From the NCBI RefSeq assembly GCF_009389715.1, contig NW_024067686.1, positions 340,501 through 404,500 on the forward strand: a DNA stretch of 64,000 bases, read 5' to 3'. This document shows positions 1-64,000 of this stretch, piece after piece (positions within the stretch are counted from its first letter, which is position 1; each line of letters starts with the position of its first letter). The notes under the pieces were generated by a model. That model saw only the letters and a program-made list of their open reading frames with translations, was not told the DNA's origin and searched no databases. The stretch comes from Phoenix dactylifera (lineage: Eukaryota > Streptophyta > Magnoliopsida > Arecales > Arecaceae). The position numbers were made by a program, and so were the translations under genes.

Positions 1-1365
1 TGATTTGGTACGTCATTAAGATTCAATTTTTCGAACTCAAGAATTCCAGCATCATCATCAGAAGTATTTTCTCTCCTAAGAGATTCGCTATCAGACTCAT
101 CAAAAATGATATGAATTGACTCATCAACTACAAGAGTTCTTTTGTTGAATACTCTGTATGCCCTGCTAGATGTAGAGTATTCTAAAAAGATACCTTCATC
201 TGACTTGGCATTAAATTTACTTAGATCCTCCTTGCCATTGTTTAAAATGAAACATCTACATCCAAATACTCTAAGATATTTAGCAGTTGGCTTCCTATTC
301 TTCCAAAGTTTATAAGAAGTTTTCTTGGTTATAGGTTGTATTAAAACACGATTTAAAATATGGCAAGCAGTACTTACAGCTTCAGCCCTAAAGTACTTTG
401 GAAGATTTGACTCACACAACATCATGCGTGTCATCTCTGCCAAGGTCCTATTTTTTCTTTCAACAACCCCATTTTGTTGAGGCGTTCTAAGTGCTAAAAA
501 TTGATGGAAGATACAATTTTCATCACAAAATTTTTCAAAGTGTTGATTTTTAAATTCAGTTCCATGATTACTTCGAATTGCAATTAAGGTGAGCTTCTTT
601 TCAGTTAAGGTATTTTTATAATATTTCAAGAATGCTGAAAATGCTTCACTCTTATGTGCAAGAAATGAAACCCATGTTTATCTTGAGAAATCATCTACTA
701 TGACTAATCCATACTTTTTTCCTCCTAGACTTGCAGTTCTAGTAGGCCCAAATAGATCCATGTGTATGAGTTCAAAGGGCCTAGTGGTTGATATTATATT
801 CTTTGATTTGATGGATGATTTTGTTTGCTTTCCCACAAAGATTTTGTTTTTTTCAAAGATTAATTTCGGCACATCTTTTATCAGATCATTCTTGACTAGT
901 TTTGATATTAAGTCCATACTAGCATGTCCCAGTCTACGGTGCCAAAGCTAACTTGTTTCACTTTTTCTTTCTTCATTAGTAATTAAGCATAATCCATTTT
1001 TCTTTCCTAAATCATGAAGATCTACCATATAAATATTTCCATGCCTATGTCCCATAAGTACAATGCTATTATCTTTTGGATTTATAATTATGCATACTGA
1101 AGCTTTAAATGTGACTTTAAGACCTTTATCACAAAATTGATTTATGCTAAGCAAGTTATGTTTCAGACCATTAACTAATAAAACATTTTCTATAAATGTG
1201 GATAGAGTAATATAGATTTTATCCTTTCCAATGATAAGTCCTTTTCCATTATCTCCATAGGTTACCACTCCACCCTCCTTAGATTCCAAAGTAACAAATT
1301 ATTTTATGTCACCTGTTATGTGTCTTGAACAGCCGCTATCTAGATACCATCGTTTATTCCTCTTA
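1..1365 (-). pseudogene. Copia pol pseudogene: protease to integrase
   Basis: Minus strand. The aspartic protease motif DSGCSRH lies near 1330-1345, followed by the post-protease segment ([16 protein letters not shown]), the GAG-pre-integrase region and the integrase core (HMDLFGPT near 740-770, VIVDDFSR near 690). The C-terminal integrase extension ends at the window edge. A stop follows VIVDDFSR near 680, where the intact homologue has tyrosine, and another stop follows the protease near 1300. Polymerase and RNase H would lie outside the window. It is clearly nonfunctional. Identity rests on co-linear similarity to the pol gene at 11145-14244. Confidence 0.85.
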
Positions 1366-1391
1366 TTAGCTGTAAGACACTCCTGCAATCA

Positions 1392-3064
1392 AAGTCAAGA
1401 ATGTGCTTTAGGTACCCAAACTATGTTGGGTCCTTTAAGGTTAGTACTTGATGTTCCTTTTGGAACCCAAATTTTTTTGGACTTTAGCTTACTTTTATCA
1501 CTCAATTTGCTATAACTAGGCTTTCTAAGATTGCATTCATATGCTTTGTGTCCTACTTTATTGCAGCAATGACAAGTTATATTTTCAGTTTTGGCTTTCA
1601 GAAATATGTTCTTTAAGTATTTTTGCTTCCTATTTGTTTTATATCCCAAACCAGCCTTATCATATACAGCTTTTTGACTATCAAGAATCATATTTAATTT
1701 AGTTGAACTAAGTGTAAACTTGTCCACTAAGGATTTGTATTTTTCTGCATCTTCTTTTAGCTTGATATTTTCAACAATTAGATTCTTGGTTTCATTTGTG
1801 AACCTCCTACTTAATGTTTTATAGTCATTAGATAGTTTCAGCTTATCTTTGATAAGAGATTGATTTTCATCTTTTAGAACTTTATTTTATGAATTAACTT
1901 CTTATGTTCTTCTATCAGTTCTAAAAATGCATCATGTAACTCTTCTACCGAAAAATCATATTCAAGTTCAGAATCTACCTCATCGTCATTGGCCATGTAG
2001 CAGATTTGGGCCGTCTCTTGTTGATCTTCTTCTTCCAAACTTGACTCCTCACTTTCACTCTATTCAGCCATGAGGTTCCTCTTTTTAAGTTTTCTTGCCA
2101 TCCATTTCAATTCCGGGCAATCTATCTTGAAGTGTCCGGGCTTGTTACACTCATAGCATATTGGCACTTCTTTTTTCTTTTCGTTTTCTTTTTTCTTTTT
2201 TTGGCTTGAGCTACCTCTTACGAAAGGTTTTCTTTTATGAAATTTCTTTTTACCTTTCATGAATTTTCTGAATTTTCTTGCAAGCATTGCCATTCCTTCT
2301 TCATCATATTCCTCCTCATCATCGGACTCCTCTGATTCAATTTCCTACTTTGGAGTTGTAGACTTCAAGGCAATGGTCTTCCTTTTCTTAACCTCCTCTT
2401 CTGAGTTTTGTTTCATGGTCAGCTCATAGGTCATGATTGATCCTAGAAGTTCTTCCAATTGCAGTGTATTGAGATCCTTTGCCTCTTGAATTGCAGTTAC
2501 TTTGGCCTCCCAAACTCTTGGTAGAGATCTGAGAATTTTTTGCACTAGTCCAGAGTTAGCATAAGACTTTTCCAAACTCTTTAGTCCATTTATGATTTCA
2601 GTGAATCGAGTGAACATTTCAGTTATGGACTCAGTGGATTCCATTTTAAACAATTCATACTTATGTACTAATATATTATATTTTTGACCTTTTAACTTGA
2701 TTAGTTCCTTCATGTGTGACCTCTAGTTTATTCCAAATTTCTTTAACGGAGATGCATGTGGATATTCTATTAAATTCACTTATATCTAGTGAGCAGTAAA
2801 GTACATTAATTGCTTTAGCATTTAATTGTGCAAGTTTTCTATCACTCTCATTCCAATCCATTTCAGGCTTAGGAATGATTGTGCCCTCTATACTAACTGT
2901 AGGTGTGTGTGGCCCCCTAGTTACGATTTTCCACATGTCATAGTCTAGTGCTTGAATGAATATCCTCATCCTAGCTTTCCAATAAGTATAATTAGTGCCA
3001 TTAAACAAGGTGGTCTATTTGTGGATTGTCCCTCGCTAATAGAACATCCTACTTGGGTTGTCAT
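1392..3064 (-). pseudogene. Copia gag pseudogene
   Basis: Minus strand. The start codon at 3064 opens a frame that shifts almost at once into the conserved FNGTNYTYWKARMRIF segment (near 2975-3008). Three further blocks follow: the UBN2-type capsid region (2345-2713), a basic stretch with a CCHC knuckle CYECNKPGHFKIDC (near 2125-2165), and a C-terminal part with a second knuckle CHCCNKVGHKAYEC (near 1535-1575). Several frameshifts and stops separate the blocks. The homologous intact gag is at 9362-11131, and both have two zinc knuckles with coiled-coil-like sequence between them. Confidence 0.85.
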
Positions 3065-3109
3065 GATCTTTGACTCTTGATCGTAAGATCAACAAATACT
3101 ATGAGAGCA

Positions 3110-3197
3110 TCTTGCTCTGATGCCAATTATCAGGATCAAGCGCTACCATTACAATCTTGCTCTGATACCAATTATCAGGATCAAGCGCTACCATTAC
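3110..3197 (-). repeat. Tandem duplication of a PBS-like segment
   Basis: A segment of about 44 bp containing the complement of TGGYATCAGAGCAAG occurs twice in a row (about 3110-3153 and 3151-3197), differing by one base in the PBS-like core. It lies between gag and the true PBS at 3502-3514, so this remnant has three PBS-like sequences in its leader. It may record template switching during reverse transcription. Confidence 0.6.
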
Positions 3198-3501
3198 ACC
3201 AAAACCCGCAGGTGTTAGTGAAGGCGCAACTTTATTTCTTTAAACTAGCACAGGGGCCCATAGTGCCACGAGTCGACTCCGACCAAGCCTCGCCTGACTC
3301 TGGACTCCGACAGGGCCTCGCCAGTGGGTTCAGGGACCCCCTAGTAGTATAACCCACCCTATTCCTCCAGCGCATCCACGTTGGCAGGCGGCAGGACTGA
3401 CTCGGCCCTTCAGGCCTCCGCCAACGTTGACTCGGCCCCTCAGACCTCCACCAACAATCCCCCTCCCAACGTGATGCCTGGGTTTCGAACTCGAGACCTA
3501 T
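3198..3501. other. Leader of the Copia remnant, no gene
   Basis: GC-rich sequence between the duplicated PBS-like units and the PBS. It holds a short motif (near 3426-3455) that recurs at 3868-3897, just where the LTR remnant stops. No convincing coding region is seen; open frames here lack any recognisable domain. Confidence 0.5.
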
Positions 3502-3514
3502 GGCTCTGATACCA
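3502..3514 (-). other. Primer binding site (initiator tRNA-Met type)
   Basis: On the minus strand TGGTATCAGAGCC starts two bases after the LTR end CA at 3517. This is the usual complement to the 3-prime end of plant initiator tRNA-Met used by Copia elements. Confidence 0.8.
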
Positions 3515-3516
3515 CT

Positions 3517-3867
3517 TGTTGTCCAAGGTGACAAGCCAAGAGGGGGGGGGGGGGGGTGAATTGGTTTTTCTTAATTTTCGATTCCTTAATTATGTTAATT
3601 GATGAGTGAGTGATTTAGTTAATATAGATTAAGTGCAAATAGTGAAGTCAGAACAATACACAATACAAACAACAAGAAGTATAGTAGTTCGGTGCTCTCC
3701 TATGCACCTACGTCCACTCCCCAAGCGACCTCTTGGGAATTCACTATAATTCCGTGGATTACAGTTGGATTGTTTTCCAGGCTCACAATCCAAAAATCTT
3801 TACACTTGGTTTTCTGGGATCACCAAAAACCTATGTTGGTTTTACGGGCTCACCAACAAACCTTCAC
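3517..3867 (-). mobile_element. Partial Sirevirus 5-prime LTR
   Basis: Minus strand. The LTR ends in a C-run, CTCTTGG and ACA, as in the other two Sireviruses here. It retains three hairpins of the GAGC-loop type at 3767-3791, 3806-3826 and 3835-3857. The upstream part with TATA box and palindromes is absent; the match stops near 3867. Confidence 0.7.
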
Positions 3868-4029
3868 CGTTGACTTGGCCCCTCAGACCTCCGCCAACAA
3901 CTTTCTCCCCACCGCTCGATTTTCGGTCGGCAGCGTCCGGGGGCGTCGTGGGGGTCGTCGGGGCCGAGGAGGGAGGCTTTTAGTTTCAGGGGTCCGTGGA
4001 CGGCCGGAGGTGGCGGGGGTGATTGCCGA
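3868..4029. other. GC-rich flank of CACTA-1, unidentified
   Basis: Very GC-rich sequence between the LTR remnant and CACTA-1. Its first 30 bases resemble 3426-3455. The last three bases, CGA, are the target-site duplication of CACTA-1. It could be gene-derived, but no protein is recognisable. Confidence 0.4.
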
Positions 4030-4051
4030 CACTACAAGAAAATTGGGCATT

Positions 4052-4385
4052 AGCGACGCTTTTTTTGGCCATTAGCGACGCTTTTAAGCGTCGGTAAAAA
4101 CCATCCTGACGCTATCCCAAGCGTCGGTAAAGCGTCGCCTATGCTACAGTGGATAAAACATTTTCCGACGTTTTCAAAAGCGTCGGTCATTAGCGACGCT
4201 TTTTAGCGTCGGTCACGTACAATTTAGCGACGCATAAAAGCGTCGCTAATTGCAATTTAGCGTCGCTTTTTAGCATCGGTAACTAGCGACGCTTTAAAGC
4301 GTCGTTAAAGTCAAACCTACCGACGCTTTAAAGCGTCGGTAATAGTTAAAACACCGGGATTTTAACGACGCTTTAAAGCGTCGTT
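4052..4385. repeat. CACTA-1 left subterminal repeats
   Basis: About a dozen copies of a motif around GCGACGCTTT and its complement AAAGCGTCG, often as back-to-back palindromes such as CGACGCTTTAAAGCGTCG. Subterminal repeats of this kind are the transposase-binding region of CACTA elements. The same motif lines the ends of the other three CACTA elements in the window. Confidence 0.85.
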
Positions 4386-4503
4386 AGAGTATAATTTTTT
4401 AAAAAAAAATTTAAATTTTTTTTTAAAACTCTGTTTACAAAATCAAAGGCATTCACACTAAACGAGATTATACTCATAGCACAATCAAACATATTTATCA
4501 AAA

Positions 4504-4560
4504 CATTCATATTGTCAAATTACATTCATATTGTCAAATTACATTCATACTGTCAAATTA
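4504..4560 (+). repeat. Three tandem copies of a 19-bp unit
   Basis: The unit ACATTCATATTGTCAAATT occurs three times in a row, the third with one change (ATACTG). It lies between the subterminal repeats and the DUF247 fragment. Confidence 0.8.
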
Positions 4561-4579
4561 CATTTGCAATGTACTTCCA

Positions 4580-5398
4580 CTATGCAATGTCCTGGTCATC
4601 TCCAATATGCGGTTGAATGATCCCTTCCCGGTGAAGCAACTCCACATCTCTTGAGGTGTTGATGATAGCATCCAGAAACTTGGTATATTCAGTGACATCC
4701 ATCTCGTGTCTCCTGCAACTTTGCTCCAAAGCAATTAGGTTTGCAAAAAAGAAGTTCGTTGACTCATCAACAAAAATGGCCGGGATTCCCAACACCCCCT
4801 GATCCTTACAGAACGTAATGTCTAGAAAGCCAGATGCTGACTTGCTCCCCTCGATTTTCACTCCAGCCTCTGCAAGTCTAGTAATGGGGGGGAGGGTTCT
4901 TGGGAATACCTCTGAACTCGAAGAATTGGTACGGCGCGGCAACACCTTGGAGAGCCAATCCCCAGTCTTGTCGATTATTAGGGATAAAGCAGAATAAGTA
5001 GTCCTTGATCGTTTACTGTAGCTTGCTGTGTTGGTCACCTCTGATTTTGGGAATCGCCGGATCCATCGGTGGATCAAGTGGAGTAAATGATCCACATCGA
5101 AGCCTTCGGCGGGCAGCTCTGGCTGTGGACCTCTCCAGAACGATGGCGGAAAGTCATCGAACGCATCGATGGCAGCATTCAGAAGGCGGGAGCTATCCCA
5201 CTCTGGCATCCCCAGTGTTTCGAGGAGATGCTGGACAATGAAATACGGAAGTTGATTTTCTAGCAACATCAGGTCTACAAGAATATGACATTTGAGGCAC
5301 ACATTATCGTCGAAAAGCGATCTGAGCTCCTCCGCTTGCAGATCCTCATTAAACATTTGAAGGAGGAAACATCCATCAAGTAGAACAAACTTTGACAA
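4580..5398 (-). pseudogene. DUF247 (UPF0481-like) gene fragment captured by CACTA-1
   Basis: A 272-residue open frame matches the plant DUF247 family (PF03140). Family landmarks are visible in order: LLDGCFLLQMF at the start, LMLLENQLPYFIVQHLL near residues 42-58, GFLDITFCKDQGVLGIPAIFVD near 190-212, a NLIALEQ-type segment near 220, and the YTKFLDAIINTSRDVELLHREGII block near 238-261. Full family members are usually 400-500 residues and end in a membrane helix. Here the N-terminal part before LLDGC and the C-terminal membrane part are missing. It sits just inside the left subterminal repeats of CACTA-1. The open frame is undamaged, so capture may be recent. Whether it is transcribed is unknown. 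Confidence 0.8.
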
Positions 5399-7094
5399 GA
5401 AAACCGCATACTGTCATAACAGAACAAACTTTGACTGAAAAAAAGAAGCTAAAGGACAAGAAAAAAGAAATAAAGAAAATATGGTTATTATCTGATAAAC
5501 AAAGTTAAATTTTTAATTATAAAGACGGTGATACATAATCACAAAAATTGAAAATATACCTAGGTGTTGATGAATCTTTGGGTCAAGAACTTGAGTGATG
5601 GATGCTAGAATTTGAATCAGAGAATAAGCGTGAAGAATCTTGGATCTATAAAAGAATAGTTAAAATAATTAGAGAAAGAAATTACAGGAAAATTTATTAT
5701 GAGAATCACCCAATTAATTCTACCAACATGAATCACTCAACATTTCAGAAGCATTTCAAATGAGAATTGGAAGGGACCATATTCTCAAAGTTCTCACAGT
5801 GATGGATATAACTTCCTCTTAGGAATCTCATGAAGATGATAATATACAATTTACCCAACAGACTGAAGAACCTTCTCCAGTATTATTCACATATATGGAT
5901 TCAGAGGAGAGATGCCCATGTACCTTGTTCAAGCTCAGGCAAAGAAATGGAAGGCCATATATTTGGTCGACAGTATGATGGGTACCTAGATGATAGAGTC
6001 CAATTGAAGTGATCAATAAACATAAGAGAACACATGTAAACATATGATTATAGATAAAGTCATAGTACTAAGAAGCAATTTCCTTTAAAAAAAGAAGACA
6101 AGGAAAAGGCACAGTAGCATTGAATGTAATGAATCAGCTTGTAAAGCTGTTCTGCATGACAATCATGATTGCCATGTTGGAGATGATATGAAACTGATCT
6201 AGTTCTTAGATCACATGAAGAACATGTAAGCCACATTATTGGTGCAAACATAAGGATAAAAAGACACCATATGTGTAAAGCCCTGTCAACATACGAGTAT
6301 GTGTTGGGCCAAAAATCTCCTACAAATCTCCATTCAATGTTCCATATCACCAGTGAGTTATCAAATCAGAGTTCAAAACATTCAGTAATGCTTTAAACAA
6401 GATAATAACGGGAGGCACAATTTCAGTGAAAAATAAGCAAAAAGAGCTCAGTCAGCTAAACAAAGAAGCAGAACAATAGATCGAGTAACACAAATGGTGG
6501 GAAGGAGGGAAATACAAGAGAACAATCTTGTTATCTATTAATCATGAGCTTGTAACACAATTTTTCCCACCCAAAACAATTAAACCTCAAAAGCACACCA
6601 AAAGAGCAGAGGAAAGACCTTCAAGCAATAACAATGCAATGGACCAATTTCGGTCAATAAAAAGCAACAAAAGAAAAGGTTAACTCCAAGAAAAAGAGAA
6701 TTACATAGAATTAGATGTGAGACATCCAAGCCCATACTTTATCCTCGGATTCTAGTGATAACAGCAAGTAAATGAAGAAAATCCCAGGAATTAAGGAAGA
6801 ATATAGCTATCCACCAAAAAGCATTAACACAAAATAGACAACGTACAGCTATAAATCCAAATTTTATAGATTATGAAAAAAAAATGTAATGATTTAGACG
6901 AAATATTCTGAAAGACTCTGGAGATGCAATGATAGAACAAAAACTAGTAAAAAAAAAAAGAGTCAGGTTTCACTTTCGCCCATAAAGAGTCAGGTTTCAA
7001 GACCACATGCACAGCCATCTTACATAAGAAAGCATACCTCATTTGCGCCAATAAACACAAACTCAGACCACCATGGTCTTTTGGTATACAAACA
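5399..7094. other. AT-rich interior of CACTA-1, mostly unidentified
   Basis: AT-rich DNA, probably intronic sequence from captured genes. Two minus-strand stretches look like real exons with splice sites: about 5561-5650, and 5924-6011 listed separately. The first reads KILHAYSLIQILASITQVLD before a GT donor and was not identified. Nothing else convincing was seen. Confidence 0.4.
5924..6011 (-). pseudogene. Exon fragment, possibly a 2OG-Fe(II) oxygenase-like plant protein
   Basis: On the minus strand an open stretch reads SSRYPSYCRPNIWPSISLPE followed by LEQ and a GT donor at 5922-5923. The PNIWP...LPELE pattern resembles a group of plant 2-oxoglutarate/Fe(II) oxygenase superfamily proteins, as far as I recall them. 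Only one exon is visible and the catalytic His/Asp residues would lie elsewhere. It is a capture candidate inside CACTA-1. Confidence 0.4.
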
Positions 7095-7427
7095 TTTGCT
7101 CAAGAAACTAGATGAAGACCCCTCCTATCAGAAGTATGTCCCCATAAAACAAAGCCCGAAACCTCCTTGTCAAGTCTTGTATTGATAGATAAAGGCACAC
7201 TGACACAGGATATACAACAGATAGGAATAGATGAAAGCACAAGTTGGAGTGAGGTTGTTCTACCAGCCAGAGATAAAGCCTTCCATTTCCAACTTGCAAT
7301 CTCCGTTGCCACCTTATCCAATAGAAAATTAAAATTCAAAGAGGCCAGAGGCATACCTAATAGAGGAACCCCTACATATTTCCACACCCCCTGCTTTCCT
7401 GCATGGAAAAAACCTTGCATATATTAG
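7095..7427 (-). mobile_element. LINE reverse-transcriptase fragment, downstream half
   Basis: The minus-strand frame contains GVWKYVGVPLLG, SLAGRTTSLQLVLSSIP and a basic tail, typical of the region after the catalytic FADD box in plant L1 reverse transcriptases (compare LTYLGVPILG and MMGRVTLARSVLSAIP in the LINE at 59572-64000). The upstream half with FADD lies at 19073-19252, on the far side of the Sirevirus. Bases 7423-7427, ATTAG, are the target duplication of that Sirevirus. Confidence 0.75.
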
Positions 7428-7608
7428 TGTGGAGTGATTGATTAAAACCCCGTTTGATTTTGATGAGCTCAAAGCATTTGAGTATATCGTGTGATTACTA
7501 ATGAATTCAATTGAGTGTTTCAGTGAAAATCCTGCTCAAGTGTTTCTAGACATGGTTTACAGTATTTTGGATAAGTTAAGAAGTCTGCTGAACCAATGTC
7601 TGAGACTC

Positions 7609-8431
7609 GAGTCGACTCCCGAGTTTCACGAGTCGACTCCAAGCGTATCAAGGTCACTGGCACGAGCTCGAGTCGACTCCTAATCAGTATGAGTCGACTC
7701 CGACTGAAAACAGACAGAAGGATAGAAGAGCAGTCTTTCAGATCTGAGATTCGAGTCGACTCCAGTGGAACGCGAGTCGACTCCCAGCGGTGCACAAAGA
7801 AAAAGTCAGAGAGTGTTTTATGGACTCTGAGATTCGAGTCGACTCCAGTGGAACGCGAGTCGACTCCCAGCGGTGCACAAAGAAAAAGTCAGAGAGTGTT
7901 TTATGGACTCTGAGATTCGAGTCGACTCCCGCATTACGCGAGTCGACTCCAAGATTGTGCGACCATCAACAGAGAAAACCATGTTACTGCCACTGAGATT
8001 CGAGTCGACTCCCAGACAGCTCGAGTCGACACCAAGACAAGCTTCACGTCAAAAGGCAGAAGACCAACTTTCGGAAACTGAGAGCCGAGTCGACTCCAAG
8101 GAAGTTCGAGTCGACTCCAAGACTGGATGAGCCAAAAGACAGAGAATCGGGAGTTCGGGCTCTGAGATTCGAGTCGACTCCCAGGACAGTCGAGTCGACT
8201 CGAGAGGGCAAAATTCAAATTTGTATCCACGGTCTACAGAGGAAAAGCCGACTCCAAAATTGCCAGGTCAGCGCCAGAAGTTGGCGAGTCGACTCCGGGC
8301 CAAGACGAGTCGACTCCCAGTCGTGACGGCAACTTTAATTCAAACTTGGAACAGTTGCCGAGTCGACTCCTGAAAAGCTTGAGTCGACTCCCGCTACAGC
8401 CGAGTCGACTCCTGATCGCGCGAGTCGACTC
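7609..8431. promoter_or_regulatory. Array of 22 GAGTCGACTC palindromes in 21-bp pairs (upstream LTR)
   Basis: The 10-bp palindrome starts at 7609, 7630, 7670, 7691, 7753, 7774, 7836, 7857, 7919, 7940, 8002, 8023, 8087, 8108, 8171, 8192, 8286, 8307, 8360, 8381, 8402 and 8422. Within pairs the spacing is 21 bp every time. Successive pairs from 7753 to 8171 recur every 83-85 bp. The last four sites step at 21, 21 and 20 bp. All lie upstream of the TATA-like box, consistent with a U3 enhancer. The site at 8023 has one mismatch. Confidence 0.85.
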
Positions 8432-8522
8432 CAACCCACCAACGGTCACATTGTCAGGCTGCGCAGAGTGTGCAGAACGGCCAGAAAAAGTGGAGTAACG
8501 GCTAGTTTCCGTGGGGGTTGGC

Positions 8523-8529
8523 TTAAATA
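8523..8529 (+). promoter_or_regulatory. TATA-like box of the Sire-A LTR
   Basis: TTAAATA in the context GGCTTAAATAGCC, about 90 bp after the last palindrome, conserved in the LTRs of both full-length Sireviruses. It would place the transcript start near 8555 and the hairpin array in the RNA leader. This is inferred; no transcript data are available. Confidence 0.5.
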
Positions 8530-8851
8530 GCCACAGAAGACTGTAGCAAAATAGAGAACATACATTCCACTCCAAGCATTCAAGTCTTCAAGCTTTGCAA
8601 GTGCTCTTCAACGAGAAAAAGGGGAGATCAGCATTTACTGCGCCACCAACTTCTCCCCAGCATTCAAAGCTTCCTCCTCCTACATTCAAGTCGATCACTC
8701 ATCCAAGAGGAGACCAGAGTCAAGAAGCCATTCCTCTACTTAAGCTTAAAAGCGTTTGAGGGCTTCTAAACTCATCCTTGAATATATTGTTTCATACCTG
8801 CTTTTGAGAAGCTTATTTTCTGTTTTCTTTCTACTACGTGTATTTACTTGG

Positions 8852-9045
8852 TTCAATCGGGGGATTGAATCAAAGGGAAAAAGGTTAGTTGGTGAGCCAG
8901 TTTTAAAACCAACGTGTGAAAGGGTTTGATTGTGAGCCCGGGAAAACAATCGGGGTTGGTTCTAGTCGGTGAGCCTGGGAAAACCGACCGAGTTCGTTGT
9001 TAGCTCGTAAAACAACAAGTTTGGTTGTGAGCTTGCAAAACAACC
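8852..9045 (+). promoter_or_regulatory. Hairpin array in the LTR leader with a constant GAGC loop
   Basis: A simple inverted repeat TTCAATC/GATTGAA (8852-8869) is followed by five hairpins. Their stems are GTTGGT/ACCAAC (8888-8913), GATTGT/ACAATC (8928-8951), GTCGGT/ACCGAC (8965-8988), GTTGT/ACAAC (8996-9016) and GGTTGT/ACAACC (9023-9045). Four of the loops begin GAGC and end AAA, for example GAGCCTGGGAAA; the fourth hairpin has TAGCTCGTAAA here but GAGCTCGTAAA in the 43990-54593 element. Stem sequences differ from one another but always pair, so the structure rather than the sequence seems conserved. Position suggests the R-U5 leader of the genomic RNA. Confidence 0.75.
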
Positions 9046-9314
9046 GGCTGTAATCCAAGGGGGTTATAGTGTATTCCCAAGAGAAACTTGGGGAGTGGAC
9101 GTAGGAGCAAGGGATAGCTCCGAACCACTATAAAACTTGTGTTTGTGATTGATTGTCTCTTCCTCTTCTCATTTCATATTGCTCACAGCACATAGTAATT
9201 AATTAAATAACTTGGCATAGTTTTTAATTAATCATCCATAACGTTTTAAATTATCCAAATTGTTTTAAAACCCAATTCACCCCCCCCTCTTGGGTTGTCT
9301 ATCTGGGCAACAGG

Positions 9315-9326
9315 TGGTATCAGAGC
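9315..9326 (+). other. Primer binding site of Sire-A
   Basis: TGGTATCAGAGC begins two bases after the 5-prime LTR. It is the standard complement to plant initiator tRNA-Met for Copia elements. The gag start codon follows 35 bases later. Confidence 0.9.
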
Positions 9327-9361
9327 CAAAAACTCTTCCACTCAAGAGTTAAAAGATCAAA

Positions 9362-11131
9362 ATGACAACCCCATTTGGATCTTCTCACATTGAGGGTCAG
9401 TCCACCCAAAGACCCCCTTTCTTCAATGGATCCGACTACTCATACTGGAAGGCTAGGATGAAAATATTCATCCAAGCCCAAGACTATGAGATGTGGACCA
9501 TTGTTGTAAATGGCCCATACATCCCATCCATATATATAGATGGTGTCAAGGTACCCAAACTAGAAACGGATTGGGATGAACATGACATGAGGAAGGCACA
9601 ATTAAACTCTAAAGCAATGAATGTCTTCTATTGTGCCTTAGACCGTAATGAATTCAATAGGATTTCAACTTGTAATTCAGCAAAAGAAATTTGGGACAGA
9701 CTTGAAGTGACCCATGAGGGCACGAATCAAGTCAAGGAATCCAAAATAAACATCTTGGTTCATAAATATGAACTATTTAAAATGGATTCAAATGAAACTA
9801 TCACATCCATGTTCACTAGGTTTACTGATATTGTCAATGGCCTAAAAAGCCTTGGCAAGAACTATACTAACAGTGAGCTTGTCAGGAAAATCCTTCGATG
9901 TCTACCGAGGTTGTGGGAAGCTAAAGTGACAGCGATCCAAGAAGCTAAAGACTTGAACAAGCTTCCACTTGAGGAGCTCCTTGGATCCCTGATGACTCAC
10001 GAACTCACCATGAAACAACACGAGGAAGAGTCTTCCCATAAGAAAAAGGTAATAGCTTTAAAATCTACTTCTTCTAACAAGGACTTATCTTGCAGCAGCA
10101 GCAGTGAAGAAGAAGAAGATGAGGAAGATGGTGGTGAGGCTCTTCTTGTGCGCAAATTCAAGAAATTCATCAACCACAAGAAGTCCTATCATCAAAGGAG
10201 AGGGCCCTCAAATTTCTACCGGAAGGACAAAGGTAAGGAAAGAGAAAACGAGGGGATTGGATGTTACGAGTGCAAGAAGCCGGGTCACATAAGAGCTGAA
10301 TGCCCCTTACTGAAGAAGGGGAGTAAGTACAAGAAGAAGAAAGCTCTTGTCACTACACTATCCGACTCCGACTCATCATCCTCCTCTTCTGACGAGGAAC
10401 AAGAAGAAAAGGCCAATTTCTGCTTCATGGCCAACGAAGACGAGGTAACTTCCGATACGCATCCTGATTTTTCTTTTGATGAACTTTATGATGCGTTCAA
10501 TGAATTAATGATTGAGTATAAGAATATAAATGTTAAAAACAGAGAACTAAAAGTAACTAATCAAACTTATATTCATAAGCATGATTCATTAATTAAGGAT
10601 AAAGATAATCTTACCAAAGAAAATCTAGAACTTAAGACAAGCAATCAACTTTTAATTAAGAAGACTAACACCTTAACTAAAGATAATGAAAAACTAACTA
10701 AGGAACTTTCAAACCATAAACAAGTCTTAAACAAGGATCTAACAAAAGAACTAAATGACTTAAAAACAGAAAATCAAACATTAACTAAAGAACTTAACAA
10801 ATACAAACCCTTAGTTGAAAAATTTTCATATAGTTCAGAAAAGTTAAACATGATACTAAATAGTCAACGTGCAGTATTTAATAAAGCAGGCTTAGGGTAC
10901 AAACCAAGGAATAAGCAAAAACTTCTTAGTAATTTCTTTGTTAAAGCTGGGGAAACAAAAACTAAGAAAATCACCTGTTTCTGTTGTGGAAATATAGGAC
11001 ATAAAGCAAATACATGTGACTATAGGAAAAGGAAAACTAAAAGAAAAATTAAAAGGGTATGGGTTCCAAAAGGAACCAACTTGACTAACCATGAAGGACC
11101 CAAGAAAACTTGGGTACCTAAGATGACATGA
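9362..11131 (+). CDS. gag: Gag polyprotein of Sire-A
   Basis: A 589-residue nucleocapsid/capsid protein that would form virus-like particles and package element RNA in the cytoplasm. The N-terminal part (about residues 15-240) matches the Copia gag domain (DUF4219/UBN2 type), with FFNGSDYSYWKARMKIF near the start. A CCHC knuckle CYECKKPGHIRAEC is at residues 301-314. Acidic and serine-rich stretches follow, then a long K/N/L-rich coiled-coil region (about 365-500). A second knuckle CFCCGNIGHKANTC is at 539-552. The start is the first ATG after the PBS. The TGA at 11131 ends it; pol lies in another frame that opens at 11145, so there is no overlap. It is intact as read. Confidence 0.9.
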   Translation: MTTPFGSSHIEGQSTQRPPFFNGSDYSYWKARMKIFIQAQDYEMWTIVVNGPYIPSIYIDGVKVPKLETDWDEHDMRKAQLNSKAMNVFYCALDRNEFNRISTCNSAKEIWDRLEVTHEGTNQVKESKINILVHKYELFKMDSNETITSMFTRFTDIVNGLKSLGKNYTNSELVRKILRCLPRLWEAKVTAIQEAKDLNKLPLEELLGSLMTHELTMKQHEEESSHKKKVIALKSTSSNKDLSCSSSSEEEEDEEDGGEALLVRKFKKFINHKKSYHQRRGPSNFYRKDKGKERENEGIGCYECKKPGHIRAECPLLKKGSKYKKKKALVTTLSDSDSSSSSSDEEQEEKANFCFMANEDEVTSDTHPDFSFDELYDAFNELMIEYKNINVKNRELKVTNQTYIHKHDSLIKDKDNLTKENLELKTSNQLLIKKTNTLTKDNEKLTKELSNHKQVLNKDLTKELNDLKTENQTLTKELNKYKPLVEKFSYSSEKLNMILNSQRAVFNKAGLGYKPRNKQKLLSNFFVKAGETKTKKITCFCCGNIGHKANTCDYRKRKTKRKIKRVWVPKGTNLTNHEGPKKTWVPKMT

Positions 11132-11144
11132 TTTGCTTGTGTAG

Positions 11145-14100
11145 GAGTGTCTTGCAGCCAAGGTCAACAAAAATTGCTGGTATTTGGATAGTGGCTGCTC
11201 AAGGCACATGACGGGTGATAAAGACCAATTTTTCACCCTTGAAGCTAAGAAGGGAGGTGTTGTGACGTTTGGAGACAACAACCAAGGTCACATCATTGGC
11301 ATTGGTAAAGTTCAAATCACCCCTTCTACTTTTATAGATAATGTTAGATATGTTGATGGTCTTAAACATAACTTGTTAAGCATTAGTCAATTATGTGATA
11401 AAGGATATGATGTTATGTTTAAACCATCACTATGTATTGTAACAAATCCTAATGATAATAGTTTGGTCTTTAAAGGGATTAGACGTGGAAATGTATATGT
11501 TGTAGACCTAGAAGATCTTGCAAAACATAACCAATGTCTAGTTGTAAATGAAACCAAAGAAAATGATGCTAGTTGGTTATGGCACCGTAAGTTAGGTCAT
11601 GCAAGCATGGACACAATAACTAAACTAGTTAAAAGAGACTCCGTGATAGGTTTGCCAAAATTAAAATTTGAAAAGAACAAAATCTGTGAAGCATGTCAAT
11701 TTGGCAAACAATCTAGGAATTCTTTTAAATCCATAAAATGTGTCTCTACCTCTAGGCCTCTAGAATTATTACATATGGACTTATTTGGTCCTACTAGAAC
11801 AACAAGCCTAGGTGGAAATAAATATGGTCTAGTTATAGTAGATGATTACTCTAGGTACACATGGGTCATGTTTCTAGCGCATAAGGATCAAGCATTTTCT
11901 ATGTTTAAGAAGTTCCACAAGGAAGTAACAAATGCTAGAGAATCCTCAGTTATAGCTATTAGAAGTGACCATGGTACCGAATTCGAAAATCAATTATTTG
12001 ATGAATTTTGTAGCAAAAAGGGGATAACCCATAATTTCTCAGCACCTAGGACACCACAGCAAAATGGAGTTGTTGAAAGGAAAAATAGAACACTAGAGGA
12101 AATGGCTAGAACGATGTTATGTGAAAGTAACCTCCCTAAGTATTTTTGGGGAGAAGCCATTAATACTTCTTGCCATATATTAAATAGAGTTCTATTAAGA
12201 CCCATCATAAAGAAAACACCATATGAACTGTGGAAAAACAGAAAACCAAAGGTTAACTATTTTCATGTTTTTGGATGTAGGTGTTTTGTACATAATAATG
12301 GGAAAGATAATCTAGGGAAATTTGACCCTAAATCTGATGAAGGAATATTCCTAGGTTATTCTACAACTAGTAAAGCCTATAGAATCTTTAATAAAAGAAC
12401 TCTAGTTATAGAAGAATCCATACATGTTGTTTTTGATGACTCTAGTGACATCTCATCTAGTAAGAAGGTTAATTTTGATGATGATATTGAAATACTTGAA
12501 GAAAAGATAGATGAGATGGGATTACGAGATGATAATCAAAAGTTGATTGAAGGAGAATCATCAAACCAAGAGCCTATAGTGGATCATGGGCTAACTAAAG
12601 CTTGGAGGTATGCTCACGGGCATCCTAAGGAACTAATTCTAGATGATCCATCACAACCGGTTAGGACTAGAGCATCCCTTAGGAATATGAATAATCATCT
12701 AGCCTTTGTTTCACACTTTGAGCCCAAACATATAGAAGAAGCCGAAAATGATGTAAATTGGATAAATGCAATGCAAGAAGAACTAAACCAATTTACTAGA
12801 AACAAAGTGTGGGATCTAGTAGAGAGACCTTCTGAATATCCAATTATTGGTACAAAATGGATATATAAAAATAAGCTAGATGAAAATGGAATTGTTATAC
12901 GGAATAAGGCTAGACTAGTAGCAAAGGGTTATAATCAAGAAGAAGGTATAGACTTTGATGAAACCTTTGCTCCCGTAGCTAGACTTGAGGCTATTAGACT
13001 ATTATTAGCATATGCATGCTCTAAAGATTTCAAACTATTTCAAATGGATGTAAAGAGTGCATTTTTAAATGGGTATATTAATGAGGAGGTGTATGTAGAA
13101 CAACCTCCTGGTTTCGAAAATCATCAATACCCTAATCATGTGTATAAACTAAACAAAGCACTTTATGGGTTAAAACAAGCACCTAGAGCATGGTATGAGA
13201 GACTTAGCAAATTCCTATTAGAACATGAATTCTCTAGGGGAAATGTAGACACAACATTATTTCTGAAAAGACAAAATAAGGATATGTTGTTAGTACAGAT
13301 TTATGTTGATGATATCATTTTCGGTGCCACTAACAATCGCCTCTGCGAAGAATTTGCTGATTTGATGCAGAGTGAGTTTGAAATGAGCATGATGGGAGAA
13401 CTGAACTACTTCCTCGGGCTTCAAATCAAACAATCTGAAGAAGGCATCTTCATCAATCAAGTAAAATATATCAAGGAGATGCTCAAGAAGTTTGATATGG
13501 AGGGAAACAAATCAATCAGCACCCCCATGAGCTCATCATGTAAGTTAGACCAAGATGAATCAGGTAAATCCGTCGATCAAAAACTTTATAGAGGTATGAT
13601 AGGTTCTTTACTGTATCTTACTGCAAGTAGACCTGATATTATGTTTAGTGTGTGCATGTGTGCTAGATATCAGGCTAATCCTAAAGAATCACACCTAGCT
13701 GCAGTTAAAAGAATCTTTAAATACTTAATAGGAACTAAGAACATAGGACTGTGGTACTCTAAAGAATCTAGCCTAAACTTAATAGGGTACACAGATTCAG
13801 ACTTCGCTGGATGTAAACTTGATAGAAAAAGTACCAGCGGGTCTTGTCAATTTCTAGGAGAAAACCTAATCTCATGGTTTAGCAAGAAACAAACTCGGTT
13901 GCATTATCCACTGCAGAAGCTGAATATGTTGCAGCCGGGAGTTGTTGTGCTCAAATCTTATGGATTAAACAACAATTAGAAGATTATGGCATTAAACAAG
14001 ATGAAATCCCCATTAATTGTGATAACACAAGTGCCATAAATCTAACTAAAAATCCAATTCAACACTCAAGAACTAAACACATTGAGATAAGACATCACTT

Positions 14101-14244
14101 CATAAGAGATCATGTATTGAATGGTGATGTGTCACTCCACTTTGTGTGTACTGATAATCAATTAGCAGATATTTTCACAAAACCCCTAAGTGAAGAGAGA
14201 TTTAGTGTGCTTAGAAGGGGATTAGGAGTGATTGATCCATCCTA
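11145..14244 (+). pseudogene. pol: Pol polyprotein of Sire-A with one frameshift
   Basis: Encodes protease, integrase, reverse transcriptase and RNase H in Copia order. Numbering from the TTG codon at 11184: protease DSG at 2-4; GAG-pre-integrase LWHRKLGH near 130; integrase triad D199, D262 and E298 (D-35-E spacing); reverse transcriptase [11 protein letters not shown] near 615 and catalytic YVDD at 707-710; RNase H YTDSDFAG near 870. The frame is lost near 13893-13897, where one base appears missing inside the conserved RNase H segment. The rest of RNase H continues in the next frame to a TAG at 14244. No in-frame ATG is obvious near the start, so translation probably depends on gag (readthrough or frameshift; inferred). 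Otherwise it is undamaged. Confidence 0.9.
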
Positions 14245-14807
14245 GTGGGAGTTACCACTAGATTAATTGATTTTGATGATGAGAATGAGGTTAAAAGAGA
14301 GTTTCTATTCAATGATCATCATATCAGTCCTTAATTAGGTGATTTTCCCTCATTTGGCGCGATTATAGCAAGAGTTTTAAGTGCGTGCCAAGGTTAGAGA
14401 CGACTCGAGTAAGTTTCAGAGCCGGCTCCTAAGGGGGAGTCGACTCGCGCATTTGCGGGAGTCGACTCGCAAAGCTGGCAGCAAAAGGGGAGTCGACTCG
14501 CGCATATTCTGGAGTCGACTCGAGGTCGAGTCGACTCGCGACTCAGGGGAGTCGACTCGCAGTCGGGATCCGACTTTTTAACCCTAGGTTTGTCGTTTCG
14601 CAAACACTTTTCCTCAAGCCGCCACTGTTCACAAAGCCCTAGAGCCGACTCCTAGGTCATCCCCGATCGTCTCCAAGCCTTTTTCCCGTCGATTCTTCGC
14701 CGGACATTGAGTTTCCATCCGTTCCTAGGTCATTTCCGGTCCGTCCCGAGCTTCCTCTGTCCGTCCTTCATCGTCCTCAAGGTATTTTTATTCCCGTTTA
14801 GGTCAAG
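14245..14807 (+). promoter_or_regulatory. Region between pol and ORF3 with a second palindrome cluster
   Basis: No gene. GAGTCGACTC occurs at 14437, 14459, 14490, 14512, 14528 and 14549, with pair spacings of 22, 22 and 21 bp. These copies are followed by G rather than C, unlike those in the LTR. The rest is a C/T-rich leader running to the ORF3 start, containing AG/GT-like sequence that could allow splicing to ORF3. A separate promoter or a spliced subgenomic RNA is possible; neither is shown. Confidence 0.6.
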
Positions 14808-16412
14808 ATGCCTCGTAAGGCCGTCGTTAGGAAGAGGTCCCGTCCCGCGGCCGTTCCCGAGCGGCGCTCCAAGGCGCGGCATGATCCCGCGAGGCAACCA
14901 CCTCCGGATCGTTCCCCGCCTAGGGAGGTTCATGTTAGGCCATTGGCCGGGAAGGCCGTCTCCACCGGGAGGTATGTCGATTTTGACTTCCTCTCCCGGG
15001 AAGGGTTCACCATAGGCGATAGGCTTAGAGCCCAGGGTCTAGAGTACTTCCTCACCTTGGACCTTCCCACCTATCCTGGCCTAGTTCAAGAGTTCTATAG
15101 TACCGTCCATCGGGGAGATGGAGGTATTGAGGGCACGGTATTAGGTGTCCCATTACGTGTCACGGAGGATCTCGTTGCCCATATCCTCCACCTCCCACTG
15201 GTAGGGGTAGCTCCTGCACATCCTGAGGATAGATTTGAGGCCCTTACGATCGTCTTAGGGCAGCCACCTCAGTCCCCCCTAGATGAGGTATCTGCTAGCT
15301 CACTTCCTATTGAAGTGAGAATCCTCTTGAGCATTCTATCCAGGTCCATCTTCCCTAAGACAGGAAGATTTGATTTTGTGAATGAGAGGGACCTAGCTAT
15401 TATGTCTTACATTCTTCAGGACACCCCGGTCAACTTCCCCAAGCTGATTTATAGGTATATGTGTGAGCCTTTAGATAGACCTAGGCTCTCCCTCCCATAC
15501 GGGATGATATTCACTCTCCTGTTTAGGCAGTACGAAATTTCCATTCCTGAGAGGGAACCCTCTCGTGCCTTGCGATGGACTGATCGCTTGGGTACGGGGA
15601 CCATGCACAGGATGGAATTTCGGAAGAAAGACGGGATCTGGGTTAGGAAGTCCACTCTCACTGCTCAGACCACCAGACCATCACCCAGTCCTGAGCCAGA
15701 CTCTGATTACCCAGACTCTCCACATCATCCAGACCTTCCATCCACTCCTCCTGCTCCTACCACCTCTGCCGGACCTTCCTCCTCAGCTCCACCATCTATG
15801 GAGGTCCGTATTGATCCAGAGCAGCTCCGAGAGCTGCGGCAGGAGATCATCCGAGATTTGAGGGACGAGCTGCTCCGGGAGCTCCGAGGTTCCGTGCCAG
15901 CTGCCACTCCTGCACCCACTCCTGCACCCACTCCATCCTCCGCATTGGTGCCATCCTTGACAGCCGTGACAGACATGACGGCTAAAGTGCGGGAAGAGAT
16001 ATATAATATCAGGGATTTGATGCAGGCCCAGTTCCGCAACATGAGGGAGATCAAGAGCACCACTCGACAGTTTCGAGAGGAGATAGGCCGTGACATGCAC
16101 ACCACTACCGAGGGGGCCGAGCGCTTGTCGAATGTGATTGTCGGCAAGCTGGACGCACTTCAGACCTCAGTGACTGGGCTTCAGACGTCGGTGACTGAGC
16201 TCTCCACTATGCACAGCAGAGCCACCTCGTCTATCATCACACAGCTTAGCCATGTCACAGAGGCAGTCGCCCTCCTCATGGAGCGGAGCAGATTGGGAGG
16301 AGGAGCCACATCCTCCAGAGGAGGAGACGCATCCTCGAGAGGAGGAGCTACATCCTCGAGAGGAGGAGCTACATCCTCGAGAGGGGGAGCTACATCCTCG
16401 AGGAGGACATAG
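14808..16412 (+). CDS. ORF3 of Sire-A, putative plant transposon protein domain
   Basis: A 534-residue frame in the sense direction after pol, where Sireviruses may carry an extra, sometimes env-like, gene. Residues about 45-270 form a compact domain (GRYVDFDFLSREGF, LVQEFYSTVHRG, IYRYMCEPLDR) resembling the domain annotated in databases as putative plant transposon protein (PF20167-like; recalled, not searched). A Pro/Ser-rich linker covers about 285-325, then two charged coiled-coil-like stretches (about 325-350 and 390-490). The C-terminus is a GGATSSR repeat encoded by a 21-bp DNA repeat. No signal peptide or membrane helix is visible, which argues against an envelope protein. Codon use is more GC-rich than gag or pol, suggesting separate acquisition. 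Function is unknown. Confidence 0.75.
   Translation: MPRKAVVRKRSRPAAVPERRSKARHDPARQPPPDRSPPREVHVRPLAGKAVSTGRYVDFDFLSREGFTIGDRLRAQGLEYFLTLDLPTYPGLVQEFYSTVHRGDGGIEGTVLGVPLRVTEDLVAHILHLPLVGVAPAHPEDRFEALTIVLGQPPQSPLDEVSASSLPIEVRILLSILSRSIFPKTGRFDFVNERDLAIMSYILQDTPVNFPKLIYRYMCEPLDRPRLSLPYGMIFTLLFRQYEISIPEREPSRALRWTDRLGTGTMHRMEFRKKDGIWVRKSTLTAQTTRPSPSPEPDSDYPDSPHHPDLPSTPPAPTTSAGPSSSAPPSMEVRIDPEQLRELRQEIIRDLRDELLRELRGSVPAATPAPTPAPTPSSALVPSLTAVTDMTAKVREEIYNIRDLMQAQFRNMREIKSTTRQFREEIGRDMHTTTEGAERLSNVIVGKLDALQTSVTGLQTSVTELSTMHSRATSSIITQLSHVTEAVALLMERSRLGGGATSSRGGDASSRGGATSSRGGATSSRGGATSSRRT
16303..16405 (+). repeat. 21-bp tandem repeat at the end of ORF3
   Basis: About five copies of a unit like GGAGGAGCTACATCCTCGAGA, encoding GGATSSR. 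Copies differ at a few bases. Confidence 0.85.
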
Positions 16413-17187
16413 ATGATTTTGAGTTGTGTTTTATCTTCTTTTGTATTGTTTTTGCCTTACTTATAGTATGCTCAAATGTATTCACCTTCATATCAATACA
16501 ATGAGTAGACATCTTATCTTTATTTCTGTGCCAATTGACTGTGCCATTTGATGTTTGATTGTGCCATTTGTGCCATTGATTGTGTGTGTGATTACCTCCT
16601 TTTTGATATGATGACAAAAAGGGGGAGAAATATGTATAAAATATGTAATAAGGGGAGAAATATGGTTAAAATATGTAAAAGAACTCTTAAAAACACACAC
16701 AAATTTGTTCTAAGTGGATTCGGTACCTCGAGGCTCATTATCTCTCTTTTGGGGCTCCTAATGGAGTAATCTCCAGAATCTATTCAAGGGATATTCGGAG
16801 ATTAGCTTAATCGTACTCAAGAACAAATTGACAGATTTTCCCTCTAAAAACAAAAAATTCAGTTCAAAAATTTCAAAGCATTAAAAGGAAATTCAGAAAA
16901 CTAAAACTAGTTGAATGCATATGTTGAGGGGGAGAATCTGAATTTTAATCAAGATAAATCATTGATAACATATAAGCCAAACAATTGATTGCATAATATG
17001 GAGGCTTATATAATTCCAAATGAAAGGGGGAGCTTTAACTCCGAAATTTAAATGTTTCACACCTTTCAAACTTGGATAAATTAAATTTTCAGACATTTGA
17101 ATTCACTTGTGAATTTTATTTCATTATTTATTGAGCAATTCATTTTACGTATACTCAAAGTTTTGTCATCATCAAAAAGGGGGAGAT
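16413..17187 (+). other. Non-coding 3-prime region with multiple polypurine tracts
   Basis: No gene. Purine tracts occur at 16616-16630 (AAAAAGGGGGAGAAA), about 16648-16658, 16925-16934, 17023-17032 and finally 17175-17186, immediately before the 3-prime LTR. Multiple tracts here are a Sirevirus hallmark. The last is the likely plus-strand primer. Confidence 0.85.
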
Positions 17188-19072
17188 TGTGGAGTGATTG
17201 ATTAAAACCCCGTTTGATTTTGATGAGCTCAAAGCATTTGAGTATATCGTGTGATTACTAATGAATTCAATTGAGTGTTTCAGTGAAAATCCTGCTCAAG
17301 TGTTTCTAGACATGGTTTACAGTATTTTGGATAAGTTAAGAAGTCTGCTGAACCAATGTCTGAGACTCGAGTCGACTCCCGAGTTTCACGAGTCGACTCC
17401 AAGCGTATCAAGGTCACTGGCACGAGCTCGAGTCGACTCCTAATCAGTATGAGTCGACTCCGACTGAAAACAGACAGAAGGATAGAAGAGCAGTCTTTCA
17501 GATCTGAGATTCGAGTCGACTCCAGTGGAACGCGAGTCGACTCCCAGCGGTGCACAAAGAAAAAGTCAGAGAGTGTTTTATGGACTCTGAGATTCGAGTC
17601 GACTCCAGTGGAACGCGAGTCGACTCCCAGCGGTGCACAAAGAAAAAGTCAGAGAGTGTTTTATGGACTCTGAGATTCGAGTCGACTCCCGCATTACGCG
17701 AGTCGACTCCAAGATTGTGCGACCATCAACAGAGAAAACCATGTTACTGCCACTGAGATTCGAGTCGACTCCCAGACAGCTCGAGTCGACACCAAGACAA
17801 GCTTCACGTCAAAAGGCAGAAGACCAACTTTCGGAAACTGAGAGCCGAGTCGACTCCAAGGAAGTTCGAGTCGACTCCAAGACTGGATGAGCCAAAAGAC
17901 AGAGAATCGGGAGTTCGGGCTCTGAGATTCGAGTCGACTCCCAGGACAGTCGAGTCGACTCGAGAGGGCAAAATTCAAATTTGTATCCACGGTCTACAGA
18001 GGAAAAGCCGACTCCAAAATTGCCAGGTCAGCGCCAGAAGTTGGCGAGTCGACTCCGGGCCAAGACGAGTCGACTCCCAGTCGTGACGGCAACTTTAATT
18101 CAAACTTGGAACAGTTGCCGAGTCGACTCCTGAAAAGCTTGAGTCGACTCCCGCTACAGCCGAGTCGACTCCTGATCGCGCGAGTCGACTCCAACCCACC
18201 AACGGTCACATTGTCAGGCTGCGCAGAGTGTGCAGAACGGCCAGAAAAAGTGGAGTAACGGCTAGTTTCCGTGGGGGTTGGCTTAAATAGCCACAGAAGA
18301 CTGTAGCAAAATAGAGAACATACATTCCACTCCAAGCATTCAAGTCTTCAAGCTTTGCAAGTGCTCTTCAACGAGAAAAAGGGGAGATCAGCATTTACTG
18401 CGCCACCAACTTCTCCCCAGCATTCAAAGCTTCCTCCTCCTACATTCAAGTCGATCACTCATCCAAGAGGAGACCAGAGTCAAGAAGCCATTCCTCTACT
18501 TAAGCTTAAAAGCGTTTGAGGGCTTCTAAACTCATCCTTGAATATATTGTTTCATACCTGCTTTTGAGAAGCTTATTTTCTGTTTTCTTTCTACTACGTG
18601 TATTTACTTGGTTCAATCGGGGGATTGAATCAAAGGGAAAAAGGTTAGTTGGTGAGCCAGTTTTAAAACCAACGTGTGAAAGGGTTTGATTGTGAGCCCG
18701 GGAAAACAATCGGGGTTGGTTCTAGTCGGTGAGCCTGGGAAAACCGACCGAGTTCGTTGTTAGCTCGTAAAACAACAAGTTTGGTTGTGAGCTTGCAAAA
18801 CAACCGGCTGTAATCCAAGGGGGTTATAGTGTATTCCCAAGAGAAACTTGGGGAGTGGACGTAGGAGCAAGGGATAGCTCCGAACCACTATAAAACTTGT
18901 GTTTGTGATTGATTGTCTCTTCCTCTTCTCATTTCATATTGCTCACAGCACATAGTAATTAATTAAATAACTTGGCATAGTTTTTAATTAATCATCCATA
19001 ACGTTTTAAATTATCCAAATTGTTTTAAAACCCAATTCACCCCCCCCTCTTGGGTTGTCTATCTGGGCAACA
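17188..19072 (+). repeat. Sire-A 3-prime LTR
   Basis: Matches 7428-9312 at a constant offset of 9760, including the palindrome array (17369-18191) and the hairpin array (18612-18805). It ends GGGCAACA and is followed by the target duplication ATTAG. Confidence 0.95.
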
Positions 19073-19252
19073 ATTAGACTTAATTGCTCTTGGGGTTCTT
19101 GGGCTGAAGATAAGATGGGATTTAGATGTATTAATAGCTTGGCCGGCTATAATTAACAAGCATCAACAAGGGATTTTAAGTAGAATTCTATCCTTTACTA
19201 TCGCCCTTGCTACTTGCATGTCATCAGCAAAAAGTACATGGGATATTGGAGG
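19073..19252 (-). mobile_element. LINE reverse-transcriptase fragment, upstream half
   Basis: On the minus strand HVLFADDMQVA (near 19215-19250) is the catalytic FADD box of a LINE reverse transcriptase. It continues at 7427 after removal of the Sirevirus. A stop and other damage follow. The junction with the captured MBOAT gene is near 19252. Confidence 0.7.
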
Positions 19253-20300
19253 GGGTTTGGAAAACTCCCATAACAGCAGAAAACTCCGCCAGCCCCACCG
19301 CGTCGGCCCCACCTCTCAGGAGGGGCGGGAAGAAGAGCCAGTACCCGGTGCCGACGATCAACCCGAGTGCAAGCGGCGCCGCCACGACGGGGTGCGGCCG
19401 CCACTAGCCGGCCTTCCGGGCCTTCCTCTCCACCACCGTGAGCAGCCCGTGGAGGACGAAGAACGCGGTAACCTCCCCGGTGGGAAGTGCCAAGGTGAGG
19501 TAGTAGAACATGAGCTCGTGCATGAGGCCGGAGACGAAGAAGGTGGCGAGGATGCCGGCGTCGAGCCCCCAGCGGGCTTGAACGGGGTCGTAGACGGAGG
19601 GGCGGAGGATGGAAGAGACCATGAGGTTCCAGCGGCGGCCCCAGAAGTCCTGAAGGGAGGAGGCGCCTAAGGGGTTGTTGAACTGGGGCTCCAGCTCGAG
19701 GCCAAGGAGACCGGTGGCGATCTTGGCAATGGAGGCGAGACCGAGATCTAGGATCAGGTAGATGTGGCAGCAGTAGATGGCGAGGAGGAGGTACGGATGC
19801 ATTCTATCACTATAGCGGTAGCTGGAGATGATGGTGGCCAAGAGGAGAACCCTGACGACAGTGATGAGGCGGTGAAGGGTGGATAAAGATGAAGAGATGG
19901 GAGGTTTGGGCTTGGGTTTGGTTTGGATCTTGACAGGGAAGAAGGAGGTGAACAGGAAGGGGAGAAGGGGGAGGGAGGGGCAGAGGGGGCCGAGGCCGAA
20001 GGCAAGGAGGAGGAGCTTGAAGAGGGCGAGTAGCACGAGGATCGTGATCCAGGTGACCAACGTGGCCGGCACCGCCACGGCCAGCGCCGCCCCCATGGAG
20101 AGCAGGCCAAAGACCCCTCCGTAGAGCACGGAGGCGTAGAGGGCCTTCCAGCCGGCGGTGGCGCGGGAGGAGGCGGAGGCGGCCGCCGAGTTGTACCAGG
20201 AGCGGATGGAGAGGAGGAGGTTCCAGGAGGAGGAGAGGAGGAGGGAGTAGACGACGAGGAAGAGGAAGACCCACGTCCGCCGCTTGCTCAACGCCTGCAT
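19253..20300 (-). pseudogene. Wax-synthase-like MBOAT acyltransferase captured by CACTA-1
   Basis: Plant members of this family (long-chain-alcohol O-fatty-acyltransferase or sterol acyltransferase type) sit in the ER membrane and transfer acyl groups from acyl-CoA. The ATG at 20300 opens 298 residues with many hydrophobic helices, FNNPLGASSLQDFWGRRWN near residues 200-218, and the MBOAT histidine in SGLMHELMFYY at residue 261. A TAG at 19404-19406 stops the frame. Directly after it, in the same frame, come about 50 residues (LIVGTGYWLFFPPLLRG) that match the usual last helix and C-terminus. Without the stop the length would be near 349, normal for this intron-poor family. It lies 340 bp from the right CACTA end. 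It may make a truncated protein or nothing. Confidence 0.8.
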
Positions 20301-20459
20301 CAGCAGCGACTCCCCCCATCGCGACGACGGAGAGCGCTCGGCGGAGGAGAATGGATGAGATCGGTGAAAAGGGTTGAGAAGAGAGGGAGTCGGTCGGCGT
20401 GAGATGGGGATTTAGGGCTTTAGAGGGAGGGGGTCGATCGGGTTTTGGAGGAATGAAGT

Positions 20460-20640
20460 CCGACGACGCTTATAAGCGTCGTCGTGTTCTTCCGATATGC
20501 CGACGCTTATAAGCGTCGGGGATTAAATATTCCGTTCGGTAATGTACCCAGACGCCAACGCTTAAAGAAAGCGTCGCTGGAAGCTTTTTTTACCGACACT
20601 TCTCAGAAGCGTCGGCGGTTACTGTCTTTCTGTTGTAGTG
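20460..20640. repeat. CACTA-1 right subterminal repeats and end
   Basis: Inverted copies of GACGCTTATAAGCGTC and relatives, ending in CTGTTGTAGTG. It is followed by the target duplication CGA at 20641-20643. Confidence 0.85.
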
Positions 20641-21824
20641 CGACTAAGGAGAAGGAGAACTTCCACTGCTTGCGGCGGAGGAGGGGCTCGGAGCTGGAGG
20701 GGACGGAGTCGTGGAGATCTTCCACTGGAGATGGAGCTGAAAAAAAGGGTTAAACGAGAGACTCTGTGCCACTGTAAAAGAAATTCAAGGTAAAAGAAAT
20801 GGGACCGTACATAGAAACGATAAACTGGGCATCAGCGGACAGCTTTCAGAGGCAAATAAACAGAAGACACGTATTCTGTACGGGATGCGGGTCCCGCACT
20901 CTATTGGACAAAAATTTCAATCAGGGCATTTGTTGCCTTGGAGAGCAGCAACCGCTCGGTACCGTTTACCCTTTTTGCTGCACGGATGCAGCATTTAGAG
21001 CAGCGGATCCCGTCCTGATCGATGGCCACGATTGACCGGAGTTTTCGCGGGGCTAAAAAGATATTGTTGAGGGGAGGCACCGATAAAAGGTCCGAGATTT
21101 TACTTTCTGTTAACCTGGCAGGTTGTGCTTGTGTTGTGTTAGAGTTTTATAAATTATTATTTTTATAATAAAAAAAATTTGAGATGCTGCCCTTCCATGA
21201 GCCGTACATAGATTGGAACAAGCATTCTATGGACCACATCTACTTGCTCGATTTGATGAGGCATCGGACTGGGTGCGGCACGTGAAAGCCATGACATGCA
21301 CCAACTAATTGGTCCTCGGGCCATGAGGCAACATGATCTGTACATGATCGTTTGATGATTTATTTAATAAAGAAAATTACCATGATTACTCTTTTTATAT
21401 TATTTTATAAAAAATCAGAAAATATCTTTACCGTCCAATAAGATATTTAAGGTACTCAGTTATGGACAGATTAGCTAGGGTCATCAGCCTTTTTTTTATA
21501 AAAAATATTTTTTTATTTTCTGTACCATCCTTTCTTTAGAAATTAGTGTCCGTCACGATGAGAAAAATTATTGCCTGCATGCATAAGCGTGGCAAAAATG
21601 TTAAAAACTTAATAAAATAATAAAAATAATTTTAAAATATATATTTATATAAAACTAAAAATTAAAATAATAATTATACTTTTAAAAAAAGTTTAAACGT
21701 TCTCAGATAAATAAATTTTTTTTTCTCCCCTTTCTTTTTTTCTGCATGAAACCAAAAACGAAGCTTCAAAAGAGAGAAGGTAGTTAGGTCCCGCTCAATT
21801 TCAAAAACCAAAGAAGGAAACCAC
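20641..21824. other. Intergenic DNA right of CACTA-1
   Basis: The first 120 bases are GC-rich and would join 3868-4029 before the CACTA-1 insertion. The remainder is AT-rich. Short open frames (for example 20799-21035) have no recognisable domain. No gene is supported. Confidence 0.4.
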
Positions 21825-22193
21825 CAAAGTAGTAGCTTAGTGGTACTGGGCGTAATTTCTATCCTCATGGTTCCAAATTCGAGTCGCTGTGGTGTTGATT
21901 AAAAAGTGGCTTCGGCCACTGCTTGGACATAAGACATAGGAACGCTTCCTAACTTCTAATAGTCGGGGTGGTGCCAGGTGTAAGTATTCATACGTAGGAC
22001 TCGAGCCAGAACTCAGAGAGGTAGCTGAGCCGGGCCCACGGGTGGGGATGGTATGAGTAAAAGCGGTCGGGTGCCCAACACACGGTCATTTCTGCCCGCA
22101 TTGAATATTCTTCTGGCGGGGCGGAGGCTCAGTGGGGGCTACTATGCAGAGGTGGGCTTGTCCCTTCCTCCCCCATTCCCCCCTTTTTTTTTA
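21825..22193 (+). mobile_element. tRNA-derived SINE-like element
   Basis: A perfect Pol III A box TAGCTTAGTGG at 21833-21843 (consensus TRGYNNARNNG) is followed 33 bases later by a B-box-like AATTCGAGTCG at 21876-21886. About 300 bp of GC-balanced body ends in a T-run at 22184-22192. Clear flanking target duplications were not found. Confidence 0.5.
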
Positions 22194-24771
22194 AGCAAAA
22201 AAAAAAAAACAAAGGAGGATCAAAGCTAGCTACAAGAAAAAAAAAAAAAATCAGTTAAACTTAAGGCTCACTTCACTTTGATATAGACCAGCACATAAAA
22301 ATGAAAAACAAACTTTGTACTTTGAAGCCCATGATTCTTAGTACTTTTAAGATGATGTAACAAAATATGTTCTGGTCCACAAAAAACCAACGGCCATAAT
22401 TACCTGGCTGCACAACCACATGATGCATGCAATATAGACAATGATTTCATATTAGCGAGAGGGCTAGGCAAGTCTAACACCTCCTTGATTGTCAGCTGCC
22501 TTGCCACTGCCGCCGAGTGGAAGTACCGTGGGAAAAAAAAGAAACAGTCATGTATAGTTTTGAAGCTTGTATTGGAATCTATGAGCATGCACGCATGCAT
22601 CTTGGCGTCAATTAAACCTATAGACTACATTGCATCAAGCCCAAATAGATAGTCTCCCAGGTCCATGTGAGGACTCCAGCATCAGAACGGTCTATCATTT
22701 GCGACCGTTTTACTCTCCTAAAACGGTTCAATGTTTGAATGTTTTACATAATGAAAACGATGTTTGATTGTTAGATATATTTTTAGCAATTAGGACTAAT
22801 CCTTGGGAAATTGAATTGTTAAGAGAGATTCGTGCAGAGTATACACAAACATGGAGAATGATTTGGCCGTAAGCAAAGTGTTCGAATTGATTGTTAGATA
22901 TAAAAAGAACAACTGAAATATTACTATTCTTTCATGGCTGAGAATGTCCATTTGTTAGAGAAAATTACTTAAATAAAATGAAGCTTTCATAATAGTCCCT
23001 TTGAGGCCCAATGGAGAATTTGGGAGCCAAAGCGATACCTTTGGATCGAAGAAAGCACTTCCTAGCTCTTAAAAGGTCCCACCGACCATGTGAGTTTCAC
23101 CTTCCCTTCCTTTGCTTTGTTTAAATCTAGGGAAGCAAAGAACCTGAAGTCCAAAAGATTCTCCTCCACTCTTAAAAATATGAAACAACCTTCTCACCTT
23201 GGCCTTAAAGAAGAATTTATATTAACCAAAAAAAGAAGAATTTATATCCTATACCTGGTCTACCTGGTCGGTTGTAGCATAGGCCTATAACGACCCACAG
23301 CATGTACAAGGCTGGCCACTTCAGCGTAAGGAGAAAAAGGAAACAAGCCTACTGATTTGACCGAGCGCTCTGTCCCAAGCTAAACCCTAGCTGCGATCTC
23401 GGCCGAGCAAAACCCAAGTTCGAGGAGAGGAGCCCCACCGAGGAGCTCATAACTGGAGGAAGTACCCTGCATCTCGCATTTCATTGAAATAATTAAAAAT
23501 ACTGACTTGCTCTCCTCCAACTCTATGGCCCATGGCCGCTAAAAAGCTTGAAAAGCTTCTTAATCAGCGTTGGCAATTGAACTCCTAATTCTTGGTACTA
23601 AGAACTCAGGGTTGTGCTTCTTGCATTCGCAGGGATATTAAACAAGCTAACAGCTGCCATTTCTTCAAAATGAAAAGAAACTTTATTGCCAAATAGTATT
23701 GTATCAAAAATTAGGTTGGGAGTACAAGAAGAGAGAGGGCCAGGGAACTGGAAATACCTCGTACTAGAATACTACGACACCTTGTCTTGTCAGTATCTTC
23801 TAAAAGCTAGTTTCTTTTTCTTGGTTCCTGATCCCTATCTCGGCGAAACAAAGATAAAGCAGAAAGAACTGTGATGGGATCGGATAGAGATTGGATATTA
23901 ATATATTCATGTCCATATTTTCTAATGGGATCAAATAGAGATTGGATGCTACTATATCCATATCTATATTTATTTTGTTTGACGAATACAGATAGAGATA
24001 TAGATGTTAGTTGGATGCAAAAATTTATATCTATATTTATTTTAAACGGATACCGTTATAAATCGAATACTGAATGTATGGATATAAGTATGAATATAAA
24101 TTGGATAATTAAACTTTTTGACTATAGAATTAAACATATTACTAAATAGATGATAAATCAAGTTTATAGTATGTTAGTATCATCATTTATTTCCTTAAAA
24201 GTTCATGAGTGCTATATAAAATGAAATAAGATTACAAATAGAATCGGATATTCAGATATGGATCGGATAGTTATCTATTCATATTCATATCCATTTTTTT
24301 TTACGTATATCGATACAGATATGAATAATAGTCAGATGCTCAAATATCTATCGATATTCGGATAGTTTCAGATACGAAAACGGATCTGAATGGATATTAT
24401 CCGATCAACCTTTATCCCTAGAAAAAGAAGAAAAATGAAAGAAAGAGGCGGAAAAAATGGTCTCAGTTGCCCATCTTTTCTAAGTACCGGTCCTGCCTAG
24501 TAAATGGGAGAAAACTTTAAGGACAACACACTTCATAAATCTTCTTCACAAAAGCAAAATGTTCATCAATCCTATCGGAATGACTGTGATGGTGGATCAG
24601 GATGCTGGTGGTGCTCACTCAATGAAGGACGTAGGATGCAAGCAATGCTCACTTAGTAGAGGATGCAGGATGCAAGTGGTGCTTGCTTGGCAGAGATCGT
24701 GGTTAGGGTCAGGAAACGGAGGCAGGATGCTCGGCTGAACCAGTGGATTACTTTTCTTTTCTCCTTACCTT
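22194..24771. other. AT-rich intergenic DNA
   Basis: No gene supported. At 23875-24405 the sequence is rich in GGATAT, GATCGG and their complements; its two ends read GATCGGATAGAG and (reverse complement) GATCGGATAATA, so it may be a degenerate inverted-repeat element. At 24580-24715 there is an imperfect repeat around GGATGCAAG and GTGCTCACT. Confidence 0.4.
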
Positions 24772-24940
24772 AAGGTGGCCGATCCGGATATGGACAGTTC
24801 CAATAAGATTTCATTCTTGAAAAAAAATCCATTTTTTGATTTATTTCATTTATTCCATGACCGGAACAAAGGGGGATACACGTTACACCACGATTTTGAA
24901 TCAGAAGAGAGATTTCAAGAAATGGCAGATCTATTCACTC
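24772..24940 (+). pseudogene. ycf2: Plastid ycf2 fragment in nuclear DNA (NUPT)
   Basis: The forward frame reads [18 protein letters not shown], then [18 protein letters not shown] and [20 protein letters not shown], which I recognise as an internal part of plastid Ycf2. Similarity begins near 24772 and ends near 24940, where the frame runs into unrelated sequence and then into CACTA-2 at 24957. About 55 codons of a protein of more than 2000 residues are present, so it is a nonfunctional plastid-to-nucleus insertion. Compared with the sequence I remember, only one residue (K for N) stands out, which suggests a fairly recent transfer. Confidence 0.85.
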
Positions 24941-25509
24941 TATCAAACGGATCATTCACTACAAAAAACTTATCTTTTTTGGCACTTTTTAGAGCCTTTT
25001 CTGACGCTTATAAGCATTGGTAATTTTGGCACCGATACTTTCAAAAGCGTCGCAAAAACATTGGTAGACGTAGGGTGGAAATATTTTTTGCCGACGCTTT
25101 AAAAAAGTGTGGGTAAAAGCCGAAGCTTTTCCAACACTTATAAGCTTCGGGATAGCTCGGGCTTTTGCCGACCCATATAATCGTCGGGCCTTTTCCGCTT
25201 ATAAGTGTCGTTATAATTATTTTTTTTGAAAAAAATATATTTAAAAATCCTAATCTTAGGATTGGAAGCGTCGTTATAATTCATTCAGTGAATTTCTTCT
25301 CATTAAAATGGAGATTGGAGATCTGTACAAGAGCTCGAGGATTGAGACAACAACCAAAAAGATTAAAGAAAATAGAAAAAAAAAAGAAGCTAAAGATTTA
25401 AGAAAGAAAAATAAGAGAGAAACAACAGGATGCCAAGCTTAGGGCATCTTAGGAGCCAAGAAGAAAACAACATTATTTTTGATCTAAGAAGAAAACAAAA
25501 ATAAAAGAC

Positions 25510-25767
25510 CTGCTTCTTCTTCGGGCAAGATTCCAAATCCTCCAGCACATGTTCTCGAGCCTCGCATTCCTCTCCTACGGATTCCTCATCGCCACTGCCT
25601 ACCCAGAAAACCAACAAAAATCGAGAATAACAGATGAAAAGAAGGGGAAAAAATATATCGCCGCTGCCCCTCTCCCTCAGTAGCAACGACGACTTGGAGG
25701 CGTCGATCACCAGCCCCACGTCCAGGATTGCCTCTAGATAGCTATTAATCCAGTCGTTCCTCGCCAT
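25510..25767 (-). pseudogene. Sucrose-phosphate synthase 5-prime fragment captured by CACTA-2
   Basis: The ATG at 25767 opens MARNDWINSYLEAILDVG and KSSLLLRERG, the N-terminus of plant sucrose-phosphate synthase, the cytosolic enzyme making sucrose-6-phosphate from UDP-glucose and fructose-6-phosphate. After an intron (donor side near 25660, acceptor AG at 25595-25596) a second exon, 25594-25510, reads ERNARLENMCWRIWNLAR before a GT donor at 25508-25509. This is the next conserved family block. The second exon contains an in-frame TAG just before ERN and a one-base loss in the KKKQ segment. The glycosyltransferase domain is absent. The name is supported by two adjacent exons with splice sites. 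Confidence 0.85.
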
Positions 25768-25982
25768 TCTCGCCTTCACTATAAGCCCAAAAGGAGAAGG
25801 ATGAAGAAGAAGAAGAAGAAGCTTTTCTTCCCGAGGTTGGGGGGCTCACCGGAGATGGCCTTGAGGATGGCTTTCCGCTGCGGTCCCTGATCGTCCAGAG
25901 GTGAGGAAGAAAAAGAGGAAGAGGCGGGGGAGGGGGCCTCGCCATAGGAGCATCGAAGAGAGGGGAAATACCTCTGCTTCCC

Positions 25983-26072
25983 CGGAAGGCGTCGTACACG
26001 CGGTGCCTCTCCCATGCCAGCGACGAGCTCAAGAGCTTCCGCTCGTGCCTCTGGTGGCTCTACGTCGACCAG
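25983..26072 (+). pseudogene. DUF3537-like gene fragment captured by CACTA-2
   Basis: A plus-strand stretch reads LSHASDELKSFRSCLWWLYV followed by DQ, resembling the conserved N-terminal segment of plant DUF3537 membrane proteins (usually ...ELKSFRSCLRWMCVDQ...). About 30 codons are recognisable. It is divergent in direction from the SPS fragment and lies between it and the right end. The family name is from memory and only this block supports it. Confidence 0.55.
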
Positions 26073-26442
26073 GAATTTGTTGGATTTGGATTAGGGAGGA
26101 GGAGGAGGAGAGAGAGGGGTACTGGAGGGGTTAGGGATCAGGATGGGGAGCGACTGGAGGGGTTAGGGATCGGAAGGAGGGTGGGCGATAAAGATTTATT
26201 GTTAGGGACCGGAGGGTATAGTTGGTCTCCAACAACGCTTTCTAAAGCGTCATCTAATCACTTTTCTCTTTTTTGGCCTCCGATGATGCTAATAAGTATC
26301 GTCGACGAATTTTGGCAAATTTTGGCCTCCTACCGATGCAATTTAAAAGCGTTGGCAAATTTTGGCGCTAGAGCCAAAATTACCGATACTTCTACCTAGC
26401 GTCGACATGTAAGTATTGGAATAACCAACTTTTTCTGTAGTG

Positions 26443-29400
26443 ATTATAGGTCCGATCTATAGCTGAGCTGGTAGACTAAATCTAGAATATAATTTTTTAA
26501 CCTCGAGGACTCGCCCAAAATTTACACTTAGCCCTAAACCTACAGTCTGCGAACTACCTCCTTCCCCTCGAGGCTGGCCAAGCATCTCGTTATCATTAGA
26601 GGAAGGATTCTGGGAAGGGGATAATTTTTGGAGACGTGATGGGGGACAATGGCACCATTTTTTCTTTCTTCTTTTTCTTTTTCCACGCAATTCATATGTT
26701 AGCAACTGCTACCCGTGCTTCAGCAAAGGAGAGAAGGCAATTGTTTAAGAGAGCGGGTGTTTGATGAGAAAATTTAATGATACATTGTAAGTTTGAACTT
26801 AGACTCGGAGCTTGGAACTCTAGGACAGCTAATAAAGGTAGCTTGAACGTTTCTGTAGCTTCTAAAAGCAACGGGCGCAGACCACATATTTCGACAGAAA
26901 AGGGGTTGGTTTTGTCTGAATTCCTTGATTTTTTATTGTCTCCCACTTCTAAATTTTCAACTTTTTGTAATATATTCCAAGCTATAATGTACCTAAAACT
27001 TTGCTAGCTATTTTTTCATACTTGGTTTCCAGTCACCCAACGCCAAGACTGCTTGTGGACTCGGAATTGTTAACTGGGAGATACGTAGATTAAACCATCA
27101 GTAACCACTCCCTACTGACATAATTATTGATAAGAATTACTCATTTAGAGGGTTAGTAGGATTAAGTTGTACAAATAATAAAAAAAAAGGAAGTACTATA
27201 GAGAGAGAAGAGAGAACTCTGATGGTTAACTTTATTTCACCCTTTCCTATGAAATAAAGCCAAGCAGATTAGGTTGTTTATTCGTGTGTTAATTGATTAA
27301 GTTATGCACATCTTTTTCAGCTCTTATTTGGCTGGTTAAATTGTTAACCTATCCCTAATCATCATATAATTAACTAGTATTTAAACAAGATTTAAAAAAT
27401 TAAAGATGCTAACTATTCTAGGAGCCAGCACATGTGAGAACTCTGGATCAAATTTCAGCTTATCTAGAGTCTAGAGAGTTTGAAATAAATTCCATTATGA
27501 GAAAAAAATTTCCATGACGGATTAGTGGAATAATAACTATATTGCTGACATTAATTCTGGCCACAGCTTCTTGTTCGAATGTTTAAATGCTTGGCATTGT
27601 AAGATAAGCTAGCCTTATTGCAGAACAATATACTTAAAAAAAACTTCGTAAAGAACATTTGACTGCTGCTTGATTCAAACCTGAATCAAAGCCGCAGATA
27701 ACGGATCTGAAGATCTTTGAAGCTTTGCCACCAAAACCTGAAAAACTTTGGGAGTGGTCTGCTATGTGGAACCAAAAGTTATAGTTCTTGAATGAATAAT
27801 TCCTATTACAAACTTGGACATTTTCCTTAAGGTTCCAAGGAGGAGTTAAGGCTCATACCAGATCTCTTGGACAGATTGTTTGTAGACACCTTGAACGAGG
27901 CTTGAATTTAAATGTATTGGTGAGTTAAAAAAAATGAGCAAAGAGCTAGGCCTAGCTTGCTTGCACTTGGCTCTACCAGTTGGCACCTTCCTTAATTTTG
28001 ACCTGCAACGTGTATATAGAGAAAGGGATTGCCCTATTAATCATCTCAAGAAGCTTGTAACTACCCGAATTGAAATAAGAGAGTAGGAGGCTATTTTTCT
28101 CCTCTATCAATAAAATAAAAAAAGGACAAAAAAACAGAAAACCAATTGAGGCTGTTTGGATTATTGAGTTGAAAATTTTATGAGATTTGTAGATTGGGCT
28201 GGTACGATCAGCAAAATCATAAAATTACAAGCTGAGCTATAGGCCTATATTCATATATACCCAAGAATGAATGGCTCAAATCCTATAGGTAGAAAAAAAA
28301 AGACCAATTATTCAAACAAGCCCTCAACTAGTTTATTTACCTCCAAAAAAAAAAAAGTATTATTTAAAAATGTCATCCCAACTCAATAGGACGACGTGGT
28401 TTATTTATTTATATTTTCAATTTTTCTAATAGCACAGCCCTATTCACTAAAATCATCTTTATCCTCCTCTTTTGACCCACATAGTATAGCTCTAAAATCT
28501 ACACGCACATGCAAAGCGTTTCTCCGCGAGATTGCACCATTTGGACTTCGTGTTCTTCTCATTTTTTGACAGGTCTTATCCTTTGCTCATGAAGTCTTAA
28601 GAGATGGATCCACACACAAATATTACATAAGAAAACAGATAATAATTATTCATGTATTTTGTTACAAGATTCTATTCATTTACTTTGTCACAGCAAACTA
28701 TTGCCACCTATTTAGTTATCACTCATTTGGAGATCTCTTCATGCAAACATTGTATCATATCATATTATATTACATCGATCAATGAAGAACTTAAATCACG
28801 TGTAACCCAAGCGCTAACATGCAATCTTTTCCAAAAGCCAAAGAGAAAGATGCCATCACTGGAGCAACTGTACACCGGTTAAATTCTCTTTCCAAGCATG
28901 AAATCTTTTATGGAACTGCTTTGCAACATCCATAGTCACCATGCCAATAACCATTGCTCCACTACTACTAACTTGTCCTCCTCATACTTTATCCTTTTAA
29001 AGAGCAAGCTAAAGCCTTGGACCCTATTTCTCACGTTTGAGTTCCCAAACTATAACGTCTAGACTTAGACCTATAGAAACTTCAGGCTTTAGAATGTGTT
29101 TTTTTATTTTGAGTGGGTGGGAAAGAGCAAGAATCAAATAAAGTTCTTTCATACGCAAAAATCACACTTTTTTATGGGAGCGTGTTCCACGCGTGCGGAA
29201 AAAAAAAGGCCAATAAGAGCACAGATCCTCTGCATTAAGGGGTTCACACTGTAGAATCCAATATAGTGCTCGATAACCACCATTAGAACATGGACAACCA
29301 TCAAACGAAATATTCTTATAAATTATACACGGCACACTTCGTTTGATGGCTATGTTTGATGACCATCCATCTTCTGACGGCAGTCTTTTAGCACTGCATT

Positions 29401-31930
29401 GGACTCTACGGTGCAATAGCATAGTGTAGAGGATCTCGGGTCGGCTAGAATGCAAATTCTTTGTGGTGAAAATGGGAGGCTGGCATTTGTGTGGAAATAG
29501 TCATGGCAAAACAAGTAGCTTCACACTACAAATTGGAGTGATGGAGATCCTAATGTTTGATTTCAGCAAGTTGGGATCAAAACTAAATGCCTTCAAAGCC
29601 CTTATGTGGGACTAATAGTAACCCAGGGATGGACTAATGCCGGGGGCTAACATTTTGATCAAAACATGGTGATCAAAACCTCATCAAATTAGACCAATTA
29701 TGCATCAGGTTGGTTCCGATTAATAAATTAGACATTTCCAACTGTTCTTGGCAAGGTTTCTTGGTGCTAGTTCAATCAGCTTTTTCTTTCTCACCAAGGT
29801 TTCTTGGTGCTAGTTCACTAGCAAATTTAATTTTAGAACTTAAATTAAGTTGGGTTTAGATTTGAACCTCACAGAGCCACTTGCACACGGATGCTTGACT
29901 TTTGGTAGTGGAAGTTTCAATACTGATGCAGTACTATATGATCTTACCCGGGAACTTGATAAGGGCCTCACTAATGAGCACCAAGCTCCTTTCTTAGTCA
30001 TGATCCCCCTACAAATATAATACTGGTGGATTCAATAATTGTTTCCATTGATCCAAATTGGCAACTAAACTAATTTTGTCAAAGGTACAGCTATGGCAAC
30101 TGTGTCAGCAAAACCATCTTAACAAGATACACCATCCCCGGCAGGAAAAAACAGATTCCATCGCTCGATGATCAAATTTATTACACACTGAGAAGAAGTT
30201 AAATGAGTAAAAGCTCAAGATGCTTTCTTTGTATTACAGTCTTTTAGAGACAGAATTTTTATATTACACATACTATTATGGTGTTATAAGAATGGTGCTG
30301 GCCTTTAAAAAAAAGCTACAAGAACCTTTGGTTGAAGAAAGTTAAAAGACTCTAGAGTGGAGATGGGAATGACTCTTATTTCTGCCCTTTGGTTGGGGAA
30401 GTCCTATTTCCACTTAGAGACAGAAAGAATGGGAATGCCGCAGTCTCCCAAAATTCAATTTCTACTTTCTCTTAGTATTCATACCCTATTCCAACTCTGA
30501 ACTAAATGCATCGGAAGATCACAAACCAAACCATCTTAGAGTCATCACGTTAAGCTAAATGGAATCACTTTAACACTGCAACCCAGAAAAGATTCTTGCA
30601 ACTACCAAGATCAGCTAAGATTAACTTCCATTTGGATAAGATAAAATCTCAAACTCAAAGAACAAATAAATAAATAAAATCGTGGGACAAGCGAGGGACA
30701 AGTTTTGCACTGTCAGAAGCCTTAAAATTAAAAGCCCTGTTTGATAATTCGACCGTGTTCATGAGCTAAGCAACGAATAAAATTTAGATGGCTATAAGCT
30801 TTACAGCCTTTTTCTTTTAAAAAATCTTCCCTCCTAACTTGCTTTACGCCTAAGAGTTCAAAGCATATGCCATGCATGTGAGGGTGACAGCAAAAAAGCT
30901 CGTAAAGCCTTTTTTTTAGCTTGCTTTACAAGAGGCGGTTTCGTAAAAGAACTCCTGTTTGTAGAAACCATTCAAATACTAAATAAATAAGGGTTAAAGA
31001 GATTGGCAGTGGCTACTGTGATCCTCCATTGAAAAGCATCTAGTGCTCCCAACTTTTGGTTAGAACTTGGGTTAATTTCTGTGGATACTTCAGTCTTTGA
31101 ACACAAAAGGAATGACCCGGGACCAACACTCATGCAGTCAAATAATTCAAAAGAGAGAGCCTAACACAGCGGTCCCGTGAGGAATCGAGCGAAAGCAAAA
31201 CTTTAGAATTCGTATAGTTTACGAAAAGAAAAAAATAAAAAAAATATAGTTAATAAAAAAAGGAGAAATGCCTCATATTTTATTAAAATTTTTAAAAAAT
31301 AAAAATAAAAAAATAGCTCTTATGGAAATAAAATTTTTACATTTTATAAAAAAAATTATGTGGAATCTGAAAAAATTCAAGTTTTATGGGCTAAAAATTA
31401 GAATATTTTTTTAAGAAAATACTTTTAAGCTTTTAGATATAATGGAGTACGATTTTTCATTTTATCAAGAGTATTTTACATAATTTTTTTAGAAAAGTAA
31501 ATGCTCAACCAAACATGGACGATTACGCAATATGCCCTTTTTCTTATGATCAACCAAGTATATATAAATTATTTTTCTAAGCATCATATATTCAAGCATC
31601 AATTTTTTAAAAAAAATATTGAAGTAAATAAAAAAAAAGTTCCACCAACCAAATCAAACAAGCCCTTCGAAGATGAGTCCGGGAAGACTTCAACCCCCTC
31701 CCAGGCCAGGCTCTAACCCATCAAATGTTGCCAAGTGGGCACCAGAACTGCTTTACCCGCTTGGTTTCTTTCCCGTGTCGTCCTTGTGCTTCGTCCGTCC
31801 TATTCCTGCTTTCTTTTAGCCCTTTTAACTTTACCACGTTTGCTTGGTTCCCACTCCAAGCATTTGAGAGCTTTCCGGCCGCTTTAAGCCTAATCGCCAT
31901 TCACATGAGCAGAAGCTGCACACCACCTTC
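26443..31930. other. AT-rich intergenic DNA, no gene seen
   Basis: About 5.5 kb without a supported gene. Just right of CACTA-2 a short tRNA-like A box (TAGCTGAGCTGG near 26459) has no B box. Short open frames at 26457-26946, 28652-28882 and 29162-29455 have no recognisable domain. An A/T-dense stretch at 31200-31640 precedes the promoter region of the DUF761 gene. Confidence 0.5.
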
Positions 31931-31941
31931 CTCTCCGCCTC

Positions 31942-31949
31942 TATAAATA
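31942..31949 (+). promoter_or_regulatory. TATA box of the DUF761 gene
   Basis: TATAAATA in the context CCTCTATAAATACC, 278 bases before the start codon. It implies a transcript start near 31975 and a C/T-rich leader of about 245 bases. Confidence 0.65.
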
Positions 31950-32219
31950 CCTATCGATCCCCACAGGACAAACTCCATGCCGAAACAACCACCTCTTGCA
32001 GTCTGTATATCAACCTATCATCCCTCCTGCTCCTTGCACGCCAAGACCACTAATCTCTCTTCCTATTTCAGCAACTCAGCAGGACTATCCTTATAGCCTC
32101 TTCGGTACCTGAAACTCTGCCAACTTTCTTCATCTCTCTCTTCCTATCGACATTTCAAGCCTCGACACTTCCAACTTATCTGAACTTTTGTCATCTTCTC
32201 TAACCTCAGTTCTGCAAAG

Positions 32220-32804
32220 ATGAAGAGCAAGGCTTCCACCTTCCTCAAGCAGGTATTCTCTGCTATTGTCAGCATGGTGAAGGCCAAGTCTATGGCCGTG
32301 AAGAGCAAAGCTAGTGCTATGAAGAGCCGGCTCCTCATTTTTGGACTCCTTCGGCACAGGAGGCTGCTGATGAGTGCAATCAACCACAAGATCCATGCAC
32401 TGATGGGCCAAGAGAAAGAAGGAGGAAGTCCCACCAACACTGAGGACCGCAGCAAGGCGATAGTGCTTTATAATGCAGGTAAAAACGAGGATCCGCCAAG
32501 CACCATGTATACTGAGGCAGTCAGCTGCGAAGATGGCTATGATGATGATGATGATGATGATGATTATCCAGACCTTACGCACTCACTATTTGATGATGAG
32601 GATGAGGATGATGGACTTGGTGACGCTACTGGATCGGTGATCGATCTGGTTAGGAACTCCAAGGAGGATGGCTCAGAATTCAGGCTCGAGGACGAGATCG
32701 ACCATGTGGCTGATGTGTTCATAAGGAGGTTCCGTAGGCAGATGAGGATGCAGAAGCTGGAGTCCTTCAAGAGGTATCAAGAGATGTTGGAAAGGAGTGT
32801 GTAG
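32220..32804 (+). CDS. DUF761-domain protein (single-exon host gene)
   Basis: A 194-residue protein in one exon with its own TATA box and likely poly(A) signals. The N-terminus (residues 1-60) is basic and hydrophobic (MKSKASTFLKQVFSAIVSMV, RLLIFGLLRHRR), as in plant DUF761 proteins with a possible membrane or nucleolar targeting segment. A run of about eight aspartates lies near residues 107-115, followed by an acidic middle. The C-terminus, DEIDHVADVFIRRFRRQMRM then QKLESFKRYQEMLERSV, is the DUF761 motif (PF05553; cotton-fibre-expressed and A70-like proteins). Biochemical role is unknown; relatives are linked to growth and stress responses. The start codon is the first ATG of the frame. It is the only clearly intact, non-transposon gene in the window. 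Confidence 0.85.
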   Translation: MKSKASTFLKQVFSAIVSMVKAKSMAVKSKASAMKSRLLIFGLLRHRRLLMSAINHKIHALMGQEKEGGSPTNTEDRSKAIVLYNAGKNEDPPSTMYTEAVSCEDGYDDDDDDDDYPDLTHSLFDDEDEDDGLGDATGSVIDLVRNSKEDGSEFRLEDEIDHVADVFIRRFRRQMRMQKLESFKRYQEMLERSV

Positions 32805-33232
32805 GAGGATTAATTCAATGAGGATGAAAGAAAAGCTCCTTTGGGTTTTGCAAGTGAGCTTTAGAGATGAGCCTGACCCAGAGAGGAACAAAGAAAGGAA
32901 TTGTAGGTATCATCATCTGGCGTAGTGGTTGATCTCTAGGATCTCTCAGCTTTTAATTACTCGATTGGAGCTATGTTTTATTAGTTGTAGAAAAAAGGCA
33001 TGTATCCATTTGTGTAATTATGAAATAACAAAAGGCCATGCAACATTTATTTTGGAGGAAGGCATAGTCCTTAAAGCTGTTTTATCCCTGGAATTGTAGA
33101 CATGGAAAGCATGCATGTTTCATCCCCACAAGTTACGGAGTACGATCTGATGTATCTATATGGATACTGATTCTCCTGAACTCCCAGTGATGAGTAAAGT
33201 GTGTTGCAATATTGTAACCTGTATGCCATGGA

Positions 33233-33238
33233 AATAAA
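33233..33238 (+). terminator. Possible poly(A) signal of the DUF761 gene
   Basis: AATAAA 429 bases after the stop codon, in TGGAAATAAATATAAT. A weaker candidate (GAAATAAC) is near 33020. Plant signals are loose, so the site is uncertain. Confidence 0.4.
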
Positions 33239-33239
33239 T

Positions 33240-36189
33240 ATAATTTCTGAGACAGGATCTGAAAATATTCTTTATTTATGATTACTGACAGCAGATTTGA
33301 TTATGGTGCATTTTAAATTACGTGAAAGCAATGAAAAATTTAATTTCTTTGGTCAAAAATCTTAGCAACAGACATATCCACGAGTCCATAGCTTAACACC
33401 CAAGGAACTGCGTGCAAGGTGCATTCCTTGTGCCGTTTCTTTTGACCATAACAATGCCCAGCTTTTACGGACATCAATAAGTGAAGCAGAAAATGAGTAA
33501 GGACAAGAGGGGGAAAAAAAAGGACAAGAGGAAGTAGCTAAGCTTGAAGTGGCTATCGACCAAGTGCTGGTCTCCTCATATGGGACCACCTCATTTGAAA
33601 TTATTAAAAAAAAAAAAAAAAAAAGAGGCAGTTTGAAACCGCCGTATAACAGTGATAAAAAATAGAAAAAAAGAGAAAAAAAATGCTATTTTATCAAATA
33701 AACTTATGGTTGATTTTATTTAGATTTGACTAAGATTTTAATAAATTGTTTCCGGCATTGAGAGCAATAGGTTGAATGATTTGAATTTTTAAAAAATATT
33801 TTTTATTAATTATCATGGATTATCATAATCCAGAAACTTATTGATAGCACTTAGATTCTTCTACAAGAATTAAAAATCTTGCCTGGAACCAAAAACCATG
33901 ACATCAACATTATGTTTTTCTACCAGAAAAACATGCGATCTAACCTCAAACCGAAGTGGTATTAGACAAGTAGCATGTGGTGTGATCTTTCACAAGATGT
34001 TTTAGTAGGCTGGGCGGTCTAAACAACCTCTTCAGAGAGCTAAACATCTAGATCCTCTTGCGAACTTTGGCTGTTGTTTAAGATGAAAAAACAAAGACAA
34101 CAGCATTGCTTCATCTCGCAAGAGGGTGTCTAACCACCCCACATCCTTCATCAAGAATGAAGTTGCTACTTCTGAAATGTGTGCTAGAGAAGAATGGCTT
34201 CAAATCATACAATTCATATTCCTGCGCCTGTCCAGAACAAAACTCAACATAGAAGATAGAAGTTATAACCTTTTAATCAGCTTGCAAGAGACAAATAATA
34301 TAGAAGGGGTGGTTGTTTCATTCCTCTTAACCTTGCTCTACAACTCCTCGACCTTTACCTCAACATGTGTTCAACGACTGGTCATTCGTAATACGATTTC
34401 TTCAAAATGCAATGCATCCTTCACAAAAACACGTAGAAGATGCAAAAGCAATTCATTGTAATCTTTCTTGAACGTCATGTACTTCCTGAAACTCTGCAGC
34501 AACCATAGAAATATACCAATTGTACCTTAAATGATGATCTTTGTTCTAAGACCAGCATCAATATTAACAGCTTAGTCAATCCTGTGCTAGAAGAGGCTCA
34601 TTAGACTTGTTAGGGAGAAATTAAACAAAGAACTTAAAACAGTAGAATGATATTTGGAATTTAGTTGAATGGATGAGCCAGTTGGTTTCCATCAGTTCCA
34701 AGTCATTAAGAAAACTTAGTTATGGCTGAAGGGCTAGAATTTCAGGATGCATAGCGGCTCACAATAAACTCAACATTCTTGTCGAGAAGGCAAATCATTC
34801 CAGCATATCAGAGCAGCATGACTACCAGGAAATCAATAACCCACATCCATGCATGCAATGATCCTTTGACAATCATGAAACCTTTTACATCAAGAAAAAG
34901 ACAACTAGGACAACCTTGGGCAATTGTAGACATAGAAAAGGTGGCATAAGTTCTTTAAAACCGTGGGGATATTAAACCGTAGTTAACTAATTTATTAACA
35001 AATAAAAAAAAACCATAGAATAAGAGGCTATCATTTGCCTATGGTCGCCGCAATAAGTGGGGTGCTTACTAACCAAAAAAAATATTAGGGTGCTTCAAAA
35101 CCAGCAAATTTACTCCTATTGAAGAATTAAGCTGAAACAACCCATCGAACTATGAAACCTGAAAAAGGAGACCAATTGAGATAAAACAGCATGAAAATGA
35201 TGAGCTGACCTAACAATTGAGACCAATACCAAATAGGATAGTACAAAGTGTACCGTACTATACCAATTTGGTAACGGTGTACCATACCGAGGGCATATTG
35301 ACAACGTCCGGCCCTCGCACTTACACAATGATGGAGTGGCATTGGTATAGAGCTCGATACCAAAATAGGTATAGCCGATGGACAAGAATCAAGCAAGGCA
35401 CGTATCGCCATGCCCGCATCTTATTATGACACGTAACTTCTTAGATGCTTCCCGCATATGCTTCTGACATCAGAATCATCGATTCATTGTGCCTTTTTAT
35501 TCCACATGCTTGCAAATTTAAAAAAAATAGAAATTATTTGTATTCCTCAAATATCTCTACCCACATTATTATTATTATTCTGTTATTGACCAAACCACCT
35601 AACACTAGATTCAATATAAATAGGATCACTTGGCCATGCTTCATAATTCAAAAAACAGACGCCATGAAAGTATTTGTCACTCAGCCAGAAAAAAAAAAAA
35701 GGGTAATGAAGAGCTGATCAAAATAAGCACAAATATATTTCAAAAAATCTTCTCCAAATTACTGATATGACTATCGAAATCATAAGCATTAGCATGTAGG
35801 TTTCAGATTCAAATAGTAGTAATAGGACCTTTAGCAATAGTTCTTGAGAAACGGTCCTCGAAAAATATTTTTATAGAATCCCTATCTACAATAATTTTCG
35901 CTTCTAATTTCATCGAATGAATAATCATTTAGGTCCTTCTCCTTTTGGACAGCATATACCGTGGAAAAGCAAGATTGTCTGAAGATCTCAGAGAGTACTC
36001 TCGATGTAGTTCAGCATAGACATGTGGGAGCTTATCCAGATCAGCATCATGCAATTTGGGGAAGACATTTCATCTTTGACTGGATCAACAACATCCTGCA
36101 CATGCAGATTCTCCATGCACATTGCCATTTAATTAAATAAGACCAAAACCTAATATAGATAAAAAAAAACAAACACAAGAACTCATAAA
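33240..36189. other. AT-rich intergenic DNA with a coding-like patch
   Basis: Mostly AT-rich with no gene. On the minus strand at about 35940-36060 an open stretch reads PKLHDADLDKLPHVYAELHR then EYSLRSSDNLAFPRYMLS, with coding-like composition, but I do not recognise it. At 35215-35390 there is a repeat-like run rich in GGTAC and GTACC. Bases 36187-36189, AAA, are the target duplication of CACTA-3. Confidence 0.4.
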
Positions 36190-36489
36190 CACTACAAAAG
36201 AAAGGATATCTCCCGGCGGTTTTTTTGGTCTCCCGGCGTGGGTCCAGTTTTTGCCGACGCTAAGAGAAAGCGTCGGCAAAAACAGTGCTTTCCCGATGCT
36301 AACAAAAGCATCGGCAAAAACGACATTTGCCGACGCTTTAAAGTGTCGGGAAAGCCCAAAGGATGCCCAGTTTTGGATTTTCGCCGACGCTTTAAAGCGT
36401 CGGAAATTGTATTTTGGCCGACGCTTTTCTTAGCATCGGCGTAGGCGTAAGTTTACCGATGCTTTAAAGCATCGGCGTAGGCATGCCAT

Positions 36490-37745
36490 AACTTTTATTT
36501 ACAGTGTATGACTCTGTTCTGGTGGAAGCCGGCATTGCTGTATTACCAAACCGAGACCGGTTGACTTCTTAATTAGCATCTTGAGATTCTTCCTTAGAAA
36601 TCTCAACGTGTCACCGATCCTGCCTGTGAATTTTCTGTTAGTTCAACGTCGAAAGATTGTTTCCGTTGTATCTTAGGAAAATCGTATCCTGTGGAAGCAC
36701 CGATGAACAGTGCGCTGAGCCACCAAGATTCGTTGGTGCAGAGAACTGATCAGAATATTGGAGCTCTACGTTTGCACCATTTCTGTGCTTATTAACTTGT
36801 GAGATTTGTTCTTTAACCAAACAAGCAAAAATTAGGAAGAGCAATTGCTGAATGCTGGATTGTTTTCCTAGATGCAGCATGTAATTGTTTTCTAAATATG
36901 CTTACCATTCTCTTCCACCAAACATGCCTAATTTTCAGGTAAATGTTATTCCATCCAAAACTGCAAGCTCTTCTACAAATCTAATCAAGAATCCACCATA
37001 CCACCTGGCACTTGCTGCATAATCTTTTTTACCATACAAACACCATCTTCTCTCAAATCTGGAAGTAAAAACAGTGATAATAAATGTAATGCAATTATAA
37101 ATAAATAAATGATGGGATAATTTACTTCTCGAGCCTCAACACCAGATCAAGACAGAGGTGCCAGCCAGCAAACTAAAATACAATTGGTCATGTCCAATTC
37201 ATCAATCATAATTTTCTCCGAATTATATTAGCAACACACTCACATTTCCATCATTGTAGTTTGTACTGGCATGGTCTAAATCAGATTTCCAATGAATGAG
37301 CCGATAAAAGTAACATTTATATGTGACCAATCATTCATTCGAGCAAGCTCTAAAAAACTCTTTAACCGGTTTGCAGGAAATTTATAAGAAAATGAGTTCA
37401 TATTGAATAAAATAAATTGCCCTACACAAAAACTATCTATAGCTTGATTGGAAAACATATTTAGGCATCATTGTCTAGAATTTACATAGTATTTTATTAC
37501 ATCAACCACAGTTACTGAGACAAGCAAAACATTTACTTGGAGTCCTTCAGATGTTTTGGTAATGATCTCCAAATAAATGGATGGTATACACCTACAATAA
37601 AATGGCACATATTAGAGGTTCTAAGCAATTTAAAACAATCAATTCAAAATTCACAAGAATCCCCCTTTTTTTTTAGCAAAACAGAGGGAAGGACCACAAT
37701 ACATAAGAGTTCCAGATGTTTGGAGCACTTAAGAAGCTTCATTAC
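36490..37745. other. Interior of CACTA-3, unidentified
   Basis: AT-rich sequence, probably intronic DNA carried with the PAS1-like exons. Short minus-strand frames (36638-36880, 37276-37458) are not recognised. Confidence 0.4.
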
Positions 37746-37979
37746 CTTAGGCATTTCAAAGCCAAGTAGCTCAATTTCCCACTGAACATAAGCTCCTTCA
37801 GGAACACTAGAAGGCCTGTTCATGAAATCTCATTAGTATTTTCAAGTGTTTTATTCAGAAACCAAGATAGCCAATTGGTTTAGAAAATTGACCTTGTAAA
37901 CTTATCATATGCAAAATCTGAAAGGCAAGTAACAAGCGAGATCTCTTCAGGAAGCATTAAACGAACACAAATCTCCATA
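37746..37979 (-). pseudogene. PAS1-like: Two spliceable PASTICCINO1 (FKBP-type) exons captured by CACTA-3
   Basis: Exon A (37979-37893) reads MEICVRLMLPEEISLVTCLS then DFAYDKFT. Exon B (37815-37746) reads PSSVPEGAYVQWEIELLGFE then MPK. The intron between has GT at 37892-37891 and AG at 37817-37816, and joining restores an arginine codon in phase. Exon B is followed by a GT donor and exon A preceded by AG. The sequence matches an FKBP-type segment of plant PASTICCINO1, an immunophilin-like protein of very-long-chain fatty-acid synthesis and cell division control, as I recall the family. The TPR region is not present. Upstream and downstream exons were not found. Confidence 0.75.
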
Positions 37980-38772
37980 CTGAAAGTAACAAATCTTGCG
38001 TTAAGTTCCTAGGAATACTCTTGACCACTCCTATGAGTAGTGAAGCCAAGGGAGAGAGGTTAAAATGTTAGGATTCAATTCCCTCTTTACTTACCAAAAG
38101 TGCAGGTGTGGGAGCAGATTCAGGTTCAAATGTGGGGAAGCAGGTCTTTTATAAAAAAAATGATAAGAAGATGGAGGGACAAGTTTCCAAAGGATATCAA
38201 GAAGCAGGTGCAGTATCCCACGTGAAGACTTCTACTACTGAGGTTCCCTCTTTGAGACTATTCTTAGTGTTTTACAGTAAAGATAAAGAAGATCAGGATA
38301 AATCTCATGTCCATGCTGCATATTAATCTATGCTACAAGCCTATATAGTGTATACATGGTACATAACTAAACATTATCCCAAACTAGTTGGGCCCGGCTA
38401 ACATAGTGCATACCTATATTAAAACAGAATACGATCCATACAGATACAGTGGGATGCATTGCAATCATAGAATACCTATATTAAAACACATTCATCAACC
38501 ATCTCTGACAATAAAAATGGGTGTTAATATTCGTAAGATTATAGTTAGAGATGACTAACAAAATATTGGTAGATGTTAGAGAATACTAGTTTTCAATCAT
38601 AGAAACCAACATGATTCCAAAAATATTATCACCACACACATACACAAATAATTATCCTTCATACGTATTGGGAGCCCAAACTACAAAGTCCTTATGAATA
38701 CCTTGGCATCTTAAATTGATCGTAAGGACATTCTTGAGGAGATAAATTTGCTTCAATTCCACGGAAAATGAT
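37980..38772. other. Interior of CACTA-3 between captured fragments
   Basis: AT-rich, no gene recognised. Near 38370-38400 there is AACTAGTTGGGCCCGGCTA, similar to a short motif I have seen repeatedly in plant genomes, possibly a repeat remnant. Confidence 0.35.
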
Positions 38773-38853
38773 ACCTCCTGCAATTCCACGGAGCTTGGGG
38801 ATTCGACGGTATAGGGGCAACTGTCCACCCTCGAAGCCCTTATGGACGTCGGG
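38773..38853 (-). pseudogene. Plastid ribosomal protein L15 fragment
   Basis: On the minus strand 27 codons read [20 protein letters not shown] then RGIAGG, the glycine-rich core of bacterial-type L15, here most like the nuclear-encoded chloroplast protein. It lies in the same open frame (38692-39159) as an out-of-frame reading of the aldolase piece, so a fusion peptide is theoretically encoded. Flanking L15 sequence is absent. Confidence 0.75.
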
Positions 38854-38863
38854 CCTTCCCCTG

Positions 38864-39229
38864 ACTGGCGGCGGAGAGCTGCAGAAGGCGGAGGATGGCT
38901 GGGGTGCGGGCGGCGGCGAGGGCGCAGAGGCAGGGGAGGGCCTCGGTGATGCCGCCAGAGCCGTGCTCCATATTGACGACCACGTAGTCGTAGCCGGCGA
39001 GGCCGGCGATCTCGGCGAGGGTCGGGGAGGAGCGCAGGAGGAAGAGGCCGTGGAGGGTCTCGCCGGCGACGAGGCGGGACTTGAGGATCCGCAGTTCGGG
39101 GGAGAGAGGGGCGGAGTCGGGATCCAAGGAGGCGGCGAAGAGGCGGGCGAAGACATCATCGCCAGAGCCGTTCTGCTTCTTGAATCCGGAGGAGGTTAGG
39201 GAGGGGGGGCGATGATGATGAGAAGGCAC
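38864..39229 (-). pseudogene. HpcH/HpaI aldolase-like gene fragment (5-prime part)
   Basis: The minus-strand frame reads [59 protein letters not shown] and RTPAILRL, the N-terminal half of the HpcH/HpaI aldolase barrel (PEP/pyruvate-binding superfamily; plant proteins of unclear substrate). The frame opens upstream with a GTG rather than an ATG, so the original start is not certain. After AILRL the match breaks off and the L15 piece follows. The metal-binding and C-terminal parts of the barrel are absent, so no enzyme can be made. Confidence 0.8.
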
Positions 39230-39597
39230 CTTTGATGGGTTAGAGAGAGAGAGAAGACGAGGAATGGGCGAGAGAGATGTGGGTAATACTACTAGTTAAA
39301 TAGAGAGAGGAGGGCGGTGGTCGGGAAAATGGAAACCCGAAGAGAGGAGGGAGGACGGATGAGAGAGATGAGGCTCGAGGGTAAAGAGAGAGAGACTGGT
39401 GTGTGAGGGTGGCTTCCGACGGGGGTGGTCAGAAGAGGGTTGGGATTTAGCCTGATGTGTTGGCTTCCGACGATGCTTTTTAGCGTCATCTTAGGTCAGA
39501 GACTACACCGACTCTTTTGACGCTAGACCGAAAATTGCCGACGCTTGTAAAAAGCATCGGCAAAAAAGAGTCGGTAAAACCGATTTTTCCTGTAGTG

Positions 39598-40066
39598 AAA
39601 CAAAAGAAGAGCAGAAGGGATAAAATAGTGACCTTAACAACACCGAGGACATCGAATCATGAAATGATAGGATCAGTCAATTCCGCATTTTGGGAGAGAG
39701 TCTTAGAGGAGGCACATCTGATATATAAATTTTTTATATTTCTTAGGAAAGAAAGATTCATACGAAATATATGAGGGGTTTTACTGCATATTTGTTATAA
39801 ATTTGTTATATTCTCGACTAGTTTCAGATGAAAGCAAAACTCAAAACTACAGAAGCATTCATCTTTGTCGAGGACTGAACCCAGGAAACCCTTCCTTGCC
39901 TTCAAGACCTCCCTTGGCATTTGGCAAGAGACATCCTATAGTTCAGCAACCAACAGAGGTTGTCTTGCTAAATAATATGTCGAGAGACAAGTCATCTCTA
40001 AATGTCAATCTTCCTTGAATTACTTTATCAAACTTAATTGCTGTAAAGGCTGTTCTCCATTGCACT
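39598..40066 (+). other. Host DNA between CACTA-3 and CACTA-4, coding-like
   Basis: A plus-strand frame from about 39824 (after a TTTCAG acceptor-like site) reads DESKTQNYRSIHLCRGLNPG and on to a stop near 40018. It ends in a polypyrimidine stretch (GCTGTTCTCCATTGCACT) that would join ACAG at 41310-41313 if CACTA-4 were absent. I do not recognise the protein. Confidence 0.35.
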
Positions 40067-40430
40067 CACTACCGGAAAAAGGACCTATCCCGGCGCTTTT
40101 TTGGACCTTTAGCGACGCTTTGTAGCGTCGGCTAAAGTACCGCCGACGCAAACAGAAGCGTTACCAAAGCGTCGGCGATACCGAAGTGGGAAAAGTTTTT
40201 TCCGATACTCTTGAGAAGCATTGTAAAAGGTCGATTTTTTTTAGCGACGCTTAAAAGCGCCGCTAAAAAAGACATTTAGGAAAGAACGCCCAATTCAAAG
40301 TTTTAAAGGGTCAATTGAGGAGAATTTTAGGGAAGATATGGAGGAAATCTGGTCGGATCTTGCTTTCCATGTGGTGGGATTTGGGTGGGGCTTCGTTACA
40401 TCTGCCTCCCTCCCTTTCCCAGGGAATCCA

Positions 40431-40574
40431 TTATATAGAGAAAACACCCCTATAACCCAACCCCACACCTCCTCTTATTCCATACCCCCTCCCTCTTCTT
40501 GTTCTTCTTAGGAGTACTCAGCCACCATGGCTGTTGCTGCAGAGACTCAGTTCCATGTCTGAGCTGTGGATGAC
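40431..40574 (+). pseudogene. Type-A response regulator 5-prime end with promoter
   Basis: A TATA box (TTATATAG at 40431-40438), a C-rich leader and a strong start context GCCACCATGG lead to [11 protein letters not shown], then a TGA, then AVDD. Plant type-A response regulators of cytokinin signalling begin ...FHVLAVDDS..., where the DD pair forms the acidic pocket of the receiver domain. The leucine codon is replaced by TGA at 40560-40562. Similarity stops after AVDD (40574). Only the promoter-proximal part of the gene was captured. The name is an inference from about 16 residues plus the gene-start context. Confidence 0.65.
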
Positions 40575-40580
40575 ATTTAG

Positions 40581-40952
40581 GAAACCGACGCGAAGCTTGA
40601 CATCGAGGACGCGGCAGAAGACGTGGGGAGGCACATCGTAACGGAGGAGCCCAACGCCGCCGCCGTCTCCAAGCTGCTCGAGATGCCCCTGCGGCAAGTA
40701 CACCACCACTCTCCCCTTCCTCGGCAAGGATATCAGCGGCTCCGCGCAGGCGTGCCAGAGCTCCAGGCACACCGGCGGCGAGGCCCTAGAAGAAGAAGAA
40801 CCTCCAACTACTCCGCCCGACGCCGCTGTCGGCGGCGGAGGATGAGGGGGCTGCCGCCGGTGGTGGTGGTGGGTTTGCGGTGGCTGGAGTGAGGTCGGGT
40901 GCTCCGCCGCCTCCTCCTCCTCCTCCTCGATCATGTTTAGATCGATCCCCAT
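40581..40952 (-). pseudogene. Auxin response factor (ETTIN/ARF3-like) 5-prime end
   Basis: The ATG at 40952 opens [16 protein letters not shown], a histidine/proline-rich stretch, then [33 protein letters not shown] and [13 protein letters not shown]. These are the N-terminal landmarks of plant ARF transcription factors just before the B3 DNA-binding domain. The conserved CAGPL is CAEPL here, a glycine-to-glutamate change. The B3 domain is absent; the match ends near 40585. The ATG is 354 bp from the right CACTA end. MGIDLN plus a poly-Glu run favours the ARF3/ETTIN group. Confidence 0.85.
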
Positions 40953-41309
40953 CCTCTCCCTCCCAACACCCCACGCCAAAGAGAAGCAGAAAGAAGAACG
41001 GAGAAGCCCAAAGGTGCAGTAGATAAAGAAAAGGGGAGAACGGGTGGGGTCTCCGGTGTGGGACTAAAAGAAGAACTTCGGCGGAGGAAGCAATGCTGCG
41101 TGGATGGAGCGGCTGGGTGAAAAAGGAGGGATCGGGGGAGTTGGGCGGCTTTTGGCCCCGACAACGCTTTAAAGCGTCATCGTATCTAAATTTCACCCAA
41201 CACTATTACAAAGCGTCGTCGAATTTCGGCCCCCGCTCGAAATTCGCCGACGCTTTTTTATAGCGTCGGCGGGGAAGAGTCGGCAAAACCGTATTTTTTT
41301 GTAGTGACT

Positions 41310-41441
41310 ACAGCCCACGGATGATATTCTTTTAACACTGGAATTGGAATTATTAAACAACCCGCCGAGAGATACGTTAGGCTTATTATTTGGAATCTTG
41401 TCAGTAGGCGCAGGCTATTGCTTACACAGTCCCATGGAAGC
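41310..41441 (+). other. Probable host exon cut by CACTA-4 and by a Copia insertion
   Basis: After an ACAG acceptor (41310-41313) an open frame reads PTDDILLTLELELLNNPPRD then TLGLLFGILSVGAGYCLHS and PMEA. It would continue in frame at 57340 (VEKQSPYI) to a consensus GTGAGT donor at 57367. CACTA-4 sits in the 3-prime splice site and the Copia element within the exon. The protein is not recognised; the frame, composition and splice sites are the only support. Confidence 0.4.
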
Positions 41442-41746
41442 TGTAAAGAAACTTCAAAAGAATTCTGTCTGAAAACAGAGGAGATGAAGAAAGAAGAACT
41501 GTTTTATTTCTTATGAATTGAATTCACTCCTCATTCTTACATGATAGAATCTATTTATAATAACCCATCAACTAAATAACCAATTAACAGAAATGCTAAC
41601 AGACTAACTGAAATTGGTTAAAAATAGTTAAAACAGTTAGTCGGGTAGTTTTCCCAGGTGCTCTGTTCTTGAAGTAAGGAAGCTTCTTCCTCCAGGTCAA
41701 GGCTGAATGAAAAAAAAGGACAACAGATACATTTATATACATTTCA
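41442..41746 (-). repeat. Cop-B 3-prime LTR
   Basis: 305 bp with TG...CA ends. A polypurine tract (minus GAGGGGGAGT, near 41749-41758) adjoins it on the internal side, which fixes the orientation. It differs from 57030-57334 by two substitutions. Confidence 0.9.
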
Positions 41747-41756
41747 ATACTCCCCC

Positions 41757-43664
41757 TCAAGATGGAGAGTACAAATTATGTACACCCATCTTGCACAGCA
41801 GAGTATGAAATCGGCTTGTTCCGAGTGCTTTAGTAAGCAGGTCAGCAAGCTGCATAGTGCCTGATACATGAAGAGTTCGGATGATCCCCAGTTGAATTTT
41901 ATCGCGCACTATGTGACAGTCAATCTCAATGTGTTTGGTTTGTTCATGGAACACTGGATTTTCAGCAATGTGTAAAGCTGCCTGGTTATCACAAAACAAC
42001 AGTGCCGGTTTAGGATGGTGAATATCCAAATCATTGAGAAGATGTAATAGCCATTGAACCTCACAACACGTAGATGCCACTGATCGGTATTCAGCCTCAG
42101 CAGAGGAACGAGAAACAGTGTGTTGTTTCTTCGACTTCCATGAAATGAGGGAACTGCCAAGAAAAATACAAAAACCAGTGACTGAACGGCGTGTATCCTG
42201 GCAAGCTGCCCAATCTGCATCACAAAATGCTTTCAAGTGAACCTCGGAATGTGTTGGGAAAAACAGGCCTTGTCCCGGTGTGGCTTTTAAGTATCTTAAT
42301 ACTCTGTAAGCAGCATCCAGGTGAGGTTGCCGAGGGGAATCCATGAACTGGCTAAGAACCTACATGGAGTAACTTAGATCGGGCCTTGTTATAGTAAGAT
42401 ACAAAAGCCTACCTATCAATCTTCTATAAACTGTAGGATCCTCAAGTAATTGTCCTGCAAACCTACTTAATTTCAAATTCTGTATCATGGGACATTTCAC
42501 AGGCTTTGAGCCGAGGTAACCAGCATCTTCCAAGACTTCTAAGGCATACTTCCGTTGGTTTATTGAGATTTCTTTAGAACTCCTGGCTATCTCAAGACCG
42601 AGGAAGAATTTCAGAGTTTCTAGATCTTTGAGCTTGAACCTTGCATCAAGAATGCTCTTGAGATCATTCATATATGAAAGATCATTCCCTGCAAATATTA
42701 TGTCATCAACGTAGACAAGGATTGCAGTGTAGGAGCATCTATTCGTTCTTACAAACAATGAATAGTTGGCCTTAGACTGAGTAAAACCATGAGACATGAT
42801 GAAGGTAGAGAGTTTGGCAAACCATTGTCTTGAGGCTTGTTTTAATCCGTAGATGGATTTGTGTAGGCGACACACCATCTTCCTTCCTTTCTCCCCCTGA
42901 AATTCATATCCCGGAGGCAAATTCATATATACTTCTTCATGCAAATCCCCATGCAAAAACGCATTGTTAACATCTAGTTGATGTAAATGCCAATCTTTAA
43001 TTGCTGCAACTGCTAACAGAGTTTTAACAGTAACCATCTTAGCAACCGGGGAGAAAGTATCTTGATAATCTAAGCCAGCTTGTTGAATATACCCCTTTGC
43101 AACTAACCGTGCTTTCTTTCTTTCCTCAGTCCCGTCTGCTTTGAACTTGGTTTTATATATCCATTTATAGTCCACTGATTTCTTTCCTTCTGGCAATGGA
43201 GTGATGGTCCAGGTTCGATTATCATTCATCGCCTTTAATTCTTTTTCCATAGCATCACACCATTCAGGATACATAGAAGCTACTGTATAGTTCTTTGGAT
43301 CAGCTGATGATGAAATGGATAGAGTGAAAGCATGATGAGATGGAGAAAGCCGTGTATAGTTTAAAAAAGGTGAGATGTCATAAGGTTCTCCAGAATTTGC
43401 ACTGGACCTTTGCTGATGTGAGATGTCATAAGGTTCTCTAGAATTTGCATTGGACCTCTGCTGATATTGGAGTGAGTGAAGATGGGGATTTGAAGAGGCC
43501 AAACCACAATGGTACTCATTTAGGTAAGTAGGAGTTTGCTTAATCCTAGAAGATCTTCGAAGATGTTGAGTAGGAGAATGATTGAGTAGTGGCACAGGTT
43601 TTGAAATATGTGTGGGATTGAGCCTAGAAGACTTCCGAAGGGGCTGAATTTTGGCAGGCTGATT
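41757..43664 (-). pseudogene. pol: Cop-B pol, reverse transcriptase and RNase H part
   Basis: Minus strand. 43595-42360 encodes reverse transcriptase with WHLHQLDVNNAFLHGDLHEE and catalytic YVDDIIFAG. 42344-41757 encodes RNase H with [28 protein letters not shown] and [14 protein letters not shown] at 42360-42362 separates them in the same frame, where relatives usually read VQ or VL after YS, and a TAA near 43665 separates this part from the upstream segment. Apart from these stops the sequence is collinear and well preserved. Confidence 0.85.
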
Positions 43665-43989
43665 TTACATTACAGTTGTAAGAGGGAGTGAAGGAGAATG
43701 AGGGAAAGAAACTAGCTTAAGGGGTGTGCCATCATGCGTGCCGGTGGGTGTGCCACTCGAAGCACATTCTTCAGTATGTGGTGTAACAATGGGATTAGGT
43801 CTAATTGGATATGAATATTCAGGAACAACAACAGATGAGGGAAGAAATATGGTGTCACAAGATTGAATTGGCTGCTGCAATGTAGGAGAAGCAATATGTT
43901 GAAAAGAAAATTCAGATTCATGAAAGACTACATCCCGAGAAACAAATGTTTGTTTAGATTGAACATCATATAGCTTATAGCCCTTTATG
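43665..43989 (-). pseudogene. pol: Cop-B integrase C-terminal and linker part
   Basis: On the minus strand, from the inner-Sirevirus junction, KGYKLYDVQSKQTFVSRDVV and FHESEFSF are the end of the Copia integrase region, followed by a variable linker to a TAA near 43665. It continues the frame left at 54599. Bases 43985-43989, TTATG, are the target duplication of the inner Sirevirus. Confidence 0.8.
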
Positions 43990-44239
43990 TGATGACCCAA
44001 AGATTGATTCATAGATTGATTTTGATGATCACAAAACCTTGAAGTATAGATACTAATGTTTATGTTGCAAGGAGAAAGATATTTATTTTGCAAGGAACAT
44101 AGCAAGTTGAGAGAACACAAGAAGGCCTCCAAAGCTCTCAAGTTGGAAGAAAGCTACAATTTATTGGCCCAAGCTTAAAGTTCAAAGGATTCAAATTGGA
44201 GGAGTAAAATCAAAAGAAAAATTCAAAAGAACAGTCTTC

Positions 44240-45004
44240 GAGTCGACTCCAGTGGAATTCGAGTCGACTCCGGAGAAGTATGAGTCGACTCCGGAGAAGT
44301 ATGAGTCGACTCCTAGGAGTCACAGGCAGAAAAGTCAGAGAGCAGTTTTCGGGTCTGAGATTCGAGTCGACTCCAGTGGAACGCGAGTCGACTCCGATGG
44401 TTGGTAGGTCGACTCCAAAGAAAGCAAGAGTCGACTCTCAGCGGAACACAAGGAAAAAGTCAGAGAGCATTTTTGGGACTCTGAGATTCGAGTCGACTGC
44501 CGCATTGCACGAGTCGACTCCGAGACTCCGCGACCATCAACAGACAGAAAACCAAGTTACTGCCTCTGAGATTCGAGTCGACTCCCAGACAGCTCGAGTC
44601 GACTCCAAGACAGCTTCACATCAAAAAGGCAGAAGACCAAGTTTCGCAAACTGAGAGCCGAGTCGACTCCAAGGAAGTTCGAGTCGACTCCAAGACTGGA
44701 TGAGCCAAAAGACAGAGAATCGGGAGTTCGGGCTCTGAGATTCGAGTCGACTCCCAGGACAGTCGAGTCGACTCGAGTGGACAAAATTCAAATTTGGATC
44801 CACGGACTACAGAGGATGAGCCAACTCCAAAATTGCCAGGTCAGCGCCAGAAGTTGGCGAGTCGACTCCGGGTCAAGACGAGTCGACTCCCAGTCAAGAC
44901 GGCAACTTTAATTCAAACTGGGAACAGTTGCCGAGTCGACTCCGGAAAAGCTCGAGTCGACTCCTGCTACAGCCGAGTCGACTCCTGATCGCGCGAGTCG
45001 ACTC
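44240..45004. promoter_or_regulatory. GAGTCGACTC palindrome array of Sire-B
   Basis: The same 10-bp palindrome and 21-bp pair spacing as Sire-A, beginning with four copies at exact 21-bp steps. A degenerate copy at 44406 still keeps the 21-22 bp register between 44385 and 44428. Matching array in the other LTR: 52951-53694. Confidence 0.8.
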
Positions 45005-45419
45005 CAACCCACCAACGGTCACATTGTCAGGCTGCGCAGAGTGTGCAGAACGGCCAGAAAAAACAGAGTAACGGCTAGTTTCCGTGGGGGTTGGCTTAAA
45101 TAGCCACAGAAGACTGTAGCAAGGCAGAGAACACACATTCCACTCCTAGCATTCAAGTCTTCAAGCTCTCTAAGTGCTCTTCAACGAGAAAAAGGAAAGA
45201 TCTGCATTTACTGCTCCACCAACATCTTCCCAGCATTCAAAGCTTCCTCCTCCTGCTTTCAAGTCGATCACTCTTTCAAGAGGAGACCGGAGTTCCAGAA
45301 GCCACACCTCTTCACCATCTTAAAAGCGTTTGAGGGCTTCTAACTCCTTTACGATTATATTGTTTTAAATCTGCTTTTTGAGAAGCTATTTTCTGTTTTC
45401 TTCTATCTCGTGTATTTAC

Positions 45420-45616
45420 TTGATTCAATCGGAGGATTGAATCAAGGGGATTAAGGTTGGTTGGTGAGCCGGTTTAAAACCAACGAGTGTAAGGGTTTGA
45501 TTGTGAGCTCGGGAAAACAATCGGGGTTGGTTCTAGTCGGTGAGCCTGGGAAAACCGACCGAGTTCGTTGTGAGCTCGTAAAACAACAAGTTCGGTTGTG
45601 AGCTTGCAAAACAACC
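45420..45616 (+). promoter_or_regulatory. Hairpin array of the Sire-B LTR leader
   Basis: A long perfect inverted repeat around GATTCAATC/GATTGAATC is followed by the same five GAGC-loop hairpins as in Sire-A (45460-45616). Here hairpin four has the full loop GAGCTCGTAAA and hairpin five a 7-bp stem CGGTTGT/ACAACCG. The equivalent in the 3-prime LTR is 54150-54306. Confidence 0.75.
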
Positions 45617-45901
45617 GGCTGTAATCCAAGGGGGTTATAGTGAAATTCCCAAGTGAGACTTGGGGAGTGGACGTAGGAGCAAGGGTTAGCTCCGAACCAC
45701 TATAAAACTTTGTGTTTGTAGTGCATTGTCTCTCATCTTCTTCCCCACACATTACTCACAGCACTTAGCTTTAATTAAATAACTGGCTATAGTATTTAGT
45801 TAATCATCCACAAAGTTTTAATTAGCTAAGTTAATTTAAAAACCCAATTCACCCCCCCCCCCTCTTGGGTTGTCTATCTGGGCAATATACTGGGCAACAA
45901 G

Positions 45902-45913
45902 TGGTATCAGAGC
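45902..45913 (+). other. Primer binding site of Sire-B
   Basis: TGGTATCAGAGC two bases after the LTR, identical to Sire-A. Confidence 0.9.
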
Positions 45914-45961
45914 AGGTGCTCAAATATTATTTGTAGTCTTAACCGACTAGAGCCAAAGATC

Positions 45962-47092
45962 ATGACAACTCAAATAGATAGTTTTCTAGGAGAAGGACAA
46001 TCAATTGATACACCTCCACTATTTAATGGCATAAACTATACACATTGGAAAATACGCATGCGCATTTTTATACAATCAGTTGATTATAGTTTATGGAGCA
46101 TTATAGTCAATGGAACACACACAAACACTAGTCATAATGAGAAAATGGCTCAACAAAATTCAAAAGCCATGAACCTACTATATTGTGCACTAGATAGGAA
46201 TGAGTTTAATTGCATATCTTCTTGCATGACTGTTAAAGAAATATGGAATATGCTTGAAGACAAATATGAATGCACTAACAAATCTGAAACATCATGTGTA
46301 GAAGGAGAGCAGTATCATATTGAAAATCCGTGCTTGGTGGCACAAGAGGTACATGCTGAAACTGAAAGCAATTTTACATTTGATGAACTCCATGATGCCT
46401 TTTCTGATTTGTATCAAGAACATAAGAAACTCATTTGTAAAAACAAGAACCTGAAGAATGAAAAGAAAATCCTAGTAAATGAAACTGAAATCTTAATTAA
46501 GGAAAATAAAGAACTAAATCAGAAAAACCAACTTCTCACTGAAAGCCATGATAAACTTAAGAAAAATAATGAATTGCTTTCAGAAGATAACAAAAGATTA
46601 ACTAAAGAAGTTGACAAATTAAAACCTGTTGTTGAAAGATTTACTTTGAGCTCTGAAAAGTTGAATCTAATGATAAATAATCAAAGAGCTGAATTTGATA
46701 ATATTGGATTGGGATGTCAACCTTGGTACACCCAAAAATCTTTCAATAATATGTTTGTTAAAACAGTTTCTAATCATTTTAAAATAGATTCCTATAATGC
46801 TGATAAACAGGAACAAAGATTATGCAAAATCACTTCTGTTCCTAAATCTGTACATTGCAAATTTGATAAACCTAAAAGGCAAAAACAAAAAACTGAAGGG
46901 TTATCTACCACTCATGTTAAATCCATGTTCGTTAAATTTAATAAGAAGATGCAGAAATACACTTCTTGTAGTCCTAAAATCTGCAAGCCTATGGACAAAA
47001 TAGCTATTAAGAAAATATGGGTTCCAAAAGGAACAATAATAGCTAACCTGCAAGGACCCAAAAGAGCTTGGGTTCCTAAGTTGAAAATCTAA
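45962..47092 (+). CDS. gag: Reduced gag of Sire-B without zinc knuckles
   Basis: A 376-residue frame. Residues 1-105 match the N-terminal capsid domain of Sire-A gag (LFNGINYTHWKIRMRIFIQS, AMNLLYCALDRNEFNCISS). Where Sire-A continues with the rest of the capsid domain and the first CCHC knuckle, Sire-B jumps after YECTNKSE directly to the acidic segment and the coiled-coil region (NFTFDELHDAFSDL, about residues 138-230). The second knuckle is also missing, although the basic C-terminal tail with IWVPKG and RAWVPK is kept. The internal loss is about 240 residues compared with Sire-A. The frame is undamaged. It may co-assemble with intact gag, or be a passenger. Confidence 0.8.
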   Translation: MTTQIDSFLGEGQSIDTPPLFNGINYTHWKIRMRIFIQSVDYSLWSIIVNGTHTNTSHNEKMAQQNSKAMNLLYCALDRNEFNCISSCMTVKEIWNMLEDKYECTNKSETSCVEGEQYHIENPCLVAQEVHAETESNFTFDELHDAFSDLYQEHKKLICKNKNLKNEKKILVNETEILIKENKELNQKNQLLTESHDKLKKNNELLSEDNKRLTKEVDKLKPVVERFTLSSEKLNLMINNQRAEFDNIGLGCQPWYTQKSFNNMFVKTVSNHFKIDSYNADKQEQRLCKITSVPKSVHCKFDKPKRQKQKTEGLSTTHVKSMFVKFNKKMQKYTSCSPKICKPMDKIAIKKIWVPKGTIIANLQGPKRAWVPKLKI

Positions 47093-50000
47093 ATATTTTC
47101 TGCAGGTGTGTCTAGCACTCAAGGCTCCAACAAAATATGTTAAATTGGACATTGGGTGCTCTAGACATATATTAAAGAGTGAAACTTAAAATATACTTAA
47201 GAAAAGTGACTAAAATGGAAGAAATAATGAAATTAGTAATTCTTGCATCCTCTCATACTGAAATTGTTTTATTAGTTGATTAAAGTATGAATTGCATGTG
47301 TTGATCAATTTTGTGATATAGAAAATACTTTTGGAAATATAATCAAATCACTTCATTTTATAGGATACTTTACTCACTATTGGATAAAGTTGCTAAATGA
47401 TTAATCATTATTAAGATTAATTCTATGAATTCTCTATATGCTTGATTGAGAGTTTTTATCCATGGCATTATTGTTTATTGATCATAGATATGATAATGTG
47501 TATTTGGTATGCTTTTGAATATATGCACTATGAATACCAAGATTAAAGAAACCATCCTTGGCACATAGAATCAACTCATGCTAGTATGTACTTAATCTCA
47601 AAAGACCTTGCCATAGGCTTACTTAGATTATCTACTTAAAGGTCAAAGTTTTGCTATGCATGCTAACTAAGGAAACAAACAAAAATCACTTCTAAATCTA
47701 AAGATGTTGTTTCCATCTCTAAGTTTTCAAAAGCTTACATTGGATTTGTTCTTGGAAAATAAAACTGAAGTATTTTTCTGTATTTACTAAATCTTGTAAA
47801 AGCGCTTCAAATGAAAAAGGTTTCCAAACTGTGAAGATCATGGCACAGTATTGAAAACCAAAATCCTGATTAAGGTTATACAGAAAATAATATTAAATTC
47901 AATTATTTCAGCTCCAAGGACATCATAAGTAAAATAGGGTTAATAGAATTCTTGAAGAAATGAAAAAGACAATTGTGTATGATAGTCATCTACTTAAATA
48001 ATTTTTTTTAGGCTATCATCACTGCTTGTCATACATATGACTTCTATTAGATCTATTTTTGATGAAAACTTCTTTTGATCTTCTGAAAAATAGAAAATGA
48101 ACCATTGCATATCTCTCATATTTTTCAGTCGTACATACTATGCTTGATATGGTCTTAAGAAAATAATGCCAAATCTGATAAAGATATTTCTATTCTTGGA
48201 TATCATTCATCAAGCAATGCATATAGAACATTCAATGAAAAGATTCGAGTTGTAGAAATATTAATTCATTTTGTTCCTTATGAGATTAATGATTTATTAT
48301 CAAGATACTAAAATTAAATTATATATGTATATGGTTAATCTTTTACATATAACAATCTGAAAATATGTTAATAATTAGAACCAAGTTGAGTTTTTCAGAA
48401 ATGCACTTAATGAAGAAAAATTGATGACTACTAAAAGACTAAATCAAGAAAAGATCTTGATGAAATTCTTGCATGATTTGAAGTAAAGATCACCATTATC
48501 ACTTGCTTGCTTTATGAGCTTTATATTCTATCAAATGAATGTGTAGAATGAACTCCTATGTGGTTATTTCATTAAAAAAAGGGAATCTATGTAAAATAAC
48601 CACCTTATTTGAAAACATTCATTACAAATATGATAAAGCAATTTGTGATTTGGAACAAGCATTAAAAGCATGATAGAATTATCATTTTATCATATACCTA
48701 ATAGACCAGATTGTGTGATCATTATGTGCCCTTGTGCAAGACTTCAATCTAACTTTAATTAATCATATTTTATTGATAACAAATACGTCATAATCTGAAT
48801 TTTGATACAAACAAACGTTTAAGATAAGTTGATTAAAACTTAGTTAACACATCTTATTGATAATTATCTTAAGCAAATAGAATCTAAACTAAATTGATTT
48901 GACCTTGATAAATCTGTTTATTGCCTCACATGCTTGTCCTTGAACTATCTTGGTTAATGAATCTATCTCTTTAGTTCAAGTGATATGTGCTTGCTTATAT
49001 TTAGGAAATCTCTTGAGTAAAGTGACTCAACATGCAACTATTGTCATATCTCATATTGAGTCATCTAATTAAAAATATATATATATATGTTGGATGAATG
49101 CTTTGTATTTTAAAGAAACTAATGACCTTCCTTCAAGAAAGAAAAATGAGAAATTTCAACTTGAAGGATATCTTCATGTAAGATACACTAAACATTCACA
49201 TGCAAACAAGAGAGAGGATCTTCTTCAGCCAAAAGTTCACACATAAGAAATCTAGTTTGGCTTGAAGAACATATAATGAATAGGTAATTTTAGATACCTT
49301 TCTCACAAATTAATTGAGCAAAGTCAATAACTTAAATCCTATTATGGCATGATTAAATTCTTTAATTATTAATTTTTGATATCATGTCTATATGTGTATT
49401 GACTGACTTATACTTTTAGAAATTGTTTCATGGTTTGCTCAATCTAAAATATTTCTATGGCTGTATCATAACCATGAAATACACAAGTATATGATTAAAA
49501 CTCTGATTTAGAATGACTTGTGAGAAGCTACGAATTCTTGGGCATAATGAAAATAGTGTTTGCATGATATACCTCTATACGATACATTTCATTATTTCTT
49601 TATTCTGCTCTTTCATGTAAATTACTTGAGAATAACAAAAAGAGAGAGAGATAAAGAAAAGAAAATGGACATTGTTCAAGAGATGAAAAATCTGAGAAAA
49701 GGCAAATACTTCAATCTTAAGGAAAAGCAAAACAAGTATAATATATTCGGCACATTTGGAAGGAATAAAATCCATAATTAATTACACTTAAACAGAGAAA
49801 ATTTGAAGTAAACATCTTAACCTTTCTATATTGCTCATCATAGGGATGGTGCCAATGGGGAGGCTAGTGGTAGTACCCGGCACTATTTGACCCAACTATT
49901 CGGTGTAGGGCATATTAGGGATGGCACAAGAGGGAGGCTAGTGGTAGTACCTCGTGCCCCTTCCCAACTCCACCGGATAGGGAGCAAATAGAGTATAGAA

Positions 50001-52700
50001 CATAAGAAAGTTAAAAATGAAAGACAAAGTAAATGAAAGTATATAAGAAGAATCAAGTCAAATTTTTAATCACTTGAAAACACACTTTAAGGATGAAATC
50101 AGTGCAAAATTATATTTAAATAAGGAAAGTTTATTTGAAAAGAATTGATTTTGATCCTTGATATGCTTGTTCTTATTATTTTAATGCATGACTTAATACA
50201 TAATATATCTTGCATGTGGCATGATGTCTTGAATTATGGGTTCTCAATATTTTGTAAATGCTTCATACTTGGACAATTTGATTGAATGTTTGAAATACTA
50301 CATAACATCTTTTGTTTGGTATTATTGAAAAGAAATTTTCAGATTTGTCGTTAACAATCATCGTTAAAACCTGAAAGTTGAATAAATTTGTAAAAAGGAG
50401 AAGAGAAGGATATCTCTATTTAGGCAAAATGAATTGAGTTGTTTTTATCCTTCAACTTGATTAACTTTGGTATATAATGTTCTAACTCATACCAAAACTC
50501 AACATAAATACAAATACTCTGAATATGCTCTTACATGTTTGAAATATGTGTTTTCAAACGTAATGATTTAAGATGAGCTACAATCTGGAAGATACATATC
50601 TCAAATTATGATTTTGAAAGCCTCAATTGAAAATCCTATGTAATTCAGAATCTGATTTTGTATAAAAGCTTAAACTCCATATGATTTCTAAATAAAATCT
50701 TAATGGAAGAAAAACAGAATTAATTTTGATGCCTTTGGTTGATAGCTCCGATACGCATCCGAAACATATCATTTCTTATCTTCAAAGTATACTAATATTG
50801 GCCTAAATGATGTGTCTTTCAATGATCTTAATTGCAAACAAATATTTTTAAATATATGAGTTTATTTTGATATTAAAAAGATTTATTATGCTTCATGTAT
50901 CCATTGCAGAAAAACTATAATTAAGAAATTGAGTTCTATAAATAGATATACTTCAATGATCATCTATATGTTTTTCTCTCCTACATTATTAAAGACTTCC
51001 ATCAATAGAGTGAATGATCTTAAAACTAGAAATATTTCAGTTCACTCAAATGACTCTAAAAGAAAGAAAATGTAAATGCTTTTGAAAGAAATTGAGCTTC
51101 AAATGAATCATTTTCTGATTAATATTTCTATACATTTTCTCTAAGATTAAGAGAAAGCATAACTTGTTCGTAAAGGATTAGAAAGAGTAATTACTACAAA
51201 CTTTGGAATAATACTAGATTACTCTACATTCTCGATATTACAGAATTTCAGTGTTATTCACGTTTATCACTAAAATCTGAAATTCAACAATTTAAAATGA
51301 TTAAAGAAGAATGCATCTTTTGAGGGGGAGCTTTAGATATTCAGTATCCTATCCCAAAGACACTTTATTTTGATGCATACCTTGATTTTTATGGATTGAT
51401 TTTGATGAACCTCCTTATATTACAATACTTGCTTTAATTATAAGTTTATACCTTGAGATGAGTTCTATAAAGGTTGTCTTGTCTCAAACCTTGAGTCTCA
51501 TGAAGATAAGCTGAAATATATTTTTGAGATTGACAATCTTATTGAACATTATCTTAGGATTCTAAACTCTTAAATGGAATGATCAATTGAGGGGGAGAAA
51601 GAAAATTTCAGAAGGAGAGGTCTTATGGAACTTAATTACATAAATCTATAGGAGAGGGAAAGAATACTAAATGAAAAGTGATCCTAATACTCTCCAATAT
51701 GTATCATCTGAAATTTAAATCTGAAAATCTTTATGATACACCTTGAGGCGTGTTATTTGGTTAGTATATCTTATGCATCACTCATGAACCAAATTACAAA
51801 TCTTAAGAGCCTCTAATTTAATAAAACAGGGGGAGAACAATGTATTAAATTTTCTTGAGTATCTCTTAGAAAATCTATTTTGAACCTCACTAATGAGTTT
51901 TAATTGGCTTACTCTTTAGAACTTCTATTTTGTGCCAATTCATTATTTTATGTATCAAATTATGCTTATTTTCTAAAGGAATAAAAGAAAGTCTTTAAAA
52001 GAGCTCAAAGATGTATCAAAAATTGCATAAACTCATATTTTGGTATTTGTGCCCCAATGCTCTTATTATCATATAAGAACTTTGAAGTCATTAAGAATTA
52101 ATGATCCAACATGATGATATGTTTTTCCAAATATATAAGTTTTGATCTTTTACTCTGAAAATTAATTAAATTGCTCTCATGTTGATAAAATACTTAATAG
52201 ATTGGGCAAAAGGTCTTAAATGAACAAGCTTTCATACTTAGTGAAGAGAGGTTAGATTTTCACTCATATTTTTTCTTGAATATCATTTGTGGTACTTCTT
52301 GAATTAACCTAAGGAAGATTCCACCTACACTTGATTAGAAAACTATCTGTGGTATCAAATTAAAAAACCTCTTGAATTCACACTCGATGTGTTCTGCTCT
52401 GATCTTTGTACTTAATGTTTCACTATCTTTTTGATGTTGTCAAAAAGGGGGAGAAATATCTAAGTATATGCTATATACTCAGAATGCTTTATTACTTTGA
52501 AGTGAATATAAATCAGCTTAAAATTTAAATATGTTGATTGTGTTAAGCTGATTAAATCTAAAGCATTATCATGAAGTATGTTTTTTTTTAAATATATATG
52601 TTTTCTACTTCATGCAACTTAGCTATGTATTACTTCTAGAAAACAATATCTTTTATATTGCATATACTCCAAGTTTTGTCATCATCAAAAAGGGGGAGAT
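47093..52700 (+). other. Decayed internal region of Sire-B with polypurine tracts
   Basis: AT-rich, with no long frame. Short patches still echo Copia pol (for example the segment after 47100 resembling the start of the protease region), so it looks like a heavily decayed pol plus 3-prime region. A duplicated GC-richer segment lies at 49839-49983. Polypurine tracts occur at 51321-51330, 51589-51600, 51837-51847, 52442-52455 and 52687-52700, the last adjoining the LTR. Confidence 0.65.
49839..49983 (+). repeat. Imperfect tandem duplication inside Sire-B
   Basis: Two copies about 76 bp apart share AGGGATGG and GGAGGCTAGTGGTAGTACC. They differ in between. No function can be assigned. Confidence 0.6.
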
Positions 52701-54593
52701 TGATGACCCAAAGATTGATTCATAGATTGATTTTGATGATCACAAAACCTTGAAGTATAGATACTAATATTTATGTTGCAAGGAGAAAGATATTTATTTT
52801 GCAAGGAACATAGCAAGTTGGGAGAACACAAGAAGGCCTCCAAAGCTCTCAAGTTGGAAGAAAGCTACAATTTATTGGCCCAAGCTTAAAGTTCAAAGGA
52901 TTCAAATTGGAGGAGTAAAATCAAAAGAAAAATTCAAAAGAACAGTCTTCGAGTCGACTCCAGTGGAATTCGAGTCGACTCCGGAGAAGTATGAGTCGAC
53001 TCCGGAGAAGTATGAGTCGACTCCTAGGAGTCACAGGCAGAAAAGTCAGAGAGCAGTTTTCGGGTCTGAGATTCGAGTCGACTCCAGTGGAACGCGAGTC
53101 GACTCCGATGGTTGGTAGGTCGACTCCAAAGAAAGCAAGAGTCGACTCTCAGCGGAACACAAGGAAAAAGTCAGAGAGCATTTTTGGGACTCTGAGATTC
53201 GAGTCGACTCCCGCATTGCACGAGTCGACTCCGAGACTCCGCGACCATCAACAGACAGAAAACCAAGTTACTGCCTCTGAGATTCGAGTCGACTCCCAGA
53301 CAGCTCGAGTCGACTCCAAGACAGCTTCACATCAAAAAGGCAGAAGACCAAGTTTCGCAAACTGAGAGCCGAGTCGACTCCAAGGAAGTTCGAGTCGACT
53401 CCAAGACTGGATGAGCCAAAAGACAGAGAATCGGGAGTTCGGGCTCTGAGATTCGAGTCGACTCCCAGGACAGTCGAGTCGACTCGAGTGGACAAAATTC
53501 AAATTTGGATCCACGGACTACAGAGGATGAGCCGACTCCAAAATTGCCAGGTCAGCGCCAGAAGTTGGCGAGTCGACTCCGGGTCAAGACGAGTCGACTC
53601 CCAGTCAAGACAGCAACTTTAATTCAAACTGGGAACAGTTGCCGAGTCGACTCCGGAAAAGCTCGAGTCGACTCCTGATCGCGCGAGTCGACTCCAACCC
53701 ACCAACGGTCACATTGTCAGGCTGCGCAGAGTGTGCAGAACGGCCAGAAAAAGCAGAGTAACGGCTAGTTTCCGTGGGGGTTGGCTTAAATAGCCACAGA
53801 AGACTGTAGCAAGGCAGAGAACACACATTCCACTCCTAGCATTCAAGTCTTCAAGCTCTCTAAGTGCTCTTCAACGAGAAAAAGGGAAGATCTGCATTTA
53901 CTGCTCCACCAACATCTTCCCAGCATTCAAAGCTTCCTCCTCCTGCTTTCAAGTCGATCACTCTTTCAAGAGGAGACCGGAGTTCCAGAAGCCACACCTC
54001 TTCACCATCTTAAAAGCGTTTGAGGGCTTCTAACTCCTTTACGATTATATTGTTTTAAATCTGCTTTTTGAGAAGCTATTTTCTGTTTTCTTCTATCTCG
54101 TGTATTTACTTGATTCAATCGGGAGATTGAATCAAGAGGATTAAGGTTGGTTGGTGAGCCGGTTTAAAACCAACGAGTGTAAGGGTTTGATTGTGAGCCC
54201 GGGAAAACAATCGGGGTTGGTTCTAGTCGGTGAGCCTAGGAAAACCGACCGAGTTCGTTGTGAGCTCGTAAAACAACAAGTTCGGTTGTGAGCTTGCAAA
54301 ACAACCGGCTGTAATCCAAGGGGGTTATAGTGAAATTCCCAAGTGAGACTTGGGGAGTGGACGTAGGAGCAAGGGTTAGCTCCGAACCACTATAAAACTT
54401 TGTGTTTGTAGTGCATTGTCTCTCATCTTCTTCCCCACACATTACTCACAGCACTTAGCTTTAATTAAATAACTGGCTATAGTATTTAGTTAATCATCCA
54501 CAAAGTTTTAATTAGCTAAGTTAATTTAAAAACCCAATTCACCCCCCCCCCCCCCCTCTTGGGTTGTCTATCTGGGCAACATACTGGGCAACA
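52701..54593 (+). repeat. Sire-B 3-prime LTR
   Basis: 1893 bp. Compared with the 5-prime LTR it lacks one 21-bp unit (TGCTACAGCC plus one palindrome) and has four more C before CTCTTGGG; a handful of single-base differences exist elsewhere. It is followed by target duplication TTATG. Confidence 0.95.
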
Positions 54594-54598
54594 TTATG

Positions 54599-55272
54599 CC
54601 ATGGGGGTAGCCAATAAAAATGCATTTTCTGGCTCTTGGATCAAACTTAGACCTATCCCTTTTTAGAGTGGAAGCATAACATAAGCAACCAAACACCCTT
54701 AAGTGCTTATAAGATGGTCTTGAGGAGAATAACACTTCATAAGGAGATTTACCAGATAATTTTGGAGTTGGCATTATATTTATTAAGTACACTGCTGTTA
54801 GAACACACTCTCCCCAGAATTTCAAAGGTAAGTTTGATTGAAAACGTAATGCTCTAGCTACATTAAGTATATGTTGATGCTTTCTCTCAACCACGCCATT
54901 TTGTTGAGGGGTATCGACACAACTAACTTGATGTATAATTCCTTTTGAGCTATAGAATTCTTTCATGTCAAACTCCTTACCATTATCTGATCTAATTACC
55001 TTAATTTTGGCTGAAAACTGGACCTCAATTAAAACATAGAATGACCTAATGATGTCTCTAGTTTGTGCCTTAGATTGCATGAGATAAACCCAAGTAGCTC
55101 TACTATAATCGTCCACAATGGTAAGAAAGTATTTGGAATTATCAAGAGAAGTTGTGGAAAAGGGTCCCCATATGTCGCAGTGTATTAATTCAAAAGCTGA
55201 ATTTGAAACATGACTGCTGTGAGAAAAACTCATTCTTTGTTGTTTAGCAATAGGGCAAATGCTACAATGGTT
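54599..55272 (-). pseudogene. pol: Cop-B integrase core
   Basis: On the minus strand, [27 protein letters not shown] and [12 protein letters not shown] supply the D, D and E catalytic residues of a Copia integrase. [14 protein letters not shown] carries part of the zinc-binding motif. The frame is joined to the upstream gag-protease frame but separated by a single TAG at 55276-55278. It is cut at 54594-54598 by the Sire-B insertion (after FIGYPHG). Confidence 0.85.
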
Positions 55273-55275
55273 GTT

Positions 55276-57000
55276 CTAGCAAACATTTATTTCCGGAACA
55301 GATTTATTCAGCATACTAAGACGTGTGAAGGAAAGATGTCCTAATCGGTAATGCCAAAGATCAAACTCATGGGAACTAACAGTAGCAAACAAGCTTGATT
55401 GTGGAGAGGATTTTGACAATGAAGAGTTCAGAGTACCAGCAGCAGTTTGGATTTCATTTAGTTGAAGATGATATAATCCATCTTCAAGCTTCCCCATTCC
55501 AATCATCCTCCAACTCAATAGGTCCTGTATAAAACAGTATGCAGATATGAACATCAAGCAACAGTGGTTGGAAGCTATAAGTTTGCTGGCTGAAATGAGG
55601 TTAAATGAGAACTTAGGAACACAAAGCACATCTGTCAGTGTGAGAAACTTTGAGATTTTAACTATTCCCACATGTGTTGCAGGTGTTCTTTCTCCAGTGG
55701 GAAGCTTCACAGTGGCATCAATGCTAGCTTTGATTGTAGAAAAATGGGAGATAGAGCATACCATGTGGTCTGTCGCTCCAGTATCTATAATCCAAGGAAC
55801 ACGGCTTTGGTTTGAAGCAATAACATTCATCAAACAGACTGAATTACCTGAGAAGCTATGAACAGATGGTGGCCGAGCATTTTTGGCAGTCATTTGAAGG
55901 CGCCCTGCCTGATTCACGGAAGGTCGTGGCACATCCTTTACAACATCCATCATCCCAGAAGACTGCAGTTGAGGTTGCAAAAGTACTGAGAGTATCTTTT
56001 GACATTGATTCGGAGTGATGGTGAGCTTAGAGATATCATATGAGAGATCTGGAGCTATAACACTAGAGATTTGATTAGCTGCAGGGGCTTTTTCCTTTGT
56101 GAAGTTAAAACCAGGTGGAAAACCATGAAGTCTATAGCACTTATCCCTTGAGTGACCTGATTTTCCACAATGACTGCATATGGGTCTTTCCTTCTTGCGA
56201 AGTTGCCCCATAGCATTTTGCTTTTGAATGAGTTTCGGATTAGAAGAAAGATGATCATTGGGAACTAACCTTTCACAGGTTTTACTGGCGAATGCAACAA
56301 CCTCAGAGCTTTGAACTGTGGCAACGATCTCACGTTGCCTTTCTTCTTGCAGTACGAGTGCAAATACCTTGTTAACTGGTGGTAGAGGGTCCATCAACAA
56401 GATTTGCCCACGTACATTTGAGTAGGAGTCATCTAATCCCATCAAGAATTGGATGACTTGTTCTTCAGATTGGTGCTCTTGTTGCTGACGAGGTCTGAAA
56501 TTTGCTAACTCTTCCCATAGTCCCTTCAAACGAGTGAAGTAGGAGATCACACTCCCATGATTCTGGGAAAGGGTGGAAATCATCTTCTGCAGTTGGTAAA
56601 TCCTTGGGCCATTGCTTTGGCCGAATCTTTCTTTCAGATCAAGCCAGATTTCTCTAGCTGTTTCCATGTAGATTACACTGGTGCTCATCTCCTTTGGAAT
56701 GGAATTTAGCATCCATGCGGAAACTACCATGTTGCATCTCCTCCAGACTGCATAGTGTGGATCATTCGGTAGAGGTTGGGGAATACTTCCATCAACAAAA
56801 CCCTCCTTGTTCTTGACACTCAGGGCCATGATCATCGACCTGCTCCAAGTGGAATAGTTTTTCTCGTTTAAAACTAGAGAGATGAGCTGCAAACCTGTAT
56901 TGTCGCCGTGATGCAGAAAATACGGGCTTGCCGGGTCTTCAACTATGCTTAGAACTGGCGACGGCACTGAACTGGTACTGCTGTGGGTGGGGGCAGCCAT
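55276..57000 (-). pseudogene. gag-pol: Cop-B gag, protease and pre-integrase
   Basis: A 574-residue frame on the minus strand from the ATG at 57000. The Copia gag domain covers about residues 30-250 (LVLNEKNYSTWSRSMIMAL near the start). A CCHC knuckle CSHCGKSGHSRDKC lies near residue 275. Protease motif WIIDTGATDHMV is near residue 405. GAG-pre-integrase LWHYRLGHLSFTRL is near the end. It stops at a TAG directly after INVC, with the reading frame continuing into integrase, so one nonsense change breaks the polyprotein. The PBS lies 29 bases upstream of the ATG. Confidence 0.85.
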
Positions 57001-57017
57001 GGGGAAATGCCTTTAAT

Positions 57018-57029
57018 GCTCTCATACCA
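57018..57029 (-). other. Primer binding site of Cop-B
   Basis: Minus TGGTATGAGAGC abuts the LTR end, one base different from the usual TGGTATCAGAGC. Confidence 0.75.
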
Positions 57030-57334
57030 TGTAAAGAAACTTCAAAAGAATTCTGTCTGAAAATAGAGGAGATGAAGAAAGAAGAACTGTTTTATTTCTT
57101 ATGAATTGAATTCACTCCTCATTCTTACATGATAGAATCTATTTATAATAACCCATCAACTAAATAACCAATTAACAGAAATGCTAACAGACTAACTGAA
57201 ATTGGTTAAAAATAGTTAAAACAGTTAGTCGGGTAGTTTTCCCAGGTGCTCTGTTCTTGAAGTTAGGAAGCTTCTTCCTCCAGGTCAAGGCTGAATGAAA
57301 AAAAAGGACAACAGATACATTTATATACATTTCA
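57030..57334 (-). repeat. Cop-B 5-prime LTR
   Basis: 305 bp, next to the PBS. Two substitutions relative to 41442-41746 (for example AAAATAGAGG against AAAACAGAGG). Confidence 0.9.
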
Positions 57335-57366
57335 ATAGCTGTAGAAAAGCAGAGCCCATATATCAT

Positions 57367-59571
57367 GTGAGTAGAAACCATGCAACTAGGAAGGGAAAAA
57401 AAATGGAGCAAATATTGGGTACCTTGATCTTGGGCCAGGCCTGCTACATTGAGTTCAGATGTAAATCGAGAAGAATAACTTCAACACAACAGATTGTTCT
57501 CTCATGTACCTGGTTTTGCTACAAGAAAAAGAGAACACTACGACAAGAAAATGAAAAATTGGAGAGTGACTAATAGATCCAGACCCTCCTCGAGTGCCAC
57601 AGTAGCTGTTTCAGTACATATGAAGCCATTGGTAACTCTCTTTTGCAAAACCCTAGCTTTTTTCCAGGACGTATGGATGATTAAATATTTGATGGGCTTG
57701 GATCACAATTTAAACCTCTTCGTCTGTCAATGTAATAGTCGGACGTATGGATGATTAAATATTTGATGGGCTTGGAACACAACTTAAACCTCTTCTTCTG
57801 TCATATTCAATATAATTGTGAGATAACAGTAGCCAAAATTTAGCTAGTCAAATTTTCTCAAGATAAGAATAAGGACTCTCACAAATCCTCATTTTTTCTA
57901 AAAAAAGTATAACAAATTCATATAGAGCAAAAATATTTTGCATTTTCAGTTATCTCTTATAACATTCCACTTCTTGGCAGTGTTCATGCAATGGTCTTAT
58001 ATATGCTTCCAATACTAAGAAATAATTCAGATAATAGAAGAAACACAATAACAATTAGAAAACAGATTTTCTGGTACGAAAATAGTAAAATGACGCTACA
58101 ACCTATATACAGGAGGGTATCATCAGATGAGAGAAATCCTCTTGGCATCAGTTACCCGTTTCCTCTATGTACAAAAGTCGGCCTTCTGTTTATTTGGGAA
58201 CCTTTTCATTCCAGAGTCCAAGAAGCATAAAAAATGATATCAGGATCAGAAAAAATGGGCAATATGATACAAATAATCACTAGATTTTTAATCAGTATAA
58301 ACTAACATTTAATGCACTATGAACTACAACAAAGAAAGCAGATTTTTAAGCATAAGAATACAGACATGTAGTCACATTGCTTGACAACAATATGGTCTAT
58401 GATTAATTAGTCAATTACAAATGACAAAGTCAAAAGAAACTGCCATCATTAACATAATATTCACTCAAATGTAACTAAAAATAGCAATTACAGAAGACTC
58501 TAGAAATTACAACTGTGCGTCACCCAAGCTGAAAATGTGTTAACCCAGTCTACACAAACATAATCTGACTAAATCTGTACTTCATAACTACTGAAGATAC
58601 AGAGTAATCAGAATTTTTCCAACATTAAAAGGTGAACCATCTTTTGCAAGTGATGCAATCAAAGACACTGGAAAGCTTAGTCTACTTAAGCATGTAGTCT
58701 AAAGTCAAAATGCAGCATATTGACCCTCCCAATGCATAACTTCATGATTAAAAGGAGATCTGAAGTTTGTTCTCGAAACCAATGACTAGCTTCTAACCAT
58801 TTAGGATTGAGATATCTCACGTCTCAGTGTACTCTATTTGCTTTGATCCAATTTGCTGGTTTTATTTATTACAAGAATATGGAAAAACATGTGGCTGCTA
58901 GCATCAAATTCTTCATTCTTCTTCTACTAAAATGGTCATTCTACAGAGCATTGAGACTACCAGACCTAAATTAGGATGAAAACTGTTTGATGTTAGGTAG
59001 AATGGCAATTGTTGGAGGAAAAATAGGTGGAGAAAATCTCGCATGATTGTGTGGTGGACTATGATTCATTTTTTCCCAGAGAAGCGCCTTACTTAATGGT
59101 TGGAAACCTCACCTTAACAAATTCCAGGCATGAAACTTTTGTAGGCATAATAGGACCAAAGATCCATTTAGCATACAATAGGTTAAATATATATTGTCTC
59201 CTAATCTTTCAATTGGGCTGCACACTGGTGGGAACAAAGTGCTAGCAAGAAAAGAGAGATTAGGACCAAAGCAAGCCCTCAACCTAAACTCAGAGCAACT
59301 CAACCCAGGAACAATAGTGCCTGGTGCAGATCAATCCATCGAGCTCATGAATCGACTACAATGAGCGAGTGAGACTAAGGGAGCAGCTACTGGTGGATGT
59401 TAGGAAGCAAAGCACTATAACAATCTAGGACCTCACCCAAAAAGGTGGTGGCAGGAAAGTATTTTTTGGGGTTTCTTGTTCTGTATAAGTACCCAAAACC
59501 TCCTCTACAAATAACCGATATGGGACGAAGCACACGCTCGCACAAATCCTCACATACTCTCTCTCTTTAAG
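57367..59571. other. Intergenic or intronic AT-rich DNA
   Basis: Begins with a GTGAGT donor-like site that would end the exon described at 41310. A 74-bp tandem repeat lies at 57667-57804. No other gene recognised. Confidence 0.4.
57667..57804 (+). repeat. Two tandem copies of a 74-bp unit
   Basis: GGACGTATGGATGATTAAAT begins both copies (57667 and 57741). They differ at a few positions (GGATCAC against GGAACAC). Confidence 0.8.
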
Positions 59572-59617
59572 CTTTTTTTTTTTTTTTTTTTTTTTGTTGA
59601 TCAAAACGGTATTTCAT

Positions 59618-62600
59618 TCATATACCACTAACGTGAATACAACCAGACATATCAAAGAAAAGTAAACAAAATAAGGCGTGTGGAACGCCATCCAACCTAG
59701 ACCAGAAAACCTCCCCGGTATGCCGGGCAACATAAGAGGCGACCCAATCTGCTGCACTGTTCGCCTCTCGGTAAGCATGGACAACCTGACAAGAAATCAG
59801 CTCCCGCACCAAGCTCCGGGTATCCCGTATCAGGGGATGGCCATCACCGTATATGTCCACACCACGAATCCAGTCAATCACCACAGAACAGTCACCCTCG
59901 AGAACGAGTCTCTCTGCCCCCAGAACTCGTCTCGCAAACCAAACACCCTCCCAAGCAGCCTGCAGCTCTGCTCCCACCGCCGAAACGCCAAAAGTGCTCC
60001 GTCCCCCCGCAGCAATAAAAGTACCCCGATGGTCCCTGATAACAAAACCCACGCCCCCAGAGGTGCCATCCTCCGCCGAGCCACCGTCGAAATTCACCTT
60101 GAGATAACCGGGGGGTGGGGGTACCCAAGAAAAGTAACTGAACCTGGACGCTGAAACAGCAGTGCAGGTACCCCAGATGTCCCTAGTCCTCCCAGGTGGA
60201 GCCGACGTGGTCAACGTAGATGTCTCAGCTGCCTGCCTCAGAGCTCTCTCCATCACAGCCCGTGGGGTCAGCCGCCCACCCTCGAATAGACGATCATTCC
60301 TGGCTAGCCATATGTGATAGGCTAGATAAGCCACAATGGAACCGGTCTCAGCCTCCCTCGGCCTACGAATAGACTCACTCAAGAACCGGAGCATATCCTC
60401 CACCGACTCCCATAAAGGTGGTAGTAGCGCCGAGGCCAATCTCCAACACTGCATAGCTACAGGACATCGAAGGAGGACGTGGCCGACCGTCTCCTCAGCA
60501 TCCAGACATACCTCGCATAGTGAGCCCATCCTCATCCCCCGCCGGGCCAATACACTCCTGGTCGGAAGGCAACCCCAGGCTACCTTCCAAATAAAGAGCG
60601 CCACCCGGGGATGCACCCTCATCCTCCATATCCATCCACCATCAATCCGCCTCTCCGGCTCCCGCCTAGTCCACGCATGAATATCCCTGGCACGTACCCG
60701 CGATCGGCCCGTCGGTAACCAGACCAGTCTGTCAGGCTCCGCCCGGGATGGGATCGGTAATGCCAGAATCCTCTTCACAAGCTGCTCCCCAAATGTCTCC
60801 CGAATGAACACCTCATCCCAGCTCCCCTCCTCCGGTACAAGTAGATCGCCAACACGACGTCCCAGCAGCCTGCTCGTATCCACCATGACCGGTAGCCTGC
60901 TAATCGGTAACTCAGTCACCCAGCTATCCTCAAGGACATCCACAGACATACCATCCCCGACAGCCCACCGGATGGCCGGAAGCACCAACGGAGCCCTAAC
61001 ACTGATCTCCCTCCAGATAGGGGAATGGAGCCGTCCCGCCCTAATGCCAACCGTCAATGCCCCGTACTTAGCCCTCATCAGTGAGGACCATAAACTCTCA
61101 GGCTCCAACAAAAGGCTAGCTGCTAGCCGCAGAATCGATGCCTCCCGTCGCGCCACCAATGACGGCACACCCAAGCCACCATGTCTGACCGGCTGACAGA
61201 CCACCTCCCAAGCCACTAGATGTACCCTGCCTCTATCACCACGCCTCCCCCAGATAAAGTCCCTGATAAGCCGCTCAACTGACCTCAATGAAGCTACGGG
61301 AGGAACAGTATGGGATACAAGATATACCGGAATAGCACTAAGAACTGACCGTGCCAATGTGACTCTGCCCATCATGGATAGTGAATGCATCTGCCACCCC
61401 TCCAGCCTGTGCCTAATGCTATGCTCAAGAGAACTGGTATCTCCACTGCGCATGCGTCGCCCAAGTATCGGCACACCCAAATAAGTCAAGGTGCCCTCCT
61501 GCTCACCCACACCCAGAGTCTCCATAATTCCGGCCTTTATCTGAACCTTGGTCTTTGGACTGAAAAAGATAGACGATTTGTTCAAGTTGACCCGTTGTCC
61601 AGAAGCCGAGCAATAAGCATAGAGGGTCCTCCGGATCACATGGGCATTCTGCCTGGTCGCCCTAGCCAACAGCAAACAGTCATCAGCAAAGAGTAGATGG
61701 GAGATCGGCACAGCCCCCTGCACTGGCCTATAAGCCTCCAGAGTCTGTGTGTCCACTGCTACTCGAAGAGCTCTGGATAATGCATCTGCACAGATAATGA
61801 AAAGCAAGGGAGACAGCGGACACCCCTGACGAAGACCAACCGAAGCATCAAAAAAGTGTGAAGGTGAACCATTAACCAGAATGGAGAAGGATGGCCCCCT
61901 CACACAGCCCATGATCCACCTGATCCACATCTCATGGAAGCCAAAACTCTGTAAGGAATGTCGAAGAAAATCCCAGCACATCCTATCATATGCCCTCTCC
62001 ATATCAAGCTTGACCCCCATAAGACAGCACCGCACTGGAGCCTTCACCAGGTCAAACATGAACTCCTGGGCAATAAGGACATTATCTGATATGTTCCTCC
62101 CCCCAATAAAAGCACCCTGCTCTGGACTGATGATTCTGGGTAAAATCCCTCTCATTCTAATTGCCAAAATCTTAGCTGTAATCTTGTATAAAGTAGAACA
62201 AAGGCTAATAGGCCTAAAGTGGCCAGGCTCAGTAGCAACCTGGCGCTTGGGGATCAAAGTAATAAAAGTCCTCTGCCACTCCGGGCTCATCTCCGCCGTG
62301 CTAAAAAACTGCTGAATGGCCTCAATAACATCAAGGCCGACAATCGACCAATACCTACGGAAGAACACGGGCGGAAAGCCATCCGGTCCGGGCGCCTTGT
62401 CCCCCTCCAGGGACCACACCGCCTCCTGAATCTCCCGTCCCGATACCGGTCTGATCAGTGCTAAAGAGTCCTCATCGGAGACCCCCTCAGGAGATAAGGG
62501 TAGCTCAGTAAATATTCCACTCCCTGTCCGCTCCGTCCACCTAGTCCTGAAGAACTGCTCAAACACCCTGCAAATCATAATCGGGTCCTCTATAGCCTGT

Positions 62601-63760
62601 CCATCCTCGTCCCTGATAGATCTGATCCTATTCCGCTGTCTTCTGATCAATGTAGACTGATGAAAGAACTTTGTGTTCCTGTCCCCTTCCTGAATCCACT
62701 GTACTCTTGACTTCTGCCTCCAAAAGATCTCCTGTTGGCTAAGAAGAGCATCATGCATAGATAGGAAGGATCTCAACTCCGATAACTCCACATGTGATAA
62801 ACCTCCACCCGACGCCTCTCGTAGTTGCATATTAGCAATGGCCTCCTCTAACTCCTCAATTCTTCGGAATATGTTCCCAACCTCCACCCTGTTCCACCTC
62901 CGAAGATATCTCCTAGTCAGCTCAAGTCTGCGAGAAACCCGATACATAGCATCCCCCCGAACCGGCTTGTTCCAAGCCTCGCTCACAACCCCCCAAGACC
63001 GGGGGTAACACAACCATAACCTCTCAAACCTGAAAGGACAGCGAAAAGGAATGGGTCTATCAGTACATACCAGTATCGGACTGTGGTCTGAAGCTATCCT
63101 CGGTAGGTGTTTAACATGATTGTCTGGAAACTCCTGGATCCATCCAGCTGTGGCGAAGGCCCTGTCAAGTCTCTCCCAGACTCTAGCCGGGCCCTGCTGA
63201 TTGTTGCACCATGTGAATCTAGGCCCTGTGAAGCCCAGATCTATCAGTCCATTTGTAGAAATAAACTCCTGGAATTCCCTGACCTTCCTCTAATAGGAAA
63301 ATAGCCTCCCTCCCATCTTCTCCTGTGGATCATCTATACAATTAAAATCTCCTGCAATCAACATCGGCTGCCCCTGATCAACCAACTTGGAAGCCTCCTC
63401 CCACAGTGTCCTCCGAGCCCTGAAGTCGGTACTAGCATACACAGCTGCAAATATCCATGGTCTACCCTCCCCCTCAGATATTACCATGATCACCTCTTGG
63501 CTACTAACATTAAAGATGTCCAGCTTCCCACAGTCCAGTTTCCAAGTAACTATAATACCTCCCGACAATCCCTGAGAATCCACAACATAGAAACCCCAGG
63601 ACCGAGGCAATGCCCTCCTGGCTCTTACAATACTCCTTCCGGCCAACCGGGTCTCAAATAAAACACACATGTCTAGGTCGTGCACCTGCACCAATCTCCG
63701 AAACGCCGGGGCGAAAGAGGGTTTCCCGGCTCCCCGACAATTCCAAAGAATTATCTTCAT
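59618..63760 (-). pseudogene. LINE ORF2: endonuclease, reverse transcriptase, RNase H with one in-frame stop
   Basis: Starts at the ATG at 63760. The apurinic-type endonuclease opens with MKIILWNCRGAGKP, then YASTDFRARRTLWEE and AGDFNCIDDPQEKMGG. A TAG at 63290-63292 interrupts it. The same frame continues with FTGPRFTWCNNQQGPARVWERL and SDHSPI, so nothing else is lost. In the 1131-residue part from 63013, reverse transcriptase has GDKAPGPDGFPP, LRQGCPLSPLLF and catalytic FADD at 442-445; a zf-RVT domain is near 795-880; and an RNase H domain near 973-1100 starts VNFDGGSAEDG, with the GDCS and AADWV segments present. Total length would be about 1380 residues, normal for plant L1. One nonsense codon makes it inactive as read. 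Confidence 0.9.
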
Positions 63761-64000
63761 TAACAACCCAGTTCGGTGGCTCGACTCTCCATACCGGAGC
63801 CGACCCCATTATCCACAATCATCCCACTGTCCACATACTCTCCCGCATTGGAATTAGACTCAGGATTCCCTTCCTGCACAGCTGCCATCGCTTGGGACAA
63901 CACCTTACTGTGGCTAGGATTACTGTTTCCCTGTGCCAAATGGCACAAAGAACCCACAGTAGCCCCATCTCCCTCCCTGCCGCAGACTCCCTTCATTTTC
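63760..64000 (-). CDS. LINE ORF1, C-terminal part (cut by window edge)
   Basis: A minus-strand frame from the window edge to a TAA at 63762-63760, about 78 residues rich in G, S, N and E, with no domain visible. Its place just before ORF2 and the TAATG overlap identify it as the end of the LINE RNA-binding ORF1. The zinc-knuckle part would be beyond the window. Confidence 0.6.
   Translation of the reverse strand, partial: KMKGVCGREGDGATVGSLCHLAQGNSNPSHSKVLSQAMAAVQEGNPESNSNAGEYVDSGMIVDNGVGSGMESRATELGC

Follow-up and report, generated by a model that had tools for sequence, protein, structure and literature searches.

A tandem array of short hairpins with one shared loop motif and differing stems, followed at once by three further hairpins, lies in the putative 5′ RNA leader of a Sirevirus-type Copia retrotransposon of Phoenix dactylifera, and the paired changes in its stems make it very probable that the leader carries an RNA structure under selection. 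The array is larger than first described: its range of two to nine units among leaders of the same genome, and the three-hairpin module downstream of it, are new to this analysis. We propose that array and module together would act as one cis-acting RNA module in the 5′ leaders of several Sirevirus families.

Within the window (the whole stretch of 64,000 nt analysed here), the array belongs to an element referred to below as A, the relevant features of which are these:

7428-19072, plus strand: element A, a Sirevirus-type Copia element with identical LTRs
7428..9312, plus strand: 5′ LTR of element A, identical to the 3′ LTR at 17188-19072
8523..8530, plus strand: TATA-like string TTAAATAG, which precedes the array by about 360 nt; element B has the same string at -569 relative to the module
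9318..9326, plus strand: Sirevirus-type primer binding site (PBS) TATCAGAGC, by the definition of PMC2829016
9362..11131, plus strand: gag open reading frame with a CCHC zinc knuckle, starting at the first ATG after 8127

Element A has the Copia gene order, with a gag that carries a zinc knuckle, an integrase and a reverse transcriptase. Its PBS TATCAGAGC and a poly-C signal ahead of the LTR end mark it as a Sirevirus, as does, in both A and B, the PPT AGGGGGAG followed by AT/TG. The Sirevirus PBS, PPT, poly-C integrase signal, palindromic boxes and TATA are defined in the available text of PMC2829016, where the boxes lie upstream of TATA in 13 of 21 elements, with one exception to their CGG-CCG core. 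The U3 of A (7600-8432) is crowded with GAGTCGACTC palindromes, which may be Sirevirus-type repeat boxes but lack the CGG-CCG core typical of these. The identical LTRs indicate a probably recent insertion. Of the genome matches to 8852-9045 that were scored (40, out of 2002 first-look candidates in a 773-Mb genome), 29 are identical across all 194 bases. After pol, an extra open reading frame (14808-16412) occupies an envelope-like position and has a weak Pfam match, Transposase_32, just below the cutoff. The window also holds element B, whose interior (46000-52000) is AT-rich at 27-30% GC vs 35% and more in A, and, on the minus strand, the remnant of a third family, C. Sireviruses make up about one fifth of the maize genome, according to the accessible part of PMC10760457.

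The hairpins of the window were located as follows:

8848..8873, plus strand: separate hairpin with a GGGG loop, immediately before the array and not one of its units; also in B
8888..8913, plus strand: array hairpin 1, stem GTTGGT/ACCAAC
8928..8951, plus strand: array hairpin 2, stem GATTGT/ACAATC
8965..8988, plus strand: array hairpin 3, stem GTCGGT/ACCGAC
8996..9016, plus strand: array hairpin 4, stem GTTGT/ACAAC, loop TAGCTCGTAAA
9023..9045, plus strand: array hairpin 5, stem GGTTGT/ACAACC
18648..18805, plus strand: the array repeated in the 3′ LTR of A
45460..45617, plus strand: five-hairpin array in the 5′ LTR of element B
54150..54307, plus strand: five-hairpin array in the 3′ LTR of element B
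3834..3858, minus strand: family C remnant hairpin GTTGGT/ACCAAC
3806..3826, minus strand: family C remnant hairpin TTGGT/ACCAA with a GATC loop, equal to a unit in the C copy L112
3765..3793, minus strand: family C remnant hairpin TTGGATTGT/ACAATCCAA

Most of what the initial annotation had reported of these hairpins is borne out, namely the five stems of A and their range, the two arrays of the element it called Sire-B (here located at 45460-45617 and 54150-54307), and three hairpins in the minus-strand remnant; those of A recur in its 3′ LTR. The interval it had given, 8852..9045, does hold all five hairpins of A, but it starts inside the separate hairpin at 8848-8873. Its constant GAGC loop captured a shared motif and was too narrow, as hairpin 4 of A has TAGC and the middle remnant loop GATC, and the 14-base loop of hairpin 1 of A, GAGCCAGTTTTAAA, departs from the loop form that had been claimed, GAGCNNGNAAA. 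Perfect hairpins (stem of 5 bp or more, loop of 9-15) with a GAGC...AAA loop number 18 on the plus strand and 2 on the minus strand of the 64 kb, all inside arrays and none elsewhere. Dinucleotide shuffles of 8852-9050 never produced a hairpin with a GAGC or TAGC...AAA loop (0 of 2000 shuffles, vs five observed), and five perfect hairpins with any loop were reached in 2 of 2000.

With more families included, the constant loop is better written GANCYYGNAAA than GAGC. Among 20 distinct 11-base loops, the first base is G in 16 and the second A in 19, the third is free, the fourth is C in all 20, the fifth and sixth are Y in 19 and 20, the seventh is G in 19 and the eighth is free, followed by AAA; positions 1, 2, 4 and AAA are partly imposed by the rule used to select units, positions 5 to 7 are not. 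The longer loops, of 12-15 bases and in many cases from upstream units, often retain GAGCC and a later GG. C4 with G7, or CC with GG, could close a small inner stem flanked by purine-rich strands.

The stems carry the main evidence. Units were picked by loop length, loop ends (the first four bases loosely, the last three as AAA) and a closing GT/AC, with the register set by the nearest GT where GT repeats. This selection looks only at the loop and the two closing pairs and so leaves pairs 3 to 6 unconstrained; in 55 units from 11 leaders of one genome they are Watson-Crick in 55, 55, 54 and 46 cases, respectively. That is 210 of 220 cells, vs a mean of 141.4 and a maximum of 182 when 3′ arms were permuted within leaders (0 of 10,000 permutations matched), a comparison that ignores relatedness among units; among 40 distinct units, with relatedness likewise ignored, 151 of 160 cells are Watson-Crick vs a permutation maximum of 112. 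For A alone, 29 of 30 pairs form, a value reached by 1 of 120 permutations, namely the true order. Sliding the partner by 1-3 positions lowers pairing from 0.95 to 0.09-0.55 (44 distinct units). The 13 distinct arm pairs have G-C, T-A or A-T at pair 3 and T-A or C-G at pair 4; pair 5 is T-A, G-C or A-T, plus one A-C, and pair 6 is G-C, C-G, A-T, T-A, G-T, T-G or C-A. The last unit shows double changes between clades: GGTTGT/ACAACC in A, GGATTGT/ACAATCC in C and GGTAGT/ACTACC in a further family, D. A-like leaders repeat a given stem at the corresponding place, and their orthologous stems are mostly unchanged, so that diversity lies mostly between array positions and between clades, and independent double changes are few. 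Compensatory changes across units and across families thus support the selection on RNA structure that the initial annotation had proposed.

Three hairpins follow the array directly:

9047..9070, plus strand: module hairpin I (CTGTAATC...GRTTATAG)
9075..9093, plus strand: module hairpin II (CCCAAR...YTTGGG)
9094..9129, plus strand: module hairpin III (GTGG A[C/T]GTA GGWGC...GCWCC GAA CCAC), with an inner A[C/T]GTA/GAA loop

Their stems also change in pairs: in hairpin II, G-C becomes A-T in D-type leaders, and in hairpin III, A-T and T-A are switched between families, while the module loops vary in sequence and length. Mismatches are outermost in hairpin II of leaders L144 and L148, and hairpin III of L148 has GA instead of GAA; hairpin I of D was read by pattern, not from the MAFFT alignment. 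A G-T pair in hairpin I is preserved in A and B and in all 30 C copies, which suits an RNA of this strand. Compared with D-type leaders, the LTR of A has two long matches, one from 8992 to 9156 or slightly beyond (the last two hairpins and the module) and one at the LTR end, which carries the integrase signal; the remaining matches of A to the distant leaders L125, L144 and L147 are short and repeat-type. The region between promoter and LTR end thus contains an island that aligns across distant families roughly as well as the integrase signal does. In the inner loop of hairpin III (9099-9104 in A), five of the 11 leaders (L142+, L148+, L147-, L144+ and L125+) have ATG-TAG, a possible start-stop upstream reading frame, and the other six, A and B included, read ACG-TAG. 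A second TATA-like string, CTATAAAA, lies within the module in A and B, where the C copies shown have CTATACT. D-type leaders carry two other hairpins upstream of the array, CTTGTTCCA/TGGAACAAG and about TAGGC/GCCTA (about 930-1000 in L125; also L144). Rfam 15 gave one match in 8500-9400, in gag and far under the gathering score, and none in L113 and L125. In viral contigs, relatives of an RT piece were not found; the 14-base module core matches 103 viral stretches, and by eye the match does not run on into the module in any of them.

The number of array units differs widely among leaders. Family C copies hold up to five (30 places fetched of 4785 first-look candidates, one being the window's own). 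Arbitrary DNA was sampled as 17 contig starts of 10 kb from the same genome, and 7 of these 17 stretches hold eight leaders with the downstream module, all eight with at least two units upstream of it. This survey excluded module matches with neither units nor GAACCA, and one loose match (L142:3979), having no units, was taken as chance. Seven of its leaders were usable for counting, L143 being cut by a contig end; family D was met by chance, in L125. The counts are 5 in A, 5 in B, 8 in L142+, 4 in L142- (whose first hairpin, with a loop longer than 15, is uncounted), 8 in L148, 5 in L155, 2 in L147, 2 in L144, 2 in L125, 9 in L153 and 5 in L113, a range of 2-9. These are 11 of 41 leaders, the rest being the truncated L143 and 29 of the 30 C-family copies; L113 was the sole C copy kept, because old copies decay. 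Near-identical tandem units in C copies and in L153 show duplication. In the 17 stretches, the module core lies within 420 nt of all four PBS-like sites with a poly-C signal and of none of the five other PBS-like sites.

From TATA-like strings and the absence of ATGs, we infer that the array lies in the RNA leader. In A it falls between the TATA-like box and the PBS, and in leaders generally the module has a TATA-like string on its upstream side and the LTR end or PBS on the other. Such strings occur 507-720 nt ahead of the module in A, B, L142+, L142-, L148, L155, L147, L144 and L125 and at 520 nt in L113; L153 has several candidates. Element A contains no ATG between position 8128 and the start of gag at 9362, where 9 (Markov) to 14 (base composition) ATGs would be expected in the last 806 nt alone, and B is ATG-free from 44817 to its likely gag ATG at 45962. 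Across the 30 C-family places, ATGs per 50-nt bin average about 36 at -1400 to -501 relative to the module, 3.0 at -450 to +199 and 37 beyond, with the array at about -210 to -60. Additional ATGs occur at -516, +38, +56 and +308 in L142+ and at +54 and +75 in L148+. The placement in a 5′ leader made by the initial annotation is therefore supported by upstream TATA-like strings and by the lack of ATGs in the leaders of A and B, with ATGs depleted in C. In the available part of PMC3601003, a very short R is inferred for its Sire set, whose LTRs are much shorter; with an R of that kind the array would belong to U5. Strings of AACGGCTAGT right before the TATA-like string are common to A (8490-8510) and C copies (some 625 nt ahead of the module); AACGG is a core of MYB type.

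Predicted folding is strongest in the module and modest in the array. The module window (9040-9139) has a z of -4.0, the strongest of the A leader, and array windows of A are mostly at z 0.4 to -2.3, little better than shuffles. The strongest window of B (45420-45519, z -3.8) lies around the extra hairpin and the first unit, and 8870-9140 taken entire reaches z -2.6, with 2 of 200 shuffles equally good. In a partition function of the whole leader, array stems of A have pairing probabilities of 0.01-0.09, or 0.01-0.24 with the span limited to 120, which counts against their folding without a partner. Among predicted duplexes of the A leader with initiator tRNA-Met (scored without shuffles), the best is formed by 8621-8650, ahead of the PBS window, and B differs from it by one base in this string.

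A fixed loop, free stems and a varying copy number suggest a repeated recognition site. Each hairpin could be a weak binding site presenting the same loop, with several sites acting together, and the likeliest partner would be the element's own Gag, whose CCHC zinc knuckle we infer to be a natural reader of the array. Array and module would then mark full-length RNA for packaging into virus-like particles. Packaging through multivalent Gag binding is the reading we prefer, tentatively and at somewhat less than an even chance; the packaging, dimerisation or translation signals of the initial annotation all stay proposals, and dimerisation through the loops is a weak one, given a 6-base palindrome in 4 of 10 loops. 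It is conceivable, if doubtful, that the array represents an undescribed class of packaging signal, in which tandem hairpins of variable number, with one loop and freely drifting stems, would serve as a multivalent tag read by Gag, and array length would tune packaging. If so, array length could separate or connect competing Sirevirus families within one genome.

The main rival, which we regard as rather unlikely, is that the module controls translation of gag: the leader would be scanned from the cap, and the hairpins would slow or shunt ribosomes, or would recruit them or a host factor. The ATG-free leaders of A and B and the depletion in C fit this, and are relevant only if ribosomes travel the leader, but the same absence also fits a leader that needs merely to be passable, and L142+ and L148+ carry additional ATGs. 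A start-stop pair such as ATG-TAG is of a kind known to stall plant ribosomes, and five leaders have it in hairpin III, but the remaining six of 11 have ACG-TAG there.

A role in reverse transcription, through tRNA contacts beyond the short PBS or dimerisation by kissing loops, appears improbable. Pairing to the T arm of initiator tRNA-Met is predicted for the loop of hairpin 3 at a level that 0 of 300 shuffles equal, but the other nine loops are unexceptional (18 to 118 of 300 shuffles as good), and tRNA pairing as a general property of the loops was rejected, being exceptional in 1 of 10. The palindromes in 4 of the 10 loops, a set without those of B, would suit kissing, but they are not conserved, and a conserved self-complementary loop was not found among the ten tested.

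Two further explanations are very unlikely. In the first, the arms would act in DNA as transcription-factor sites. They do resemble plant sites, ACCAAC the MYB AC boxes and ACCGAC the DRE core. Sirevirus LTRs also have palindromic boxes, upstream of the TATA box in the available text of PMC2829016, but the array follows its TATA-like string. A factor site would function without a complementary stretch 11-15 bases from it, yet here the two arms change together, and the conserved G-T pair of hairpin I also speaks against a DNA element. In the second, there would be no function: the arms would be kept complementary as copying proceeds, by inverted-repeat correction or by template switching, in which a single event can yield a double change, and tandem duplication, evident in the near-identical units of C copies and L153, would multiply the units. 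Such processes would not hold the loop fixed while stems vary, preserve module stems with variable loops or explain a stretch conserved across distant LTRs. A decoy for U1 at a 5′ splice site (GGTGAGC in A) was rejected because D-type units read TTAGC or TTCACT, and an upstream CACCAAC complementary to some 5′ arms was set aside, being predicted unpaired in A and differently placed in C.

Packaging by Gag, the preferred reading, can be set beside known systems. Retroviral packaging signals consist of repeated short stem-loops with an exposed loop in the 5′ leader, recognised by a Gag with CCHC knuckles. The array resembles them in having several short hairpins with exposed loops in a 5′ leader and a CCHC Gag; it differs in its 2-9 tandem units, its one loop motif of 11-15 bases, its place inside the LTR and its occurrence in a plant Copia element. 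Searches of the open-licence literature for Sirevirus packaging (by title) and leader structure found no description of how Sireviruses choose RNA for packaging or of their leader structure, and printed sequence fragments of the array or module were not found in open-licence papers. With its fixed loop, the covarying leader module presents a clear-cut RNA for probing, and it might serve as a marker by which Sireviruses are detected and classified. The element BARE is comparable in being a Copia element of plants with mention of conserved signals for packaging and for dimerisation; the text concerned (PMC3735527) uses neither the word hairpin nor the word stem-loop. The Sirevirus motifs of Bousios 2010 (PMC2829016) are features of the same genus, among them the PBS, PPT, poly-C signal, palindromic boxes and TATA, but array and module are not listed in its available text, and the boxes there lie upstream of the TATA box. 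Small RNA viruses have degenerate packaging signals at multiple sites, as described for STNV-1, a plant satellite virus, in the accessible part of PMC6475782; the array is like these in being a set of short degenerate signals in one RNA with a proposed role in packaging, and unlike them in that its units stand in tandem, in one retrotransposon leader.
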